Below are positions 1 through 64,000 of a DNA stretch of 64,000 nucleotides, one piece after another. The notes under the pieces were generated by a model. It was not told the origin of the DNA. It made no database searches and saw nothing but the letters and a program-made list of their open reading frames with translations. The stretch is taken from contig NZ_CP107551.1 of the NCBI RefSeq assembly GCF_025837095.1, positions 868,001 through 932,000 on the forward strand, in the 5' to 3' direction. A program made the translations under genes and the position numbers. The DNA comes from Rhodococcus sp. Z13 (GTDB lineage Bacteria; Actinomycetota; Actinomycetes; Mycobacteriales; Mycobacteriaceae). Within the stretch, counting starts at the first letter, position 1; every line of letters starts with the position of its first letter.

Positions 1-1956
1 GGCGGCGAAGGCCGCCAGACCGGCATGCGGGACCACCACACCCTTGGGGACACCGGTCGAACCGGAGGTGTAGATCATGTACGCGGCGGCATCGGTACGC
101 GGACGTCCGCGCAGCTCCGTCCGGGTGAGCGGGGCGGGTGACGACGCCAGGTACTCGTCCCGGAGCGTCTCGGCGCCCAGGGCCAGCCACGACACGGACG
201 CGGGGAGCGATGCGACGTGGTCGGTGTCGGTGAGGCCGATGCCGGCCGAGCAGTCCTCGAGGATGGTCCGGATGCGGTCGGACGGCAGTGCCGGATCGAC
301 GGGGACGAAGGCACCACCCGCCTTGGCGATCGCGAGGGTGGCCACGACGGCCCGGACACCGCGGGGCAGTGACACCGCCACGAACACCTCTGGCCCGACC
401 CCTCGGGCGATCAGCATGCGGGCGAGGCGGTTCGCGCGTTCGTCGAGTTCCCGGTACGAGACATCGTCCCCGTTCTGCCGCAGGGCGGGGCGCAGATCGT
501 GCCGGGCGACCGTCGCCGCGAAGATCTCGGCGAGGGTCGCTCGGTCGGGGGCTTCGGGTCCGTGTGCGGGGACGAGCGCGGCGTGTTCCTCCGGGCGGAC
601 CATCCGCAGGGCGCGGGCCGGGCGGTCGGCCGGCCCGGCCAGATCGGAGAGCAACGCGAACAGCCGGTCGAGCCGGCCGTCCAGCTCGGCTTCGGTGTGC
701 AGCGCGGGATTCGCCTCGAGGTCGATGCGGGACTCGCTGCCGCCGATGCTGGGATAGACGTTGACCGCGAGATCGTCCACCGGGCCCGTGGACAGCACGT
801 GGAAGCGGCCGGTGGCGGCGCCGAGCGCTACCTCCGGGTGGAACATCATGAGGTTGACCGCCGGGCCGAAGAAACCGCGGCTGCCGGGATCGGTGAACGC
901 GGGCGCGTCGGGGCTGTCCCGGTGCATGTCCTCGGCGCGGTACCGCTGGTGGCGCAGGGCCCCGGTCAGCTCCACGGTGGTGGCGGCGAGCAGTTCCCCC
1001 ACGGTGGTGTCGGGGCCGATGTGCAGCCGGAGAGGGACGACGTTCGAGACCATGCCGCCGGAGCGGCGCAGCAGGGCGTTCGTCCGAGCCGAGACGGGCA
1101 GACTCAGCGTCACGTCCTCGGTGTCGCACACGACCGACAGGTACAGGGCGGTCGCGGCGACCACGAGCGCCGCGAGTGTGGTGCGCTGCGCGGCCGCCGT
1201 CTCGTCGAGGGCCGCAGCGAGATCCGGGGGCAGGGCCCGGCCGACCGTCAGCGGGCAGGCCGCGGGCGGGGCGACACGATCGGAGACGCGGACGGGCACG
1301 GGCAGGTCGCGGACCCGGCTGCGCCAGTGCTCCCTGTCGCGGGTGAACCGGGACGACGCGCGATAGGCGTGTTCGTCGGCGACGATCGCCTCCAGGGCCC
1401 CGGCCCGGGAAACGGGTGCCGGCAGGCCTTCCCATTCGGCGTTGTACAGCTCGATCGCGCGGGTCATCTGCGCCATCGCGCCGTAACCGTCGAGAGCGAC
1501 GTGGTGCATGCGGCAGTACCAGAACCAGCGGTCATCGGCGATCTGCAGCATCGTCGCCTCGATCAGACGGTCCTCGAACAGGTCGAGAGGGGCCGCCGTG
1601 TCCGCGCGCATCCAGGCGTGCGCGGTGGCCTCGGGATCGGCTTCGCCGCGCAGATCGCGGAAACGCATCTCGTCGAGCAACCCGTGGTCGACGACCTGCA
1701 GGGGATCCGGGTCGCCGGGCACGAGCCGCAGCAGCGCCGTGCCGAACTCGTGCGCCGCCCGGGTGCCGACCCTGCGGAGAAGTTCGAAGTCGAGGTCGCC
1801 CCTCAGGTCGACGTACTGGGCGATCGACAGGGGGACGGAACCGAGGAGATGCTGGGCGAACAGGATGCTCCGCTGGGCCGCGGAGAGCACGAACGGCTCG
1901 GAGCCGACGTCGTGCGTGTCACCGCGCGGCTCGTCGCGCTGTGGGTCGTGCGTCAT
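1..1956 (-). CDS. Nonribosomal peptide synthetase, C-A start (partial)
   Basis: The reading frame runs leftwards off the window; only about 650 N-terminal residues are visible. A condensation domain occupies roughly residues 15-440, with the catalytic HHVALDG motif at 151-157. An adenylation domain follows from about 465 and includes the nucleotide-binding core YTSGSTGVPKG near residue 630 just before the edge. Starting with a condensation domain means the enzyme either receives an upstream acyl/peptidyl donor or has a starter C domain. ATG at 1956 is the first start before the domain. An iron-box-like site lies about 65 bp upstream and a DrrABC-type exporter is divergent, so a siderophore role is inferred. 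Product, A-domain substrate and number of modules cannot be read here. Confidence 0.9.
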   Translation of the reverse strand, partial: MTHDPQRDEPRGDTHDVGSEPFVLSAAQRSILFAQHLLGSVPLSIAQYVDLRGDLDFELLRRVGTRAAHEFGTALLRLVPGDPDPLQVVDHGLLDEMRFRDLRGEADPEATAHAWMRADTAAPLDLFEDRLIEATMLQIADDRWFWYCRMHHVALDGYGAMAQMTRAIELYNAEWEGLPAPVSRAGALEAIVADEHAYRASSRFTRDREHWRSRVRDLPVPVRVSDRVAPPAACPLTVGRALPPDLAAALDETAAAQRTTLAALVVAATALYLSVVCDTEDVTLSLPVSARTNALLRRSGGMVSNVVPLRLHIGPDTTVGELLAATTVELTGALRHQRYRAEDMHRDSPDAPAFTDPGSRGFFGPAVNLMMFHPEVALGAATGRFHVLSTGPVDDLAVNVYPSIGGSESRIDLEANPALHTEAELDGRLDRLFALLSDLAGPADRPARALRMVRPEEHAALVPAHGPEAPDRATLAEIFAATVARHDLRPALRQNGDDVSYRELDERANRLARMLIARGVGPEVFVAVSLPRGVRAVVATLAIAKAGGAFVPVDPALPSDRIRTILEDCSAGIGLTDTDHVASLPASVSWLALGAETLRDEYLASSPAPLTRTELRGRPRTDAAAYMIYTSGSTGVPKGVVVPHAGLAAFAA

Positions 1957-2018
1957 TCGGGTGCGTTCGCCTTGCCTGATTAGGGACTTTCGGCACTTGG
2001 CCGGCTCCGGGATCGGGT

Positions 2019-2037
2019 ACGACTTAGGCTAACTTAA
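2019..2037. promoter_or_regulatory. Iron-box-like (IdeR/DtxR) operator
   Basis: The core TTAGGCTAACTTAA at 2024-2037 matches 13 of 14 positions of the right side of the IdeR/DtxR consensus TTAGGTTAGGCTAACCTAA. The left five bases do not match, giving 13/19 overall. It lies between divergent starts (NRPS at 1956, exporter ATPase at 2115), where one repressor could control both. Binding by IdeR is inferred from motif and context. Confidence 0.55.
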
Positions 2038-2114
2038 GCTGAGGTGACCTCGGTGGACGGAGGTCGCTCGCAGGTCCGCATCGGGACCACGTGCCGAACT
2101 GATTGTGGAGTGTG

Positions 2115-3071
2115 ATGACACGAACCGACGCGGTCGTGGTGGACTGCGTGTCGAAATCGTTCGGTGACGTCCACGCCCTGCGCGACATCTCGTTCCGCGC
2201 CGAGGCGGGCACCGTGCTGGGAATTCTCGGCCCGAACGGCGCAGGCAAGACCACGACCGTCGACATCCTGTCGACGTTGCTCGTCGCCGACTCCGGCCGG
2301 GCCACCGTCGCCGGCTACGACGTTGCCGACGATCCCGATGCCGTGCGGCGTGTCATCGCCACCACGGGCCAGTACTCGGCGATCGACTACAGCCTCACCG
2401 GACGCGAGAACCTGCAGTTCTTCGGTCGGTTGATGGGTCTGAGCCGACGTACCGCGCGGCTGCGAGCCGACGAGCTGCTCGAACGATTCGATCTCGCCGC
2501 TGCCGCGGACCGGCAGGCCCGCACCTACTCGGGAGGAATGGTCCGGCGGCTGGACATCGCATGCAGCCTGGTCGTCGAACCGTCCGTGGTCTTCCTCGAC
2601 GAGCCCACCACCGGTCTCGACCCGCGCAGCCGTAAGTACGTGTGGTCCCTCGTCGAGCAACTCGGCTCCCTCGGGATCACGACCCTGCTCACCACCCAGT
2701 ACCTGGAGGAGGCCGACGTCCTCAGCGACCGCATCGTCGTGATCGACCACGGCAGTGTCGTCGCGGAGGGGACCGCGCACGAACTGAAGGCCACGGTGGG
2801 GGAGCGGCGGTGCGAGATCGTGCCGCGCGACACCTGCGATCTCGCGCGTCTGGCCGACGAGTTCGCCGACCTCGATGCGACGGTGCCGGCTCACGACGCG
2901 AACGCCCTGACCGTGGTCGCGGCGGACGGTGTCGACACCGTCGGCACGGTCATCGACCGGGCGCGTCGCGCGGGGATCGAACTCGAGGACGTGTCGCTGC
3001 GGCGCCCCTCCCTCGACGACGTCTTCCTCGCCCTCACCGGTAGCCGGGGCGGGGAGGGCGAGGAGCAGTGA
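2115..3071 (+). CDS. ABC-2 exporter ATP-binding subunit (DrrA-like)
   Basis: This is a 318-residue cytoplasmic ATPase subunit of a drug/lipid/siderophore-type exporter. It has Walker A GPNGAGKTT, the ABC signature YSGGMVRR, Walker B FLDEPTTGLDP and a C-terminal tail typical of the daunorubicin-resistance family. ATG 2115 follows a GGAG at 2107-2110; an in-frame TTG at 2103 is less likely. The stop overlaps the next gene's GTG, so the three transporter genes form one operon. The iron-box-like site upstream and the divergent NRPS suggest export of the peptide made by this locus. The family is clear; the substrate is inferred. Confidence 0.88.
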   Translation: MTRTDAVVVDCVSKSFGDVHALRDISFRAEAGTVLGILGPNGAGKTTTVDILSTLLVADSGRATVAGYDVADDPDAVRRVIATTGQYSAIDYSLTGRENLQFFGRLMGLSRRTARLRADELLERFDLAAAADRQARTYSGGMVRRLDIACSLVVEPSVVFLDEPTTGLDPRSRKYVWSLVEQLGSLGITTLLTTQYLEEADVLSDRIVVIDHGSVVAEGTAHELKATVGERRCEIVPRDTCDLARLADEFADLDATVPAHDANALTVVAADGVDTVGTVIDRARRAGIELEDVSLRRPSLDDVFLALTGSRGGEGEEQ

Positions 3072-3859
3072 CCGCTGTCCGGGTCCCCGCTCGCCACCGG
3101 GGTGCGGCGCTGTTCCTCGGGCAGTGGTTCACGCTCACCGAGCGGATCGTGCGGTCGATGGCCGTCGAACGGGAGTTCCTCCCTGCGATCGTCGTTCCCG
3201 GTGTCTTCGCGCTGGGCTTCTACCTGCCGCTGCGGGGGATCGTCGCCGACTACGGTGTGGACTACGCCCAGTTCCTCATGCCGATCATCGTGCTGCAGGC
3301 CATGGCGTTCACCGCGACCGCGGCAGCACAGCGCTCCGCTCTCGAATCGGTGCGGGGCATGACGAAGCGTCTCCGGACGATGCCGATCGTGCGGGGCGCG
3401 CCACTTGCGGCACGCCTGACCGCCGGTGCCCTTCGGGCCACACTGTCCGTCCTCGCGTCCGTCGCTTTCGGAACGCTCCTGGGATTCCGGTTCCACGGGG
3501 GGATCGGTCAGGCCCTCGCCTTCTACGCTCTCGCGATGGCGTTCGTTCTCGTCCTGTCGCTCGGCGCCGACGCCATCGGTTCGCTGACGAGGAATCCGGA
3601 GGCCACCGCCCAGGCGATGTTCCTGCCCCAGCTCGTCCTCGGCTTGTTCTCCACCGGGTTCGTGCCTGAGGAGGCGTTCCCGTCGTGGGCTCAGGGTTTC
3701 GCGCGGAACCAGCCGATCTCGCACTTCGCGACCGCGATGCGGGCCATCGCCGACGGCACCGCCACCTGGTCGGTCGTCGCTCCTGCACTCTGGTGGACCG
3801 TGGCGATCGCCGTCGTCGTCGTTCCGCTCGCCGTCCGTGCGGAGAGGAGACGCTCGTGA
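3068..3859 (+). CDS. ABC-2 exporter permease 1 (DrrB-like)
   Basis: A 263-residue integral membrane protein with about six hydrophobic segments and the ABC-2 permease pattern, including the conserved region around FVPEEAFPSWAQGFARNQP. GTG 3068 overlaps the stop of the ATPase gene (GTGA), indicating translational coupling. Its own stop overlaps the start of a second, different permease. It would form the membrane channel with its partner and the DrrA-like ATPase. The arrangement recalls the mycobacterial drrABC exporter for lipids; here the neighbouring NRPS genes point to a peptide product. Confidence 0.85.
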   Translation: MTAVRVPARHRGAALFLGQWFTLTERIVRSMAVEREFLPAIVVPGVFALGFYLPLRGIVADYGVDYAQFLMPIIVLQAMAFTATAAAQRSALESVRGMTKRLRTMPIVRGAPLAARLTAGALRATLSVLASVAFGTLLGFRFHGGIGQALAFYALAMAFVLVLSLGADAIGSLTRNPEATAQAMFLPQLVLGLFSTGFVPEEAFPSWAQGFARNQPISHFATAMRAIADGTATWSVVAPALWWTVAIAVVVVPLAVRAERRRS

Positions 3860-4674
3860 CCGCACTCGGATTCCGTGCCCGGGACCGCGAGTACGCGGCG
3901 GCGTCGTGGCGGTCGATGATCACCTACGGCGGGTCCCAGTGCTACCGGATCGTCCTGAAGTGGACCCGCGATCCTGCCACGCTCGCGCAGGCACTGATCT
4001 ATCCCGCGGTGCTCGTGGCGATGTTCCGGATCGTGCTCGGCGACTCGGTGAGCGCGCACTCCGGGCAGGACAGCATCTACGCCCTGGTGCCGATGGTCGC
4101 TCTCGTCGGGGCCATGTCCGGTGCCTCGGCGTCCACCCTCGGTCTCCGCCGGGAACGGGAGAGCGGACTGCTCCGCCGATTCTGGGTGATGCCGGTCCAT
4201 CGCAGCGCCGTGATCGTCGGCCGGCTCGCGGCCGAAGCGATACGCGCGCTCGTCACGGCGTGCCTGGTGTTCCTCGTCGGTGCGGCCTTCGGATTCCGCA
4301 TCGAGGGCGGGCCCCTCGCGCTGGTGGCGATGCTCGCCCTCGCGATGTTCTACGGTGCGGCCTTCTCCACCGTGGTCACCTCCGCAGCCCTGCTCAGCGA
4401 GCGCACGACCTTGGTCGAGTGGATCGCGATCGGCACCAATCTCCTCATGCTGTTCAACTCCGGGTTCGCGCCGGTTTCGGTGTACCCCACCTGGCTGCAG
4501 CCGATCGTGCGGAACCAGCCGCTGAGCTGCGGGGTGGACGCCCTCCGCTCGCTGGCCCTGGGAACCCCCGACACCGGGGCGATAGTCGCGCTGCTCGGCT
4601 GGTCGATCGGACTGTTCGTCCTGTTCTGGCGTCCGCTCGTGCGGGGCTACCGGAAGGCGGCGCTGCCGGGCTGA
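3856..4674 (+). CDS. ABC-2 exporter permease 2 (DrrC-like)
   Basis: A 272-residue integral membrane protein of the ABC-2 family, with hydrophobic segments spread through the chain and a C-terminal region near YPTWLQPIVRNQP that parallels the previous permease. GTG 3856 overlaps the upstream stop codon (GTGA) and is preferred over upstream in-frame starts that would lie inside the previous gene. With the two preceding genes it completes an ATPase plus two-permease exporter. It ends 28 bp from the convergent glycosyltransferase gene. Confidence 0.85.
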   Translation: MTALGFRARDREYAAASWRSMITYGGSQCYRIVLKWTRDPATLAQALIYPAVLVAMFRIVLGDSVSAHSGQDSIYALVPMVALVGAMSGASASTLGLRRERESGLLRRFWVMPVHRSAVIVGRLAAEAIRALVTACLVFLVGAAFGFRIEGGPLALVAMLALAMFYGAAFSTVVTSAALLSERTTLVEWIAIGTNLLMLFNSGFAPVSVYPTWLQPIVRNQPLSCGVDALRSLALGTPDTGAIVALLGWSIGLFVLFWRPLVRGYRKAALPG

Positions 4675-4702
4675 ACCGGGGCCGTGCGGTGACGGGCGAT
4701 CG

Positions 4703-5623
4703 TCACGACCGACCCGCGGCGAGCCGGGCGAGACGGTCGGGGATGCGTCCGGACTCGTCGCGCAGACCCGCGCGGAAACCGGCCACGGTCAGCCTGAGAC
4801 GCACGAGCCGCCGGGAACCGATCGCGATGGCCCGGCCCCGGGCCAGCCCGTCCTTGACCAGTGATACCGCGCACCACAACGGTTCGGTGCGCCAGTACCG
4901 CCGGTACATGATCGTCCGGTTGCGCGCGATGTAGTAGTGCCGGAACGGCGCGTCCTCGATGAAGTCGAAGCCGTTGCGCAGGGGACCGGCCAGGCGGCGC
5001 AGCAGCCGTGGCGGGATCCACCGGGTGCTGCGCCCGAACTGGTGGGAGATGCGCGCGCCCGGTGTCACGAGCGAAGGGATCCCGGCGGCGCGGGCCCGCA
5101 GATAGAACTCGGTGTCGACGCAGTCGATGAACAGGCCTTCCTCGAACCCGCCGATCCGGTCGAAGACCTCCCGCGGGATCAGCAACCCCGACTGGATCGG
5201 CTCGAACGCCATGGTCAGACCCTCGGTCGCGTACCAGAAGGGTGCGATCCCGCCGTTGATGCTGCTCGGCCCGAGCAGAGCGGCGTCGATGCCGAGCGAC
5301 CGCGCCAGGCCCAGATGCGCATGCATCCGCTGCACGTAACCGGGTTCGAGGACCGTGTCCTGGTCGAGGGTGAGCACCGCGTCGGCGCCCGAGGCGAGCG
5401 CCTCGTCCACCCCACGGTTCAGTGCGGCGGCGATACCGGTGTTCGCACCCTGTTCCAGCACGGTCCATCCCTCGGACCGGCACGTGTCGAGCAGGGCGGA
5501 GACGTCCCGGCGCGAACCGTCGTCGACGACGATCACGCTGTCGACCTGCGACGCGACGGCCCGGCAGGTGTCCAGCAGGTCGTCGCCCGGGTCGTAGCTG
5601 GTGATCACGGCGGCGGTGGTCAT
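4703..5623 (-). CDS. Family 2 glycosyltransferase
   Basis: A 306-residue GT-A fold glycosyltransferase resembling rhamnosyltransferases. The N-terminal nucleotide-sugar core has VITSYDPGDDL, VVDDGS and the DxD-like LTLDQDT acidic motif. Start 5623 overlaps the stop of the A-T-TE synthetase (ATGA), so both are one operon and the sugar may be attached to the synthetase product. No signal peptide or membrane anchor is evident. The acceptor is not known. An exopolysaccharide or cell-wall role cannot be excluded. Confidence 0.82.
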   Translation of the reverse strand: MTTAAVITSYDPGDDLLDTCRAVASQVDSVIVVDDGSRRDVSALLDTCRSEGWTVLEQGANTGIAAALNRGVDEALASGADAVLTLDQDTVLEPGYVQRMHAHLGLARSLGIDAALLGPSSINGGIAPFWYATEGLTMAFEPIQSGLLIPREVFDRIGGFEEGLFIDCVDTEFYLRARAAGIPSLVTPGARISHQFGRSTRWIPPRLLRRLAGPLRNGFDFIEDAPFRHYYIARNRTIMYRRYWRTEPLWCAVSLVKDGLARGRAIAIGSRRLVRLRLTVAGFRAGLRDESGRIPDRLARLAAGRS

Positions 5624-8181
5624 GGAGTTCCTCCTGTGCCCGGATTCGTGCCCGGCTCCGGGATGAGGCCGTCGAGTTCGGCGAGGTACGAGGTCATCAC
5701 CGCTGCAGTTTCCGCCACGTGCGATTGGCGGACCATGGACCAGTGGTCACCGGACACCGTGTGCTGCCGTAGGTCGCCGGGGGCGAGCCGCTGCCACGCC
5801 TCCTCCGGGTCGGTATTGTCCCGGGCCCGGATCAGCACGGCCGTGCCGGACCAGGGCGTCGGCCGGTGGTGCCGGACGAACCGGCTTCCCAGTTCGAAGA
5901 ACACGGTCCACTGGACGGATGGTGGGAGGCGGACGAGTCCCGCGGTGAGCATGAGCGCCTGCAGGACCACCGCGCCCTGGATCCATTCGAACAGGGGCTT
6001 GGTCAGTTCGGGTGCTTCGGCTCTGGTGCGGGCGGGCAGCACGACACCGCGGGCCCGGCGCCCGGCCGGCCGGTCTCCGGTCAGGCGGGCGACCAGTTCC
6101 GGCACCAGCAGCGTGTCGAGGGCGAAGACCACGTCGACCCGTTCGCCGTCGCGCTCGAGCAGCGCCGCCATCTCCAGGGCGATCAGGCCGCCGAGCGAAT
6201 GTCCTCCCAGCCGGTACGGACCATGGGGCCGGACCGACCGCACCAGCCGCACGAATCGGCGGGCGTTGGCCCGCACGGATCGGTCGGCGAGACCCCGGTT
6301 CTCGAGACCGTGTGCCTGCAGCCCGTACACCGGGACGTCGTCCGGCAGGTTGTGAACGAGGTGCAGAAGGCTCGCGGCCGGGGCACCACCACCGGCGACG
6401 AGGAACATCGGCGTCCGCGCCCCTTCCCTCCGGAGAGGCACCAGGGAACCGGTGGCGGCTCGGGGCCGTCGTGCCACCGCGTCGTCGACGATCGCCGCGA
6501 GCTGCGCGATGGTCGGGGCTTCCGCGAGCTGCGCCGAGGTGAGCTCGATCAGGAACTCGTCACCCACCTCGCGGAGCATCGTCACGGCCGCGAGCGAGTC
6601 GCCGCCCAGCTCGGTGAAGTCCTCGTTGCTCCCGACCTCGGGCAACGACAGGATCCGGCACCAGAGTTCGCCGATCTTGGCCTCCGTCGCACCGCGCAGT
6701 CGCTCACGTGGGGGCCGGGGCGGGGGAGCCGGCAGGTTCCGGCGATCCACCTTCCCCCGTTCGGTGCGGGGCAGCTCGGCCAGGACGACGATGTCGCGCG
6801 GGATCATCCACGCCGGCAGTGTCGCCCTCAGCGCATGCCGGACCTCGGACGTGGACGGGCTCCACCCCGACGGGTCGACGCCCGCATAACCGACGAGACG
6901 AGGCTCGGTGCCGCTGCGGTCGGCGAGCACCGCCGCGTCCACCACCCATTCGAGCGAGCGCAGAGCGGCTTCGACCTCGGCGGGTTCGACGAGATAGCCG
7001 CGGATCTTGACGCTGTCGTCGCGGCGGCCCAGCAGGTGCAGGGAACCGTCCTCGTCGAATCGGCCGAGGTCGCCCATCCGGTAGCTCCGGGCGCCACCCG
7101 GCGCGGCCACGAATCTCGCCAGGGTGCCGGGCACGTCACCGAGATAGCCGGTCGCGATGAACCGCGACGTGACCACCACTTCACCGTCCTCACCCGGTGC
7201 GACGGGCGATCCGTCGGCAGCGACCACGGTCACCGACTTGTTCGCCGCAGGACACCCCACCGGCACGACCCCGGCGGGGAGCGGACGCTCCGGGGGATAG
7301 GGATTGAAGGCCAGATGCCCGGTCTCGGACGACCCCGACCAACTGGAGAACACCGCGTCGGACGACAGATGAGGGCGCAGGGCGCGGACGTCGTTCCCGT
7401 GGATCGGCTCACCGCAGGTGGTGACGAGGCGCAGGCCTGCCAGGGCCGGCCCGTCCGTGCCCGCCCTGTCGAGATGCGCCCTGTCGAGATGCGCGACGAA
7501 GGACCGGAGGAACGAGGGGGTGCAGTGCGCGGTGGTGACGTCGTGGCGGGACAGCCACGCCGCGAGCCCGTCCAGTCCGGCGGTACGCGGGTCCCAGTAG
7601 TACAGCCCGGCGCCGTTGAGCAACGCCATCACCACGACGTCCAGACCGGCCCCGAAGCTGGCGGGCAGCAGCATCCCGACCCGGTCGGCGGGCGACAGCC
7701 CGAAGGCGAGCCGGGCCTCCTCCGCCTGGTTGATCCAGTTCAGGTGGGTGTGCACGACCCCCTTCGGGGCGCCGGTCGAACCGGAGGTGAAGACGAGGAT
7801 CGCCGGGTCGCGCGGCTTTGGGCGGGGGAGTTCCGGAGCCGGGGTCCCGGCGGTCGGTGCGGACGGCAGGATCTCCGCCCCGGACAGCGACAGGATGCGC
7901 TCGCGCCGGTCCTCGGGAAGCGCCGGGTCGAGCACCACCAGCGGGCGACCCGACAGGAGCACCCCGACGATCGCCGCGAACGACTCGGCGCCGGCATCGA
8001 CGAGCACGGCGGCGGGACACGACGATGCCGGCCTCGGGCGGGTCAGCTCCGCCACCCACCGGCGGGCGGCGGCGTCGAGTTCGGCGAAGGTCAGTGTCGT
8101 GTCGGGGGTCGCCAGTGCCACGGCGTCCCGTCGCTCCTCGACCACCCGGATCCAGCGTTCGGGGACGGTTCGGTCGGTCAT
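5620..8181 (-). CDS. NRPS-like A-T-TE synthetase
   Basis: An 853-residue three-domain enzyme. The adenylation domain (about 1-500) has FTSGSTGAPKG near residue 130 and the A10 lysine motif RTERGKVDRR. The carrier domain has LGGDSLAAV with its phosphopantetheine serine near 528. The thioesterase has GGHSLGG near 661. The A domain is atypical: the usual A5 NxYGPTE is replaced by SWSGSSETG, and the region that normally carries the amino-acid-binding Asp reads SFGAGLDVV. This favours a non-amino-acid or unusual carboxylate substrate. ATG 8181 has AGGAG upstream; a longer reading from 8307 lacks a ribosome site. The A-T-TE order is that of furanone/quinone-forming synthetases such as RalA, but no condensation domain is present to name a product. 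Confidence 0.85.
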   Translation of the reverse strand: MTDRTVPERWIRVVEERRDAVALATPDTTLTFAELDAAARRWVAELTRPRPASSCPAAVLVDAGAESFAAIVGVLLSGRPLVVLDPALPEDRRERILSLSGAEILPSAPTAGTPAPELPRPKPRDPAILVFTSGSTGAPKGVVHTHLNWINQAEEARLAFGLSPADRVGMLLPASFGAGLDVVVMALLNGAGLYYWDPRTAGLDGLAAWLSRHDVTTAHCTPSFLRSFVAHLDRAHLDRAGTDGPALAGLRLVTTCGEPIHGNDVRALRPHLSSDAVFSSWSGSSETGHLAFNPYPPERPLPAGVVPVGCPAANKSVTVVAADGSPVAPGEDGEVVVTSRFIATGYLGDVPGTLARFVAAPGGARSYRMGDLGRFDEDGSLHLLGRRDDSVKIRGYLVEPAEVEAALRSLEWVVDAAVLADRSGTEPRLVGYAGVDPSGWSPSTSEVRHALRATLPAWMIPRDIVVLAELPRTERGKVDRRNLPAPPPRPPRERLRGATEAKIGELWCRILSLPEVGSNEDFTELGGDSLAAVTMLREVGDEFLIELTSAQLAEAPTIAQLAAIVDDAVARRPRAATGSLVPLRREGARTPMFLVAGGGAPAASLLHLVHNLPDDVPVYGLQAHGLENRGLADRSVRANARRFVRLVRSVRPHGPYRLGGHSLGGLIALEMAALLERDGERVDVVFALDTLLVPELVARLTGDRPAGRRARGVVLPARTRAEAPELTKPLFEWIQGAVVLQALMLTAGLVRLPPSVQWTVFFELGSRFVRHHRPTPWSGTAVLIRARDNTDPEEAWQRLAPGDLRQHTVSGDHWSMVRQSHVAETAAVMTSYLAELDGLIPEPGTNPGTGGTP

Positions 8182-8289
8182 GGGTTCTCCTCGGCTCCGA
8201 ACCCGGTGGTGGAGGCGGCCCACGACGCGTGCGGAGCGAGCCCACCGGCGGTGCTGCCGGAACGGGAACGAATGAATGGCATCGAAAGG

Positions 8290-8308
8290 GAAGGGTAGCC
8301 TGACCACC
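8290..8308. promoter_or_regulatory. Weaker iron-box-like site
   Basis: The sequence GGGTAGCCTGACC at 8293-8305 aligns with the core of the IdeR/DtxR box. Allowing degenerate positions, 12 of 19 match. It lies about 110 bp upstream of the A-T-TE/glycosyltransferase operon. The match alone would be weak; the better site at 2019-2037 in the same locus raises its plausibility. Confidence 0.35.
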
Positions 8309-8438
8309 GTGAAACGGCCCGGGCGGTCCTCGTCCCCGAGATCCGCGTCCTCCGGCGTGGTCCGTCGTAGCGTGGTCGCATGATCGCCGTGTCCCTACCC
8401 GCCAGGGTCGTGTCCCCGCCCGTTCGGGCCGCTCTCCG

Positions 8439-9659
8439 GTGACCGGCACACTCGTCGCCGTCGTCGCGGTCGTGGCGGTGCTCCTCGCCACCGCCATCGC
8501 CGCGGTGTGGTTGCGCACCCGCCAGGTGGTGACGACCCCGGCGGAGCGGGCCGTGCACGACACGCTGCGTACCGCCTCGCTCGCCGCCCGCCCGCTGCGC
8601 CGCGGCCTCGACGCGACCTCCGCGCAGGAGGCGGCCCCGCACCTGCAGACCCTCACCGGGGCGCAGGCCGTGGCGATCTTCGACGCCGAGGGCGAGCGGC
8701 TCGCCTGGCACGGTCTGTTCCCCGGCCTGTCCGAGCAGATGCGGGCCGCTGCGGTCCGGGCGATCGAGGGGGAGCGGCGGGTGCTCGTCGGGCACGCGAG
8801 TCTGCAGCGCGGACCGGAGGAGGTCGCCGCCCGCGCCCTCGTCGCGCAGCCGCTCATCGTCGACGGTGCGGGGGTGGTCGGGGTGCTCGGGGTGGTCACC
8901 ACCTTCGATCCGGGACCGGCGATGCTCGGTGTCCTCACCGAGGTCGTCGGGTACGCGTGCAGCCAGATCGAACTGGCCGAACTCGACGCCTCCCGCGCCC
9001 GCCTCGACCGCGCCGAACTCCGCGCGCTGCGCGCCCAGATCAGCCCGCACTTCATCTACAACGCGCTCAACACGGTGGCGTCGTTCGTGCGCACCGACCC
9101 GGACCGGGCCCGCGAACTGCTCCTGGACTTCGCCGACTTCACCCGGTACTCGTTCCGCACCGCGGGGGAGTACACCCTGCTCGCCGAGGAACTGCGCAAC
9201 ATCGACCGCTATCTGACCCTCGAACGCGCCCGGTTCGGCAACGCCCTCGAGGTGCGCCTGCAGATCGCCCCCGAGGTCCTCAACGTCACCCTGCCGTTCC
9301 TGGCGTTGCAGCCGCTGGTGGAGAACGCGGTCCGGCACGGCATCGCCGGCAAGGACATCCGGGCGGGCAGCATCACCATCACCGCCGCCGACGAGGGCAC
9401 CGACTGCGTGATCAGCGTGGAGGACGACGGCATCGGCATGGACCCGGAACTGCTGCGCTCGGGCATGCTCGATGCCGTCGCCGACAGCGAGCACGGCAGC
9501 GGGGTGCGGGAGTCCGCGCACGTCGGCCTCGCCAACGTCGACGACCGGTTGCGGGCCGCCTTCGGCAACGACTACGGGCTGGTGGTGGAGACCGCGCCGG
9601 GCGCCGGGACCAAGGTCAGCATGCGGGTTCCGAAGTTCCGGCCGGGTATCCGGCCTTGA
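8439..9659 (+). CDS. LytS-type sensor histidine kinase
   Basis: A 406-residue kinase. One N-terminal membrane segment (about 5-24) is followed by a GAF-like region (about 60-170), the His_kinase family motif AQISPHFIYNALNTV with the phospho-acceptor His, and a C-terminal HATPase with VENAVRHG and DDGIGM. GTG 8439 precedes the membrane segment. It sits 31 bp upstream of a LytTR response regulator. Both lie directly ahead of acetate-type symporter genes, so it probably senses a carboxylate or metabolic state and controls uptake. The ligand is not visible. Confidence 0.88.
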   Translation: MTGTLVAVVAVVAVLLATAIAAVWLRTRQVVTTPAERAVHDTLRTASLAARPLRRGLDATSAQEAAPHLQTLTGAQAVAIFDAEGERLAWHGLFPGLSEQMRAAAVRAIEGERRVLVGHASLQRGPEEVAARALVAQPLIVDGAGVVGVLGVVTTFDPGPAMLGVLTEVVGYACSQIELAELDASRARLDRAELRALRAQISPHFIYNALNTVASFVRTDPDRARELLLDFADFTRYSFRTAGEYTLLAEELRNIDRYLTLERARFGNALEVRLQIAPEVLNVTLPFLALQPLVENAVRHGIAGKDIRAGSITITAADEGTDCVISVEDDGIGMDPELLRSGMLDAVADSEHGSGVRESAHVGLANVDDRLRAAFGNDYGLVVETAPGAGTKVSMRVPKFRPGIRP

Positions 9660-9690
9660 GGGACACCCCTCGTGACACGATAGGTTCGCC

Positions 9691-10473
9691 GTGAACGACA
9701 CCACAGAACAACTCACCGTACTGGCCGTCGACGACGAACCGCCCGCCCTCGACGAGCTGGCCTACCTCCTGCGTGCCCGGGAGGAGATCGCGGTCGTGCA
9801 CACCGCGGGCGATGCGACCACCGCGCTGCGGCTGCTGCGCGACGGCGGTGTCGACGCGGTGTTCCTCGACATCAACATGCCCGGCCTCGACGGGCTCGAG
9901 CTCGCCGGCATCCTGCGCAACTTCGCGACCCCGCCCGCCGTGGTGTTCGTGACCGCGCACGACGACCGTGCCGTGTCGGCCTTCGACCTCGGCGCCGTCG
10001 ACTACGTCCTCAAGCCGCTGCGCGAGGAAAGGCTCGCCGAAGCGGTCCGGCGCATCGCCGAGCGCCGCCGGCCCGGCACCCCGCCGCCCACCGACAACGC
10101 CACCGGCGACGACGTCATCCCCGTCGAACTCGGCGGGGTGACCACGCTCGTGCCGCGCTCGTCGGTGCACTGGGTGGAGGCGGAGGGCGACTACGCCCGG
10201 CTGCACACGGCCACCGGCTCGCATCTGGTGCGCATCCCCATCTCCACCCTGGAGAGCCGCTGGGCCGACGCCGGGTTCCTGCGCGTGCACCGCTCCTATC
10301 TCGTGGCGCTGCCGCTGGTCACCGGTATCCGCAGCGTCGGATCGGGTCTCGTCGTGTGTCTGAAGGGCGAGGGCACCGCCCCGGCCGTCGAACTGCCCGT
10401 CAGCCGGCGGCACACCCGGGAGCTCAAGGACCGGCTCATCCGCGGGCCCATGCAGTCGTGGACGTCCCGATGA
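9691..10473 (+). CDS. LytTR-family response regulator
   Basis: A 260-residue regulator with an N-terminal receiver (VDDEP acidic pair, phospho-acceptor Asp60 in VFLDINMPG, Lys of VLKPL) and a C-terminal LytTR DNA-binding domain (about 135-250). It is the partner of the preceding LytS-type kinase. Its stop overlaps the ATG of the next small membrane protein (ATGA), tying regulation to the transporter genes in one transcript. LytTR proteins bind paired direct repeats; none was confidently identified here. Confidence 0.9.
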   Translation: MNDTTEQLTVLAVDDEPPALDELAYLLRAREEIAVVHTAGDATTALRLLRDGGVDAVFLDINMPGLDGLELAGILRNFATPPAVVFVTAHDDRAVSAFDLGAVDYVLKPLREERLAEAVRRIAERRRPGTPPPTDNATGDDVIPVELGGVTTLVPRSSVHWVEAEGDYARLHTATGSHLVRIPISTLESRWADAGFLRVHRSYLVALPLVTGIRSVGSGLVVCLKGEGTAPAVELPVSRRHTRELKDRLIRGPMQSWTSR

Positions 10474-10841
10474 GCGCGGGGAGTCCTCCTCCGCCGCGCG
10501 AGAGGGTCGTGCTCGCCGAACGCCGCGGCGCCCGCATGGTCCGCACCCGCGTCGAGGTGCAGCAGCAGACCGAGGTCGGTGACGCCATGGTGCGTGGCCT
10601 CGTGCGCGCCCAGCTCGGGCTCGCCCTGCGGGTCGCGCTGACCACCGTGTGCCTGCTCGGCGCGATCCCGCTGCTCTTCCACGCCGTCCCGGGCCTGGCG
10701 GACGTGACCGTCCTCGGCATCCGGCTGCCGTGGCTGCTGCTCGGCGTCGTCGGTTACCCGCTGCTGCTCGGCATCGCGTGGGTGTACGTGCGGCTCGCCG
10801 AACGCAACGAGCAGGACTTCACCGACCTCACCGACGACTGA
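10470..10841 (+). CDS. Small two-helix membrane protein of symporter operon
   Basis: A 123-residue protein with a basic N-terminal half and two hydrophobic helices (about residues 58-78 and 86-108), followed by an acidic tail ending in DLTDD. ATG 10470 overlaps the regulator's stop. It occupies the same place relative to the following symporter as the DUF485 protein at 12759 does to the second symporter, and it is probably a divergent DUF485-type accessory subunit. Family assignment rests on topology and position. Confidence 0.7.
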   Translation: MSAGSPPPPRERVVLAERRGARMVRTRVEVQQQTEVGDAMVRGLVRAQLGLALRVALTTVCLLGAIPLLFHAVPGLADVTVLGIRLPWLLLGVVGYPLLLGIAWVYVRLAERNEQDFTDLTDD

Positions 10842-10846
10842 CGCCG

Positions 10847-12640
10847 ATGAGCGGATCGATCCCCGTCGTCACCGTCGTCGGTCTCGTCGCCGCGGCGATC
10901 GCCACCGTCGCCATCGGCATCTACGGCGTGCGCATGGCCCGCACCACCTCCGATTTCCTCGTCGCCTCCCGCAGCGTCGGCCCGCGCTGGAACGCCGCCG
11001 CGATCTCCGGCGAGTACCTGTCGGCGGCGTCCTTCCTCGGGGTGGCCGGTCTCGTCGCCAAGTTCGGCGCCGACGCGCTGTGGTATCCGGTCGGGTTCAC
11101 CGCCGGCTATCTCGGTCTGCTGCTGTTCGTCGCCGCCCCGCTCCGGCGCTCGGGGGCCTACACCGTCCCGGACTTCGCCGAGTTCCGGCTGGGGGAGAAG
11201 TGGCTGCGCACCCTGGCGATGATGGTCGTGGCGATCATCTGCATCCTCTACCTGGTGCCGCAGTTCCAGGGGGCGGGCCTGACCCTCAACATCCTGCTGG
11301 GCGTGCCCGACTGGGTGGGAGTCGCGGTCGTCGGGGTGATCGTGGTGGCCAACGTCGTCGGCGGCGGCATGCGCTCGATCACCTTCGTGCAGGCCTTCCA
11401 GTACTGGCTCAAACTCACCGCGGTCGCCCTGCCGGCCCTCGTGCTCGTGCTGCACTTCGTCGGCGACGACCGGAAGGTCGACGCTCCGGTACCGCCCACC
11501 GTCACCGAGACCACCAGCGTCGACGTCACCATCGACGTCGTGGTGCAGGTCGCCGAACCGCTACCGGTGATCGTCTCCGGGGAGGTGGATGGGCAGCCCG
11601 TCACCGGCGACTTCGAACTGACCCCCGGTGAACACGTCCTCGGCGCGGGCACCGAACTCGTCCTCGAGGCCGGCTCGCCGGTGCCGGTCGTGGCCGGCGC
11701 GCCGTCGGACAACGACGCCTGGGCGTCGCCCGGTGCGGGCCTCGGCGCCAGCAGCCGGCATCCGCTGTTCCAGGTGTACTCGCTGATGCTCGCGACCTTC
11801 CTCGGCACGATGGGCCTGCCGCACGTGCTCGTGCGCTTCTACACCAACCCCGACGGGCGCGCGGCGCGGATGACCTCCTTCGCCGTCATCGGCCTGCTGG
11901 GCCTGTTCTATCTGTTCCCGACCCTGCTCGGGGTGTTCGCGCGTCTGTACGTGCCGCAACTGCTCATCACCGGACGTTCCGACGCGGCGGTGCTGCTGCT
12001 GCCCGGCTCGGTGCTCTCGGGCTGGGGTGGGCAGTTGCTCGCGGCGCTCGTCGCCTCGGGGGCGATCGCCGCGTTCCTGTCCACCTCGTCGGGGCTGCTG
12101 GTGAGTGTCGCCGGGGTGTTGTCCACCGACGTGCTGCGCGGGCGTGTGCGCGACTTCCGGGTCGCGGCGGTCCTCGCCGGGATCGTGCCGCTCGTGCTGG
12201 CCCTGTCGGTGACCTCGCTCGACCTGTCCCGCTCGGTGGGGCAGGTGTTCGCGATCGCCGCGTCCACCCTGTGCCCGCTGCTGGTGTTGGGCATCTGGTG
12301 GCGCGGGCTCACCGCGGTGGGTGCGGCGGTGGGGATGGTCGTCGGCGGGCTGGTCGCCGGCGCCGCGGCCCTCTCGACGGTGCTCCTCCCGATCGACCCG
12401 ACGGTCGGCGGGGGCTGGCCGACGGTGCTGTCGGCCTATCCCGCGGCGATCAGCGTGCCGCTGGCGTTCCTGACGATGATCGTGGTGAGCCTCGCGACGC
12501 GACGCCGCGTGCCCGCCGATGTGGGCCGGGCCTTCTCGCGTATGCACGTACCCGAACGGCTCGGAATGGGACGCGACCGCGAGCTCGGGGCGTTCGGGGA
12601 ACGCGGCCGCGGCACCGGTGGGCGCCGTTCGTCGCGGTGA
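10847..12640 (+). CDS. Sodium/solute symporter, acetate-permease type
   Basis: A 597-residue SSS-family transporter with about 13 membrane segments, opening with the conserved SGEYLSAASFLGVAGL region and the later LGTMGLPHVLVRFYTNP motif shared with ActP-type permeases. Unusually, roughly 100 residues rich in Val, Thr and Pro (encoded about 11461-11760) are inserted between two membrane segments and read like a beta-rich extracytoplasmic loop; the second symporter at 13118 has only a short loop there. ATG 10847 follows the small membrane protein by five bases. Likely substrate is acetate, pyruvate or a related monocarboxylate. Confidence 0.85.
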   Translation: MSGSIPVVTVVGLVAAAIATVAIGIYGVRMARTTSDFLVASRSVGPRWNAAAISGEYLSAASFLGVAGLVAKFGADALWYPVGFTAGYLGLLLFVAAPLRRSGAYTVPDFAEFRLGEKWLRTLAMMVVAIICILYLVPQFQGAGLTLNILLGVPDWVGVAVVGVIVVANVVGGGMRSITFVQAFQYWLKLTAVALPALVLVLHFVGDDRKVDAPVPPTVTETTSVDVTIDVVVQVAEPLPVIVSGEVDGQPVTGDFELTPGEHVLGAGTELVLEAGSPVPVVAGAPSDNDAWASPGAGLGASSRHPLFQVYSLMLATFLGTMGLPHVLVRFYTNPDGRAARMTSFAVIGLLGLFYLFPTLLGVFARLYVPQLLITGRSDAAVLLLPGSVLSGWGGQLLAALVASGAIAAFLSTSSGLLVSVAGVLSTDVLRGRVRDFRVAAVLAGIVPLVLALSVTSLDLSRSVGQVFAIAASTLCPLLVLGIWWRGLTAVGAAVGMVVGGLVAGAAALSTVLLPIDPTVGGGWPTVLSAYPAAISVPLAFLTMIVVSLATRRRVPADVGRAFSRMHVPERLGMGRDRELGAFGERGRGTGGRRSSR

Positions 12641-12758
12641 CACGACCGTTCGTCGCACGACACCGCTTCTCGTCGTCCGTTTCGCCCGCAGGCCTGTGCG
12701 TGTGACCACCGTCTCACTAGCGTTGTGATCACCTTCACTCGACACTCGAGGAGTAGCA

Positions 12759-13121
12759 GTGACCACAGCACCACTCAGTGAGAGCGACGTACCCCCGCGG
12801 CGGACTCCGACACCGCAGGAGTTCGTCGTGATGCAGGAGAGCCCGGAGTTCCAGGAATTGCGAAGCCGACTGCGACGCTTCGTGTTTCCGGTGACCGCCT
12901 TCTTCCTCGCCTGGTACGGCCTGTACGTCCTGCTGGCCACCTACGCCGACGAGTTCATGGCGACGAAGGTTCTCGGCAACATCAACGTCGGCCTGATCCT
13001 CGGGCTCGCCCAGTTCGTCACGACCTTCGTGATCACCGGCGTCTACGTGAAGTTCGCCGGCCGTGAACTGGATCCGCGCTCCGCCGCGATCCGTGAGGAA
13101 CTGGAAGGACCGCAGCAGTGA
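12759..13121 (+). CDS. DUF485 family protein
   Basis: A 120-residue DUF485 protein with two membrane helices (about residues 43-65 and 78-103) and the typical LRRFVFPVTAFFLAWYGLYV stretch. A GAGGAG ribosome site precedes the start. Its stop overlaps the GTG of the acetate symporter. DUF485 genes are commonly paired with actP (YjcH-ActP in enteric bacteria), and the protein is believed to assist or modulate the permease. A promoter is likely in the 118 bp upstream, so this pair may be transcribed separately from the LytS cluster. Confidence 0.9.
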   Translation: MTTAPLSESDVPPRRTPTPQEFVVMQESPEFQELRSRLRRFVFPVTAFFLAWYGLYVLLATYADEFMATKVLGNINVGLILGLAQFVTTFVITGVYVKFAGRELDPRSAAIREELEGPQQ

Positions 13122-14752
13122 CCGTTCTCGCTCAGGGTGCGACCGACGTCGGCAACCCGATCCTCAACATCGCGATCTTCGTCGCGTTCGTCGTCGTGAC
13201 GATGGGGCTGGTCATCAAGGCCAGCCGCACCACGAAGAAGGCGTCGGACTTCTACACCGGCGGTGGCCAGTTCTCCGGTCCCCAGAACGGGTTCGCGATC
13301 GCCGGCGACTACCTGTCGGCCGCTTCCTTCCTCGGTATCGCCGGGGCCATCGCCGTCTACGGCTACGACGGCTTCCTGTACTCCATCGGGTTCCTCGTCG
13401 CGTGGCTGGTCGCGCTGCTGCTGGTCGCCGAACTGCTCCGCAACACGGGGCGTTTCACGATGGCTGACGTGCTCAGCTTCCGGCTGCGGCAGCGGCCGGT
13501 GCGGATGGCCGCGGCGCTGTCGACCCTCGCGGTGTCGCTGTTCTACCTGCTCGCACAGATGGCCGGTGCCGGTGGTCTGGTCGCGCTGCTGCTCGACATC
13601 CAGGACAAGACCGGTCAGGCCATCGTCGTCGCCGTGGTCGGTGTGCTGATGATCGTGTACGTGCTCATCGGCGGCATGAAGGGCACCACCTACGTGCAGA
13701 TGGTCAAGGCCGTGCTGCTCGTCGCCGGTGCCGGCCTGATGTTCGTGCTCGTGCTGTTCGCGGTGCGCGGCAACTTCTCCCAGCTGCTCGCCGACGCCCA
13801 GGCGATGGTGTCGAACTCGACCAACGAGGCCGTCGCGGGTCGTGACGTGCTCGCCCCCGGTGCCAAGTACGGCATCAGCGACATGACGCGCCTCGACTTC
13901 ATCTCGCTCGGCATCGCCCTGGTGCTCGGCACCGCCGGCCTGCCGCACGTGCTCATGCGCTTCTACACGGTGCCCACCGCCAAGGAGGCCCGCCGCTCGG
14001 TGACCTGGGCGATCGCCCTCATCGGCGCCTTCTACCTGTTCACCCTGGTGCTCGGCTACGGTGCCGCGAAGATGGTCGGCCCCGATGTGATCCTCGGTGC
14101 GCCCGGCAAGGAGAACGCCGCCGCCCCGCTGCTGGCCTTCGAGCTCGGCGGCACCCTGTTCCTCGCGATCATCTCGGCCGTCGCCTTCGCCACCATCCTC
14201 GCGGTGGTCGCGGGCCTGGCCATCACCGCCTCGGCGTCCTTCGCGCACGACATCTATGCCAGTGTCATCAAGCGCGGCAACGCCACCGAGGACGAGCAGG
14301 TGCGGGTCTCGCGCATCACCGTCGTCGTCATCGGCCTGATGTCGATCGTCCTGGGCATCCTCGCCATGGGCCAGAACATCGCCTTCCTCGTGGCCCTGGC
14401 CTTCGCGGTCGCCGCCTCGGCGAACCTGCCGACGCTGCTGTACTCGCTGTTCTGGCGCAAGTTCAACACCACCGGCGCGCTGTTCAGCATCTACGGCGGC
14501 CTCGTCAGCTGCCTCGTGCTGATCGTGTTCTCCCCGGCGGTGTCGGGCTCGCCCTCGTCGATGTTCCCCGAGGCCGACTTCTCCTGGTTCCCGCTGTCGA
14601 ACCCGGGCATCGTGTCCATCCCGCTCGCCTTCGTCCTCGGCATCGTCGGTACCTACGTCGGCCGCCGCAAGGAGGAGGACCGGTTCAAGCAGGCGGAGAT
14701 GGAGGTCCGCTCGCTCACCGGTGTCGGTGTCGAGAAGGCCGTTTCGCACTGA
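13118..14752 (+). CDS. Cation/acetate symporter (ActP-like)
   Basis: A 544-residue SSS-family monocarboxylate transporter with 13 or so membrane segments. It shows GDYLSAASFLGIAG near the start, GTAGLPHVLMRFYTVP in the middle and ASFAHDIYASV after it, all typical of ActP. GTG 13118 overlaps the DUF485 stop. It is followed by a strong terminator hairpin at 14765-14797. It is a close relative of the symporter at 10847 but lacks the inserted loop, so the two may differ in substrate range or regulation. Confidence 0.92.
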   Translation: MTVLAQGATDVGNPILNIAIFVAFVVVTMGLVIKASRTTKKASDFYTGGGQFSGPQNGFAIAGDYLSAASFLGIAGAIAVYGYDGFLYSIGFLVAWLVALLLVAELLRNTGRFTMADVLSFRLRQRPVRMAAALSTLAVSLFYLLAQMAGAGGLVALLLDIQDKTGQAIVVAVVGVLMIVYVLIGGMKGTTYVQMVKAVLLVAGAGLMFVLVLFAVRGNFSQLLADAQAMVSNSTNEAVAGRDVLAPGAKYGISDMTRLDFISLGIALVLGTAGLPHVLMRFYTVPTAKEARRSVTWAIALIGAFYLFTLVLGYGAAKMVGPDVILGAPGKENAAAPLLAFELGGTLFLAIISAVAFATILAVVAGLAITASASFAHDIYASVIKRGNATEDEQVRVSRITVVVIGLMSIVLGILAMGQNIAFLVALAFAVAASANLPTLLYSLFWRKFNTTGALFSIYGGLVSCLVLIVFSPAVSGSPSSMFPEADFSWFPLSNPGIVSIPLAFVLGIVGTYVGRRKEEDRFKQAEMEVRSLTGVGVEKAVSH

Positions 14753-14764
14753 CCTTCCGCACCC

Positions 14765-14797
14765 GGCGGCCCACTCCTCGAGGGGGAGTGGGCCGCC
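14765..14797 (+). terminator. Terminator hairpin after acetate symporter
   Basis: A perfect 13-bp inverted repeat (GGCGGCCCACTCC with its complement) separated by seven bases begins 13 bp after the symporter stop. There is no long T tract, as is common for actinobacterial terminators. Confidence 0.75.
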
Positions 14798-14844
14798 GTC
14801 GTGTCGCGGCCCGTCACCGGAATCGACCGTCTACTGTGCGGACC

Positions 14845-15291
14845 ATGGCGAAACTCGAAGTGTCCACCGACCTTCCGCTCGACCCGCACGCGGCATGGGA
14901 GCACGCCTCCCGGCTGGAGTCGTTCGGGGAATGGCTGAGCATCCACGACGGGTGGCGCAGCGACCTCCCGGACACCCTCACCGAGGGCACCACGCTGGAA
15001 TCGGTGGTGTCGGTCAAGGGTATGCGGAACCGGGTCGCGTGGACCATCGTCGAACTGGACGCGCCGCACCACGTGGTGCTGAAGGGGACGGGCAAGGGTG
15101 GCACGAAGTTCTCGATGCGACTCGCCGTCGCGGCCCGCGGGGACGGCTCGACACTGACGATGAAGATCGAACTCGGCGGCGCACCGCTGTTCGGCCCGAT
15201 CGGATCGGGAGTGGCGCGGGCCCTGCACGGCGACCTGCAGTCGTCGCTCGACACCTTCGCACGCCGCTACGGTGAGGAGGGGGCATCCTGA
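14845..15291 (+). CDS. SRPBCC/polyketide-cyclase-like protein (Rv0910-like)
   Basis: A 148-residue protein of the START/SRPBCC ligand-binding fold, resembling the mycobacterial Rv0910 type. The N-terminal LEVSTDLPLDPHAAWEHASR and the central WTIVELDAPHHVVLKG pattern are typical of these small hydrophobic-pocket proteins. ATG 14845 is preferred over upstream in-frame starts because it begins at the domain edge. Some relatives have been described as toxins paired with a small antitoxin, but no partner gene is adjacent here. Ligand unknown. Confidence 0.75.
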   Translation: MAKLEVSTDLPLDPHAAWEHASRLESFGEWLSIHDGWRSDLPDTLTEGTTLESVVSVKGMRNRVAWTIVELDAPHHVVLKGTGKGGTKFSMRLAVAARGDGSTLTMKIELGGAPLFGPIGSGVARALHGDLQSSLDTFARRYGEEGAS

Positions 15292-15450
15292 GCCTCCGGC
15301 TCCCGACGATGGGGGAGTGAGAGCCTGCGGTGACGATTCCACCGCTTTCCGAAGGGCTTTCGTGACCGCGAGCGTGATCCCCGGTTCCGGAACGGACGAC
15401 CGTCTCGTCCCGCGCTGGTGCGGACGGCGCCGGGATGGTGTCATCGTCCC

Positions 15451-15910
15451 GTGGACCGGTGGACCGACGAACGGGCAGCGGAGGAACGCACCTCTGCCAT
15501 CACTCCGCATCCGGAGCAGGTGTGGGCGTCGCGTGCGGTGATCGAGCGCGCGACCGGTGTGCTGATGGAACGCCACCGACTCGATGCCGACCGTGCGAAG
15601 GAATTGCTGCTCGAGGCGTCGCGTCGAACGAGCCGGACGATGCGGCAGCTGGCCGAGGACGTCCTCGCGTCCGGCTCCGTCGGCGAGCCCCCGGTGATCC
15701 GGCAGATCCTGGAGGCCGCATCGACCTCCCCGGCGTTGCTGCGGGCGGCCGCTTTCATCGAATCCGCCGCCGGCCGGCCGATCCGCCTGTCGGAGGTCGC
15801 GGAGGCGGCGGGCATCGGGGAACGTGCCCTGCAGTACGGCTTCGTGCGGTACTACGGCACCACCCCGATGGGGTATCTGCGTGCGGTGCGGCTCGAGCGT
15901 GCCCACCGGG
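15451..15910 (+). pseudogene. ANTAR-AraC regulator, 5' fragment split by IS21
   Basis: The N-terminal half encodes an ANTAR RNA-binding domain (ASRAVIERATGVLMERH, then helices to QLAEDVLASG). It is joined to an AraC-type DNA-binding domain beginning at SPALLRAAAFIESAAG. Reading stops making sense at 15910, where an IS21-family element starts. Joining 15910 directly to 18443 restores the AraC domain in frame, as VRLERAHR followed by ELLAAEPGDG. The gene is therefore inactivated by insertion unless the fragment has residual function. GTG 15451 is the most likely start; GTG 15418 is possible and no clear ribosome site is seen. ANTAR fused to AraC is an uncommon domain pairing. Confidence 0.8.
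15905..15910. repeat. Target-site duplication of IS21 element, left copy
   Basis: ACCGGG immediately precedes the element's terminal TGT and is repeated exactly at 18437-18442 after the terminal ACA. A perfect 6-bp duplication marks a transposition event that still has both flanks intact. Confidence 0.9.
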
Positions 15911-15984
15911 TGTCAACGGCCATCATGATGTCCCCGCTCTTGGCCAGGTGAAAGTCCCCGCCTCGTGGGTGTTCGGGGTTGGGG

Positions 15985-16773
15985 TCAGGGGCGTTCACCT
16001 CGTTCGTGTCGGGCTTGGCGCATCCGGTAGGACTCACCGTCGGTGAGCACGACGGTGGCGTGGTGCAAGAGCCGGTCGAGGATGCCGGCGGCGGTGGTGT
16101 GTTCGGGCAGGAACCGGCCCCACTGCTCGAACGGCCAGTGCGAGGCGACCGCCAGGGATCGGCGTTCGTAGGCGCCGGCGACGAGCCGGAACAGCAACTG
16201 GGTGCCGGTGTCGTCGAGCGGCGCGAACCCGACCTCGTCGACGATGATCAGATCCGCCCGCAACAGCGTGTCGATGGTCTTGCCGACAGTGTTGTCGGCC
16301 AGGCCGCGGTAGAGGGCTTCGACGAGGTCGGCGGCGGTGAAATAGCGGACCTTGTGCCCGGCGTGCACGGCCGCGATCCCCAACCCGATCAGGGTGTGGG
16401 ATTTTCCGGTCCCCGGCGGGCCGACCAACGCCAGATTGGCGTGGGAACGAACCCATTCCAAACCGATCAGGTAGTCGAATGTGGCTTGTGGGATGGAGGA
16501 CTCGGCGACGATAAAACTGTCGAGGGTCTTGGCGACGGGGAACGCGGCCGCTTTGAGTCGGGCGGCGATGTTGGAGGCGTCGCGGGCGGCCAACTCCGCT
16601 TCGATCAGGGTGCGCAGCACCTCCTCCGGGGTCCAGCGTTGGGTCTTGGCGGTCTGCAGGACCTCGGCGGCGGTGCGGCGGACGGTGGCGAGTTTGAGTC
16701 GGCGCAGACCGGCGTCGAGGTCGGCGGGCAACGCCGCGACCGCCGGCGGAACGGCGGTGCTCGAACTGCTCAT
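15985..16773 (-). CDS. istB: IS21 transposition helper ATPase IstB
   Basis: A 262-residue AAA+ ATPase with Walker A GPPGTGKSH, Walker B LIIVDEVGFAPLD and the downstream SLAVASHWPFEQWG region typical of IstB. It would load onto target DNA and recruit the IstA transposase. ATG 16773 overlaps the istA stop (ATGA), the standard istAB arrangement. The gene is intact; its partner is frameshifted. Confidence 0.95.
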   Translation of the reverse strand: MSSSSTAVPPAVAALPADLDAGLRRLKLATVRRTAAEVLQTAKTQRWTPEEVLRTLIEAELAARDASNIAARLKAAAFPVAKTLDSFIVAESSIPQATFDYLIGLEWVRSHANLALVGPPGTGKSHTLIGLGIAAVHAGHKVRYFTAADLVEALYRGLADNTVGKTIDTLLRADLIIVDEVGFAPLDDTGTQLLFRLVAGAYERRSLAVASHWPFEQWGRFLPEHTTAAGILDRLLHHATVVLTDGESYRMRQARHERGERP

Positions 16774-18268
16774 CGTGCGGTCTCCTCTCGGGTGACGGCG
16801 TAGGCGTCGAGAGAGCGGGTCGGGGCGGTCGGCAGGTCCAGCACCAGCGCATCACCGCCGGGACGGGGTTGGGGAACCCCGGCGCCGGCGTCGAGGATGG
16901 AACGGACGTCGTCGGCGCGGAATCGCCGGAACGCCACCGCCCGGGTCAGGGCGGCGAGCAGGGCGTCGGTGCCGTGCGCGGCCTGCAGGTCCAGCAGCAC
17001 CGCGAGTTCGGCGGGCAGGCGGGTGTTGGCGGCCGCGGCGGCGCCGACGAGGAACTGTTCGGCGACCGTCCCGAGTGCGCAGAATCGTTTCTCGACTTCG
17101 GTTTTCGGTCGCGGCGCCCGACTGGGAGCCTGTCGTGGGGTCGGGTAGTGCTCGTCGAGGATCGACGCGGTGCCCGGGGCGGTGAGCGCGTGCTCGGCAG
17201 CGACCTCCCCTGTGGCGGGGTCGGCGATCAGCAGTCGCCCCTCGCCGGCGGCGACGGTGACGGTGGCCCCGATCAGGCGGGTCGGCACCGAATAGCGGGC
17301 CGAGCCGAAGCGGATGCAGGAGAGCCTGTCGACCTTGCGGGTCACCGGCGGCGGCCCGATCTGCAGTCGCAGCGACGGCAGCGGCCCGAGCACGGCCTGT
17401 TCCTCGCGCAGACGCTGGGCGGGGACCGCGTCGATCTCGGTGTGGACTCGGGTGTTGACCTCGATGCACCACGCCTGGGCTGCGGCGTTCGCGGTGGTCA
17501 GGTCCACCGGGCGGCCGGACAGGTCGGCGTCGGTGAGCAGCGGGACGACCAGGTCGCGTTGGGCGTAGCCGACGAGGTGTTCGACGATGCCCTTCGATTC
17601 GGGGTCGGCGGCGTGGCAGAAGTCGGGGCGGAACCCGTAGTGGGTGGCCATTCGCACGTAGTCCGGGGTCGGGACCACCACGTTCGCCACGACTGCGCCT
17701 TTGAGGCAGGCCATCCGGTCGGCCAGGACCTTGGTGGGCACCCCGCCGATCGCGGCGAGGCCTCGGCGATCAACGTCAAAGTGGTGGCGGCGCGTTCGTC
17801 GGTGGCGAAGGCGACGAACCGCCACCGTGAATACGCCAGCACCGCGCAGAACAGGTGCAGGCCGGCGCCGAGGGTGGCCCAGTCGATGACCAGGTATTCA
17901 CCCGGTGTCCACACGGCGGGGCGGCGCCCGCGGTGATTGTTCTTGCGCCACTTGGTTTTCTCGTCGGCGACGAGGCGGCGGAAGTTACGGTCCGAGCCGG
18001 TGTATCCGGCGGCCGCGGCGATGGGGAGCAGGCGTTTGGCGGAGATTCTGCCGCGGGACGAGGCGATGCGTTCTGCGACGATCTCGGTGACGGTGTCGTA
18101 GTTGCGGGGACGGGGATGTCGTGGGGATGGGGTGTCGCCGGCTTCGAATCGTTCGATGACACGGCGGACGGTTTTGTGGGTGGTGCCGCACATCTCGGCG
18201 GCGCCTCGGTAGGTGCCGACCTCGCGGTAGGCGGAAATGATGTCCATGCGGTCCTTCGCAGACTTCAA
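16770..18268 (-). pseudogene. istA: IS21 transposase IstA, frameshifted
   Basis: The N-terminal part has a helix-turn-helix and the first catalytic Asp (EYLVIDWATLG). The C-terminal part, in another frame, holds TKVLADRMACLK and the Glu of DPESKGIVEHL, so the DDE core is split between frames. The frames meet at about 17757-17766, where GAGGCCTCGCC on the coding strand reads as GAGGCCCTCGCC missing one C; restoring it gives LIAEALAAIGG. The likely start is TTG at 18268 behind GGGAG. It could be a true loss of function or a base-calling error; programmed frameshifting is not expected here because no slippery heptamer is visible. Confidence 0.88.
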
Positions 18269-18436
18269 TGGAACTCCCTGGGCGGTGACAGGTGACTGGG
18301 TGGCACCTTCACCTTCACCGCTCAGGCCTGGTGTTCCGGTGGGAATCACGACGAACACGAGGCGGGGACTTTCATCTGGCCACCGGTGGGGACCGTTACT
18401 CGGCCACCAGTGGGGACTTTCTCATGGCCATGGACA

Positions 18437-18442
18437 ACCGGG
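18437..18442. repeat. Target-site duplication of IS21 element, right copy
   Basis: ACCGGG directly follows the terminal ACA and equals 15905-15910. Confidence 0.9.
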
Positions 18443-18636
18443 AGCTCCTCGCCGCCGAGCCGGGGGACGGTGTCACGGTCGCCGAAGTCGCTGCCCGCTG
18501 GGGGTTTTCCTCGTCCGGTCGTTTCGCGGCGCAGTACCGGGCCGTCTACGGAAGAACGCCTCATCGAACGTTGAACGAGCATCGACCCCGCCGGCCTGAC
18601 GGAGGTCGGGCTGACGGAAGTACGGAAAACGAATAG
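18443..18636 (+). pseudogene. ANTAR-AraC regulator, 3' fragment
   Basis: This is the C-terminal half of the AraC-type DNA-binding domain: the second helix-turn-helix VAEVAARWGFSSSGRFAAQY and the terminal YGRTPHRTLNEH. It continues the frame of the fragment ending at 15910 once the IS21 element and one copy of the duplication are removed. An in-frame ATG at 18424 inside the IS end could express only this half. Confidence 0.8.
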
Positions 18637-18795
18637 GATGTGCGCGAAGCGAAGGGCGCTGCTGTCTGCCCGTCCGGCTTCCGGGGAGGAGGACGCCGGG
18701 TCACCTTCCGGCGCAGGGGGCCGCGAAGGCGGCCCGGCGGGACCCTCCCCGGGCCCGATGCCCCCGCCGCGGCGGAAACCTCGTTCGGCAGCTCC

Positions 18796-19071
18796 TCACT
18801 CGAGGGGAGGCAGTTCCGAGGCGTACGGAGCCCGCGGGGGAGCGAGTTCGTCGAGCCGCTCGTTGATCGCGTGGGCGAGCAGGTCGTGCTGCAGCGAGGG
18901 CAGCGGGAGGAGCCCGTTGAGATACGCCTCGATCTCGACCCTGCCCACCTCGCCGCCGAGCGCGAAGTAGCGGAGCCACAACTCCTCCATGTCGAGTCGT
19001 GTGGCGCGGAGAGCAGCGTGGAACCGCTGGCGGTATTCGCCGTCGGGAAGATAGGGCATGCGGGGCCTCAC
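18796..19071 (-). CDS. Conserved small protein, function unknown
   Basis: A 91-residue, predominantly helical soluble protein with no motif I recognise and no signal peptide or membrane segment. GTG 19071 overlaps the stop of the GAF-ANTAR gene (GTGA), so it is translationally coupled to it. The coupling suggests a role connected with the ANTAR regulator. A start four codons later at 19059 is possible. Confidence 0.6.
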   Translation of the reverse strand: MRPRMPYLPDGEYRQRFHAALRATRLDMEELWLRYFALGGEVGRVEIEAYLNGLLPLPSLQHDLLAHAINERLDELAPPRAPYASELPPLE

Positions 19072-19793
19072 ACCGACTCGATGTGGATCGAGGCGACCAC
19101 CTCCGCTGCCACCTCCCGTACGGTGATGCGACGCTGTGCGGACATCTCCAGCAGCCGACGCATGGCTGCGTCCGCATCGAGGTTCTCGCGCAGCATCACG
19201 ATTCCCTTACCGGTGGCGATCAGGTCCCGGTCACGCAGGGCCTGCAGCAGTTTCTCGTTGAGTTCCTCGGCGGCGGCCAGAGTATGCATGTTCGCCAGAA
19301 GAATCGAGGCCTGGGCAGCGAACCGCTCCAGGATCTCCTCGCTCTGGTCGGTGTAGCCGTGCGTACGCGGCGAGTACACCTTGACGGCGCCGAAGGAACG
19401 GCCCGCATGGACGATCGGAACGCTCAGAACCGAGCTCGTCCCGTCCTGCGCTGCCGCTGCGGACCATCGCGGCCATCGTCGTTCGCCGGACAGGTCGTCG
19501 ACCCGCACCGGGACCGCCTCGTGTGTCGCGGTCAGGCAGGGTCCCTCCCCGAGTTCGTACTGGAGGGCGTCGAGGCGCTCGACGATCGGATCGGTCGCAG
19601 CCGCGGTGCGGTGGCTGCCGTCCTCGTCCACCAGGGTGACCCCGGCGCCGACCGAACCCGGCAGGGTGTCCTTGGCCAGCGAGGTGATCAGTTCGAGCAC
19701 CGTGCTCACGGTCTGCTCGGACAACACCCCTCCGGACATGTGGGCGAAAACGGCAGCCCACGTCTCGGGCGTCGGATCCTGCGACGCCGCCAT
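19068..19793 (-). CDS. GAF-ANTAR transcription antiterminator
   Basis: A 241-residue regulator: GAF sensor domain (about 20-165) followed by an ANTAR domain (about 175-235, LNEKLLQALRDRDLIATGKG and on to AAEVVAS). ANTAR proteins bind paired RNA hairpins and prevent termination; this architecture is common in mycobacteria and rhodococci. ATG 19793 has GGGAGG upstream and is preferred over a longer start at 19850. The signal for the GAF pocket and the RNA targets are unknown. Confidence 0.88.
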   Translation of the reverse strand: MAASQDPTPETWAAVFAHMSGGVLSEQTVSTVLELITSLAKDTLPGSVGAGVTLVDEDGSHRTAAATDPIVERLDALQYELGEGPCLTATHEAVPVRVDDLSGERRWPRWSAAAAQDGTSSVLSVPIVHAGRSFGAVKVYSPRTHGYTDQSEEILERFAAQASILLANMHTLAAAEELNEKLLQALRDRDLIATGKGIVMLRENLDADAAMRRLLEMSAQRRITVREVAAEVVASIHIESV

Positions 19794-19942
19794 CCCGCAC
19801 CTCCCACAACCCTCCGGCGGCACGTCGTGCCCCTTCCCTCGAAAGTACACTCGCCTCCCCTCGGGACACGGCCCGGCGGCAGCCCCCGACCGTCTCGTCC
19901 GACAACCCTCCGGTTCGGCCGGCCGTTGGCAGAATCCGGAGT

Positions 19943-22252
19943 ATGCCGAGCCGCACGATCGACGGTCACCCCATCACCCTGACCAACCTCGACAAGGTCC
20001 TGTATCCGGCCACCGGCACCACCAAGGGCGAGCTGGTGGAGTACTACGAGGCCGTGGCCGAGGTGATGCTGCCGCACGTCGCCGGCCGGCCCGGCACCCG
20101 CAAACGCTGGCCCGACGGGATCGGCGGGGAGTCCTTCTTCGAGAAGAATCTGCCCGACCACGCCCCGGCCTGGCTCGACCGCCGCACGGTCCGACACAGG
20201 GAACGCTCGGTGACCTACCCACTGTTCGACTCCGTCGGCGGGCTCGTGTGGCTCGGGCAGCAGGCCGCCCTCGAACTGCACGTGCCGCAGTGGCGGTTCG
20301 ACGGCGACGAGCCCGGCCCGGCGACCCGGATCGTCTTCGACCTCGACCCGGGACCGGGGGTGGGACTCGCCGAGTGCGCCGAGGTCGCCCGGTACGTACG
20401 CGACACCGTCGCGGAACTCGGATGGACGGCGTATCCGGTCACCAGCGGCAGCAAGGGCCTGCATCTGTACGTGCCGCTCGACCGGATGCTGAGCACGTCC
20501 GGGGCGTCGAAGGTGGCCAGGCAGGTCGCGCGGAATCTCGAGACCACCCACCCCGATCTCGTCACCGCGACCATGGCGAAGGCCGAACGCGGCGGCAGGG
20601 TCTTCGTCGACTGGAGCCAGAACAACGGCTCGAAGACGACCGTCGCCCCCTATTCGCTGCGCGGCCGCGACCGACCCTGGGTCGCGGCGCCGCGCGACTG
20701 GGACGAACTCGACGATCCCGGTCTCGCCCAGCTCGATTTCCGGGAGGTCCTCGACCGCATCGAGGAGTTCGGTGACCTGCTGGCCGGGCTCGATCCGCCG
20801 CTCGGCAGCCGGAACGCGGACGCTCTCGCCGAGTACCGGGGCAAACGCAGCGCGTCGCGGACCCCCGAACCCGTGCCGGACCGGGTGGCGCCGGAGGGGC
20901 CGGGGAACCGGTTCGTCATCCAGGAGCACCACGCGCGGCGCCTGCACTACGACCTGCGCCTCGAACGCGACGGGGTCCTCGCGTCGTGGGCGGTGCCGAA
21001 GAACCTCCCCGATTCGACGGGACGCAACAATCTCGCCGTCCGCACCGAGGACCATCCCATCGAGTACCTCACCTTCCACGGCACGATCCCCAAGGGGGAG
21101 TACGGCGCGGGGAGCATGACCATCTGGGACACCGGAACCTACGACACCGAGAAGTGGCGCGACGACGAGGTGATCGTCTTCTTCCACGGCGAGCGCGTCG
21201 AAGGGCGCTATGCGCTGATCCGCACCGGGAAGGATCAGTGGCTCGCCCACCGCATGAAGGACCAGACGGCACCGGAGACCTCGGTCGACGACGGGCACCG
21301 CCGCCGGGGTCGTTTCCCGCACGATCTCGCACCCATGCTCGCCACCCCCGGCGACGTCTCCGATCTCGACGCCGAACACTGGGCCTTCGAGGGCAAGTGG
21401 GACGGCTACCGCGCTATCGCCGAGATCCACGACGGCACCCTCGCGCTGCACAGCCGGTCGGGACGCGATGTCACCGCCGAATACCCGAAGCTGCGTCCGC
21501 TCACGACCGCCCTGGCCGGTCACGAGGCGGTGCTCGACGGGGAGATCGTCGCCGTCGACCGCTCGGGGATCACCAGCTTCTCCATGCTGCAGCGCCGGGG
21601 GGAGGGGAACATCGACTACGAGTACCGCGTGTTCGACGTGCTCTTCCTCGACGGGGTCTCCCTGCTGCGCAAGACCTACGACGACCGCCGTCGCGTCCTC
21701 GAAGCACTCCACACCGCGACCGACGGGCTGCTCGTCCCCGACCTGCTGCCGGGCGACGGACCCGAGGCGCTCGACCGCAGCCGGCGCAACGGCTGGGAAG
21801 GGGTGGTCGCCAAGCGGCGCGACTCGGTGTACCTGCCGGGCAAACGCGGCTCCGGCTGGATCAAGGCCAAGAACTGGCTCACCCAGACCGTGGTGATCGG
21901 GGGATACCGGCGCGGGCAGGGCAACCGCGCGTCGACCTTCGGGTCGCTGCTGCTCGGCGTGCACGACGACCACGGCGATCTCGTGTACGTCGGCAAGGTC
22001 GGCACGGGTTTCGACGACGAGACCCTCACCGGCATCACCCGGGCGATGCGGGGGTTGAAGCGTCGCACCAGTCCGTTCGCGAACGAGGTCCCCGCCGCGG
22101 AACGCCGCGACGCGGTGTGGCTGCGGCCGGAACTCGTCGCGGAGGTGCGGTTCGGCGGCTGGACGGAAGCGGACCGGGTGCGGCACGCGAGCTGGCGCGG
22201 TTTCCGCGACGACGTGGATGCTGCGTCCGTCACGAAAGAGGAAGATCCATAG
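19943..22252 (+). CDS. ligD: Multifunctional DNA ligase D (POL-PE-LIG)
   Basis: A 769-residue enzyme for Ku-dependent non-homologous end joining, close in length and domain order to mycobacterial LigD. An N-terminal archaeo-eukaryotic-primase-like polymerase domain (about 1-290, FDLDPGPG metal-binding motif) is followed by a 3'-phosphoesterase (about 305-450, HHARRLHYDLRL) and an ATP-dependent ligase (about 465-769) with the adenylated lysine in EGKWDGYR at Lys485. No ku gene is in the window. It is monocistronic between a divergent regulator and an unrelated two-component cassette. Confidence 0.95.
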   Translation: MPSRTIDGHPITLTNLDKVLYPATGTTKGELVEYYEAVAEVMLPHVAGRPGTRKRWPDGIGGESFFEKNLPDHAPAWLDRRTVRHRERSVTYPLFDSVGGLVWLGQQAALELHVPQWRFDGDEPGPATRIVFDLDPGPGVGLAECAEVARYVRDTVAELGWTAYPVTSGSKGLHLYVPLDRMLSTSGASKVARQVARNLETTHPDLVTATMAKAERGGRVFVDWSQNNGSKTTVAPYSLRGRDRPWVAAPRDWDELDDPGLAQLDFREVLDRIEEFGDLLAGLDPPLGSRNADALAEYRGKRSASRTPEPVPDRVAPEGPGNRFVIQEHHARRLHYDLRLERDGVLASWAVPKNLPDSTGRNNLAVRTEDHPIEYLTFHGTIPKGEYGAGSMTIWDTGTYDTEKWRDDEVIVFFHGERVEGRYALIRTGKDQWLAHRMKDQTAPETSVDDGHRRRGRFPHDLAPMLATPGDVSDLDAEHWAFEGKWDGYRAIAEIHDGTLALHSRSGRDVTAEYPKLRPLTTALAGHEAVLDGEIVAVDRSGITSFSMLQRRGEGNIDYEYRVFDVLFLDGVSLLRKTYDDRRRVLEALHTATDGLLVPDLLPGDGPEALDRSRRNGWEGVVAKRRDSVYLPGKRGSGWIKAKNWLTQTVVIGGYRRGQGNRASTFGSLLLGVHDDHGDLVYVGKVGTGFDDETLTGITRAMRGLKRRTSPFANEVPAAERRDAVWLRPELVAEVRFGGWTEADRVRHASWRGFRDDVDAASVTKEEDP

Positions 22253-22308
22253 CTCTCCCTGTTAAGTTTCCTCCCGGGGAGATTTTCCGGGCATATCGGG
22301 AGGCAGGC

Positions 22309-22986
22309 GTGGCCGACGTTTCGGAGGGGGCCGTCCGTCGGATCGGACTGGTCGAGGACCACGAGTCCGTCGCACTCGGTTTCGCAGCGATGCTCGCCGA
22401 CCAGCCGGATCTCGAGCTCGCCTGCACGGCCACCACCGTGGCGGACCTGCTCGCCCAGCAGGTAGACCTGGATCTCGCCGTCCTCGACCTGCGGCTGTCG
22501 GACGGCTCCTCACCGAAGAGCAACGTCGAGCAGCTGCGGGCCGCCGGCCTCGAGACGCTCGTGTTCACCGGCGCCGAGAACCCCTATCTGCTGCGCTCGG
22601 CGGCGCGGGCGGGGGTACTCGGCGTGGTGCGCAAGTCCGAACCGGCCGCCGTGGTGGTCGAGGCGATCCGCGTGGCCGCGGCCGGCGGGCAGGTGGCCAG
22701 CACCGAATGGGCGGCGGCCATCGACGGAGACCCCGAACTCGGTGACGTGGGCCTGAGCCCGCGGCAGCTCGAGGTGCTCGAGCTGTACGCGTCGGGGGAG
22801 AAGCTCGACCGGGTCGCGCGCCTGACCGGCCTCGCGCCCCAGACCGTCAACGACTACCTGCAGCGCATCCGCCAGAAGTACGCGGAGGTGGGCCGCCCCG
22901 CCCCCACCAAGACGGACCTGTACAAACGGGCGGTCGAGGACGGATGGCTGCCGATACCCGAACGGTCGGATGTCCGTCGCCGGTGA
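22309..22986 (+). CDS. NarL-type response regulator (cassette 1)
   Basis: A 225-residue regulator with an N-terminal receiver (phospho-acceptor Asp60 in AVLDLRLSDG) and a C-terminal LuxR-type helix-turn-helix (LSPRQLEVLELYASGEK to KYAEVGRP). GTG 22309 follows GGGAGG. Its stop lies inside the start of the HATPase sensor gene (17-base overlap), so they form one unit. The HTH resembles the stand-alone HTH protein at 25398, which leads the second cassette. Confidence 0.88.
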   Translation: MADVSEGAVRRIGLVEDHESVALGFAAMLADQPDLELACTATTVADLLAQQVDLDLAVLDLRLSDGSSPKSNVEQLRAAGLETLVFTGAENPYLLRSAARAGVLGVVRKSEPAAVVVEAIRVAAAGGQVASTEWAAAIDGDPELGDVGLSPRQLEVLELYASGEKLDRVARLTGLAPQTVNDYLQRIRQKYAEVGRPAPTKTDLYKRAVEDGWLPIPERSDVRRR

Positions 22987-24190
22987 GGGAGAGGGAGCGG
23001 GCAGGAGACGCTCCCGTGATCGCAGCACCGCCGCCGCCGATCGTCTCCTCCGGATGTTCGTGCGGTTCGTGTCGATCGGATACCTCTGCTATCTCGTCCT
23101 GCTCGTTCCCGCGATCGTCGCCCAGGCACAGCTGACGGCGCCTTGGTGGACGCCGGTCGCGGTGTTCGCGATCTTCGGTTCGGGTGCTGCGCTGGGCCTG
23201 GAGTCGTTCCGCAGCGTCACACGGATCAAGCGGGTCGCCGCGGTGAACGCCCTGGCCTATCCCGTCGTCGTGGCCCTGTGGTTCGTGGCGTGGAACGGTG
23301 CGCCGGCCTCGCCGGACGACTCCCTGTGGTTCACACTGTTCCCGGGGGTCGCGTCGTTCGCCGCGGTCGCTGCGTGGCGGCCCCGGTGGGCCGTCGTACA
23401 CATGCTGGTCGCGGTGCTGCTCGCCCAGTCCGCGAACCACGTCGTCCGGGAGGCACCGTTCTCCTCCTTCCTGGCCCCCGACCTCGCGTTCGCCCTCACC
23501 TTCTGCAGCCTCTTCCTCGCCGCCGCGGTGGTGGCGCTCGGCACCGGCCGGACCCTGGACGACACCATCGCCACCACCCACGCCACGGCGGCGGCGGCGG
23601 CCGCCGCCGAGGCGCGGAACGCCGAACGTGAGCGGTTCGACGCGCTGGTCCACGACCGGGTGATGTCCACCCTGCTCGCCGCGGCCCGGCGGGCGCCGCA
23701 GGACTCCCTGGTCCAGCAGGCCCGCCGCGCCGTCGACGAGATCGACGAACTGCGCGCCGGCACCGACATCCGGACGCGGATCGACGCCGGTACCGTCCTC
23801 GCCCGGCTGCGGTCGGCGGCCACCGAGGTCGACGAGGACATCGCGTTCACGGTCCGCGTCGATCCGGACTGCGACGGGACACCGTTCCCGCCCGAGCCGG
23901 TCTCGGTCACCGCTGCCGCCGTCGCCGAGGCGGTCCGCAACAGCCTGCGGCACGCCGGCTCGAACGCCACCCGCACCGTCGACGTGGACATCGCGCCGCG
24001 GCGCATCGCGGTGCAGGTGGTCGACGACGGGAAGGGATTCGATCCGGACGCGGTGGATCCGCACCGGCTCGGTCTCGAGGTCAGCATCCGCGGCCGTATG
24101 CGCCAGCTGGACGGGGGCCGCGCCGTCGTGGAGTCCACGCCGGGAGCGGGGACCCGCGTGATGCTGTCGTGGCAGGAGCCCGCTGCGTGA
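22970..24190 (+). CDS. Membrane HATPase sensor kinase (cassette 1)
   Basis: A 406-residue protein. About six N-terminal hydrophobic segments (residues 25-190) are followed by a short DHp-like segment FDALVHDRVMSTLLA and a C-terminal HATPase with EAVRNSLRHAG, DDGKGFDP and GAGTRV. The HD motif fits the HisKA_3 class that pairs with NarL-type regulators. The next gene starts within its stop codon (GTGA). The paralogue at 25652 has the same layout. Ligand unknown. Confidence 0.85.
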   Translation: MSVAGEGEGAGRRRSRDRSTAAADRLLRMFVRFVSIGYLCYLVLLVPAIVAQAQLTAPWWTPVAVFAIFGSGAALGLESFRSVTRIKRVAAVNALAYPVVVALWFVAWNGAPASPDDSLWFTLFPGVASFAAVAAWRPRWAVVHMLVAVLLAQSANHVVREAPFSSFLAPDLAFALTFCSLFLAAAVVALGTGRTLDDTIATTHATAAAAAAAEARNAERERFDALVHDRVMSTLLAAARRAPQDSLVQQARRAVDEIDELRAGTDIRTRIDAGTVLARLRSAATEVDEDIAFTVRVDPDCDGTPFPPEPVSVTAAAVAEAVRNSLRHAGSNATRTVDVDIAPRRIAVQVVDDGKGFDPDAVDPHRLGLEVSIRGRMRQLDGGRAVVESTPGAGTRVMLSWQEPAA

Positions 24191-25214
24191 ACTCGGCGAA
24201 CTCCACCGTCTCCGACCTGCTGCGGATGCACAGCGGCCCGGCGCGCGCCCTCGCCGGCCTGTACGCGGTGACCTGTGCGGTGCTCGCCGCGTTCTGTGCC
24301 CCCTACGCCGAGCACCCGTGGCCGCTCGCGATCCCGGTGGTCGTGTGCGTCGTGGCGGCGTTCGCGCTCGTGGAGGTCCAGGGCGACCCGCTGCCCGCGG
24401 CTCCCGCCCTCGCCCTGGCGTTCACCGGCGTGCTCGCGACGGTTCCGGTGCTGTCCGTGGTGCCCGCGGACCCGGCGCCGCATCCCATCGAACTGTGGCC
24501 CTTCGGGATGTCCACGACGATCCTCGTGTTCGTGTGCGTGCGGGGGCGCACCTCGTTCGCCTGGCTGGGACTGGTCCTGATGTGGATCACGGCGGGGACG
24601 TGGTCGTACCTGACGGGCCCGGGTTTCGGGTACGGCGTCGCCCTCAATCTGGGCAACGCCGGCCCGGTCCTCATGGGCACCGTCCTGGCCTACATGCTGC
24701 GTCCGCTGGCCCGGTCCATCTACCTGCTGCGCGCCCAGTCCATCCGGCGGATCGCCGCTCGGCCGCGGCGGCGATCGAGGAACGCGACGCGCAACTGCGC
24801 CGCCTCGACGTCCAGGCCCGCCCGCTGCTCGAACGCATCGCGTCGGGGGTGCCGCTCACGGACCACGAGCGGATCGAGTGCGAACTGCTCGAAGCCCGTC
24901 TGCGCGACTCGCTGCGTGCCCCCGTGCTCGGCGCGCCCGAGGTGGCGGAGGCGGCCGCCGCGGCGCGCCGGCGCGGGGTGGAGGTCGTCCTGCTCGACGA
25001 CCACGCCATGGACCCGGTGCCCGACGAGATCCGGCGGGAGGTCTACCGGGAGGTCGTGGACACGCTGGACTCGGTGTGGTCGGGGTCGGTGACGGTCCGG
25101 GTGCTGCCCCCCGGCCGCGGGGCGATGGTGACGATGCTGCTGCGCGGTGCCGGGGTGCAGCGCATCGAGTTGGGGCACGACGGTGCCCCGATCTGCGCCG
25201 GAGGGCCGTCCTGA
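24187..25214 (+). pseudogene. Membrane partner protein (cassette 1), frameshifted
   Basis: The 5' part encodes five or six membrane segments up to [14 protein letters not shown]. The cytoplasmic part resumes in another frame at AAAIEERDAQLRRLD and continues to RVLPPGRGAMVTMLLRG. The intact paralogue at 26899 aligns with both parts in one frame, locating a one-base deletion near 24750-24775 in GCCGCTCGGCCGCGG. GTG 24187 overlaps the sensor's stop. Either this copy is broken or a G/C was lost in sequencing. The cytoplasmic domain is not one I can name; it may be a degenerate HATPase-like or regulatory module acting with the sensor. Confidence 0.78.
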
Positions 25215-25397
25215 TCTGCGAGGGAGGGAGTCCCGGCCCGAGATCGTTAGCCGAGCTATCGGTGCCCCCTGTTTCTTGGGCAGGGAAAGATCGGGCTGTG
25301 CCCCGCTCGTAAGAGTGGTTACCTTCATGGGTGTCGAGACGGGGTTCGTCGGGGATCCGGCTCGGTCGTACGCACACATCTCGATTAGGGACACGCC

Positions 25398-25655
25398 ATG
25401 ACCTCGATGCTCGAACGCACCCCGGCACAGAAGCCCGCACTCTCCGCCCGTGAGATCGAGATCCTGCGTGCCTGGCTTCTCTCCGAATCCAAGTCGGAGG
25501 CAGCCGCCCGCCTGTACGTCACCGCGGCGACGGTGAGCACCCACATCGCCCGCATCCGCTCCAAGTACGCGCGCGTGGGACGGAACGCCACCACGAAGAC
25601 CGCCCTGCTCGCCCGAGCCCTGCAGGACGGTGTGATCTCCATCGACGAGCTGTGA
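25398..25655 (+). CDS. Stand-alone LuxR-type HTH protein (cassette 2)
   Basis: An 85-residue protein consisting almost only of a LuxR/NarL helix-turn-helix (LSAREIEILRAWLLSESKSEAA to KYARVGRN). It has no receiver domain, unlike the regulator in the equivalent place of cassette 1. Its stop overlaps the GTG of the second sensor kinase (GTGA). It is probably the remnant or specialised output regulator of a duplicated cassette. With no Asp to phosphorylate, its control must differ from a classical two-component system. Confidence 0.85.
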   Translation: MTSMLERTPAQKPALSAREIEILRAWLLSESKSEAAARLYVTAATVSTHIARIRSKYARVGRNATTKTALLARALQDGVISIDEL

Positions 25656-26902
25656 CCCCCCGCCCGCTCCCCGGATCCGATCCGCCCGCCACCAGCGACA
25701 TTCGCGCGGCCGACCGCATCCGGAGGATGTTCGGGCGATTCGTCGCGGCCGGCTACGCCGCCTACCTGTTCTTCATCTCGCCGATCGCACTGGCCGAGGC
25801 GCACCTGACCGCCTCGTGGTGGATGCCCACCGCGATGACCGCCGTGTTCGGCACCGGCCTCGCGCTCGGCGCGGTGACCTTCCTGCCGGATGTCCGGTGG
25901 GTCTCGCGTCTGGCCGCCGCCAACGCGATCGCCTTCCTCGTCGCCGCGCTGCTGTGGTGGCCGGCCTGGACGGGCGAGTCGTCGCCGACCACGTCCTGGC
26001 AGTCCATGATCCCCGGCATCGCCGGGTTGGCCGCGGTGGCGGCCTGGCGGCCGCGGCCCGTACTCGGCTACCTCGCGGTCTCCGTCCTGGTCGTGCAGAC
26101 CACCAATCTCGTGCTCGTGCGCGACACGACCGGCTACCACTTCGTGCCCGAGCTGGCTTTCTCGCTCATGTTCTGCGGTGTGTTCGCCGTCGCCGCGATC
26201 GTCGCCCTGCGCACCGGGAACCTCCTCGACTCGACCATCGCCACCGCCCAGGAATCCGTCGTGGCCGCCGCCGCGGCCCGCGCGAAGACCGTCGAACGCG
26301 AGCGGTTCGACGCGCTCGTCCACGACCAGGTGATGTCCACCCTGCTCGCCGCAGGGCGGGACGGCGCCGACGAGATGCTCGCGGCCCAGGCCTGGCGTGC
26401 CCTCGCCACCTTCGACGCGCTCCGGCGCGGCGACGAACCCGAGGAACGCTTCGACGTCGAGCAGGTCCTGGCCCGGTTGCGGTCGGCGGCATCGGACGTC
26501 GACGAGGACACCGACTTCACCGTCGAGACCGGTGATGCCGCCGGTGGCTATCCGCCCGAACCCGTCCGGGTGATCGCGGAGGCACTCTCCGAGGCCGTAC
26601 GCAACAGCGTCCGCCACGCCGGACCAGGAGCCCGCCGCGCCCTGCACGTGGACCTCGGACCGGACTCGATCCGCGTCGTCGTCCGCGACGACGGGCGCGG
26701 CTTCGACCCCCGTGCCGTCGACCCGCACCGCATGGGCATCCGGGCCAGCATCCGCGGGCGCCTGAACCGTCTCCCCGGCGGCTGGGCGGACATCGCCTCC
26801 ACACCCGACGTGGGCACGACCGTCACCCTCACCTGGACCGACACCGGCACGACCGCCGACGATTTGCGGGGTGTCCTTCCTGCCGCGCGCCTGGTGCCGT
26901 GA
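25652..26902 (+). CDS. Membrane HATPase sensor kinase (cassette 2)
   Basis: A 416-residue paralogue of the sensor at 22970, with the same run of N-terminal hydrophobic segments, DHp-like FDALVHDQVMSTLLA and HATPase boxes EAVRNSVRHAG and DDGRGFDP. GTG 25652 overlaps the HTH gene's stop. The next gene overlaps its end by four bases. Its natural phospho-acceptor may be the receiver of the cassette 1 regulator, because its own regulator gene lacks one. Confidence 0.85.
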   Translation: MTPRPLPGSDPPATSDIRAADRIRRMFGRFVAAGYAAYLFFISPIALAEAHLTASWWMPTAMTAVFGTGLALGAVTFLPDVRWVSRLAAANAIAFLVAALLWWPAWTGESSPTTSWQSMIPGIAGLAAVAAWRPRPVLGYLAVSVLVVQTTNLVLVRDTTGYHFVPELAFSLMFCGVFAVAAIVALRTGNLLDSTIATAQESVVAAAAARAKTVERERFDALVHDQVMSTLLAAGRDGADEMLAAQAWRALATFDALRRGDEPEERFDVEQVLARLRSAASDVDEDTDFTVETGDAAGGYPPEPVRVIAEALSEAVRNSVRHAGPGARRALHVDLGPDSIRVVVRDDGRGFDPRAVDPHRMGIRASIRGRLNRLPGGWADIASTPDVGTTVTLTWTDTGTTADDLRGVLPAARLVP

Positions 26903-27915
26903 CCGAGTACTCCGCCGGCGACGTCCGGGACCTCGTCGGGATGCGGACCACGGCCGCCCGCGTGATCGTCGGGCTGTACGCAGTGGTGTGCGTGATCGTG
27001 GCGGTGTTCGGAGCCCGCGAGGCCGCGACGCTGTGGCCGTTCGTCCCGGCCGTGCTGGTGTGCTGTCTCGCCGCCTACGCGCTCATCGTCGTCCCCGGTG
27101 ATCCGCTCCCGTGGTCCGCGACGATCCCCCTCATCGCCGTCGGTGCCATGAGTTGCGCGCTCGTCTTCGCGGCCCTGCCCGTACCCCCACCGGAAGGGGT
27201 CGCGCTGTGGTGGCCGATGGGGATGTCGACGATGATCTTCACCTTCATGTGCGTGCGGGGACGTACCCTCGCGGCCTGGATCGGGGTGCTCGCCCTCATC
27301 GCGACGTCGATCGGCTGGGCGCAGATCACGGGACAGGGCGCCGGCCACGGACTCGCGATCTCCATCACCAACGCCGCGCCCGTCCTCATGTCGACCTTCT
27401 TCGCATGGACGCTTAGACCCCTGGCCCGGTCGATCTACCTCCTGCGCGAGACCTCCCTGCAACGGAGCGCCGAGGAGGCCGCTGCGGCCGCCGCGCTCGC
27501 CGAACGCGACGCGCAACTCGCACGGCTGGACGCCCTCGCCCGGCCGCTGCTCGAACGCATCGCCTCGGGGGAGGGTCTCGGCCCCGAGGAACGACGCGCG
27601 GGGGTCCTGCTCGAAGCGCACCTGCGGGACGGCCTGCGTGCCCCGGTCCTGCAGACCGCACCCGTGGTGGAGGCGGTGGCCGACGCGCGAGGCCGCGGCG
27701 TGGACGTGGTGATGCTCGACGACCACGGCATGGACACGGTGCCCGAACCCGAGCGCGACCGGATCCGGCAGGAGATCGTGAGCGAACTGCGTTCCGTCGC
27801 TTCGGGATCGGTCACGGTGCGGGTGCTGCCACCGGGGCGGCGGGCGCTGGTGACCATCCTGGTGCGCGACGACTCCGTGCGCCGGATCGAACTCGGCCAC
27901 CGGGCCACGGGCTAG
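26899..27915 (+). CDS. Membrane partner protein (cassette 2)
   Basis: A 338-residue protein with five or six membrane segments (about residues 15-165) and a cytoplasmic C-terminal region of about 160 residues beginning with a helical [20 protein letters not shown] linker. The tail has the repeated elements VMLDDHGMD and [16 protein letters not shown] found also in the cassette 1 copy. GTG 26899 overlaps the sensor's stop. Consistent linkage to the sensor in two cassettes implies a third obligate component, but I do not recognise the domain. Confidence 0.78.
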
Positions 27916-27926
27916 AGTTCCGGTCC

Positions 27927-28256
27927 GTGTCCGTTCTGAAGTCGTTGCTGCTGTTCGCCGTTGCTGCGCTGTTCGAGATCGGTGGTGCCTGGCTCGTGTG
28001 GCAGGGCGTGCGTGAACACCGCGGCTGGATCTGGATGGGCTTGGGAGTGATCGCGCTCGGCGCCTACGGCTTCGTCGCGACCCTGCAGCCGGACGCGAAC
28101 TTCGGACGGATCCTCGCCGCGTACGGCGGTGTGTTCGTCGCCGGCTCGCTGGCCTGGGCGATGATCGTGGACGGCTTCCGACCCGATCGCTGGGATGTCA
28201 TCGGTGCTCTCGTGTGCCTGGTCGGCGTGGCCGTCATCATGTATCCGCCGCGGTGA
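27927..28256 (+). CDS. YnfA/UPF0060 family membrane protein
   Basis: A 109-residue protein with four membrane helices matching the YnfA (UPF0060) family in length and pattern: [20 protein letters not shown] near the N-terminus, [24 protein letters not shown] in the middle and [16 protein letters not shown] at the end. The family is related to small multidrug transporters but its function is poorly defined. GTG 27927 is the start. A 15-bp hairpin follows the stop. Confidence 0.9.
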
Positions 28257-28260
28257 CACG

Positions 28261-28296
28261 GCCATCCGGCGCACGCCCCGCCGTGCGCCGGATGGC
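28261..28296. terminator. Bidirectional terminator hairpin
   Basis: A perfect 15-bp inverted repeat (GCCATCCGGCGCACG and complement) with a six-base loop lies between the convergent YnfA gene and secreted-protein gene. Confidence 0.75.
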
Positions 28297-28308
28297 GGCC
28301 GGGGGCGG

Positions 28309-28767
28309 TCAGCCCACGGCGATGCCACCCGCAGCCGGGGTGGAGTTGCAGACCGGCCCGCTACCGAGATTCACCGAGCCGAACACCGTCGCCAGGACTT
28401 CGCCGGGACCGGTGTCGACCAGGGCGGCGTAGTTCGGGTATGCGCCGGTCAGATCGACGATTCCGGTACGCCCGTTGCTGCGGTTGAGCCAGGCGACGGT
28501 CACCTGGCCGGCGGCCGGAATCGGCCACGCCGCTTCACGGGTCGAGAACAGCACGTGCCCGGACGGGATGTTGGGTTCGCTGCTCGGTCCGGGCTGTGCG
28601 GTGACCGCGGTGGCCGAGGCGAGGCTGCCCTGGTTCAGGCATCCGACGGTGATCGCGGTGCCCATCGACTGTGGTGGGCCGGCCGTCGCGACGCCGGTGA
28701 ACATGATCGCAGCGGCCAGAGGTGCTAACAGCGCGAGGGTTCGACGGGGAATACGCAGTGCAGGCAT
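28309..28767 (-). CDS. Secreted protein of unknown function
   Basis: A 152-residue precursor. The N-terminus has basic residues (LRIPRR), a hydrophobic stretch (about 11-26) and an Ala-x-Ala cleavage site at VATA before GPP, so it is exported by Sec. The mature part of about 120 residues contains two Cys that could form a disulphide and no motif I recognise. ATG 28767 has AGGAG upstream. Similar small secreted proteins are common in rhodococci and mycobacteria. Confidence 0.75.
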   Translation of the reverse strand: MPALRIPRRTLALLAPLAAAIMFTGVATAGPPQSMGTAITVGCLNQGSLASATAVTAQPGPSSEPNIPSGHVLFSTREAAWPIPAAGQVTVAWLNRSNGRTGIVDLTGAYPNYAALVDTGPGEVLATVFGSVNLGSGPVCNSTPAAGGIAVG

Positions 28768-28862
28768 GATGCCGCTCCTCGAATGGGGTGTGTCATGTCC
28801 GGGTGCCGACCGCAGAGAGGGGTACCTGCGGCGCGTCCCGCGCACCGATGACGATTGTGAGT

Positions 28863-29636
28863 CTATCGATTCGTCCAGGTCACAGAAGCGGTTTCGGTCT
28901 CGATCCGGTAGAGGTCCGTGGCATTGCGCCACAGCACCCCCTCCGCGAGATCGGGGCCGAGGGCTTCCGTGACCAGAGTGACGTCGGTGTCGGCGAACGG
29001 GCGCGGCGCCCGCGTGGACGGCAGGTCCGTACCGAACACCAGCGCGCCCGGGTCCGCGTCGGCGATCGCCCGCAGTGCGTCGGCCACGGGGAAGTCGACC
29101 CGCCCGAAACCCGTGGCCTTCACCCGCACACCGCATTCGACGAGCCGCAGCAGCGCAGGCAGGCCGGCCGCGGACAGGCCGAGGTGGTCGATCGACACCG
29201 CAGGCAGCCGCGCGAGCCGCTCGTGCAGCGGTTCGAGATCCCGTGAGTCCACGTACAGCTCGGTGTGCCAGCCCGCGACCTCGTGGACCCGGCGGGCGAG
29301 CGTGTCGAGAGCGGCCAGGGGCGCCGACCCGCCGCGGCGGAGGTTGAAACGCACCGCCCGCACCCCGGCTGCGTCGAGCCGGAGGATCTCGTCGTCGGAG
29401 GCGGTGGGGGACAACTGCACGACACCGACGAAACCCGGGCCGAGCCGGCGCAGCGCGTCGACCAGACAGGCGGTGTCGAAGCCCTGGAACGAACCCGACA
29501 CGACCGCACCGCCCGTCACGCCCAGATGGCGGACCCGGGCCAGATAGTCGTCGACGGTGAACGGTTCGGGCAGGTAGCCACGGTTCTCGATCAGCGGGAA
29601 ACGCGGATCGACGATGTGGAGGTGGGCGTCGAACAC
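28863..29636 (-). CDS. Amidohydrolase-2 family metal-dependent hydrolase
   Basis: A 257-residue TIM-barrel hydrolase related to 2-pyrone-4,6-dicarboxylate lactonase and similar amidohydrolase-2 enzymes. It opens with the metal-binding HxH (FDAHLHIVDP) and later has SIDHLGL and the metal or catalytic Asp in VFGTDLPSTR. The length is short-normal for the family. It is cytoplasmic, stands alone and has no pathway neighbours, so the substrate cannot be assigned. Confidence 0.82.
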   Translation of the reverse strand: MFDAHLHIVDPRFPLIENRGYLPEPFTVDDYLARVRHLGVTGGAVVSGSFQGFDTACLVDALRRLGPGFVGVVQLSPTASDDEILRLDAAGVRAVRFNLRRGGSAPLAALDTLARRVHEVAGWHTELYVDSRDLEPLHERLARLPAVSIDHLGLSAAGLPALLRLVECGVRVKATGFGRVDFPVADALRAIADADPGALVFGTDLPSTRAPRPFADTDVTLVTEALGPDLAEGVLWRNATDLYRIETETASVTWTNR

Positions 29637-29728
29637 GCCTCCACCCTAGGGGGATTGTCGGTGGTCGGTGCCAGGGTGGAGGAGTCCCGTCCGGATTCTC
29701 GTGGGAGACCACCGTGGAGGAGAGAGCG

Positions 29729-30235
29729 ATGGCCGCATCGGCCCCGAAATCGACCCCGAATCTGTTCCTGGTCTACGTGACCGACGTGGACCGTGCGACC
29801 CGCTTCTACAGCGACCTGTTCGGCATGTCGCCGGAGATGGTGACGCCCCGCTACGTGTCCTTCGAGGTGGCGCCGGGGATGCTGTTCGCCCTGTGGTCGG
29901 GGCGGGCGGAGACGGTGACCCCGGACGCGCCGCGCTTCTCAGAGGTCGGGCTCATGCTCCCCGGCTCGGCCGACGCCGTCGACGCGCTGTTCGAGCAGTG
30001 GGAACACAAGGGCGTGACGGTGGTGGAGAAGCCGCACGACGAGGTCTTCGGGCGGACGTTCGTGGTGGCCGATCCCGACGGCAATCTCATCCGCGTCTCG
30101 CCGCTGGACCGAGGGTGGGATCCGGATGAACTCTCGGTGTTCCCGACTGCGGCCGGCCGCAGTCGGGAACACCCAGAGTTCGAGAGTGTGCCCCCGGCAG
30201 GATTCGAACCTGTCGTGAAAGCCGATCTTCTGTGA
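29729..30235 (+). CDS. VOC/glyoxalase-fold protein with altered C-terminus
   Basis: A VOC (glyoxalase/bleomycin-resistance fold) protein in which the paired beta-alpha-beta units are clear from NLFLVYVTDVDRATRFYSDL to FVVADPDGNLIRVSPLD. ATG 29729 follows a GGAGGAG site. The family fold ends near residue 128. The remaining 40 or so codons run through a large terminator palindrome, the tRNA-Arg 3' end and into the integrated island before stopping at 30235. The island therefore supplies the present stop codon and last residues. Relatives include phenazine-resistance and PhnB-like proteins; the ligand is unknown. Confidence 0.75.
   Translation: MAASAPKSTPNLFLVYVTDVDRATRFYSDLFGMSPEMVTPRYVSFEVAPGMLFALWSGRAETVTPDAPRFSEVGLMLPGSADAVDALFEQWEHKGVTVVEKPHDEVFGRTFVVADPDGNLIRVSPLDRGWDPDELSVFPTAAGRSREHPEFESVPPAGFEPVVKADLL
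30128..30181. terminator. Large palindromic terminator near tRNA attL
   Basis: A loop-free perfect 38-bp palindrome at 30136-30173 is extended by GAACTCT/AGAGTTC arms after a single mismatch, giving a stem of 26 pairs. It lies within the last codons of the VOC gene and next to the tRNA 3' end remnant. Before island insertion it would have ended transcription of tRNA-Arg and/or the VOC gene. Confidence 0.7.
30187..30212. repeat. attL: 26-bp tRNA-Arg 3' end duplication
   Basis: Twenty-six bases including GGCAGGATTCGAACCTG are identical to 41086-41111, the 3' end of tRNA-Arg(CCU). This copy is not part of a complete tRNA. The integrase gene begins 146 bp away, so this is the attachment site next to int. 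The element between the two copies is 10.9 kb. Confidence 0.93.
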
Positions 30236-30328
30236 TCGTTAACCAGCGGATTTATACCAATCTTGCTGGTCGTACGTGAATCTACATGCGGACAGAAGTG
30301 GGCGCAACGTGTCATAGGATTACTTCTG

Positions 30329-30348
30329 TTCTGCACGTATTTTGCACG
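30329..30348. repeat. Putative integrase arm-type sites, left pair
   Basis: TTCTGCACGTATTTTGCACG contains two direct TGCACG repeats and matches 18 of 20 bases of the sequence at 41020-41039 near the other island end. Position just ahead of int fits arm-type integrase binding sites; it may also overlap the int promoter. Confidence 0.6.
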
Positions 30349-30357
30349 AGGGGTGAT

Positions 30358-31512
30358 ATGGCGCGTCGGAAGAAGCGATCGTTCGGGGGTCTCCGCAAGC
30401 TGCCCTCCGGCCGCTGGCAGGCGAAGTACACCGCCCCGGACGGACTGATCTACAAGGCCCCGCGAACGTTTGCCGCCGAGGACGATGCAATTGCCTGGTT
30501 GAACGCAGAACGTCGCCTGATCGACCTCGACGCCTGGACTCCACCCACCGAGCGTGACCGTGCCGACGAGCAGGCCGCACTGAAGCTCACCCTGGGGGAG
30601 TACGCGGACCGCTGGATCACTCACCGCCATTTGAAGGAGTCCACCAGGCACCTGTACCGGCGCATGTTCGAGCAGCACATCGAACCAGAACTCGGAGCGC
30701 TGCCCCTCGACGAGGTGACCTCCGAGCGGATCCTCGTATGGTTCGCTGACCTCCGGGACAAGCCGGGACCGAACAAAGCATCGACGGGTAAGACTCGAAA
30801 CGCCCGCGTCTACGCGCTGCTGCGCACCATCTTCGCTACCGCGGTAGACGACGGACTCATCTCGAGCAATCCGTGCCGCATCCCCCGCGCCGGCAGAACC
30901 GAGCGGGCTCACGAAATCCGCCTGCTGTCGATCTCCGAGCTCGACTCCCTCGCCTTTGCGATGCCCGAGCGTCTACGTCTGCTCGTCAAGCTCGCTGCCT
31001 GGTGCGGTTTGCGCCGCGGTGAGCTGCTCGAGCTGCGCCGCGGTGACGTGGCCGAGGACGGCAGTGTTGTTCGGATCCGCAGAGCTGTCGTGTTCGTCGA
31101 TCGCAAGCCCGTCGTTGGGCCCCCGAAATCGGACGCTGGCGTGCGAGACGTGACAGTGCCACCCCATATCCGTACCGCGGTCGTCGATCATCTCAGCGAA
31201 CACGTTGGTCGAGGGAAGAACGCGCTGCTGTTCACCTCAAAGGACGGGGACCGTCTGGGGGAGTGGACTCTCCGCTATCACTTCGAGCAGGCAACCACGA
31301 GGATCGATCGCTCAGACCTACGTCTACACGATCTGAGGCACCAGGGGGCTGTCCTCGCTGCACAGGCTGGCGCGACGACCAAGGAGCTCATGGCTCGGCT
31401 TGGACACTCAACTCCGAACATGGCGATGCGCTACCAACATGCTGCGGCCGGGCGGGATGCTCAGATCGCGGAAAGGCTTTCGCAGCTAGCGGATGGTCAT
31501 GGTTGGCCGTGA
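30358..31512 (+). CDS. int: Tyrosine site-specific integrase
   Basis: A 384-residue phage-type integrase. An N-terminal arm-binding region (about 1-65, GLRKLPSGRWQAKYTAPDG) precedes a SAM-like core-binding domain (about 75-170) and the catalytic domain with Arg219 (CGLRRGE), His324 and Arg327 (HDLRH), His350 (LGHS) and nucleophile Tyr359 (MRYQH). All catalytic residues are present. ATG 30358 follows GAGGGGTG. It lies 146 bp from attL and would integrate and, with the Xis-like protein, excise the element at tRNA-Arg. Confidence 0.96.
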   Translation: MARRKKRSFGGLRKLPSGRWQAKYTAPDGLIYKAPRTFAAEDDAIAWLNAERRLIDLDAWTPPTERDRADEQAALKLTLGEYADRWITHRHLKESTRHLYRRMFEQHIEPELGALPLDEVTSERILVWFADLRDKPGPNKASTGKTRNARVYALLRTIFATAVDDGLISSNPCRIPRAGRTERAHEIRLLSISELDSLAFAMPERLRLLVKLAAWCGLRRGELLELRRGDVAEDGSVVRIRRAVVFVDRKPVVGPPKSDAGVRDVTVPPHIRTAVVDHLSEHVGRGKNALLFTSKDGDRLGEWTLRYHFEQATTRIDRSDLRLHDLRHQGAVLAAQAGATTKELMARLGHSTPNMAMRYQHAAAGRDAQIAERLSQLADGHGWP

Positions 31513-31776
31513 GCGGACGGCCGGAACAAGGTGTGTTCTAATGGAAATAACCACCACTTGAGTGGCCAGAAGTCGACAACCAAACACCGACAGCTAGTCG
31601 AGGATGAATGACCAGCCGGAAATGCGGCTGAGCCGAAAGGGCGCGTCAGGAGGTCTCGATTAACGGCGAGTCCAGTTCGCTCTGATGAGCGAGAGCCCCG
31701 CAACGGGAGCCGAGCACAGATAGACCAAAGAGGTCTATCTGTAGCTCGGTGTTCTTCTTTCAGGAGGAGAATTCCC
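31513..31776 (+). ncRNA. Structured int-xis leader (candidate regulatory RNA)
   Basis: These 264 bases lie between int and the AlpA-like gene and have no plausible ORF. They contain successive short hairpins: CAGCCG/CGGCTG around 31611-31628, TCGCTC-TGAT-GAGCGA near 31678-31693 and CCCG-CAA-CGGG near 31697-31706. The very strong terminator at 31710-31749 follows, and the ribosome site AGGAGGAG comes only after that terminator. This order suggests attenuation of the xis operon or a small RNA, comparable in position to the reported int-alpA motif, but I cannot confirm family membership. Confidence 0.45.
31710..31760 (+). terminator. Strong intrinsic terminator upstream of xis-like gene
   Basis: The stem pairs ACAGATAGACC with GGTCTATCTGT around an AAAGA loop (31716-31742). 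CCGAGC/GCTCGG extends it to 17 pairs with one bulge, and the T-rich tail TGTTCTTCTTT follows. It would end int transcription or attenuate the downstream operon. Confidence 0.8.
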
Positions 31777-31986
31777 GTGTCAGGCAAGAGTGGATCCCGC
31801 CGCCTCGTCTCGGTTCCTCAGGCTGCGGAGGAATTCGGAGTTTCTAGCAGGACGGTCCGCCGCTACATCTCAGCTGGGCGAATCACCGGGTATCGATTCG
31901 GTCCGCGGATGATCCGCGTCGATCTCAATGAGATCGAGGCGATGATGCGGCCGATGGCTACTGCTCAGGCTGGGGGTGTGAAATGA
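31777..31986 (+). CDS. AlpA/excisionase-like HTH protein
   Basis: A 69-residue DNA-binding protein with a MerR/excisionase-type winged helix (SVPQAAEEFGVSSRTVRRYISAG then ITGYRFGPRMIRVDLNEIE). It would bend att DNA and bias Int toward excision or act as an AlpA-type activator. GTG 31777 has an excellent AGGAGGAG site. Its stop overlaps the next ATG. It is the first gene after the leader terminator and probably heads the rightward island operon. Confidence 0.85.
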   Translation: MSGKSGSRRLVSVPQAAEEFGVSSRTVRRYISAGRITGYRFGPRMIRVDLNEIEAMMRPMATAQAGGVK

Positions 31987-32171
31987 CGCACTCTCATTCG
32001 GCAGGTGGTTTTCGCGAGCCTGATCCCCGTCAGGCCGAGTTCAACCGGTATCTCTCATCCGATCCTGGGGTCGCGCTCCAGGTGCAGAGAGACCTCTATG
32101 CGGATCTACTCATCCGACTCGACGCTGACCTCGCGGTCATGGCCGCCGAACTCGGAGGCGGTGCCGAGTGA
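31983..32171 (+). CDS. Small island protein, unknown
   Basis: A 62-residue acidic protein starting at an ATGA overlap with the xis-like gene and ending in a GTGA overlap with the next gene. No motif is recognised; the second half is helical (VQRDLYADLLIRLDADLAVMA). The tight overlaps on both sides argue that it is translated. Confidence 0.6.
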   Translation: MTHSHSAGGFREPDPRQAEFNRYLSSDPGVALQVQRDLYADLLIRLDADLAVMAAELGGGAE

Positions 32172-32524
32172 GCGCATACGAAAGCCGCCCCGCGGGCCTC
32201 GGGGCGGCTCCCGAACCTGCTGACTACAGCTCGCTCACTGACTCCCACGGTAACAGCGTCAAAGCCCAACTCGGACGACGTCATTCAGCAGCCCGGCGAC
32301 TTCCGCCCCTCGAGTGTGGCTGTGTGGATCCGTGGCGGCACCGCTGTAGCGAACCGGGCATTACCGAGCGTCGAGCCGACGCTCTCGCCGCGGCCGCAGC
32401 ACATCTCCTCAGTGCTGGTCTGACACCGATCATGCCGGTGGACGCGCTGCGAGCCCTGTGGCGGCGGGGCGGCGCTGATCGCCGCCGCGCAGCCACCATC
32501 GCTGGGAGGGTGATGCAGCAGTGA
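32168..32524 (+). CDS. Island protein with Cys/His cluster, unknown
   Basis: A 118-residue protein with a central CGCVDPWRHRC segment that could bind zinc, followed by a helical, Arg/Ala-rich C-terminal part. It starts at a GTGA overlap and ends overlapping the ATPase start (GTGA/ATG junction at 32521). I do not recognise a family. Its place directly before the replication-type ATPase suggests a replication accessory role, which is inference. Confidence 0.6.
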   Translation: MSAYESRPAGLGAAPEPADYSSLTDSHGNSVKAQLGRRHSAARRLPPLECGCVDPWRHRCSEPGITERRADALAAAAAHLLSAGLTPIMPVDALRALWRRGGADRRRAATIAGRVMQQ

Positions 32525-33609
32525 TCGGCCGCGACTATCCCGAGGCCGCGTGGCTCGACCAGGACGGCCTCCTCCCGAACCGTCTTCCCTCGGAGGGTGT
32601 CCCGTACGTCGATGTTCCGCCGCCGGAGTCCGTCGAGGACAGTGGTGGTCCGGCGCGCCGGCCTCTTCGTGACCAGGTGCTCCGCCGGTCCGCTCTCGCA
32701 GCGATGCCCGACCCCGAACCGCTGATCGACGGTGTGCTCGACCGTGGCACCACCGCGCTGCTGTACGGGAAGTGGGGTTCCGGAAAGTCGTTCATCGCGC
32801 TGGACTGGGCCGCGTCCGTCGCCTCCGGCCGTCGCTGGCAGGGACTCGCGACAACCCGCCAACGGGTGCTGTACGTCGCCGCCGAAGGCGCCTTCGGGCT
32901 CAAAGGCCGCGTCCTGGCGTGGGAACGCGGATGGAAGGTCGATCTCGAGGACGGAGACCTCGACGTTCTCCCGGTCCCGGTGAACCTCACCCGGTGGCCG
33001 GCGGTGCACGAACTCGCCGGACTGATCCGTGAACACCAGTACGGCATGGTCGTGATCGACACGCTCGCCCGGTGCATGGTCGGCGCCGACGAGAACTCCG
33101 CGAAGGACGTCGGGATCGCCGTCGACAACCTGAACACGCTTCGTCAGGCGACGCCGGACGGTCGCGGAGTGATCCTCGCGGTCCACCACGCCGGAAAAGA
33201 CGGCCGGACCGCCCGCGGATCCTCCGCGCTCGAGGCCGGCGTCGACACGGTCTATCAGACCGTGGTGGACGGCGCCACGATCGACCTCACGCGGGAAAAA
33301 CGCAAGGACGGCCCCGTGGAGGACCGTCACCGCCTCCGCCTCTCTGCGGTGGACGACACCGGATCGGCGATCGTCGTTGTCCACCGCGGGGTGGACAACA
33401 GCGATCGCGCGGACCGGATCTTGTCCATCATGTCCACCCACTTCCGGACAACAGGGGCATCCCGCACCGAACTCCAGAAGGTCGCCGAGGAAGCCGGAAT
33501 CTCCTACGGTTCGTTCACTCGCGGCCTCAATGACCTGCTCGAATCCGGCGAACTCGTCGACGAGGGCACCAGGTCACGCCGGTTCTACCGACTCCGGAGT
33601 CAGCGGTGA
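32521..33609 (+). CDS. RepA-like AAA ATPase (helicase-type)
   Basis: A 362-residue RecA-fold ATPase of the RepA/AAA_25 group found in plasmids and phage-derived islands. It has Walker A GKWGSGKS (83-90), Walker B YGMVVIDT near residue 180 and the downstream HHAGKDG motif. A C-terminal winged-helix-like region (about 300-355) could bind DNA. It probably serves as the replicative helicase or initiator of the element. DnaA-box-like repeats lie inside its 3' half and just downstream. GTG 32521 overlaps the upstream stop. Confidence 0.82.
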   Translation: MIGRDYPEAAWLDQDGLLPNRLPSEGVPYVDVPPPESVEDSGGPARRPLRDQVLRRSALAAMPDPEPLIDGVLDRGTTALLYGKWGSGKSFIALDWAASVASGRRWQGLATTRQRVLYVAAEGAFGLKGRVLAWERGWKVDLEDGDLDVLPVPVNLTRWPAVHELAGLIREHQYGMVVIDTLARCMVGADENSAKDVGIAVDNLNTLRQATPDGRGVILAVHHAGKDGRTARGSSALEAGVDTVYQTVVDGATIDLTREKRKDGPVEDRHRLRLSAVDDTGSAIVVVHRGVDNSDRADRILSIMSTHFRTTGASRTELQKVAEEAGISYGSFTRGLNDLLESGELVDEGTRSRRFYRLRSQR

Positions 33610-33700
33610 AAGTCCACCTTGTCCACCGCTTGTCCACGTCCGCCTCGTTGTCCAGTCCACCCCCCACCCCTTTAGGGGTGGACGGGGTGGATCTGGACAA
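33377..33700. other. DnaA-box-like 9-mer cluster (candidate replication origin)
   Basis: Exact or near copies of the actinobacterial DnaA box TTGTCCACA are packed here. TTGTCCACC is at 33377 and 33619, and inverted at 33390 with a four-base spacer. TTGTCCACG is at 33630, TTGTCCATC at 33421, ATGTCCACC at 33430, AAGTCCACC at 33610, TTGTCCAGT at 33648, and an inverted TTGTCCAG at 33693. They straddle the 3' end of the RepA-like gene. They may equally be iterons for that protein. A CCACCCC/GGGGTGG hairpin at 33664-33681 lies within the cluster. Confidence 0.6.
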
Positions 33701-33734
33701 CGAACAACGTCACTTCTTCCGCGGAAGGGAAACG

Positions 33735-33875
33735 ATGCGTCGACGCCGCGAATGCACGTGCGCTGGGACCGCGCCGGGCTGGCCCCAGCACGAGGCCTAC
33801 TGCGCCACCGTCTCCATCACGGACTCCGATGCCGAGTGGTGGGACAACGAGGAGGCCCCGGAATGGGTGCTGTGA
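33735..33875 (+). CDS. Small Cys-containing island protein
   Basis: A 46-residue protein beginning MRRRRECTCAG with a CxC pair, another Cys at AYC, and an acidic tail. ATG 33735 is preceded by GGAAGGG. A longer reading from GTG 33606 would overlap the ATPase stop as elsewhere in this operon, but its first 43 codons consist of the DnaA-box-like repeats. Function unknown. Confidence 0.5.
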   Translation: MRRRRECTCAGTAPGWPQHEAYCATVSITDSDAEWWDNEEAPEWVL

Positions 33876-34195
33876 CCGCCCAGCGCGGCCCGCGGGGTCC
33901 GCGTCCCCGTGTCCCGGCGGTCTTCGCCGAGATGATCGACGGTCGCCTCGCCGGGGCGGCCTGCGTCGGCCGACACGAGTTGTTCGACGCCGAACTCGAC
34001 GGCGTCCACGAAACCCCCGCAGAACGCACGGCTCGGCACGCCGCGGCCGTGGCGATCTGCACGAGCTGTCCCGTGCTCACCGCCTGCCGCGTCGTCGCGG
34101 ACGAGGCCGGCCGCCACGCCCACGGGGTGTGGGCCGCAACCGTACGCAACACTTCCCGGCCCACAGGCCGGAGCCCGAAGGAGCTCTCCGCGTGA
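33863..34195 (+). CDS. WhiB-like iron-sulfur regulator
   Basis: A 110-residue protein with the four-cysteine WhiB signature: Cys34 (AACVG), Cys66 and Cys69 (CTSC) and Cys75, followed by GVWAA in place of the usual GVWGG turn and a basic tail. Such proteins bind a 4Fe-4S cluster and act with sigma factors. Phage-borne WhiB proteins are known to interfere with host WhiB proteins and superinfection. ATG 33863 has GGAGG upstream; GTG 33872 is an alternative. The stop overlaps the next gene. Confidence 0.85.
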   Translation: MGAVTAQRGPRGPRPRVPAVFAEMIDGRLAGAACVGRHELFDAELDGVHETPAERTARHAAAVAICTSCPVLTACRVVADEAGRHAHGVWAATVRNTSRPTGRSPKELSA

Positions 34196-34350
34196 AAACC
34201 ACCATCGACCTCGCCGCGCTCCCGACGTCGCTGCTGCGCCGCAACAACGTCCACCAGCTCGTCGAACGGCTCTCCCGAACCGGCGGATGCCTGCTGCTGG
34301 CCGACCTCGAGGCCGAACGCGCCCGCCGCGGCCTCCGGAGGCGCCCGTGA
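34192..34350 (+). CDS. Small island protein, unknown
   Basis: A 52-residue basic protein starting at a GTGA overlap with the WhiB-like gene and ending at a GTGA overlap with the next. The predicted content is mainly helical, with an Arg-rich C-terminus. No family recognised. Confidence 0.5.
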   Translation: MKTTIDLAALPTSLLRRNNVHQLVERLSRTGGCLLLADLEAERARRGLRRRP

Positions 34351-34742
34351 ACACCCGGACCGCGGGACAGGTCCCCGCACAGCAGGTTCCGCCGGTTCAG
34401 CACCTCGAGGACGCTCTCGTGCTGACCGGCGACGCGATCGGCACCGTCCGGTGGGCGCTGAGCGTGGCGATCGGCGCCCGCCGACGCCGCGGCATGCCCA
34501 TACCGCGGGAGGTCGGCCTTCTCGCAGGACTGCTGTCCGCGCCCGGACAGCACCCGACGACGACACCAGGATTCGGTGAACCTCGAGGTGACGTCATCGG
34601 CACCGGCGAACTCGCCCGACTGCTCGGGTGCAGCCGCCGGAACGCGCAACGGATCGCCACCGAACTCGGGCGACTCGAAGCCGGCCGATGGGTCATCGAC
34701 CGCACCGTCGCCGAGCAGTACGCGAGGAGCCGACACCAGTGA
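34347..34742 (+). CDS. HTH-containing island protein
   Basis: A 131-residue protein whose C-terminal third carries a helix-turn-helix (GTGELARLLGCSRRNAQRIA) like those that bind DNA in phage regulators. The N-terminal part is helical. Start and stop overlap neighbouring genes (GTGA at both). Probably a transcriptional or replication regulator; target unknown. Confidence 0.6.
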   Translation: MNTRTAGQVPAQQVPPVQHLEDALVLTGDAIGTVRWALSVAIGARRRRGMPIPREVGLLAGLLSAPGQHPTTTPGFGEPRGDVIGTGELARLLGCSRRNAQRIATELGRLEAGRWVIDRTVAEQYARSRHQ

Positions 34743-34867
34743 ACCCCCCGACTCTCGAACAGGTCGCCGAGTGGCTGGCTCTGGCCACCGACGACGAGAT
34801 CCACCACGTGCTCGAACTGGCCTGGCCCGATCAACCCGACCACGACACGAAGGACACCCACGCATGA
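34739..34867 (+). CDS. Very small acidic island protein
   Basis: A 42-residue acidic protein (NPPTLEQVAEWLALATDDEI at its N-terminus). It starts with a GTGA overlap and ends with an ATGA overlap. Its acceptance rests on the continuous overlap chain of the operon; function unknown. Confidence 0.5.
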   Translation: MNPPTLEQVAEWLALATDDEIHHVLELAWPDQPDHDTKDTHA

Positions 34868-35487
34868 GATACACCGGCCACAACGGCAACGACCGCTACA
34901 ACCCCGCCGGACGGCCTCCACTCGAGGCCCTGCCCGCCGACCTCGCCAAGCTCCTCGCCGAATACGACGCCGCCCAGGCACGGGTCCGCGACGCCGAACG
35001 CGAACGCGACCGCCTCGCCCAGCCCGAGCGCGACGACGAGGCACGCCAGGCCGACGCCGCAGCCGCGGCGGCCGCGGCACGAGCCGGGAAGAAGATCCCA
35101 CCCGCCACCGCCGCCGCGAAGCTCGCCGCCGACCGCGACGAGTCCGTCCGCGCCGCCGACGCCCACCGCGCCGCCGTGAAAGCGATCCGCGACGACCTCG
35201 ACGAAGCCCGCGACGCCGCGCTGCTGTCCATCACCGGCCCCAACGACAAGGATCGGGACCGCGTCGCCAAGGCCGCCGCCGACTTCGTTGCGGTGCTCGA
35301 ACAGGCGATCGCCGACCGTGCTGTCTACGACTGGCTCCGCGGCCGCACGTACTTCGCCAACGCTCAGACCTGGGCGGTCGACGTCGTTCCCGCGCTCCGC
35401 CACCATGCGATGGGCCGGGACAACTCGACGCTCGTCCACGCTCGCGCGGTCGTCACCAACCTCGTCGACGCACTCATGGAGGACTGA
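34864..35487 (+). CDS. Coiled-coil island protein
   Basis: A 207-residue protein starting at an ATGA overlap. Residues about 25-130 form an Ala/Arg/Asp/Glu-rich heptad region likely to be a long coiled coil, followed by a more globular C-terminus (VYDWLRGRTYFANAQTWAVD). It could be structural or scaffolding, but no phage structural family is recognised and no capsid genes accompany it. Confidence 0.65.
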   Translation: MRYTGHNGNDRYNPAGRPPLEALPADLAKLLAEYDAAQARVRDAERERDRLAQPERDDEARQADAAAAAAAARAGKKIPPATAAAKLAADRDESVRAADAHRAAVKAIRDDLDEARDAALLSITGPNDKDRDRVAKAAADFVAVLEQAIADRAVYDWLRGRTYFANAQTWAVDVVPALRHHAMGRDNSTLVHARAVVTNLVDALMED

Positions 35488-35490
35488 CCC

Positions 35491-35640
35491 ATGCCGATCG
35501 ATCACCACTTCGACTACACCAGCGGCGAGCCCTGGGAGATCCGCCGCCGCGCCGTGGAGAACCTACGCCACCAGCGCCGCGAGTACGCCCTCCGGCGCGC
35601 CGCCGAGGAAGCGGAGAAACAGAGCCAGCAACGCCGCTGA
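35491..35640 (+). CDS. Small basic island protein
   Basis: A 49-residue protein beginning MPIDHHFDYTSGEPWEIRRR and continuing as a charged helix to the stop at 35638-35640. A GGAGG lies 12 bases upstream, inside the end of the coiled-coil gene. Function unknown. Confidence 0.55.
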   Translation: MPIDHHFDYTSGEPWEIRRRAVENLRHQRREYALRRAAEEAEKQSQQRR

Positions 35641-35641
35641 C

Positions 35642-35845
35642 ATGTGGTTGTACATGGTCGGCAGCCCCTACCCGCAGCGGCTCGGGATTGTCGGTACCGA
35701 CGAACATCCGATCACCGTGGTCCACCTGCCCCGCAAGGACCAGTTCCACCTGCGGTGTCGATGCGGGTGGACCGCGATCGGGGTCACCCTCAACCACGCC
35801 CGGATGCTCACCGGCCGGCACGCGCCGGACCAGCAGCCCGACTGA
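35642..35845 (+). CDS. Small island protein with CxC motif
   Basis: A 67-residue protein beginning one base after the previous stop (TGACATG). It contains FHLRCRCGWTAIG, a possible zinc-binding turn, and ends in a basic/proline tail. Two strong hairpins follow it. Function unknown. Confidence 0.55.
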   Translation: MWLYMVGSPYPQRLGIVGTDEHPITVVHLPRKDQFHLRCRCGWTAIGVTLNHARMLTGRHAPDQQPD

Positions 35846-35850
35846 CGACA

Positions 35851-35909
35851 GGCCGGTGGTCTCACCAGAGGCCACCGGCCCCAAGGGGTGGGGGAGGGAC
35901 CCCCACCCC
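35851..35909 (+). terminator. Two consecutive terminator-like hairpins
   Basis: GGCCGGTGG/CCACCGGCC (35851-35880) is followed at once by GGGGTGGGGG/CCCCCACCCC with a five-base loop (35885-35909). They separate the small-gene operon from the small-terminase-like gene. Confidence 0.65.
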
Positions 35910-35984
35910 CACCGGACGGCCCACCAGCGGCATAGGGCCGATCCCTCCCCGTCTCCCCAAACTATCGACCCTTCGGAGGACCGA

Positions 35985-36081
35985 ATGACCCCCAAACCAC
36001 CCCCAGGGACGCGTACCGCTGGGCGCCGGTTGTGGTCGGCGATCGTCGCCGAGTACGAACTCACCGAACACGAGCTTCAGA
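35985..36081 (+). pseudogene. P27-like terminase small subunit, 5' fragment
   Basis: ATG 35985 with GGAGGA upstream opens a frame reading LWSAIVAEYELTEHELQ before an IS1634-family element interrupts it at 36082. Removing the element and one 50-bp copy gives a 109-residue protein resembling P27-type phage small terminase subunits. Confidence 0.65.
36032..36081. repeat. 50-bp target duplication of IS1634-type element, left copy
   Basis: These 50 bases are identical to 37843-37892 and directly abut the element's terminal CCCGAGTTGGCTCAT. Long, variable-length duplications are a known trait of IS1634/IS1549-type elements. Confidence 0.92.
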
Positions 36082-37842
36082 CCCGAGTTGGCTCATGTTT
36101 TCGGGATGATCGACAGCTCACGTCTGTGACCTGCTGGTTTTCGTCGGGATCGGCCTGATTTCACGCACTAACGGCGCTGGTTCTAGGCTCGGCAAGTGGT
36201 GTTTGTCAGGAAGGTGCGCACCAAGTCCGGGGCCACGGCCGTGCAGATCGCCCGCTATGTGGGCGGTCGGCAGGAGATCGTCAAGCACATCGGTTCCGCG
36301 CATACCGACGTCGAACTCGGCATGCTGCTCGAGCGCGCCCGGGCCTGGCTCGAACCCGACCAGCAAGTCCTCGACCTCGGCGTCACCCGGCAGGTCCCGG
36401 TCGAAAAGCCCCTGGCCGGCGGGCAGAGCACCCTGTTCGAGCCCACACCCGGACCCGTGCAGGTGGATACGCCGGGACGGACGGAATCGACCGGGTCGGT
36501 GCTGCTGCGCCAGGTCTTGGTCGACGTCTACGACCAGCTTGGGTTCGGCATCCTCGGCGACACGGTGTTCCGGGACCTGGTGATCGCCCGGATCGTCGAA
36601 CCCGGCTCGAAACTCGACGCCGGTCGGGTCCTACAGGACCTCGGGACGGATCCACCGAGCTACGCGACGATCAAACGCCACCTGAAGCAGATCGTCGACC
36701 GTGAGTATCGAGGCAAGATCGCCGAGCAATGCTTCGCCCATGCCGCCGAATCCGGCGGTCTGAGCCTGTTGTTGTACGACGTGACGACCTTGTACTTCGA
36801 GGCCGAAAAGGAAGATGACCTGCGCAAAGTCGGGTACTCGAAGGAACGCCGGGTCGACCCGCAGATCGTCGTCGGGCTGCTGGTGGACCGCACCGGTTTC
36901 CCGCTCGAGATCGGCTGCTACGAAGGCAACTCCGCCGAAACCCGCACCATCGTCCCGATCGTGCGGCAGTTCCAGGCCCGCCATGACCTCGACGGGGTCG
37001 AGATGGTCGTCGCCGCGGACGCCGGAATGCTGTCCGCGTCCAATCTCGCAGCGCTGGACGAGGCGGGGCTGAAGTTCATCGTCGGCTCCCGCGCCACGAA
37101 AGCGCCTGGTGATCTCGCCTCCCACTTTCATTGGAACGGCAATGTTTTCACCGATGGGCAGATCATCGACACGATCACGCCACGGCACGGCCGCTCCGTG
37201 GTCAACAACCGCCGGCGACGAGCCGAGCCCGTCTGGAACGAGACGGACCATCCGAATGCGTGGCGGGCGATCTGGCAGTACTCCCGCAGCCGCGCCGCCC
37301 GGGACGAGAAAACACTCAACGCACAAGAAGCCCGCGCCCGGGCCGTGGTCGACGGGGACACCGCACCGAAGTCGACGCGATTCGTGAAGACGACTGCGAA
37401 AGGCCGGCGGCTGGACACTGCCTCGCTCGAACGCGCCAGGATGCTCGTCGGCCTGAAAGGCTATGTCACCAACCTTCCTGTCTCCCTGATGGATCCGAGC
37501 GAAATCATCGGTAAATATCACGAGTTGTGGCATGTCGAGCAGTCGTTCCGGATGTCGAAGACCGATCTGCGGGCCCGGCCGATCTTCCACCGCACCCGCG
37601 ATGCGATCGAGGCGCACCTGACGGTGGTGTTCGCGGCATTGGCGGTCTCCCGGGTGGTGCAGGAACGCAGCGATCTCGCGATCGGCAAGGTCGTCAAGCT
37701 GTTGCGGCCGCTGCGGTCGGCGACCATCGCGATCAACGGCACCCGACACACGTTCCCGCCGCAGGTCGAGGCCGATATGCAGGTGCTGCTCGATCGGATT
37801 TCAGGTACCGAAATCACGCACTAACGAAATGAGCCAACTCGG
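36082..37842 (+). mobile_element. IS1634-family insertion sequence, 1761 bp
   Basis: The element has 15-bp perfect terminal inverted repeats (CCCGAGTTGGCTCAT) and a single 542-codon transposase of the IS4 superfamily/IS1634 group. It is inserted in the small-terminase-like gene of the island, with 50-bp direct repeats of target DNA. Everything looks intact, so it may be active and its insertion recent. Confidence 0.92.
36196..37824 (+). CDS. IS1634-family DDE transposase
   Basis: A 542-residue transposase. Catalytic residues are recognisable as the Asp in LLLYDVTTLYFEAE, the Asp in VVAADAGMLSASN and the Glu in the YHELWHVEQSFRMSKTDL segment, which corresponds to the Y-R-E box of IS4-type enzymes. 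The N-terminal VRKVRTKSGATAVQIARYVG is typical of the IS1634 group. GTG 36196 is the likely start. The stop at 37822-37824 is only four bases before an ATG supplied by the IS end. Confidence 0.93.
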   Translation: MVFVRKVRTKSGATAVQIARYVGGRQEIVKHIGSAHTDVELGMLLERARAWLEPDQQVLDLGVTRQVPVEKPLAGGQSTLFEPTPGPVQVDTPGRTESTGSVLLRQVLVDVYDQLGFGILGDTVFRDLVIARIVEPGSKLDAGRVLQDLGTDPPSYATIKRHLKQIVDREYRGKIAEQCFAHAAESGGLSLLLYDVTTLYFEAEKEDDLRKVGYSKERRVDPQIVVGLLVDRTGFPLEIGCYEGNSAETRTIVPIVRQFQARHDLDGVEMVVAADAGMLSASNLAALDEAGLKFIVGSRATKAPGDLASHFHWNGNVFTDGQIIDTITPRHGRSVVNNRRRRAEPVWNETDHPNAWRAIWQYSRSRAARDEKTLNAQEARARAVVDGDTAPKSTRFVKTTAKGRRLDTASLERARMLVGLKGYVTNLPVSLMDPSEIIGKYHELWHVEQSFRMSKTDLRARPIFHRTRDAIEAHLTVVFAALAVSRVVQERSDLAIGKVVKLLRPLRSATIAINGTRHTFPPQVEADMQVLLDRISGTEITH

Positions 37843-38125
37843 GTGGTCGGCGATCGTCGCCGAGTACGAACTCACCGAACACGAGCTTCAGATCCTTCGA
37901 GAAGCGGTACGGACGGTGGATCTGCTCGACACGCTGCACAAGGTCGCCGGCGAGGAGGGCCCGCTCGCGGACTCCTCCCAGGGAAGAAGGGTGCATCCGG
38001 CGATCGTGGAGCTCCGCCAGCAGCGGATCACGCTCGCCCGGCTCCTCGCCACCCTGAACATCCCCACCGAGGACACCACGGTGCGGGCCCCGCGGGGCGT
38101 GTACGGGATCCGAGGGACTGCGTGA
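37829..38125 (+). CDS. P27-like terminase small subunit, IS-rebuilt ORF
   Basis: A 98-residue frame begins at an ATG inside the IS terminal repeat (MSQLG), continues through the second 50-bp copy (WSAIVAEYELTEHELQ) and then LREAVRTVDLLDTLHKV to VELRQQRITLARLLATLNIP. The pattern matches P27-family small terminase subunits, which recognise pac sites. Only about 15 N-terminal residues of the original protein are lost, and the transposase stop lies close enough for coupled translation. In phage satellites a TerS redirects helper packaging; whether this one still works is open. Confidence 0.6.
   Translation: MSQLGWSAIVAEYELTEHELQILREAVRTVDLLDTLHKVAGEEGPLADSSQGRRVHPAIVELRQQRITLARLLATLNIPTEDTTVRAPRGVYGIRGTA
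37843..37892. repeat. 50-bp target duplication of IS1634-type element, right copy
   Basis: Identical to 36032-36081; it regenerates codons 16-32 of the interrupted gene. Confidence 0.92.
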
Positions 38126-38400
38126 GACGCCGCACCCACGAGCCTGGCTCGGCGATCCCCGGAAAGCTTCGGGTGTTCACGCCTAGTGATTGGCCCGGAG
38201 ATACGGACCGCGCTCGACTGGATGCCTGGTTCACCGCTCGCTATGCGTACGCCGAGGTGAACAGCTGGCCTGGCGGAGCGCTGACCCTGATTCGGGAGCA
38301 CCATGCAATGCGACGAAAGATATACCTAGCCTCGGGCTTTCGTGCTGATCGAGCGGACACCCGTGTCGAATACGAAGAATGGTGCCCTGAGCTGGGATAA
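38122..38400 (+). CDS. Island protein downstream of TerS-like gene, unknown
   Basis: A 92-residue protein from GTG 38122 (GTGA overlap with the small-terminase-like gene). It reads RLDAWFTARYAYAEVNSWPG in the middle and ends in an acidic EYEEWCPELG. No family recognised. The overlap places it in the same operon. Confidence 0.55.
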   Translation: MRRRTHEPGSAIPGKLRVFTPSDWPGDTDRARLDAWFTARYAYAEVNSWPGGALTLIREHHAMRRKIYLASGFRADRADTRVEYEEWCPELG

Positions 38401-38449
38401 TTCGACTTGCGAAGGTTGAATCAGTCCCAGTTCGAGGAGCACCATTCCG

Positions 38450-38545
38450 GTGAGCAAGTCTACGTCCCCCTACCCACGCGTGTCCGCATCGGCCACCGGA
38501 ACCGGCCTCGTGTCGCATGCCGGAGCCGTCCTGCTGCTGCGCTAA
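38450..38545 (+). pseudogene. IS1380-type transposase N-terminal remnant
   Basis: From GTG 38450 the frame reads STSPYPRVSASATGTGLVSH and then AGAVLLLR before a stop. This resembles the conserved N-terminus of IS1380-family transposases (YPRV, TG-GLVS-AG). Nothing of the remaining 400 or so residues is present. It marks an older, decayed insertion. Confidence 0.5.
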
Positions 38546-38622
38546 ATCGACAGCTCGGACTCGGGTAACCCATCTGTTGCTCATCCCCGGATCTGCCGGA
38601 GACGCCCGGCCCAGTCCGTGAT

Positions 38623-39108
38623 GTGATGCCTTACGTGAATGGTTGGGCAGCTGGGCTCATCGTCGGCGGTGCATTTCTTCAATGCGGCGGATTGGCGGTG
38701 ACTTTTCATCAGGTGCGGGCTGTCATCAGCATTCGGGATGATGTGCGCCGGCAACTCGGCGGCATACTCCGCAGACTACGCAGAACCGAATTTGTGCACA
38801 CCGAACACGTCACGGTCCCGATCTCGTTGGAGTTGGCAGGCGCCGGTACCGTCACCTTCCGCATGCCCGATGAGTCCGAAACCGATCGGATGTCTCGCGA
38901 GCTTGAAGATCAGAAGCGAGCTGTCGCGGAGTTGCGGCGGACAATTGTAGAGCTCGAGCGTCGAACACAGCGGGATCTCGACGGCAGGCTTGCCGCTCTG
39001 GCCGATGAACTCGACCGGAAAGGCACCCGCGATGCTCGACTCACCTGGAAAGGGGCTGCGCTGATCGGCGCCGGCATCGTGGCGCAGACGGTCGGATCAC
39101 TGATGTGA
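38623..39108 (+). CDS. Membrane protein with coiled coil (island cargo)
   Basis: A 161-residue protein (ATG 38626 is an alternative to GTG 38623). It has an N-terminal membrane helix (about 8-27), a long charged coiled-coil region (about 85-135, SRELEDQKRAVAELRRTIVE) and a C-terminal hydrophobic helix (about 144-160). Codon use is less GC-biased than the chromosome. It lies alone at the distal end of the island, where satellites often keep accessory genes; an anti-phage role is conceivable but unproven. Confidence 0.6.
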   Translation: MMPYVNGWAAGLIVGGAFLQCGGLAVTFHQVRAVISIRDDVRRQLGGILRRLRRTEFVHTEHVTVPISLELAGAGTVTFRMPDESETDRMSRELEDQKRAVAELRRTIVELERRTQRDLDGRLAALADELDRKGTRDARLTWKGAALIGAGIVAQTVGSLM

Positions 39109-39172
39109 CCTCACGAGTTCCCCAGCGCGTTCGCGAGGGTTTCGAGAAGATTCGCGAGGCTCTCGCGCCGCG

Positions 39173-39415
39173 CTACGAGATCCGCCTCGGCGAGTGCCCG
39201 CAGTCACCGACCAGTCGCGATGTCTCACAGGAATTGGCGCAGTGGAAGTAAACATCCTGTCGCACAGGACCGCTCACCCCAGACGCCTCTTCATCCCTGA
39301 TCTCGTAGCCCACAGGGCCGTTGCAGTACTTGCAGCGGAGCTTGTCCGTGTTTCCCGTTGCACCCATGTCGTGCAGGGTATCCCGCAGCAACGGCACCAG
39401 CGCGAGCTGGTCCAT
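39173..39415 (-). CDS. Zinc-ribbon-like small protein (tentative)
   Basis: An 80-residue frame with LRCKYCNGPVGYEI and YFHCANSCE, giving CxxC and CxxxC pairs typical of a zinc ribbon. The ribosome site is weak. It lies in a less dense part of the island. The cysteine spacing is the main reason to accept it. Confidence 0.45.
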   Translation of the reverse strand: MDQLALVPLLRDTLHDMGATGNTDKLRCKYCNGPVGYEIRDEEASGVSGPVRQDVYFHCANSCETSRLVGDCGHSPRRIS

Positions 39416-39773
39416 CGGCTCACGCTGGGAGGGAGTGGAGGGGACCGCCTACCGGCGGACTCTCCTCCACCGAGCGGAGCACCCAAGGGTGCCGGTGTCG
39501 TTGACCCCGCCCCGGAAATTTCCCACGGACCCATCCCATGACCGCGTCTGGCCAACACGTGTAGCCACGTCACCGAATGTGAGCGTGGCTGTGCTGAACC
39601 CTCACCTCGTCTGGCCAGACACCGATGTGAGAGCGCCCTCGCCGGTTCGAGGGATCAAGAACACCGGGCACCGCTGGTTTACGTCGGGCGGTGCGAGAGA
39701 GAACGACGTGCAGAGGCCGCGGACCGCGGCGTGCAAAGCACGGGCCGGTACGAGACCGGCCCGGCTCAACACG
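39416..39773. other. Intergenic island stretch, no gene supported
   Basis: About 360 bases without a convincing coding frame. It holds a perfect 12-bp palindrome GTCTGGCCAGAC at 39609-39620 with a partial copy (GTCTGGCCA) near 39546. A 9-bp stem hairpin at 39741-39763 sits just past the stop of the M41-like gene and probably ends that minus-strand operon. Confidence 0.5.
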
Positions 39774-40280
39774 TCACGAGCCCCACAGAAGCGATTCGAC
39801 GACGTCGTGGGTGACAAGCTCCCCATCGAGGAGAAGTCGCGCCACCTCGAGGATCACAGGCCATACCTGCTCGAGTTCGCGATCCCAGATTTCCGATAGG
39901 GCCGTCTTCTGCTCGGCCGGGATGCCCGCCATGTCTTGCAGGGCCAGGTGTTCCTTTTCGGTCTGCTGGACGATGGCGGCGTCAGACGGTTGCGTGAGGG
40001 AGACGTCGAAGACGTAGTCGTCGAAGGTGAGCATGTCTTCGTCTGTGTCGTCGAGGGGGCGATCTCCCCACAGGGCGCGTGCTTCCGCCCAGATTCCGGC
40101 GTAGGCGATGAACCCGAGATCGAGTGGCTTGCTGTTGTGGAGGGTCAGGCCTAGGTGATCGTCTCCGGGTGTGATCGTGACCGACCGGAGGGTCCCTCCG
40201 CCGCGCATGAGCGTTGCGACGGCGTGCCCTGCCTCGTGGATTGCGGTGATTCTCAGTTGCTCATCCATGCGCTGAATCAT
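39774..40280 (-). CDS. HEXXH (M41-like) peptidase-domain protein
   Basis: A 168-residue protein with AIHEAGHAVATLMRGG at residues 13-28, the HEXXH zinc-binding motif of FtsH/M41-type peptidases, followed by a GLTLHNSKP segment and an acidic helical C-terminus. It lacks the AAA and membrane domains of FtsH, so it is a stand-alone domain. ATG 40280 overlaps the stop of the upstream gene. Similar stand-alone domains occur in phage and island genomes; the substrate is unknown. Confidence 0.7.
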   Translation of the reverse strand: MIQRMDEQLRITAIHEAGHAVATLMRGGGTLRSVTITPGDDHLGLTLHNSKPLDLGFIAYAGIWAEARALWGDRPLDDTDEDMLTFDDYVFDVSLTQPSDAAIVQQTEKEHLALQDMAGIPAEQKTALSEIWDRELEQVWPVILEVARLLLDGELVTHDVVESLLWGS

Positions 40281-40933
40281 CGGACGCCGCCGATCGTGTC
40301 CTTCCGACCGGCGGGAGCACTGTGATCGCGATACAGGCGGGAGAGCGCATCGATCAACGCCGGGATCTCCCGAAGATGGAGCGTCGGGAAGTCGTCGCAC
40401 CCGTCGGGTGTGCCGAACGCGAGCTCGTAGTCGGTCCCGTCCTCAGTCGTGATCGCGTCGAGGGTGACACGGAGGCGGGGAGCGACGTCGACGGCGGTCA
40501 CGGTCGTCACCGTGACTTCGTCGCCGAGGGGCTCCTCGCCGCGGTTCTCGAGTTCGGCGAGTTCGGCGCGTTCCGCCAAGATCCCGCGGCGGATCCGCTC
40601 GACGTCGCTCTCGGTCCACAAGGGCACCGTGCGCCACTGCTCACGGCCGCGACCGGACGCGATTGCGGCCCGTTCGAGTTCGTCGATCATCAGGCCGCAG
40701 TGGTCGCGGAACTCCGACTCGGTGATCTGCTCCGGAGCGAGCTGGTCGAGGACGTCGAAGGCGGTGAGACGGCCACGGCCGGGGAGGAACGCCACGGCGG
40801 CCGCTGCTGCGACGTACCAGCCGTGCTCGATAGCGAAGCGAAGGCCGAGCATGGGCAGCCCGTAGGCAAGGGCGAAGCCGAGAAGGGGAACGAGCGCGTA
40901 CGGTGCGCGCTCTACGATGGTCTGACGGTTCAT
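40277..40933 (-). CDS. Membrane-anchored partner of M41-like protein, unknown
   Basis: A 218-residue protein with one or two N-terminal membrane segments (about residues 10-50) and a cytoplasmic region that is helical then beta-rich (VTVTTVTAVDVAPRLRVTLD). ATG 40933 is chosen over 40942 because of its GGAG spacing. The following gene overlaps its stop, so the two proteins likely act together. No family recognised. Confidence 0.6.
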   Translation of the reverse strand: MNRQTIVERAPYALVPLLGFALAYGLPMLGLRFAIEHGWYVAAAAAVAFLPGRGRLTAFDVLDQLAPEQITESEFRDHCGLMIDELERAAIASGRGREQWRTVPLWTESDVERIRRGILAERAELAELENRGEEPLGDEVTVTTVTAVDVAPRLRVTLDAITTEDGTDYELAFGTPDGCDDFPTLHLREIPALIDALSRLYRDHSAPAGRKDTIGGVR

Positions 40934-41019
40934 CGGAAGCATCTCCGTTGGGCCGAGGCCCTGGAATCGGGAGGCAAGCCCGATCCGGGGCCGTTCTGCA
41001 TCGGCTCCACGTCAGACGA

Positions 41020-41039
41020 TTCTGCACGGATTGTGCACG
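41020..41039. repeat. Putative integrase arm-type sites, right pair
   Basis: TTCTGCACGGATTGTGCACG matches 18 of 20 bases of 30329-30348 in the same orientation, with the same two TGCACG units. It lies 47 bp inside the right attachment site. Confidence 0.6.
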
Positions 41040-41047
41040 TGCTCTAC

Positions 41048-41074
41048 GGTCAGAGCCGGAAACCGGCTCTGACC
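41048..41074 (-). terminator. Hairpin downstream of tRNA-Arg
   Basis: A perfect 12-bp inverted repeat (GGTCAGAGCCGG and complement) with an AAA loop lies 14 bp past the tRNA 3' end on the minus strand. It is within the island and probably replaces the tRNA's original terminator, which was left behind at 30128-30181. Confidence 0.6.
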
Positions 41075-41085
41075 AGCGGAGATGT

Positions 41086-41111
41086 TGTGCCCCCGGCAGG
41101 ATTCGAACCTG
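41086..41111. repeat. attR: 26-bp repeat within tRNA-Arg 3' end
   Basis: Identical to 30187-30212. The copy here forms the T arm and acceptor 3' strand of the functional tRNA, so integration left the gene intact. Confidence 0.93.
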
Positions 41112-41160
41112 CGACACCCGCTTTAGGAGAGCGGTGCTCTATCCCCTGAGCTACGAGGGC
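41088..41160 (-). tRNA. tRNA-Arg (anticodon CCU)
   Basis: The 73-nt minus-strand gene folds fully: acceptor GCCCTCG/CGGGGGC with one G-U pair, D stem GCTC/GAGC, anticodon stem CCGCT/AGCGG with loop CTCCTAA (anticodon CCT), T stem GCAGG/CCTGC with TTCGAAT loop, discriminator A. CCA is not encoded. It is the integration target of the island. Confidence 0.97.
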
Positions 41161-41316
41161 GTGCGCGACCCGGCGAACCGCATCGTGACGCGCTGTGAGT
41201 GTAGCCGCCGCGGATCGTCGGGGCTCGAGTGCGTCGCCGTGACGAGGGATGGTCTCGGTGAGGTCCACGAAGTGGAACGGGAACCTGGAGTTTCCCACAC
41301 TCCGGGATCAAGGAAG

Positions 41317-41352
41317 GGTAACACTGGTCATCTTCTATATCGTTTTGTTACC
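41317..41352. promoter_or_regulatory. Inverted repeat upstream of M23 peptidase
   Basis: GGTAACA at 41317-41323 and TGTTACC at 41346-41352 form a spaced inverted repeat about 65 bp before the peptidase start. GTAAC-type repeats are reported for MtrA, which controls cell-wall hydrolase genes in actinobacteria; assignment to MtrA is inference. Confidence 0.35.
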
Positions 41353-41417
41353 TTGGGTCGCCAGGAGCGGCCGGGTCGAGTACCCGGCCGAAGTCGGGAC
41401 GAAACAAGGGACACACT

Positions 41418-42242
41418 GTGGGACGGCACTACCGCACGCGCGAAGATGCAGCATTCGACGTCGACACGATCCGTGTGCCTTCGTCGGGTAAGGGCCGCCA
41501 CCGCGTGGAACCCACCGGCACCTCCGCTCCGGTCAAGGCCGCCACCGTCGCGGCCGCCACGGGCGCCTTCTTCGCCGTCGGCGCGCAGATCAGCGCCGGC
41601 ACCGCCGCTGCCCATCCCGGCCACGAGGTCCAGGGCGAGGCCGCCCCCACCGGTACCCTTCCGTTCGAGCTTCCCGCGGGCCTGCTCCCCGAGGGCGTCG
41701 AGATCCCGGCCATCCCGGGTATCACCGCCCCGATCGAGGAGGGCGCGCCCGCACTCCCCGCCGAGGTCGAGGCGCTCGTCGAGCAGTTCTCCGGCGCCAC
41801 CGGCTGGCTCGGCCGGATCAACCCGGCCCGTCCCACCGCCGTCCAGCCCGTCTCCGGCACCCTGACCTCCGACTGGGGCCCGCGCTGGGGCTCGCACCAC
41901 GGCGGCATCGACATCGCCGCTCCGCTCGGCACCCCGATCCTGTCCGCGGCCGACGGCACGGTCCTCGAGGCCGGTGCGGCCTCCGGCTTCGGTCAGTGGG
42001 TCCGCGTCCTCAACGACGACGGCACCACCTCCGTCTACGGTCACGTGAGCACCTACCAGGTCTCCGCCGGCCAGCGGGTGTCCGCGGGTGAGCAGATCGC
42101 CACCGTCGGCAACGAGGGCTGGTCCACCGGCCCGCACCTGCACTTCGAGGTCTGGGACACCGCCGGCACCAAGATCAATCCCAACGCCTGGCTGAAGGAT
42201 CGCGGCGTCGTGCCCACCTGGGGCGGTTACAGCGCCGTCTGA
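41418..42242 (+). CDS. Secreted/anchored M23 family peptidase
   Basis: A 274-residue LytM/M23 zinc endopeptidase. A basic N-terminus and a hydrophobic segment at about 38-60 (ending SAGTAAAHP) act as signal or anchor. An Ala/Pro/Glu-rich linker follows, then the catalytic domain (about 150-260) with HHGGIDIA and HLHFEVW carrying the metal ligands. It would cleave peptidoglycan cross-links during growth or division. GTG 41418 is the start. Confidence 0.9.
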   Translation: MGRHYRTREDAAFDVDTIRVPSSGKGRHRVEPTGTSAPVKAATVAAATGAFFAVGAQISAGTAAAHPGHEVQGEAAPTGTLPFELPAGLLPEGVEIPAIPGITAPIEEGAPALPAEVEALVEQFSGATGWLGRINPARPTAVQPVSGTLTSDWGPRWGSHHGGIDIAAPLGTPILSAADGTVLEAGAASGFGQWVRVLNDDGTTSVYGHVSTYQVSAGQRVSAGEQIATVGNEGWSTGPHLHFEVWDTAGTKINPNAWLKDRGVVPTWGGYSAV

Positions 42243-42321
42243 CGGTTTCCGTCGCACCCCCGCAACAGTCGCTGCGCGCTAGGCTGAACTCCACAGCCTG
42301 CGGCCGACCCCGGGGGGTTCA

Positions 42322-43830
42322 TTGGGTACCGAGATCTCTGCTCGTTCGTTCACCCGGGAAGACCGGCGGGTGTTCCGGAGCAAGGTTCGCGACTGCATGA
42401 AGGCGCTCGAGCGGATGCTCCGCGAGGACGTCTTCGTCGATGTGCACTCCTCACCCGATCCGCATCTCGGTATGGAGATCGAGTTCAACCTCGTCCGGGA
42501 CGACATGGCCCCGGCGATGTCCAATCTCGAGGTGCTCCAGGCGATCGACGACCACGCCGTGTTCCAGACCGAACTCGGCCAGTTCAACGTCGAGATGAAC
42601 GTCGAGCCTCGTCGCCTCACCGGCGACGAACCCCTCGAACTCGAGGAGTCGCTGCGGTCGTCCCTGCGGCGCGCCGACGAACGGATGCACCGGCACGACG
42701 CGCAGCTGGTGATGGTGGGGATGCTGCCCACCCTCGAACTCGGCGACCTCGAGCTCACCCGCATCACCGCGAATCCCCGCTACGAGGCCCTCAACGAACA
42801 GATCTTCGCCGCCCGCGGCGAGGACATCGAACTCGACCTCGACGGTGTGCCGTTGCCAGGCACCGATGTGGTGGAAACCCTTCGCGCGGACATGAATTCG
42901 GTGGTGCCGGAGGCTGCGTGCACGTCGCTGCAGCTGCACCTGCGGATCGCCCCGGAGGACTTCGCCAAGCACTGGAACGCCGCGCAGTGCATCTCCGGGG
43001 TGCAGGTCGCCCTCGCCGCCAACTCGCCCTTCCTCGCGGGCAAGGCGCTGTGGCACGAGAGCCGCATCCCGTTGTTCGCGCAGGCCACCGACACGCGACC
43101 GCTCGAGCTGAAGAACCAGGGGGTGCGGCCCCGGGTGTGGTTCGGGGAACGCTGGATCGACTCACCCCTCGACCTGTTCGAGGAGAACTCCCGCTACTTC
43201 ACCGCGCTCCTGCCGGAGGTCTCCGCCGCCGATCCGATGGCCGAGCTCGACGCCGGCCGGATCCCCGAACTCCGCGAACTGCAGATGCACAACGGCACCA
43301 TCTATCGGTGGAACCGTCCCGTCTACGACATCAGCGACGGCAGCGCGCATCTGCGGATCGAGAACCGGGTGCTCCCGGCCGGACCGACCGTCCTCGACAT
43401 CATGGCCAACGCGGCCTTCTACTACGGGACGCTGCGGGCCCTCGTCGATGCCGACGAACCGCTCTGGCGCGACCTGAGTTTCGACGCCGCGGAGAAGAAC
43501 CTCGTCCTCGGCGCGAAGTTCGGGCTGGACGCGAAACTGTACTGGCCGCGCGTCGGCTGGGTCGGCGCCGACGAACTCGTGCTGCGGTGCCTGCTGCCGC
43601 TCGCGCACCGGGGTCTCGAGACCTACGGCCTGTCGTCGACCGTCCGCGAACGCTATCTCGGCATCATCGAGGGACGTGCCCTGAACCGGCAGACCGGCGC
43701 GGCCTGGCAACGTGCGCAGGTGGCGCGTCGCGAGGCGGCGGGGGAGGACCGCCGCACGGCCCTCGTCGGGATGCTGCGCGACTACGTGCGGAACATGACC
43801 TCCGGCGCGCCCGTCCACGAGTGGGAGTAG
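42322..43830 (+). CDS. Glutamate-cysteine ligase-like (GCS2) enzyme
   Basis: A 502-residue protein of the carboxylate-amine ligase/GCS2 group, with the glutamate-binding region LGMEIEFNLV near residue 50, the conserved NVEMNVEPR segment and the C-terminal HLRIENRVLPAGPT. Actinobacteria carry several GCS2 paralogues in addition to or instead of true glutathione or mycothiol enzymes, so the acceptor amine is not assigned. TTG 42322 follows a G-rich ribosome site. The gene ends four bases before the convergent M28 gene. Confidence 0.78.
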   Translation: MGTEISARSFTREDRRVFRSKVRDCMKALERMLREDVFVDVHSSPDPHLGMEIEFNLVRDDMAPAMSNLEVLQAIDDHAVFQTELGQFNVEMNVEPRRLTGDEPLELEESLRSSLRRADERMHRHDAQLVMVGMLPTLELGDLELTRITANPRYEALNEQIFAARGEDIELDLDGVPLPGTDVVETLRADMNSVVPEAACTSLQLHLRIAPEDFAKHWNAAQCISGVQVALAANSPFLAGKALWHESRIPLFAQATDTRPLELKNQGVRPRVWFGERWIDSPLDLFEENSRYFTALLPEVSAADPMAELDAGRIPELRELQMHNGTIYRWNRPVYDISDGSAHLRIENRVLPAGPTVLDIMANAAFYYGTLRALVDADEPLWRDLSFDAAEKNLVLGAKFGLDAKLYWPRVGWVGADELVLRCLLPLAHRGLETYGLSSTVRERYLGIIEGRALNRQTGAAWQRAQVARREAAGEDRRTALVGMLRDYVRNMTSGAPVHEWE

Positions 43831-43834
43831 CGAG

Positions 43835-46123
43835 CTACAGCCGCAGCGATCGCGTCACCGCCACCGTCGGCTGGAGCACCACCCGATCGGTGGGCGGTTC
43901 GTAGCCGGGGACCACGCTCGGGTCGTCGCTCAGATCGGCGACGCGCAGTTCGAGTTCGCGGTCGCGCATGCCCAGCGTGAGATCCACCTCGACCCCCTCC
44001 GGTCCCGGCGCCCAGAACAGGAAGCCGAACCGTTCGGACGGCTCGGCGCGGACGCCCTCGACGGTCGCGCCGTGCACGCGGGCGGTGTCGCCGTTCACCC
44101 ACAGGCCGATCAGCTGGGAGTCCCCGGCTGGGATCAGACGCAGCCGCAACGCACGGGTGCTGCCGCCGGTCTCGTCCGACAGCACCTCGACGCGTGGGGC
44201 CTCGAGATCGGCGACGGGTGCCGGTCCATGGTGCATCGCAGTGTCGGGGCGCCACGGGAACCCGTCGGGCAGTGGTGTCGGGCCGTCGGGGAGCAGGGCG
44301 CGGCTCCACTCCGAGCGCGGACCGTCGGGGGAGGCCCACGTCGCGACGCCGCTGTCGGCGTCGAGGGAGTACCACAGGTACTCCTGCCGGGGGTCGGTGG
44401 CGCCGTCGCGGTTGAGATGACCGGCGACCAGCGTGCACACCAGCACCACCACCAGAGCCGCGACGGCGGACACGCGGGCTCCGTGCCGGCCCGGCCGCAG
44501 CGGCTCGCACAGGGGCAGCACGGCGACGAGGACGAGTCCGGTGAACAGACCCGCCAGCGGCGCCCCGTACAGCAGCCCGGCATCGAACGTGACGAACACC
44601 GCGGGCACGGCGAAGACCGCGGACACCAGGGCGCCGAGCGTCGTCGCGAGGAGACGTCCCGGCCCGTCCCCGCGCAGCAGCAGCCCGGCGAGCACCCCGA
44701 GCACCGTCGGCAGGACGGTGACGAGGATCGTCGCCGCGACCCCGGTGAACGGAACGCCCGCCAGGGCGAGGAGGGCGACGAGGACGAACGCCCCGCAGGT
44801 GAACGATCCGGGCCGTCGCCCCCGGACCCACCACGCCCGCACCGTGACGAGCACCCCCACGGCGGCGGCCACGGCGGCGAGCCGGAACAGGCTCGGGTGG
44901 TACGGCTCGTCGACGACGGGCGCGGCCGTACCGGGCGCGAGGGTCTGCACGATCCACCAGGGCAGCCACGCGGCGGCCGCGGCCCCCAGCGCGGCCAGGA
45001 GCGACACGCCGACGGCGACACCGATGCCGGCCGGGGACGCCTCACCCCGGCGTATCCGCAGCACACACGTGCCCGCGACCATCGCGGCGAGCAGGACCGC
45101 CCCGGCGATCTCGACCCAGCGGGGAGCGTGGAGCAGGCCCCACGGCGCGGTGGTGACGACCTCGTTCCCCGCGTCGTCGAGTGTGGTGAGGTCCGCACCG
45201 GCGAGATCGCGTGCGGTCACGAGGGTGGTTTCCCCCATGTGCTGCAACGACTTCCGATCGAGCCGATCGGGAGTGTCGAGGGGGCTGTGATAGTACGCGG
45301 CGCCGGAGGAGATCGCGGTGTCGTAGGCGTGGAAACCGGCTTCGTCGAATCGCCGGAAGTCGGTGTCGTTGGGCAGCAGTTCGAAGACCGACTCGGTCAG
45401 CGAATCGGCGTTCGCGCCCGGCGACCGCGCGAGCGTGTCGACGAGTGCGCCGTCGGGGGAGGTCGTGCGGAAGGTGGTGGGGACACCGGAATTGCCGCGC
45501 GCCTCGTGGTTGAGCACGACGACGGGGCCGTCCCGCGGACGATCGGACGCGGCGAACAGCTGGGCGCCGAGCAGTCCGCTCTCCTCGCCGTCGGTGAGCA
45601 GGACGAGCACGTCGTTGCGGGGTGGGGGACCAGCGTCGATGGCCCGCGCGACCTCGAGGACCACACCCACCCCGAGACCGTCGTCGGCGGCGCCGGGGGA
45701 GCCGCGCACGGTGTCGTAGTGGGCGGCGAGGACGACGGTGCCGGTGGGGTCGGTGCCGGGCCGGACGGCGACGACGTTGTGGACCCGTCCGCCGCGCTGG
45801 GTGGGTTCCTGCGGCCACGCCGCCCAGCCGACACCGGATTCGATCCCGGTGTCCCAGCCGAGTGCGTCGAGGGCGGAGATCAGCCGGTCGCGGGCGGCGG
45901 TGTGGGCGGGTGAGCCCGGTACGCGGGGAGAGCCCGCGATCGTGTCGATGTGCTCGGCTGCGCGGCCGGCGCTGAACAGCTCGGGCGGCGCGTCGACGTC
46001 GAGCGGGTCGGGGGAGGCCGGGAGCAACGCAACGACGAGTCCCGCCACCAGAACCCCGAGCAGGGCGAGGAGGTTTCCGTACCGGGACCGTGCCGGGGTG
46101 CGGTCGTCCACGGCGGTGTCCAT
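43835..46123 (-). CDS. Membrane M28 family zinc peptidase
   Basis: A 762-residue protein. An N-terminal membrane segment (about 20-36) is followed by an M28 aminopeptidase domain (about 50-290) with metal ligands in AAHYDTVRGSPGAADDGLG and DGEESGLLGA and a conserved HEARGN. Eight or so further membrane helices (about 335-590) precede a C-terminal extracytoplasmic beta-rich domain. This fusion resembles Fxna/ER-aminopeptidase-type M28 membrane proteins known from actinobacteria. The substrate is unknown. Confidence 0.87.
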   Translation of the reverse strand: MDTAVDDRTPARSRYGNLLALLGVLVAGLVVALLPASPDPLDVDAPPELFSAGRAAEHIDTIAGSPRVPGSPAHTAARDRLISALDALGWDTGIESGVGWAAWPQEPTQRGGRVHNVVAVRPGTDPTGTVVLAAHYDTVRGSPGAADDGLGVGVVLEVARAIDAGPPPRNDVLVLLTDGEESGLLGAQLFAASDRPRDGPVVVLNHEARGNSGVPTTFRTTSPDGALVDTLARSPGANADSLTESVFELLPNDTDFRRFDEAGFHAYDTAISSGAAYYHSPLDTPDRLDRKSLQHMGETTLVTARDLAGADLTTLDDAGNEVVTTAPWGLLHAPRWVEIAGAVLLAAMVAGTCVLRIRRGEASPAGIGVAVGVSLLAALGAAAAAWLPWWIVQTLAPGTAAPVVDEPYHPSLFRLAAVAAAVGVLVTVRAWWVRGRRPGSFTCGAFVLVALLALAGVPFTGVAATILVTVLPTVLGVLAGLLLRGDGPGRLLATTLGALVSAVFAVPAVFVTFDAGLLYGAPLAGLFTGLVLVAVLPLCEPLRPGRHGARVSAVAALVVVLVCTLVAGHLNRDGATDPRQEYLWYSLDADSGVATWASPDGPRSEWSRALLPDGPTPLPDGFPWRPDTAMHHGPAPVADLEAPRVEVLSDETGGSTRALRLRLIPAGDSQLIGLWVNGDTARVHGATVEGVRAEPSERFGFLFWAPGPEGVEVDLTLGMRDRELELRVADLSDDPSVVPGYEPPTDRVVLQPTVAVTRSLRL

Positions 46124-46191
46124 GGCTGCAGCCTAACCGCCGAACGGGTGGTACCCCCGCGGACCCGCGGGAGCACCACCCGGTGCGGGGA

Positions 46192-47418
46192 TCAGGAGGC
46201 GGCGGGAGCCCAGCTGTCCGGGCCGAACACCTCGTAGTGGATGTTCTCGGCCGGGACGTTGCGCTCGATCAGGGCCTCGCGCAGCGACAGCATGAACGGC
46301 AGCGGGCCGCACAGGTAGGCCTGCGTGTTCGGGTCCAGCGGGAGATCGGAGATGTCGGCGCGGCCGACACGCACGGTCTCGAGCGGCTCACGTGCACCGA
46401 GATCCTCGTACCAGCGGAAGACCTGGGCCTGCGGGAGCTTCTCGACGAGGGTCTCGAGTTCCCGGCGGTGGGCGTGGTCGGCGACGGAGCGGTCCGCGTG
46501 GACGACGGAGACCGGACGGTCGTCGCCGGCGCCCGCGAGATGATCGAGGATACCGATCATCGGGGTGCAGCCGATCCCGGCCGAGGCCAGCAGGATCGGA
46601 GCCTCGCCGTCGGTGAGGACGAGATCGCCGAAGGGCGTGGTGACCTGCAGTTCGTCGCCCTCGAAGAGGTTGGCGTACAGGAAGTTCGAGACCTCACCGG
46701 CCGGGATGACGGTGCCGTCGGGGCCGGTGGTCTCGCGGACGCGCTTGACGGTGATGCGCCAGTCGCCCTTCGTGGGGGCGCTCGACAGGCTGTACTGGCG
46801 GATCTGGCGGGCGCCGTCGGGAAGCTTCACGCCCACCGACAGGTACTGGCCGGGACGGAAGGTGGGCAGCGGGCTGCCGTCGAGCGAGGTCAGGACGAAC
46901 GAGACGGTGTCGGCGGACTGGTGGGTGCGCTCGGCGACGCGGACGGTGCGCCACACGTCGCCCGGCTCGACACCGGCCGCCTTGTACAGATCGGACTCCA
47001 TCGAGATGAGGGTGTTCGCCATGAGCCAGTACAGCTCGTCCCATGCCTTGGAAACCTCGGGAGTGACTGCTTCACCGAGGATTTCGACGATCGCCTCGAA
47101 AAGGTGCTTGTGGACGATCCAGTACTCGTCGGCCTTGACACCCAGCGAGGCGTGCTTGTGGGCGACGCGGGAGAGGATGGTCTCGACGCGGGCCGGGTCG
47201 GGATCGAGCTGGAGCGTCGCGAAGGCGGCGATGGATCCGGCGAGGGCTTTCTGCTGCTCGCCCTGTTTCTGGTTGCCGCGGTTGAACAGGTCGCGCTCGA
47301 GCTCCGGGTGGGCGCCGAACATCTTCCGGTAGAAGAGGGTGGTGATGTCGCCGATGGCTGCTCCGACCGCCGGCAGGGTCGCGGCGATGACTTCCTTGGA
47401 TTCGGGTGAGAGCGGCAT
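46192..47418 (-). CDS. hmp: Flavohemoglobin (NO dioxygenase)
   Basis: A 408-residue flavohemoglobin: globin domain (about 1-140, proximal His in RVAHKHASLG), FAD domain (about 150-255, RQYSLSSAP) and NAD domain (about 265-400, GIGCTPM and C-terminal YEVFGPDSW). It oxidises nitric oxide to nitrate using O2 and NADH. ATG 47418 with AGGAAA upstream is chosen; longer readings enter the nsrR gene. The nsrR gene sits 53 bp upstream on the same strand, consistent with NO-responsive control. Confidence 0.96.
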   Translation of the reverse strand: MPLSPESKEVIAATLPAVGAAIGDITTLFYRKMFGAHPELERDLFNRGNQKQGEQQKALAGSIAAFATLQLDPDPARVETILSRVAHKHASLGVKADEYWIVHKHLFEAIVEILGEAVTPEVSKAWDELYWLMANTLISMESDLYKAAGVEPGDVWRTVRVAERTHQSADTVSFVLTSLDGSPLPTFRPGQYLSVGVKLPDGARQIRQYSLSSAPTKGDWRITVKRVRETTGPDGTVIPAGEVSNFLYANLFEGDELQVTTPFGDLVLTDGEAPILLASAGIGCTPMIGILDHLAGAGDDRPVSVVHADRSVADHAHRRELETLVEKLPQAQVFRWYEDLGAREPLETVRVGRADISDLPLDPNTQAYLCGPLPFMLSLREALIERNVPAENIHYEVFGPDSWAPAAS

Positions 47419-47471
47419 GGTGTTTCCTCGTGGGTCGAAGTGGGCTGGTTCACCGTCGGTCCGCAGGTGGA

Positions 47472-47915
47472 TCAGCGGCTCGGCGGTGGTTCGAGGTTCA
47501 GCAGGACGGGGCTGGTGTCCTGCCGGGTCAGATCGGCGACGGTGATGTCGTCGAGGGCGGCGTAGAACGCGTTCTGCGCCGTGCGCAACGCCGAGCGGAG
47601 GTTGCAGGCGCGACGCATCGGGCACGGTTTGGACCCTTCGCAGTCGACGACCTCGTCCTCGCCCTCGAGCGCGCGCGTGAGCCACCCCAGGGTGGCCGTG
47701 CGGCCGAGTTCGGTGATGCAGAGCCCCCCGCCCCGTCCGCGGCGGGTGGTGACCACGCCGAGTTCTCCGAGGCGGGCGACGACCTTGGCCGTATGTGCGT
47801 ACGACAGGCCGAGTCGCTCCGCGACCGTTCTGGTGCTGGGTATACCTTCCGGCGGGTTGCCGGCCAGGTACATGACAACCCGCAGTCCGAGATCGGTGAA
47901 CTGCGTGAGTTGCAT
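47472..47915 (-). CDS. nsrR: NsrR, Rrf2-family NO-sensing repressor
   Basis: A 147-residue Rrf2 protein with an N-terminal winged HTH (TRTVAERLGLSYAHTAKVVA) and three cysteines at 92, 98 and 104 (CEGSKPC-PMRRAC), the spacing of the Fe-S ligands in Streptomyces NsrR. NO destroys the cluster and releases repression of hmp. It lies directly upstream of hmp. An imperfect palindrome TTGCATTCAGGATGACAA at 47935-47952, just before the start, may be its operator. Confidence 0.92.
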   Translation of the reverse strand: MQLTQFTDLGLRVVMYLAGNPPEGIPSTRTVAERLGLSYAHTAKVVARLGELGVVTTRRGRGGGLCITELGRTATLGWLTRALEGEDEVVDCEGSKPCPMRRACNLRSALRTAQNAFYAALDDITVADLTRQDTSPVLLNLEPPPSR

Positions 47916-48072
47916 GGCTTCGACAATAGATAACTTGCATTCAGGATGACAATTTATGTGACGCGGATCTCTCCGGTGAAAGATGTTGCCCGGAAACGTA
48001 ACTCGACGTTCCCTGCGGGCCTGCGCCGGGAACTTCGGCTCCGGTGTGGTGTGGGTCCGACGGCCGACGGCG

Positions 48073-48092
48073 GGTGGGACGAAGGTCGGGAA
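48073..48092. promoter_or_regulatory. Weak DosR-box-like sequence
   Basis: GGTGGGACGAAGGTCGGGAA matches about 13 of 20 positions of the dormancy-regulator box TTSGGGACTWWAGTCCCSAA. It sits roughly 50 bp before a universal stress protein gene, a usual DosR target. The match is marginal. Confidence 0.25.
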
Positions 48093-48142
48093 CCGGAAAC
48101 GAATCCCCGATCCGGCGCCGGGATTGCACTAGTCTGACGGGC

Positions 48143-49051
48143 GTGAAGCCCCTCGGTGAAGCACCCCGCGACCACAACCACCTGACGGTCGGCGTCGACG
48201 GTTCACCCGCCTCCGAGCGCGCCGTGCGTTGGGCAGCGGCCACCGCCGCCGGCCGGGGACTGGATCTGCACCTCGTACACGCGGTGGACTTCGCCCCGTC
48301 CGGATGGACGAAGCTCCCCTTCTTCCGGCCCTCCCAGGTCTTCGAATGGAGTGAGGACGAGGCCACGGCGCTGCTCACTGCGGCGGCCGAGACCGCCCTC
48401 GCCGTCGCTCCCGACGTCGAGATCACTCGCGAACTCGCCCTCACCGGCAGCGCCAAGTGGCTCGTCGAACTCTCGCGCCGCGCCCGGATGCTCGTCCTCG
48501 GCGCCACCGGCTCCAGCAAACTGGGGGAGGCGCTGCTCGGCTCCACCCCCGTCTCGGTGGCCGGCCACGCGGAGTGTCCCGTCGTCGTCGTGCGCGGCCC
48601 GGAAAGCCCTGTCCCCGACGACCGGCCCGTGGTGGTCGGCATCGACGGCAGCCCCGGCAGCCGCAAGGCCGTCGAGGCCGCCTTCGAGGAGGCCGCCTGG
48701 CGGGGCGTCGACCTCGTCGCCGTGCACGTCTGGAGCGACCTGAGGATCGGTGCGTTCGAGGACTCACCGCTCGACTTCGACCCGCAGGCCTTCGAGGAAC
48801 ACGAGCACGCCCTCGTCGCCGAGTGCCTCGCCGGCTACGGCGAACGCTTCCCCGACGTGACCGTGCACCGCAAGGTCTACCTCGACGGGCCCCGTGCCCG
48901 CCTGCACAAGTGGAGTGAGAAAGCGCAGCTCGTGGTGCTCGGCACCCGCGGTCGCGGGGGCTTCACCGGTCTGGTCCTCGGCTCCACCTCCAACGCCTTG
49001 CTGCGCGATGCACGCTGCCCGGTGATGGTGGTGCGACCCGACGCCGCCTGA
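48143..49051 (+). CDS. Tandem-domain universal stress protein
   Basis: A 302-residue cytoplasmic protein with two UspA domains (about 10-150 and 160-300). Each carries a nucleotide-binding loop: GATGSSKLGEALLGSTP and GTRGRGGFTGLVLGSTSNAL. Tandem Usp proteins are hallmark members of the DosR hypoxia regulon in mycobacteria. GTG 48143 starts at the domain edge. The gene is in a block with NO and hypoxia functions. Confidence 0.9.
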   Translation: MKPLGEAPRDHNHLTVGVDGSPASERAVRWAAATAAGRGLDLHLVHAVDFAPSGWTKLPFFRPSQVFEWSEDEATALLTAAAETALAVAPDVEITRELALTGSAKWLVELSRRARMLVLGATGSSKLGEALLGSTPVSVAGHAECPVVVVRGPESPVPDDRPVVVGIDGSPGSRKAVEAAFEEAAWRGVDLVAVHVWSDLRIGAFEDSPLDFDPQAFEEHEHALVAECLAGYGERFPDVTVHRKVYLDGPRARLHKWSEKAQLVVLGTRGRGGFTGLVLGSTSNALLRDARCPVMVVRPDAA

Positions 49052-49121
49052 CGGCGGTAGTGTTCGGGCCACGTGGACGAGCGCGCCCCCGATGGGGGTG
49101 CACCAGGAACGAAGGTGGCGC

Positions 49122-50162
49122 ATGCGCATCGGAATGGGACTGAACTACAGCGGGGGCTTCGCCGAGACCGTCGCGGAGGTGGCCGACCTCGAACGGGCGG
49201 GCCTCGACATCGTGTTCGTGCCGGAGGCCTACTCCTTCGACGCGGTCAGCCAGCTGGGCTATCTCGCTGCGAAGACGACCCGCGTCGAACTCGCCTCGGG
49301 CATCCTCCAGATGTTCACCCGCACGCCCACGCTGACGGCCATGACCGCCGCCGGCCTGGACTACGTCTCCGAGGGCCGCTTCGTGCTGGGCATCGGTGCG
49401 TCCGGCCCGCAGGTCATCGAGGGCTTCCACGGTGTGCCCTACAACGCCCCGCTCGCGCGCACCCGCGAGATCGTCGACATCTGCCGGAAGGTGTGGCGGC
49501 GCGAGAAGATCGACCACCAGGGCAAGTACTACCAGATCCCGCTGCCCGCCGATAAGGGCACGGGCCTGGGCAAGCCGCTGAAGATCATCAACCGGCCGGT
49601 GCGCGAACGCATCCCGATCGTCATCGCCTCCCTCGGCCCGAAGAACGTCGAGATGACCGCCGAGATCGCCGAGGGCTGGCAGCCGCTGTTCTACTACCCG
49701 GAGAAGGCCGCCGACGTGTGGGGCGAGTCCCTCGCCAAGGGCAAGGCCAAGCGCGATCCCGTCCTCGGCGACCTGCAGATCTACGCCCAGGCCGCGCTCG
49801 CCATCGGCGACGACGTCGACCACATGCTCGACTGGGTGCGCCCGATGGTCGCCCTCTACGTCGGCGGTATGGGCGCCAAGGGCAAGAACTTCTACAACGA
49901 CCTCGCCATCCGGTACGGCTACGCCAAGGAGGCCGAGACCATCCAGGAACTGTACCTGGCGGGGAAGAAGGAGGAGGCGGCCGCGGCGGTGCCCGACGAA
50001 CTGCTCCGTTCCGTGTCGCTGATCGGCTCCGAGGGGTTCGTGCGCGAACGCGTCGCTGCCTTCGCCGAGTCCGGCGTCACCACGCTCAACGTCACCCCGC
50101 TCGCGGCCGACACCGCGGGCCGTGTGCGACTGATCGAGCAGCTGCGGCGGATCTGCGGCTGA
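49122..50162 (+). CDS. F420-dependent LLM-class oxidoreductase
   Basis: A 346-residue luciferase-like monooxygenase-fold protein. RIGMGLNYSGG opens the first strand, RFVLGIGASGPQVIEGFHG is the conserved cofactor-binding region, and a C-terminal MTAEIAEGWQPLFYYPE segment follows. The pattern matches actinobacterial F420-dependent oxidoreductases. ATG 49122 follows GAAGGTGG. It lies between two universal stress protein genes. The substrate is unknown. Confidence 0.85.
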   Translation: MRIGMGLNYSGGFAETVAEVADLERAGLDIVFVPEAYSFDAVSQLGYLAAKTTRVELASGILQMFTRTPTLTAMTAAGLDYVSEGRFVLGIGASGPQVIEGFHGVPYNAPLARTREIVDICRKVWRREKIDHQGKYYQIPLPADKGTGLGKPLKIINRPVRERIPIVIASLGPKNVEMTAEIAEGWQPLFYYPEKAADVWGESLAKGKAKRDPVLGDLQIYAQAALAIGDDVDHMLDWVRPMVALYVGGMGAKGKNFYNDLAIRYGYAKEAETIQELYLAGKKEEAAAAVPDELLRSVSLIGSEGFVRERVAAFAESGVTTLNVTPLAADTAGRVRLIEQLRRICG

Positions 50163-50187
50163 CCCACCGAGAAAGGTTGCGTCTGCG

Positions 50188-51102
50188 ATGAGTGAACCCA
50201 CCCCGGTCGTCGTGGCCGTCGACGGGTCCGAAGCGTCCACCACAGCGGTGATCTGGGCGGCCCGCGCCGCCGCACTGCGTGGCCGGCCGCTGCACATCGT
50301 CACCGTCGTCCACATCCCCGCCTTCTACTACTCCGAGCCCTACCTCGCGCAGAGCTTCCACGAGGAGATGAAGGCGACCGCCCGCGATCGGCTCGCCGGC
50401 GCCGCCGAACTCGCCCGGCAGGCCGTCGACGAGCAGAACGGGCACGGACCCGTCGAGATCGTCACCGAACAGCTCGAGGGCAAGGTCGCGCAGACCCTCG
50501 TCGCCCGCGCCGAGCACGCCGACCGCCTGGTGGTGGGCTCGCGGGGTCTCGGCGAGGTCAAGGGCCTGTTGGCCGGATCGGTCTCCACCGCCGTCGCGTC
50601 CCACTCCGCCGCACCCGTCGTCGTGGTGCGGGGACGGACCCTCGACGGTGCGCCCCCGGCGGAGGGACCCGTGGTGGTCGGTGTCGACGGCTCGGTCTCG
50701 TGCCGCGACGCCGTGGAGGTCGCCTTCGAGGAGGCGGCGGCCCGGAACACCACCCTCGTGGCGGTCAACGTGTGGAGCGACGTGAGCGTGCAGCCCTCGC
50801 TCGGGGCGGTGCCCGAGGATCCGCACTGGAGCCGGATCCAGACCGGCGAGGAGATCGTGCTCGCCGAGCGGCTGGCCGGCTACCAGGAACGGTATCCGGA
50901 CGTGGTGGTCGAGCGGGTCGTCGAACGCGACCGCCCGGTGCGGGTGCTCAGCGAACTCGCCGAGCGCGCGCAGCTTCTGGTCGTGGGCAGCCGCGGCCGG
51001 GGCGGTTTCAAGGGACTGCTGCTCGGTTCGACGAGCAACGCGCTGATCCAGACCGCGGACTGCCCGGTCGTGGTGGTGCGATCGAAGGAGACGGAGGACT
51101 GA
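50188..51102 (+). CDS. Tandem-domain universal stress protein
   Basis: A 304-residue protein with two UspA domains and nucleotide-binding loops GSRGLGEVKGLLAGSVS and GSRGRGGFKGLLLGSTSNAL. It is a paralogue of the protein at 48143. The gene begins 25 bp after the LLM oxidoreductase, likely in one operon, and is followed by a very strong palindromic terminator. Confidence 0.9.
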   Translation: MSEPTPVVVAVDGSEASTTAVIWAARAAALRGRPLHIVTVVHIPAFYYSEPYLAQSFHEEMKATARDRLAGAAELARQAVDEQNGHGPVEIVTEQLEGKVAQTLVARAEHADRLVVGSRGLGEVKGLLAGSVSTAVASHSAAPVVVVRGRTLDGAPPAEGPVVVGVDGSVSCRDAVEVAFEEAAARNTTLVAVNVWSDVSVQPSLGAVPEDPHWSRIQTGEEIVLAERLAGYQERYPDVVVERVVERDRPVRVLSELAERAQLLVVGSRGRGGFKGLLLGSTSNALIQTADCPVVVVRSKETED

Positions 51103-51130
51103 CGCACCGATCCGGTGCGAGTGGACCGAC

Positions 51131-51174
51131 ATACCGGCCCGGTGCGGATCGATCGATCCGCACCGGGCCGGTAT
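51131..51174. terminator. 44-bp perfect palindrome, bidirectional terminator
   Basis: ATACCGGCCCGGTGCGGATC continues into its exact complement with no spacer, between the convergent universal stress protein gene and the gene ending at 51185. Confidence 0.75.
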
Positions 51175-51184
51175 CGACGGGGCG

Positions 51185-51448
51185 TCAGCCGAATTCGTCG
51201 ACGCCCCGCGCGTGCAGTTCCGCCCACCGGTCGGCGGGATGCACACCTCGCCGGATCGCGTCGTTCTCGACGAGGACACCCACCATCTGCGACAGCAGGA
51301 AGGCGATGTCCTCCAGGTGCCCGAACTCGTACCGGGTGGACAGCCAGCCGGAGATGTTGCCGGACTTGGCCGCTCGGGCCAGGTCCAGAGCGACGGGGAA
51401 CAGCTCCCGGGCCGGGTCGTCGACGTGGTTCTCGGTGGGTGCGCTCAC
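51185..51448 (-). CDS. Small conserved protein, unknown
   Basis: An 87-residue soluble, largely helical protein with no motif I recognise. GTG 51448 has an AGGAGG site just upstream. It lies immediately after the nitroreductase gene on the same strand, about 80 bp away, and may belong to the hypoxia-associated operon. Confidence 0.6.
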   Translation of the reverse strand: MSAPTENHVDDPARELFPVALDLARAAKSGNISGWLSTRYEFGHLEDIAFLLSQMVGVLVENDAIRRGVHPADRWAELHARGVDEFG

Positions 51449-51528
51449 CGCACCTCCTCTCGTGTGTCGCTGGTGGACGGGTGTTTCCGGTGGGGCGGTG
51501 TCTCCGGTGGACGGAGCCGGACCCGTGC

Positions 51529-52452
51529 TCAGAAACCCACGCGCAGGATCAACTGCGGCAGATCCGGCAGGTCGAGCATCTCGGCGAGCCGCACCGCGGA
51601 GTCCTCGACCCGCAGCGGATGGGTCACCACCGACGCCGACAGCCGGGCGTCGACCGCCGCGAGCCAGGCACGCTGGGTGGCGACCCCGACCCGCAGCAGT
51701 TCCTCGGTGGATGCCGACGGTGCGGAGAACAGAAACACCGCCTCGCGGGCGATCGCCGCGGCCAGCGCCCCGGTGTCGAGCGATCCGGTGGTGACCATAG
51801 CCCTCCCGGCCGCGCCCCGGTCGTCGAGGGCGGCGTCCCAGTCGGTGACGACCTCGTTGTTGCCGAACGGCTGCCAGTGCGAGGTCCACGAGAACATCTC
51901 GCGCTGGTAGTGCGGATTGCGCCGCTTCGCCTCCGTTGCGTACGCGAGCACGTCGGCCAGGGCGGCGGCCTCGTCGACGGCCAGCAGCCGCACGCCCACC
52001 CCCTCGACCTCGCAGGCCGCGGACTGGATGTCGGCGAGCATCTCGGCGGGAACGGGGATGTCGGCGAACGACTCCCGATGACTGCGCCGGTGCGAGATCG
52101 CCGCGTACAGACGCAGGTCGCGGCTCGCCGGGGTGGCCGCCCCGAGCGTCTCCACCCGGGCGACCAGCTCGGGACGGTTGGGGTCGGGCAGCAGGTGGGT
52201 GCGGGTCCGGTTACCCAGCACCCGGATCGCCAGTTCGAGATTGGCCAGGGCGCATCCACAGGAGATCAACCGGTCGGGCCGCAGCGGGTCCGGGCCCGGC
52301 TCCGCGAAGTCGAGGCGTTCCTCGAGCTCGGCCGAGTGGGCGGGCAGCCGCAGGTTCCACGGCTGTGTGTCGTGGACGGACGGCGCCTCGACGATCGCCC
52401 GCGCGATGATCTCGGTGTCACCGATGGACCAGGTTCCGGCATCGACGGTCAC
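51529..52452 (-). CDS. Acg-family nitroreductase-fold FMN protein
   Basis: A 307-residue protein of the Acg group (nitroreductase fold with a rearranged FMN site), known in mycobacteria as DosR-regulated proteins. Visible features are the N-terminal APSVHDTQPWNLRL substrate/FMN segment, SHRRSHRESFAD and the C-terminal region ending LPQLILRVGF. GTG 52452 follows AGGAGG. It is divergent from devR, 183 bp away, so DevR may control it. Activity of Acg proteins is uncertain; FMN storage has been proposed. Confidence 0.85.
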   Translation of the reverse strand: MTVDAGTWSIGDTEIIARAIVEAPSVHDTQPWNLRLPAHSAELEERLDFAEPGPDPLRPDRLISCGCALANLELAIRVLGNRTRTHLLPDPNRPELVARVETLGAATPASRDLRLYAAISHRRSHRESFADIPVPAEMLADIQSAACEVEGVGVRLLAVDEAAALADVLAYATEAKRRNPHYQREMFSWTSHWQPFGNNEVVTDWDAALDDRGAAGRAMVTTGSLDTGALAAAIAREAVFLFSAPSASTEELLRVGVATQRAWLAAVDARLSASVVTHPLRVEDSAVRLAEMLDLPDLPQLILRVGF

Positions 52453-52635
52453 GGCATCCTCCTCGTCTGATCGGTCACCACACATGTCGGGCATGGTTGG
52501 ATCAGCCTCCCTCGAACGGCGCCTGCGAGGGAGAGGGAGAAGGTCCCGATCTGCGTGTCGAACGGCCCCGAAGACGCGGGCCACCGGGTACACCTGGGAC
52601 AATCGGGGGACGGACTGCCAACGAAAGGTTCTGAG

Positions 52636-53283
52636 ATGCCCCGCGTGTTTCTCGTCGACGATCACGAAATCGTCCGGCGCGGCCTGGTGGATCTGCTGAG
52701 CAGTGTTCCCGACTTCACCGTGGTCGGGGAGGCCGCGTCGGTGGGCGAGGCGCTGGCCCGCATCCCCGACAGCGGCGCCGACGTCGTCGTGCTCGACGTG
52801 CGCCTGCCCGACGGCAACGGGGTGGAACTGTGCCGCGAGTTGCGGGCCCGCCTGCCGGAACTGCGGGCGCTGATGCTCACCTCCTACGCCGACGACGAGG
52901 CGCTGTTCGACGCGATCATGGCCGGCGCCTCCGGCTTCGTCCTCAAGCAGATCCTCGGCACCGACCTCGTCGCCGCGATCCGCACCGTCGGCGAGGGTGG
53001 ATCGCTGCTCGACAGCCGCGCCACCGCGGCGCTCATGGAACGTATCCGGGCCTCGCGCACCGCCGACCCGCTCGCCGAGCTCTCCGAACAGGAACGCGCC
53101 GTCTTCGAACTCATCGGTGAGGGCCTGACCAACCGCGAGATCGCCGAGCGCCTGTTCCTCGCCGAGAAGACCGTGAAGAACTACGTCTCACGCCTGCTCG
53201 CGAAGCTCGGCATGCAGCGCCGCACCCAGGCCGCGGTGCTCGCGACGGAACTGCGCAAGGAGCGCGGGCAGAGCCCGTCCTGA
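52636..53283 (+). CDS. devR: DevR/DosR-type response regulator
   Basis: A 215-residue NarL-family regulator close in length and sequence to mycobacterial DevR/DosR: receiver with Asp8/Asp9 and phospho-acceptor Asp54 ([11 protein letters not shown]), and a LuxR HTH ([20 protein letters not shown] to [16 protein letters not shown]). Its cognate sensor is at 53312 on the opposite strand, convergent rather than co-transcribed as in Mycobacterium tuberculosis. It would switch on the hypoxia/NO dormancy response, which here includes Usp and Acg genes. Confidence 0.9.
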
Positions 53284-53285
53284 CG

Positions 53286-53313
53286 GAGCCGGGCCGGGTC
53301 CGGTGCCCGGCTC
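53286..53313. terminator. Hairpin between devR and devS
   Basis: GAGCCGGGC/GCCCGGCTC forms a 9-bp stem with a ten-base loop at the convergent ends of the two genes. Confidence 0.55.
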
Positions 53314-54970
53314 AGATCGGCACCCGCCACACGATGCGGGTGCCGCACCCGTCGCCGGGACCGATCTCGAACGTTCCGCCGCACTGCTGTGCGCGTCGTT
53401 CGAGATTGTTCAGGCCGCTGCGCCGCGGTGTGTCGGGAATGCCCTTCCCGTCGTCGACGATCTCGATCCGGAAGTCGTCCTGCACCGACACCGCGACGAT
53501 GATGTTGTCGGACTGCGAGTGCCGTAGCGCGTTGCTCAGCCCTTCGCGCAGCACGGCTTCCGCGTGCGGGTGGATGCGGGACGGCACCATCGTGTCGATC
53601 GGGCCGGCGAACTGGACGTTCGGTGCGACCGCCGAGTGTACGCTCAGGTCGCCGACGACGTCGAGCAGGCGTCGCCGCAGACTGCTCGAGGCGGCGGCGC
53701 CGGTGGTGTGCAGATCGAAGATGGTTGTGCGGATCTCGCGCACCGTGCGGTCGAGCTGCTCGATCGCGTGCCGCACCAGCTCGACGCGCCGCTCCTCGCT
53801 CACCCCGTCGGCCGTGCAGCTCTGCAGGCTCATGCCGGTGGCGAACAGGCGCTGGATGACGTTGTCGTGCAGGTCCTGTGCGATCCGGTCGCGGTCGGCG
53901 AGCACGTCGAGCAGACGCTTCTTGCGTTGCTGCTCGGCGAATTCGAGTGCCACCGCCGCGAGGTTCGCCATCGACTCGAAGCGGGCCACGCCCTCCTCGT
54001 CCCAGGGTTCGGAGCCGCCCTCGCGGGTCGCGATGAGCACGCCCGTGACCGTCGAGGTGGCGGACAGGGACAGCACCACCGCGTGGCCCTCGTCGCCGTT
54101 GCCGACGGGCGGCAGCCCCTCGAGACTGTCGAGGTGCACCACCTGACGCCCTCTGAGTGCTTGCAGCACAGGGGATCCGGTGAGGTCGATGCGGACGTCC
54201 TCGCCGTACGGCGTCCCGGGGGAGGCGGCGCGCAGGGTGCCGTGGGTGCCGTCGACGAGCACGATGTACACCCCGGTGCAGCGGGCGAGTTCGCGGACCT
54301 GGCCGACGAGCATGGACAGCGTCTCGTCCACCGAGCCGCCCATCAGCAACCGGGAGTTGATGGATGCCATTGCGGTGAGCCATCGTTCGCGGGTCAGTGA
54401 TCCCTCGAACAGTCGCGCGTTCTCGACGGCCACACCCGCGGACATGGCGAGGACCTTGAGGATCACCTCGTCCTCTTCGGTGAACTCCGGAGCGCCCAGC
54501 TTCTCGGTGAGGTAGATGCTCCCGAACACCTTGCCGCGCACCATGATCGGAGTTCCGAGGAAGCTCTTCATCGGCGGATGGTTCGACGGGAACCCGATGG
54601 AGGCGGGATGCTTCGACAGGTCGGCGAGCCGGACCGGCCGCGGATCGTTGATGAGCAGGCCCAGGATGCCGCGGCCCTCGGGCAGGTGCCCCATCGTCTC
54701 GCGCTGCTTCGGGTTGATCCCGACGTACACGAATTCCGACAGCCCGCCGTCGGCGGCGCGCACACCGAGGGCGCCGTACCGGGCATCGAGCAGGGCCGTC
54801 GCAGCGGAGACGATGCGCTGGAGCATCGAGTCGAGTTCGAGACCCGACCCCACGACCAGCACGGCCTCGAGCAGACCCCGCAGCGTGGTGGGGGCGTCGA
54901 CCGAGTCGTCCAGGCGGTCGCGCAGCTCGGCGAGCAGGGTGTCGATGGCGACGTCGGGGGTCTCGCTCAT
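53312..54970 (-). CDS. devS: DevS/DosS-type haem sensor kinase
   Basis: A 552-residue kinase: two GAF domains (about 40-185 and 205-345), a HisKA_3 segment with the phospho-acceptor His in RDRIAQDLHDNVIQRLFATG, and a HATPase with EGLSNALRHS and DDGKGIPD. The first GAF has the FPSNHPPMKSFLG region that contains the haem-ligand His in mycobacterial DevS/DosT. It should sense O2/NO/redox and phosphorylate DevR. Its ATG overlaps the stop of an upstream hydrolase gene (ATGA). Confidence 0.92.
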   Translation of the reverse strand: MSETPDVAIDTLLAELRDRLDDSVDAPTTLRGLLEAVLVVGSGLELDSMLQRIVSAATALLDARYGALGVRAADGGLSEFVYVGINPKQRETMGHLPEGRGILGLLINDPRPVRLADLSKHPASIGFPSNHPPMKSFLGTPIMVRGKVFGSIYLTEKLGAPEFTEEDEVILKVLAMSAGVAVENARLFEGSLTRERWLTAMASINSRLLMGGSVDETLSMLVGQVRELARCTGVYIVLVDGTHGTLRAASPGTPYGEDVRIDLTGSPVLQALRGRQVVHLDSLEGLPPVGNGDEGHAVVLSLSATSTVTGVLIATREGGSEPWDEEGVARFESMANLAAVALEFAEQQRKKRLLDVLADRDRIAQDLHDNVIQRLFATGMSLQSCTADGVSEERRVELVRHAIEQLDRTVREIRTTIFDLHTTGAAASSSLRRRLLDVVGDLSVHSAVAPNVQFAGPIDTMVPSRIHPHAEAVLREGLSNALRHSQSDNIIVAVSVQDDFRIEIVDDGKGIPDTPRRSGLNNLERRAQQCGGTFEIGPGDGCGTRIVWRVPI

Positions 54971-55611
54971 GACTTCACCGCCAGCAGGTGGAGAGCGGCG
55001 GGCACGGCGGACTCCGACGGATCCGACTTGGCGCGGCTCAGATCGTGGGCGGCGCCGGTGACCTCGACGAAGGTCGTGGCGCCGGACACGAGCGTGAGTG
55101 CCTGCCGCATCTCGTCCGGGCTGCCGAAGGGATCGCGGTCGCCGTGCACGAACACCGTCGGCACCGTGATCTCCGGCAGGTGCTCGGTGCGGGCCCTCTC
55201 CGGCTTCCCCGGCGGGTGCAGGGGATAGGAGAGCAGGACGAGGGCGTCGGCGATGTCCGGTTCGTCGGCCGCGAGCATCGACGTCTGCCGGCCACCGTAG
55301 GAGACGCCGCCGAGCAGCAGGGGCCCGGACACGCGTTCACGGAGCTCCGCGGCCGCGGCGGCCACACCCTCGCGGTCCTCCGCGGCGCGGGACGGCTGTG
55401 GTGGTCCCTTGGGCTTGCGCCGGCGGAACGGCAGGTCGTAGCGCAGGGCGAGGAAGCCGGCGTCGGCGAACCGGGAGCACATCAGCTGCAGGATCCGGGC
55501 GTCGCAGTTGCCCCCGGCGCCGTGCGTCAGTGCGACGGCACCCCGCGGGCTGTCCTCGGGAAGATGCAGGTGACCGGCCACGATGCCGGTGTCCAGCGGT
55601 TCGACACTCAC
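54967..55611 (-). CDS. Alpha/beta hydrolase (dienelactone-hydrolase/KANL3-like)
   Basis: A 214-residue alpha/beta hydrolase with the oxyanion region LTHGAGGNCDA, nucleophile elbow GGVSYGGRQ, an Asp in VFVHGDRDPFG and a His in GAAHDLSR. The size and motif set fit small Tex30/KANL3-like hydrolases. GTG 55611 avoids overlap with the upstream gene; no strong ribosome site is visible, so the start is uncertain. It is translationally coupled to devS. Confidence 0.78.
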   Translation of the reverse strand: MSVEPLDTGIVAGHLHLPEDSPRGAVALTHGAGGNCDARILQLMCSRFADAGFLALRYDLPFRRRKPKGPPQPSRAAEDREGVAAAAAELRERVSGPLLLGGVSYGGRQTSMLAADEPDIADALVLLSYPLHPPGKPERARTEHLPEITVPTVFVHGDRDPFGSPDEMRQALTLVSGATTFVEVTGAAHDLSRAKSDPSESAVPAALHLLAVKS

Positions 55612-55654
55612 ACCGATACGGTAACCGTCGCGTCGTCGGCGGTCGTCCGCCCCT

Positions 55655-56179
55655 CTACCCGCTTCCACGGGGTAGGGGACCGACATCGGAGTGGCGGCCC
55701 GGCACGCGTTCGGCGTGGCGCCCTCCCGGGCCGAGGCCCCGGCGAGCCGCGAGCGCGTCGGCGACGGCACCGGTGACGAAGCCGTAGACGCTCTTGTGGA
55801 GGACGTCGATCGCCAGTTCCGAGCGGGGCCACGTCTGCGGCGGGGCTCCCACGCCGGTCGCGTTCTCGAGGATCTGGTCGTTGGTGAGGCGGACGACGGT
55901 GAACTTCGACGATGCGAGCGGTCCCCGCAGACCGACCTCGGCCATGACCGAACGCAGGACGCCGAGGGCGATGCCCTGTCCGAAGTGCATCGTCCAGTTC
56001 AGGGTGGTCGAGTGTTGCCCGGCCGATTCGGACGCGCCCGTCAGCCGTGCGAGTACGCGGCCCGGCACATGGGAGTTCGGTCGCCCGGTGACAGCCTGCT
56101 CGATCTTCTCCCCGACCGTCATGGCGGCGACACCGGCCGCACCGGCGATCAGGCCCTCCCACAGTGCGTTTCTCAGCAT
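55655..56179 (-). CDS. Membrane protein, unknown (DUF1440-like)
   Basis: A 174-residue protein with a hydrophobic N-terminal segment (WEGLIAGAAGVAAMTVGEKIEQ) and further membrane-inclined stretches (GQGIALGVLRSVMAEVGL, VYGFVTGAVADAL), ending in a hydrophilic Gly/Arg-rich tail. The layout suggests the DUF1440/YagU-like group, at low certainty. It precedes the hydrolase-devS pair on the same strand. Confidence 0.6.
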   Translation of the reverse strand: MLRNALWEGLIAGAAGVAAMTVGEKIEQAVTGRPNSHVPGRVLARLTGASESAGQHSTTLNWTMHFGQGIALGVLRSVMAEVGLRGPLASSKFTVVRLTNDQILENATGVGAPPQTWPRSELAIDVLHKSVYGFVTGAVADALAARRGLGPGGRHAERVPGRHSDVGPLPRGSG

Positions 56180-56260
56180 GGTTGCTCGGGTACCCGCCGC
56201 ACGACCGGAACAACCCGTATTCCCAGGGCGGAGTCCTTCGGACGGCACGGTGAGGGAACG

Positions 56261-56755
56261 ATGACCGGAGCGACACGACCCGGAGACACACGCGGTGGAA
56301 TCTCGGTGCGGCACTCCGCGATCAGTGGTGCCCTCCTCGGTGTGGCGTTCGTGGCCGCGATCGACGAGATCGTCTTCCACCAGATCCTCGGTTGGCACCA
56401 TTTCTACGACCGCTCCACACCCGCGGTCGGACTCGCGTCCGACGGTCTGCTGCACACGGCCGAGTTGCTCGTGCTCGTAGCGGGATTCGCGTTGCTCGCG
56501 GACGTGCACCGCAGACACGCCCTGGCGGTACGGCACCTCTGGGCAGCGCTGCTCATGGGCGCGGGCGCGTTCCAGTTGTTCGACGGGCTGGTGAACCACA
56601 AGGTGTTCCGCGTCCATCGGATCCGGTACGACGTCGACGTCCTGCCCTACGACCTGGCATGGCTCGGGGCGGCGGCCGTCCTCCTGATCGCCGGTGCCGT
56701 CCTGTGGTGGTCGGCGCGGCGGAGCGCCCGGACCACCGAGCTTCCGGGCGGATAG
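56261..56755 (+). CDS. DUF2243 family membrane protein
   Basis: A 164-residue protein with four membrane helices and the diagnostic DUF2243 pattern: GALLGVAFVAAIDEIVFHQILGWHHFYD near the N-terminus and FDGLVNHKVFRVHRIRYDV in the middle, with several conserved His that could bind a metal. ATG 56261 has GAGGGAACG upstream. A CtaG-like gene follows after seven bases; the two families are frequently neighbours, which points to a copper or respiratory-complex role. Confidence 0.88.
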   Translation: MTGATRPGDTRGGISVRHSAISGALLGVAFVAAIDEIVFHQILGWHHFYDRSTPAVGLASDGLLHTAELLVLVAGFALLADVHRRHALAVRHLWAALLMGAGAFQLFDGLVNHKVFRVHRIRYDVDVLPYDLAWLGAAAVLLIAGAVLWWSARRSARTTELPGG

Positions 56756-56762
56756 GAGCACG

Positions 56763-57611
56763 GTGCACGAGCATGCGATGCACACGGGACCGGGCACACT
56801 CGCCCTCGTCGTGCCGATCGCGGCGGCGGTGGGGGCCGCGCTGTACATCGGAGCGGCCGTGCGGCTCCGGCGCCGCGGCGACGCGTGGCCGTGGTGGCGT
56901 GACGCGAGTGTCACCGCAGGTGCCGGTGCCGTCGCGGCCGCAGCGGTGCTGCCTCTCGTCACCGCGACGGTGTCGCCACTGCCCGGTGGTCCGTTCACCG
57001 CCCACATGACCGGACATCTGCTCGTCGGCATGGTCGGGCCCCTGCTTGTCGTGCTGGGCCGCCCGGTGACACTGCTGCTGAGGACCGTGCCGGTGGGGCA
57101 CGCCCGCACCGGTCTGCTCAGGGTGCTGCACTCGCGACCGGCCGCTCTGCTGACGGGGCCGGCGGTCGCGGCCGTGCTGGACATGGGTGGGCTGTGGGTG
57201 CTCTACCGGACGCCGTTGTTCGCGGCGATGCACGACGACGTGCTCGTCGCGACGGTCGTCCACCTGCACGTCTTCGCCGCGGGGATGCTCTTCACCGTCG
57301 CGATCTGCCACCTCGATCCGCTTCGCCGCAGGTACGGTCTCGTCCATCCGGCGGTGGTGCTGCTCCTGGCCGGCGCGGCCCATTCGGTGCTGGCGAAGTC
57401 GCTGTATGCGCAGGCGCCTCCCGGCACGACGTTCGACGCGTCCGACCTCGAGGCCGGTGCCCAGCTGATGTACTACGGCGGAGACGCGGTCGGGCTCGCC
57501 CTGGCCGTCGTGCTCGCGGTCCGCTGGTACGGCGAGGCGGGGCGGGTCCGTGAGCGTCACTTCAGAAGCCGGGACATCCGCCTGTCGGCGAGGACCTTCC
57601 CTCCGGTCTGA
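56763..57611 (+). CDS. CtaG-like cytochrome c oxidase assembly protein
   Basis: A 282-residue protein with seven or so membrane helices of the caa3-type CtaG family: HMTGHLLVGMVGPLLVVLG, HDDVLVATVVHLHVFAAGML with His residues in membrane, and a late MYYGGDAVGLALAVVLA segment. It is probably involved in copper delivery to or assembly of a terminal oxidase. GTG 56763 follows GGAG. The 3' end overlaps the convergent glycosylase gene by 55 bp. Confidence 0.85.
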   Translation: MHEHAMHTGPGTLALVVPIAAAVGAALYIGAAVRLRRRGDAWPWWRDASVTAGAGAVAAAAVLPLVTATVSPLPGGPFTAHMTGHLLVGMVGPLLVVLGRPVTLLLRTVPVGHARTGLLRVLHSRPAALLTGPAVAAVLDMGGLWVLYRTPLFAAMHDDVLVATVVHLHVFAAGMLFTVAICHLDPLRRRYGLVHPAVVLLLAGAAHSVLAKSLYAQAPPGTTFDASDLEAGAQLMYYGGDAVGLALAVVLAVRWYGEAGRVRERHFRSRDIRLSARTFPPV

Positions 57612-58423
57612 CAGGTGGGGCAGTACTGGAACGACCGGTCGCTGTAGGAGACCTCGCGGACGGTGTCCCCACAGACCGGGCACGGCAGCCCGGTGCGCCC
57701 GTGCACGCGCAGACCCGACCGCTTCTCGCCCTTCAGTCGCGCCGCGTCCTGCCCGACCGAGCGGGTGACGGCATCGGTGAGCACCGACCGCATCGCGCCG
57801 AACAGGGCGGTCACCTCGTCCTCGTCCAGGCGGCCGGCGGTCGCGAACGGCGACAGCTGCGCGACGTGCAGGATCTCGTCCGAATAGGCGTTGCCGATGC
57901 CGGCCAGGACCTGCTGGTCGGTGAGCAGGGTCTTCAGCCGCGACGAGGTACCGGACAGCAGCGCCGCGAACTCGTCGCGCGTGAGGGCGAGCGCATCGGG
58001 CCCGAGCCGGGCGAGGCCGGGCACCTGCCGCGGATCGTCGACGACCCACACCGCGAGCCGCTTCCTCGTACCGGCCTCGGTGAGGTCGAAGGCCGGGGTC
58101 GTCGCATCGGGGGCGAACAGGTGCACCCGCAGCGCCAGCGGACCGCGGCCCAGTTTCGGGGGTGCCGGCGACGGCTCGTCGAGCCAGCGCAGCCAGCCCG
58201 CGCGCGACAGATGGGTGACCAGGTGCAGTCCCGACGCCTCGATCGCGAGGAACTTGCCGAAGCGCTCCGCTCCGGTGACGTCGCGTCCCTGCAGAGCCGT
58301 GATCGGCGGGTCGGCGGTCTGCAGCACGCTCAGGGCCGCGACGTCGATGCGGCCGATCACGCTGCCGACCGCGTGCTCGCGCAGGAACACCGCGAGTGCT
58401 TCCACCTCGGGGAGCTCGGGCAT
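57557..58423 (-). CDS. Fpg/Nei-family DNA glycosylase
   Basis: A 288-residue base-excision repair enzyme. It begins MPELPEVEAL with catalytic Pro2 and Glu3, has the helix-two-turn-helix region (LLTDQQVLAGIGNAYSDEIL) and ends with a zinc finger having CPVC and CPTC pairs. ATG 58423 matches the mature catalytic N-terminus; longer in-frame readings through the 24-bp repeats are not used. Fpg versus Nei specificity is not decided from sequence. Confidence 0.92.
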   Translation of the reverse strand: MPELPEVEALAVFLREHAVGSVIGRIDVAALSVLQTADPPITALQGRDVTGAERFGKFLAIEASGLHLVTHLSRAGWLRWLDEPSPAPPKLGRGPLALRVHLFAPDATTPAFDLTEAGTRKRLAVWVVDDPRQVPGLARLGPDALALTRDEFAALLSGTSSRLKTLLTDQQVLAGIGNAYSDEILHVAQLSPFATAGRLDEDEVTALFGAMRSVLTDAVTRSVGQDAARLKGEKRSGLRVHGRTGLPCPVCGDTVREVSYSDRSFQYCPTCQTGGKVLADRRMSRLLK

Positions 58424-58431
58424 GGGGACAA

Positions 58432-58503
58432 GGCTACGGTCGCCGGGCGACACAGGGCTACGGTCGCCGGGCGACACCGGGCTACGGTCGCCGGGTGACT
58501 CGC
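58432..58503. repeat. Three 24-bp tandem repeats between fpg-like gene and thyA
   Basis: Copies begin at 58432, 58456 and 58480 and share GGCTACGGTCGCCGGG. They lie in the short divergent promoter region and may vary in number between strains. Confidence 0.85.
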
Positions 58504-58545
58504 GGGTGGCGCCGGACACCCTCGTGCCCCCGATAGACTGCGCTC

Positions 58546-59346
58546 GTGACTGTGTCGACGCCCTACGAAGACCTCCTGCGCCTGATCCTCGAGACCGGAG
58601 CGGAGAAGGCCGACCGCACCGGGACGGGCACGCGGAGCCTGTTCGGCCACCAGATGCGCTTCGACCTGTCCGAGGGCTTCCCGCTGATCACCACCAAGAA
58701 GGTGCACCTGAAGTCCATCGTCTACGAGCTGCTGTGGTTCCTGCGCGGCGACTCCAACGTCAAGTGGCTGCAGGACCACGGCGTGACCATCTGGGACGAG
58801 TGGGCCGGACCGGACGGCGACCTCGGGCCCGTCTACGGCGTGCAGTGGCGCTCGTGGCCGACCCCCGACGGGCAGCACATCGACCAGATCGGCCAGGTGA
58901 TCGAGACCCTGCGCACCGACCCCGACTCGCGGCGCATCCTCGTGTCGGCGTGGAACGTCGCCGAGCTCGACCGGATGGCGCTCATGCCGTGCCACGCCTT
59001 CTTCCAGTTCTACGTGGCCGACGGCAGGCTCAGCTGCCAGCTCTACCAGCGCAGCGCCGACATGTTCCTCGGCGTGCCGTTCAACATCGCCAGCTACGCG
59101 CTGCTCACCCACATGGTTGCCCAGCAGACCGGTCTCGCGCCCGGCGAGTTCATCTGGACCGGCGGTGACTGCCACATCTACTCGAACCACATCGAGCAGG
59201 TCACCGAGCAGCTCACCCGCGAGCCCTATCCCTACCCGACGCTGAAGCTGCACCCGCGCGACTCGATCTTCGACTATCGCTACGAGGACGTCGAGGTGGT
59301 CGGCTACCGGCATCACCCGGCGATCAAGGCGCCGGTGGCCGTCTGA
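58546..59346 (+). CDS. thyA: Thymidylate synthase
   Basis: A 266-residue ThyA with the catalytic Cys149 in [12 protein letters not shown], the [10 protein letters not shown] segment and the C-terminal IKAPVAV. It converts dUMP to dTMP with methylene-THF. GTG 58546 is the start. The stop codon shares its last base with the ATG of the dihydrofolate reductase gene, the classic thyA-folA operon. Confidence 0.98.
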
Positions 59347-59840
59347 TGGGGGACGTCACGCTCGTCTGGGCGCAGGCCCGGGACGGGGTGATCGGCAAGG
59401 ACGGCGCGATCCCGTGGCGCGTGCCCGAGGACATGGCCTACTTCAAACAGGTCACCCTGGGCCGCCCCGTGATCATGGGCCGGCTCACCTGGGATTCGCT
59501 GCCGCCGCGGTTCCGGCCGCTGCCCGGCCGGCGCAACATCGTCGTCACCCGCGACCCGGCGTGGTCGGCCGAGGGTGCGACCATCGCGACGAGCATCGAC
59601 GAGGCACTCGACCTCGCGCGCGGCGAGGGCGGCGAGGTCGTGGTGATGGGCGGCGCCCAGATCTACGCGGCGGCGCTGCCGCACGCCACCCGGCTGCTCG
59701 TCACCGAGATCGACCTGGACATCGACGGCGACGCGCACGCTCCGCGGATCGGATCCGAGTGGCGGGTGGAGGACGAAGGGGCGTGGACCGAGTCCACCAG
59801 CGGAACCCGATTCCGTTTCCTGCGGTACGCGCGAACCTGA
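59346..59840 (+). CDS. folA: Dihydrofolate reductase
   Basis: A 164-residue DHFR: substrate loop GVIGKDGAIPWRVPEDMAYF with the active-site Asp, NADPH-binding GRLTWDSLP and VVMGGAQIYAAAL. It regenerates tetrahydrofolate consumed by ThyA. ATG 59346 overlaps the thyA stop. Confidence 0.97.
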   Translation: MGDVTLVWAQARDGVIGKDGAIPWRVPEDMAYFKQVTLGRPVIMGRLTWDSLPPRFRPLPGRRNIVVTRDPAWSAEGATIATSIDEALDLARGEGGEVVVMGGAQIYAAALPHATRLLVTEIDLDIDGDAHAPRIGSEWRVEDEGAWTESTSGTRFRFLRYART

Positions 59841-59875
59841 CTCCGTAAGTCCTCCCGTGGGCCATACTGCGGTAC

Positions 59876-60202
59876 ATGGACAAGCTTTCGTTGACCGCGC
59901 TGGCGCGACAGCAACTCAAGCTCGCGGCGACGTCGAGCAGCGGACGCAGTTCGCAGACGGTGTTCGGTGGGCACACCAGGCATCTGCGGCAGACCGTCGT
60001 GGCCCTGCTCGCCGGGCACGAACTCGGCGAGCACGACAGCCCGGGGGAGGCCACCATCCAGGTGCTGTCCGGTCAGCTCCAGCTGGTCGCCGGCAACGAC
60101 GTGTGGAAGGGCTCGGCGGGCGATCTCATCGTCATCCCCGCCGTCCGGCACAGCGTCAGCGCCATCGAGGACGTCGCGTTCCTGCTGACGGTCGCCAAGT
60201 GA
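59876..60202 (+). CDS. Cupin-domain protein
   Basis: A 108-residue single-domain cupin with a beta-barrel pattern (HELGEHDSPGEATIQVLSG and GDLIVIPAVRHSV). Several metal-ligand positions (HxH, Glu, His) are plausible. It starts 36 bp after folA. Function unknown; such cupins often bind small ligands or act as regulators. Confidence 0.8.
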   Translation: MDKLSLTALARQQLKLAATSSSGRSSQTVFGGHTRHLRQTVVALLAGHELGEHDSPGEATIQVLSGQLQLVAGNDVWKGSAGDLIVIPAVRHSVSAIEDVAFLLTVAK

Positions 60203-60226
60203 CTCCGGTGCAGCGGTAGCGCCGGT

Positions 60227-61753
60227 TCATCCGACCCGGGTGCCGGTCGCGTATCCGCGGTAGCCCTCCCAGGCCAGCCGCCGCTCACGTCGCGGATCGT
60301 GCTCCACCCGCGTCACCGTGTCGAACACCATTGTCGCGCGGTCCTTCTCGTCGTAGGCCGGCCACGAGGGCAGCGGCTCCGCACGGTGGGCGACGTGCAG
60401 CCAGTGCCGCTGCATCGCCGAGGCCACGGCGCGCAGATCGCGGCGGCCGCCGAGCCCGGTGAGCGCGCGGCCGAGCGGGGTGCCGGACTGGTCGAACACC
60501 GCGAACAACTCCACCGCGTGGGTGGCGTCGAAACCCGTCAGGCGCAGCAGACGCGGCGCGAAGTCGAAGCGGTACATGAAGGTCGGTGCGAACCGCGCGT
60601 GGGCCTGCGCGATCTGCAGCGAGGGATACCAGAAGGTGAGATCGCCGCCGAGATCGATCGCGGCCCGCTCGGCCGGATAACCCGGATAGGCTGCCGTGAC
60701 GCGGTCCTTCGCGTCCGGATCGGTGGCCGCGAACAACGCGTCGATCCGGTCGGGACTCGTGGGCAGCCCGTCGAGGAACTTCGGGAACAGCGCTCCTTCG
60801 CGGTCGTTGGTGCCGATCACCAGCGGCACCGGATGCGCCGCGCCCGTCTCGAAGGCCTCCTGCGGTTGCATCGGCACGAACTCACCGTCGACGACCGGAC
60901 CGAAGGGATGCAGACCGGGGGTCGCGCGCAGCACCTGCGCCCCCAGCCGGGAACCCACCCGCCCCAGCTCGGCGGGGGTCGCCTCGTGCAGGGCCCGCGC
61001 CGCGGACTCCGGGTCGGCGCCGAGCAGTTCGACGAAGGCACGTCCCCATTCGGCCGACCGGTCGGCGGTGACCACCAGGTTCGGGGCCGGGCTCTGCGCG
61101 ATCGCGGCGGAGAACAGGCCGCGGGCCGCGGGCGTGGCGAGCAGCGTCGTCACCGACGTCCCGCCGGCGGACTCACCGAAGATCGTCACCTTCTCGGGGT
61201 CGCCGCCGAAGGCCGCGATGTTGCGCTGCACCCATTCGAGCGCGGCCACCTGGTCGCGCAGACCGAGATTCGAGTCGAACCGCACGTCGTCGGTGGAGAA
61301 GGCGCCGAAGTCGAGATAACCGAGCGCGCCGAGGCGGTAGTTGATCGAGACGTACACGACGTCGCCGCGGCGCACGAGCGACTCGCCCCCGTACAGCGAC
61401 AACGCGCTGGTGCCGAGGGTGAAGGCACCGCCGTGGATGAAGACCATCACCGGCCGGGGGGTGTGCGTCCGGCCGGCGGGGGTGAGCACGTTGAGGGTCA
61501 GGCAGTCCTCGTCGGGGCGCACCCGCACCCCTCTGCGCCCGGTCGCCGCGTAACGGGGGTGCTGGGAGGCCGCGTTGCCGAAGCGGGTCGCGTCGCGCAC
61601 CCCGGTCCACGGCTCCACCGGCTGCGGGGCGCGCAGGCGCAGCGGGCCGACCGGGGGAGCAGCGTAGGGGATGCCGCGCCAGGCGACCAGGTCGCCGAGC
61701 CGGGTGCCGCGTACCGTGCCGTCCGCATATGTGACGAGGGTCTCTGCCGTCAT
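60227..61753 (-). CDS. Type B carboxylesterase
   Basis: A 508-residue alpha/beta hydrolase of the carboxylesterase/para-nitrobenzyl esterase family. The oxyanion hole HGGAF is at about 108-112, the nucleophile Ser195 in FGESAGG, and the DEDCLTLNV motif near 81. The length is typical and no clear signal peptide is present, suggesting a cytoplasmic enzyme. The physiological substrate is not assigned. Confidence 0.92.
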   Translation of the reverse strand: MTAETLVTYADGTVRGTRLGDLVAWRGIPYAAPPVGPLRLRAPQPVEPWTGVRDATRFGNAASQHPRYAATGRRGVRVRPDEDCLTLNVLTPAGRTHTPRPVMVFIHGGAFTLGTSALSLYGGESLVRRGDVVYVSINYRLGALGYLDFGAFSTDDVRFDSNLGLRDQVAALEWVQRNIAAFGGDPEKVTIFGESAGGTSVTTLLATPAARGLFSAAIAQSPAPNLVVTADRSAEWGRAFVELLGADPESAARALHEATPAELGRVGSRLGAQVLRATPGLHPFGPVVDGEFVPMQPQEAFETGAAHPVPLVIGTNDREGALFPKFLDGLPTSPDRIDALFAATDPDAKDRVTAAYPGYPAERAAIDLGGDLTFWYPSLQIAQAHARFAPTFMYRFDFAPRLLRLTGFDATHAVELFAVFDQSGTPLGRALTGLGGRRDLRAVASAMQRHWLHVAHRAEPLPSWPAYDEKDRATMVFDTVTRVEHDPRRERRLAWEGYRGYATGTRVG

Positions 61754-61801
61754 GAGGGCGACTGTACGTGACCGCGGGTCACGAGCAGCGGCGTTCGCCG
61801 G

Positions 61802-63025
61802 TCACCAGTGCCGTCCCGTCAGGCCGCGATCGGCGAGTTCGGCGTCGATGTACCGGCGCAGCGTCGCCGCATCCGGGAACCGCTCGTCGTCGAGGGCGAC
61901 GAACGAGAGGGTGCAGCGCTCGGCGCTGTGGCAGGAGTAGACCGACAGGCGGGTCGCGGTCGCGGCGTGCCGCTGCTCGAGACCCGGGTGCATCGCACGC
62001 ATCGCGAGCCCGGCGGTGCGGTGCGGCCCGAGATTGGCGAGCTCGGGGGGAACGCGACCGATGTTCGAGCACAACAGGTCCCGCTCACCGGCACCCCGGG
62101 CCGCGCGGGCCGCGAGCCGGTCGGGCATCAGCTGCAGGATCTCCGCCGGGATGCCGTGGGGTGCTCCCTCGCGGGGCTGCCGGTAGGAGTGGAGGGCCTT
62201 GGCGTGGATCGCGGAGACATCGTCGTCCTCGTCGACGGTGACGCCGACCATCGCCACACCGTTGGAGACGGTGTCGCCCTCGCGCTCGTCGACGGGGATC
62301 GAGATGCTCAGCGGACCCTTCAGTCCGCTGCGGCGCGCCACCCCGGCGCTCACCGCGAGCAGCAGCGAGTTCGGGGTGCTCTCCGCCGCCGTGGCGGCCG
62401 CGGTCCACGCCGTGGCGTCGACGTCGACGATCGCGGTGCGGGGCCGCTCGTGCACCGGGTGCGGGGTGGGCCGGGTCTCGGTGCGGCGGGTGTAGCGGAC
62501 CCCGCGCAGCCCCTTGCCGACCCGGCCGATCAACTGCAGGGCGTCGCGCAGATCGGAGGCGTGGTGGGGTTCCGGCCGGCGGGGACGGTCGGCGAGGGCG
62601 TCGGCGACCGCGGCGACGAAACCGCGGGCATCGGTGAGCACGTGCGAGCAGACCAGCGAGACCGCGGTGCCACCGCTCTTCAGATGCGTGGCGGCGAGAC
62701 ACCAGCCGGGCCCGAGCTCGGGGTCGACGTTCACGTCCGCGCGTTCGTCGGCCCAGGCGAGCAGGTCGGCGTCGTCGATGGGGGCCGGGGGATAGCGCAG
62801 CGGGTACACGTGTGTGCTCGGTTCGAAACGCGGTCGTGCTCCCGGCACGCGGGACCGGACGACGCGGCGGCCGAGGGGGCCTTCCGACAGGACGTCGTGC
62901 AAGGAGAGCAGCAGCGTCGCGTCGACCGTGTCGTCGGTGCGCCACAGGCCCTGCATCACCGACGGCAGGCCGCCGCCTTTGTGGCGGTGGAGGAACATCT
63001 CGTCCACGACGCTCAATCGGTTCAC
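61802..63025 (-). CDS. WES/DGAT- or PapA-like acyltransferase
   Basis: A 407-residue protein of the chloramphenicol-acetyltransferase-like/condensation fold. The start VNRLSVVDEMFL resembles wax-ester synthase/DGAT proteins. The catalytic HHxxxDG is present as SHVLTDARG, keeping HxxxD but lacking the first His. It ends with the LSFVALDDERFPD region. GTG 63025 is used. It is divergent from a TetR gene 60 bp away, which likely controls it. Substrate may be an acyl-CoA and alcohol or lipid. Confidence 0.78.
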   Translation of the reverse strand: MNRLSVVDEMFLHRHKGGGLPSVMQGLWRTDDTVDATLLLSLHDVLSEGPLGRRVVRSRVPGARPRFEPSTHVYPLRYPPAPIDDADLLAWADERADVNVDPELGPGWCLAATHLKSGGTAVSLVCSHVLTDARGFVAAVADALADRPRRPEPHHASDLRDALQLIGRVGKGLRGVRYTRRTETRPTPHPVHERPRTAIVDVDATAWTAAATAAESTPNSLLLAVSAGVARRSGLKGPLSISIPVDEREGDTVSNGVAMVGVTVDEDDDVSAIHAKALHSYRQPREGAPHGIPAEILQLMPDRLAARAARGAGERDLLCSNIGRVPPELANLGPHRTAGLAMRAMHPGLEQRHAATATRLSVYSCHSAERCTLSFVALDDERFPDAATLRRYIDAELADRGLTGRHW

Positions 63026-63048
63026 GGCTCCGACGGTAGCGCCGACCG

Positions 63049-63077
63049 TTGACCGAAGCACTGAATCACGGTTCAAT
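63049..63077 (+). promoter_or_regulatory. Promoter and palindromic operator for tetR
   Basis: TTGACC (63049-63054) and TTCAAT (63072-63077) are spaced by 17 bases. The expected transcription start falls at or just before GTG 63085, implying a leaderless mRNA. The imperfect palindrome TGAATCACGGTTCA (63062-63075) overlaps the promoter and could be the TetR operator. Confidence 0.55.
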
Positions 63078-63084
63078 CCTTGAT

Positions 63085-63702
63085 GTGGCGTACCGACGCA
63101 CCCCCGCCGTACAGGAACGGCTCGACGCCCAGCGCGAGGCGATCGCCGCTGCGGCGGTCTCCATGCTGACCGAGGGCGGATACCGCGCCCTGTCCGTCGC
63201 CGCGGTCGCCGACCGGGCGGGCGTCGCGACGGGCAGCGTCTACCGCCACTACGCCGACAAGTCCGACCTGATGGTGCGGATCTTCCGGGAACTGTGCACC
63301 CGCGAGGTCGAGGCGGTCACGGCCGCGGCCGCACACGGATCCGGAGTGCAGCGGGTGACCGCGGTGGTCGAGACCTTCGCGCGGCGCGCCCTGCGCAATC
63401 CCACCCTCGCCTACGCCCTGCTCGCCGAACCTGTCGACGCCGCCGTCGACGCCGAACGCCTCGTGCTGCGCCGCGCCTTCGCCGGGGCCTTCGCGTCGGC
63501 GCTGCGTCACGGCATCGACAACGGCGAATTCCCGTGCCAGGACGTCGATCTCACCGCCGCTTCCCTCGTCGGGGCGGTCGGTGAGGTCCTCACCGGCCGC
63601 CTTCGCGACGGTGCGGCCGGGTCCACCGTCCCCGATCTCGTCGTTCTCGCCCTGCGAGCGGCGGGGCACCTGCCTTCCGGAACGACATCCTGTCAGGAGT
63701 GA
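63085..63702 (+). CDS. TetR-family transcriptional regulator
   Basis: A 205-residue regulator with an N-terminal HTH (VADRAGVATGSVYRHYADKSDL) and a helical ligand-binding C-terminal domain. GTG 63085 is chosen as the first codon of a leaderless transcript; the upstream in-frame TTG 63049 is part of the -35 box. An acyl-CoA dehydrogenase gene follows within a few bases and the acyltransferase gene is divergent, so lipid or acyl-CoA control is likely. Confidence 0.9.
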   Translation: MAYRRTPAVQERLDAQREAIAAAAVSMLTEGGYRALSVAAVADRAGVATGSVYRHYADKSDLMVRIFRELCTREVEAVTAAAAHGSGVQRVTAVVETFARRALRNPTLAYALLAEPVDAAVDAERLVLRRAFAGAFASALRHGIDNGEFPCQDVDLTAASLVGAVGEVLTGRLRDGAAGSTVPDLVVLALRAAGHLPSGTTSCQE

Positions 63703-63706
63703 AGCC

Positions 63707-64000
63707 GTGAATTTCCCCGCCACCCACGAAGTGTTCAACCAGGCGCCGGACCTCGAGCCCTACCAGGCCGCCGACGATGCGGCCCTGCTCGAAGGACTGC
63801 GCCGCGAAGGCGCGAGCTGGGCCGAGGACGAGGTCCGCGAACTCGGCGCCCTCGCCGGCACCACCCGGGCCCAGGACTGGGGCCGTCTCGCCAACGAGTA
63901 CCCGCCCGTCCTGCACACCCACGACCGCTACGGTCACCGCATCGACGAGGTCGAGTTCCACCCGCACTGGCACGACCTGATGACCGTCGCCGTCGAGCAC
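63707..64000 (+). CDS. AidB-like acyl-CoA dehydrogenase (partial)
   Basis: The first 98 residues of a protein cut by the window edge. The opening NFPATHEVFNQAPDLEPYQAA resembles AidB/DNA-alkylation-response acyl-CoA dehydrogenases, including RYGHRIDEVEFHPHWHDLM near the edge. GTG 63707 has AGGAG upstream, four bases after the tetR stop, so the two are co-transcribed. The catalytic region lies outside the window. Confidence 0.85.
   Translation, partial: MNFPATHEVFNQAPDLEPYQAADDAALLEGLRREGASWAEDEVRELGALAGTTRAQDWGRLANEYPPVLHTHDRYGHRIDEVEFHPHWHDLMTVAVEH

Follow-up and report, generated by a model that had tools for sequence, protein, structure and literature searches.

What kind of mobile element occupies the tRNA-Arg(CCU) gene in the chromosome of Rhodococcus sp. 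Z13? We analysed a stretch of 64,000 nucleotides, referred to as the window, in which a first-pass annotation had proposed a compact phage satellite, with an integrated-plasmid remnant as the alternative. Our reading, to which we give a probability of about 0.6, is that the island is an integrated PICI-like phage satellite with an interrupted terS. By its gene content and relatives, it would belong to a lineage found across the GTDB family of Mycobacterium, and to a branch of it in which we find no capsid gene in most members.

Island boundaries and integration genes

The att repeats proposed in tRNA-Arg(CCU) are borne out. Two exact 26-bp direct repeats (Table 1) begin 10,899 bp from each other, and the tRNA gene occupies 41087-41160 on the minus strand. 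The island between the att copies is 10.9 kb, of which an insertion element makes up 1.8 kb. In the congener G015, which provides an empty site, sequence matching the VOC gene of the left flank stops ~83 bp before the tRNA, and the tRNA contains 25 of the 26 att bases. This unoccupied tRNA agrees with the island boundaries, for which an empty-site comparison had been suggested as a check. Of 18 genomes in the genus, counting that of Z13, three (G000, G001, and G013) have islands at tRNA-Arg(CCU); the remaining sites, G015 apart, are seen in short loci at most.

The integrase is confirmed by profile as a tyrosine integrase. The residues R, K, HxxR, H, and Y, which we take to be the catalytic motif of such enzymes, are found by eye in its translation, consistent with the full catalytic set claimed for it. 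The AlpA/Xis-like gene likewise holds up, as an excisionase-type HTH protein. With att repeats, an empty site, and sister islands all observed, Int and Xis would insert the island into tRNA-Arg(CCU) and may also excise it.

A scan of 18 island ORFs against Pfam and PHROGs gives no significant match to a capsid, tail, lysis, relaxase, or Tra gene, in line with the first-pass annotation. TerL is not found in the window island, and no capsid-morphogenesis homologue is recognised in it. The PF05065 capsid is missing from the whole genome, and there is therefore no resident prophage of that capsid type.

Table 1 Features of the island, in window coordinates.
Feature	Position	Strand	Basis
attL core (26-bp repeat)	30187..30212		exact repeat; G015 empty-site comparison
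Tyrosine integrase	30358..31512	+	PF00589 1.6e-17; phrog_1 7.8e-65; 87% identical in G013 near same tRNA
Excisionase / AlpA-like HTH	31777..31986	+	HTH_17 2.1e-9; TIGR01764 above cut-off
Small ORF o3	31983..32171	+	no family match (Pfam, PHROGs)
ORF o4	32168..32524	+	kept before rep in relatives, e.g. 50% in L030
Rep, AAA_25 replication ATPase	32521..33609	+	AAA_25 1.4e-36
Two TTGTCCA iteron clusters, presumed rep-ori	33377..33700	+	-233/-218/-189 and +9/+20/+38/+84 relative to rep stop
Small ORF o6	33735..33875	+	no family match (Pfam, PHROGs)
WhiB-like regulator	33863..34195	+	PF02467 27.7 bits, cut-off 23.6; also in relatives
Small ORF o8	34192..34350	+	no family match (Pfam, PHROGs)
HTH-like protein o9, conserved	34347..34742	+	40% in G001, 38% in G277
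Small ORF o10	34739..34867	+	35% over 31 aa in G277, E 2e-4
o11, coiled coil by inspection	34864..35487	+	alignment A3
Small ORF o12	35491..35640	+	45% in G277
Small ORF o13	35642..35845	+	48% in G277
terS 5' part, up to IS	35985..36081	+	start codon by inspection
IS1634-family element inside terS	36082..37842	+	50-bp direct repeats 36032-36081 / 37843-37892
terS 3' part, ORF beginning in IS end	37829..38125	+	phrog_1496 3.3e-12
ORF o15, overlaps terS	38122..38400	+	31.6% match directly after terS in G155, E 3.9e-6
IS1380-family remnant	38327..38542		93% identical to end of 1.69-kb element
Cargo ORF o16, membrane/coiled coil by inspection	38626..39108	+	no confident family
Conserved non-coding element core	39471..39701		whole ~39439-39776; common to other islands
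Cargo ORF o17, HExxH	39774..40268	-	weak M41-like match, below cut-off
Cargo ORF o18, membrane protein by inspection	40277..40942	-	no confident family
attR core	41086..41111		within 3' end of tRNA-Arg(CCU)

Rep and the presumed origin

The proposed RepA-like ATPase with origin-like repeats is confirmed at sequence level, as an AAA_25 Rep with TTGTCCA clusters. Rep has 1320 matches in phage records (478 of them Mycobacterium; 28 with coverage of at least 80%) and is 45–47% identical to proteins of Mycobacterium phages, Klein and Optimus among them. Its relatives in Mycobacterium loci reach 51–62%, and three close relatives are found in viral contigs; the viral contigs searched hold no close relatives of int, o11, or TerS.

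Seven of the window's ten TTGTCCA copies lie in two clusters, one within the rep 3' end and one just after rep. Whole-window shuffles contain 2.8 copies on average, and none of 100 reaches ten; by an 8-mer measure, the window iterons are matched by 11 of 340 control windows and hence are unexceptional alone. Two iteron sets surround the rep stop in all eight relatives inspected, which were chosen for repeats already seen there, and seven of them (the exception is L031) have an inverted pair 14–16 bp apart in the first set. In L033 the iteron sequence is changed and the layout is kept. Among 16 relatives taken without that choice, nine exceed all control windows of their own locus and seven do not. 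The interval between the sets contains no AT-rich stretch (25–50% AT per 20 bases). From this sequence and geometry, we presume that the clusters form a rep-plus-iterons origin, which Rep would fire. Iterons that differ among relatives in a kept layout yield a concrete prediction of replication specificity.

AICEs typically integrate into tRNA genes by a tyrosine recombinase and carry an FtsK-like Tra. A remnant of either an integrated plasmid or a conjugative element of AICE type could share the mode of integration with our island, and rep plus iterons is a plasmid design too. However, plasmid records give 18 weak matches to Rep, none actinobacterial and none with coverage of at least 80%, no relaxase or FtsK-like Tra gene is found among the ORFs scanned, and a terminase gene is present. 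We regard such a remnant, the alternative of the first-pass annotation, as very improbable. The satellite is favoured over it because Rep matches phages, rep and iterons form an origin-like unit, sister islands occupy the same tRNA, and an order with terS recurs.

Regulators and the interrupted terS

The WhiB-like gene is upheld by a score exceeding the Pfam cut-off, and its protein contains CX2CX5C by eye. The WhiB and HTH proteins may tie expression of the island to a helper phage. In the following block of small ORFs, o11 is present in four of 401 family genomes, own included; neither o11 nor o15 has a match in phages at E 1.

The product of the putative P27-like terS is assigned to TerS by phrog_1496. 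However, the gene is interrupted by an IS1634-family element, whose transposase ORF (36196-37824) matches NF033559 at 2.9e-114. The Pfam scan of island ORFs gives no terminase match, and "P27-like" is a loose label, because at E 0.1 TerS does not match the P27 model of NCBIfam. To judge from its family and neighbours, the small terminase would pass island DNA to the large terminase and capsid of a helper. Since the element interrupts terS, packaging is probably lost or impaired in the window copy, although an ORF with most of terS remains. The diversion of helper packaging, cited at first pass for PICI-type satellites, may therefore not apply to this copy.

An IS1380-family remnant follows terS, and the 3' end of o15 extends into it. 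Both insertion elements had escaped the first-pass annotation. A near-threshold Rfam match to the sRNA Ms_IGR-7 is rejected as an independent RNA gene: it lies on the end of the remnant and has ten further equal-scoring matches in the same genome, of which the four fetched are all within near-identical 1.69-kb copies.

Two insertions, together with Rep, WhiB, and TerS of phage type and the identity of Rep to Mycobacterium phage proteins, would also suit a decaying ordinary prophage that retained int, rep, whiB, and terS. We consider this improbable. Genomes of other genera (G091, G167, and G025) have a similar compact order at tRNA-Arg(CCU), the o9–o13 block recurs in G277, no partial structural operon is found in the island, and phage Klein has no comparable repeat cluster behind rep.

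Sister islands in relatives

In G001, of the same genus, the island is split over two contigs. One carries o11 (50%), an o12-like ORF (by inspection), TerS, and tRNA-Arg(CCU), and the end of the other carries int, xis, primase/helicase, and o9; the flanking genes match those of the window. The G001 terS is uninterrupted (phrog_1496, 9.6e-12), with a DUF5677 gene behind it and no recognised capsid among the visible ORFs. G277 has xis (74%) and an o9–o13 block of unchanged order, followed by HNH, after which the contig ends. G013, also of the genus, shares the tRNA and flanks, with int 87% identical and island ends 78% (30242-30353, just inside attL) and 83% identical to those of the window, but carries a different Rep and a major capsid protein gene. 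The search for the same order at other tRNA-Arg(CCU) loci, proposed at first pass, yields similar order in G001 and in the other genera named above, and another Rep plus capsid in G013. Structural genes in orthologous copies had been named as evidence against a satellite; the G013 island encodes one, and the G001 island, which is more syntenic, has none that we found.

Recognised particle modules differ from island to island: TerS alone (window and G001), HNH alone (G091 and G025), HNH with TerS (G036), tape measure with TerS (G111), capsid with tail tape measure (G252 and G145), or capsid (G013 and many others). In 13 of 30 genomes or records, coordinates read by hand place PF05065 after rep within ~6 kb.

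In an integrase tree of 40 rows, 26 of them labelled for capsid, the window integrase falls in a clade of seven (98*), in which capsid is not found in five, is present in one (G013), and one locus ends at a contig end. G187 is unlabelled in the tree, and its label was added from separate locus scans. The closest integrase relative, that of G013, belongs to a capsid carrier. The labels require a minimum of five changes, a figure that partly depends on L130, because L130 was entered as capsid from sequence reading alone; the labels of L130 (397 aa) and L033 (366 aa) are our own reading, as neither Pfam nor PHROGs gives a match at 0.01.

The capsid genes near rep in so many relatives and in the G013 island, and the IS1380 remnant directly behind terS–o15, could indicate that a capsid-coding satellite was stripped of its capsid genes by IS-mediated deletion. 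This seems unlikely to us: the syntenic G001 island has a DUF5677 gene after TerS and no recognised capsid, capsid is undetected in the TerS islands of G036 and G111, and the integrase clade of the window is capsid-poor.

Comparison with known satellites

As far as the description in PMC6092414 goes, PICIs have an integrase, a replication module, and a master regulator in conserved order, an ori with two iteron sets directly 3' of rep, and no structural or lytic genes; they further have a size of ~12–15 kb, an att site never used by prophages, and phage-dependent induction, interference, and packaging. The window island resembles them in int, xis, rep, and whiB in an order common to relatives, WhiB being a candidate regulator only. 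It also resembles them in lacking structural or lytic genes among the scanned ORFs, where a divergent one is possible, and in two iteron sets at and behind the rep 3' end, as read from the sequence. It differs in its smaller size, in lacking the AT-rich stretch that the same paper describes between the iteron sets of E. coli PICIs, and in having WhiB in place of an identified Stl-type repressor and no recognised capsid-morphogenesis homologue. TerS is shared with some SaPIs, on the account of PMC10690885.

The capsid-forming PICIs (cf-PICIs), as outlined in PMC10690885, encode a capsid, protease, portal, connectors, TerL, TerS, and HNH of their own. The window island, with TerS only and that interrupted, falls outside this group; some relatives come closer, with TerL and capsid genes by scan in L029 and TerL by similarity and inspection only in L129 and L135. 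The Streptomyces satellites MulchRoom and MiniFlayer, also actinobacterial, are described there as encoding capsid and packaging genes without replication genes, nearly the reverse of the window island.

The Mycobacterium "candidate PICIs", including phiRv1/phiRv2-like elements, are defined by integrase plus major capsid gene, so far as PMC10654092 describes them. What they share with the window island is an integrase, with those of tyrosine type located at tRNA genes, and in part of them a replication helicase; many Mycobacterium loci with Rep relatives have a capsid gene near rep. The window island differs in its host genus and in that no capsid is found, and such a definition would therefore miss it. 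The actinobacterial satellite proposed at first pass is supported over a plasmid remnant, but its lineage is not in itself new, since capsid-carrying relatives in Mycobacterium fit these candidates. Together with its sisters, the window island indicates a capsid-poor branch in several genera, with TerS or HNH as the sole recognised packaging gene.

Proposed module exchange and the distal element

We tentatively suggest a modular satellite lineage, in which one int–xis backbone that targets a tRNA is kept, replication and particle-hijack modules are swapped, and a distal non-coding element shared among islands serves as a packaging or control site. If so, the capsid-less branch would escape capsid-based surveys, and carriers of a tape measure would set the tail length of their helper. 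In one genus, three islands that differ in their replication and particle modules share a chromosomal slot, and module exchange is therefore directly testable.

The cargo around the element gives no indication of defence (nine proteins against PADLOC, no match at E 1). A helper sought by packaging-site similarity gives no significant phage match (best E 0.03), and two exact patterns have no match in viral contigs. Signs of a structured RNA in the element itself (39439-39776) are mixed: single-sequence z-scores are inconsistent, and covariation terms are unfavourable in both RNAalifold runs. The minus-strand consensus of five sequences is reached by none of 500 shuffles by any one of the five measures, the structure being derived from the same rows. 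A held-out sixth row keeps 28 of 55 pairs (51%), compared with 25–43% for slid versions.

Gene content and classification of the island

The island is best read as a PICI-like satellite. Family and profile matches bear out the int, xis, rep (AAA_25) and whiB genes called in the first-pass annotation. The annotation had also reported capsid, tail, lysis and relaxase genes to be absent; in line with this, Pfam and PHROGs scans of 18 ORFs from the island gave no significant match to any of these or to Tra genes, and no PF05065 capsid gene was found in the whole genome. The non-coding leader between int and xis has an internal inverted repeat and no match in an Rfam scan.

Candidate PICIs of Mycobacterium are defined by an integrase plus a capsid gene (PMC10654092). 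PICI criteria are given in PMC6092414, the definition of cf-PICIs and the Streptomyces satellites in PMC10690885 and an overview in PMC11389934, and experimental validation in actinobacteria is described as lagging (PMC10023795). Because the island departs from PICIs proper in size and in the AT-rich feature and is known here from sequence alone, we do not claim membership in that class. No description of capsid-less TerS islands of the Mycobacterium family was recognised among the literature matches listed, judged by titles and abstract openings and with subscription literature mostly outside reach.

Island boundaries

The source genome is a single contig of 4,532,339 bp, of which the window covers bases 868001–932000. 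The host belongs to a genus other than Mycobacterium, within one GTDB family with it. The 26-bp att repeats claimed for tRNA-Arg(CCU) are confirmed as an exact pair with starts 10,899 bp apart, and the right copy forms the tRNA gene's 3′ end. In the congener G015, sequence matching the VOC gene of the left flank stops ~83 bp before the same tRNA gene, which contains 25 of the 26 att bases; judged from these matches, this locus is an empty site. An inverted repeat (two 27-nt arms, 96% complementary, spacer 0) lies just outside attL, and two more sites in the genome resemble it.

Coordinates of features in the window and in related loci (L numbers)
Feature	Position	Remark
Inverted repeat	30128–30181	outside attL
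att repeats	30187–30212; 41086–41111	exact
int–xis leader	31513–31776	non-coding
TTGTCCA repeats	33377–33700	presumed rep-ori
IS1634-family element with direct repeats	36032–37892	both repeats included
ORF 3′ of the IS1634-family element	37829–38125	putative terS remainder
Ms_IGR-7 (RF02469) match	38345–38449	on IS1380-family element end
Conserved element, six copies	39439–39776; L113:7592–7925; L112:5015–5259; L127:17823–18040; L150:1947–2165; L115:3603–3839	non-coding in the window
Tape measure-family matches	L146:15799–18660; L030:13044–15380; L147:1375–4266; L008:5823–9860; L010:9647–13330	
Capsid-like candidates	L033:12252–13352; L130:13582–14775	366 aa; 397 aa

Rep and its repeats

The best relatives of Rep are chromosomal, in 18 of 401 family genomes (E ≤ 1e-30, own genome counted). 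Among the 13 loci with relatives in genome contigs, 11 are from Mycobacterium or Mycolicibacterium; within the host genus, only the window's own copy was found (1/18 genomes). Phages yielded 1320 records, each below 60% identity and 28 at ≥80% coverage, with Mycobacterium phages (~45–47%) as the top matches listed. Plasmids yielded only 18 records, none actinobacterial and none at ≥80% coverage.

Of the ten TTGTCCA copies in the window, seven fall inside 324 bp at the 3′ end of rep. Two repeat sets surround the rep stop in all eight relatives inspected, which were preselected for repeats already visible there; seven of them, all but L031, also have the inverted pair seen in the first set. The L033 relative keeps the layout with the repeat changed to TCTCCAC. 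Compared with control windows from their own loci, 9 of 16 relatives exceed all controls, one (L050) is equalled or passed by 1 of 108, and six are unremarkable. The window's own score is reached by 11 of 340 control windows. The rep stop position in L010 is unreliable, since the match is partial.

Interruption of terS

The annotated terS is present as sequence (phrog_1496), but the gene is broken by an IS1634-family element of ~1761 bp between 50-bp direct repeats. These repeats would be an unusually long target duplication; long target duplications are known for the IS1634 family. Part of the gene is contained in the duplicated 50 bp, so the putative ORF 3′ of the element, which begins inside the IS end, retains most of terS. 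Packaging by the window copy of the island is probably impaired.

A 216-bp IS1380-family remnant (93% identical) lies behind the start of o15, the small ORF overlapping terS, and accounts for a near-threshold match of the island to the Rfam family Ms_IGR-7. The genome has 11 such matches, 10 of which, all outside the island, share one score; the island match and loci L167–L170 of the same genome lie on the IS1380-family element end. The Rfam family may be transposon-linked.

Sister islands and packaging modules

Int relatives (E ≤ 1e-80) occur in 70 of 401 family genomes and in 5 of 18 within the genus (own included). In the congener G013, an 87% identical int lies 8.2 kb from tRNA-Arg(CCU), the island is flanked by the genes that flank it in the window, and the island ends share stretches of 78% and 83% identity, whereas the Rep proteins match at only 31%. 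Among the genes of the G013 island are one for a major capsid protein (phrog_1650, 1e-42; NF042926, 8e-84) and one for a protein of the head scaffolding type. In the congener G001, the genes next to tRNA-Arg(CCU) are o11 (50%), an ORF resembling o12 by inspection, and an uninterrupted TerS with a DUF5677 gene behind it; the end of a second contig carries int, xis, primase, helicase and o9, with a far flank matching the window's left flank; we infer that the two contigs join as one island. Genome G277 has xis (74%) and o9–o13 in the same order, followed by HNH, after which the contig ends. The o11 ORF occurs in 4 of 401 family genomes, own included.

As read from coordinates, 13 of 30 genomes and records have PF05065 within ~6 kb downstream of rep (two, L009 and L048, appear to be one element), and 17 of 40 genomes have it within ~9 kb downstream of an int match and on that contig, a count that leaves out G296 (9.7 kb). 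In an integrase tree (40 rows, quick method), the window falls in a clade of seven with support 98. G013 has a capsid, the G226 island is cut by a contig end, and no capsid was found in the window, G091, G025, G187 and G167, in scans that took in part of the ORFs of these islands and with some capsid families escaping PF05065. Outside this clade, G036 and G111 have TerS and no detected capsid, G036 with HNH (PHROGs match of TerS weak, E 0.0083; local profile 2.1e-7) and G111 with a tape measure gene.

Tail tape measure-family matches occur in five related islands or contigs; no further tail genes were noticed in the stretches viewed. The top match of the L146 and L147 proteins is a phrog annotated as endolysin. 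In L146 (G111), the gene lies beside TerS, and no capsid was found. No description of tape measure genes in such islands was recognised among the literature matches listed, judged by titles and abstract openings. Two further proteins, in L033 and L130, have no Pfam or PHROG match at 0.01 and, by inspection, look like HK97-fold capsids.

A conserved non-coding element

A non-coding stretch of the window is ~80% identical to stretches in the G001 and G013 islands, whose other genes mostly differ from the window's. A five-island profile finds a sixth copy, in G007 (1.8e-7), and no further locus below E 0.1 in the 1.54 Mb of loci searched. The element is a candidate packaging site, control site or RNA. 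Packaging modules differ among the six islands. In each island the copy is distal, with the closest tRNA gene 0.04–1.4 kb away; in the window, two cargo genes lie in between.
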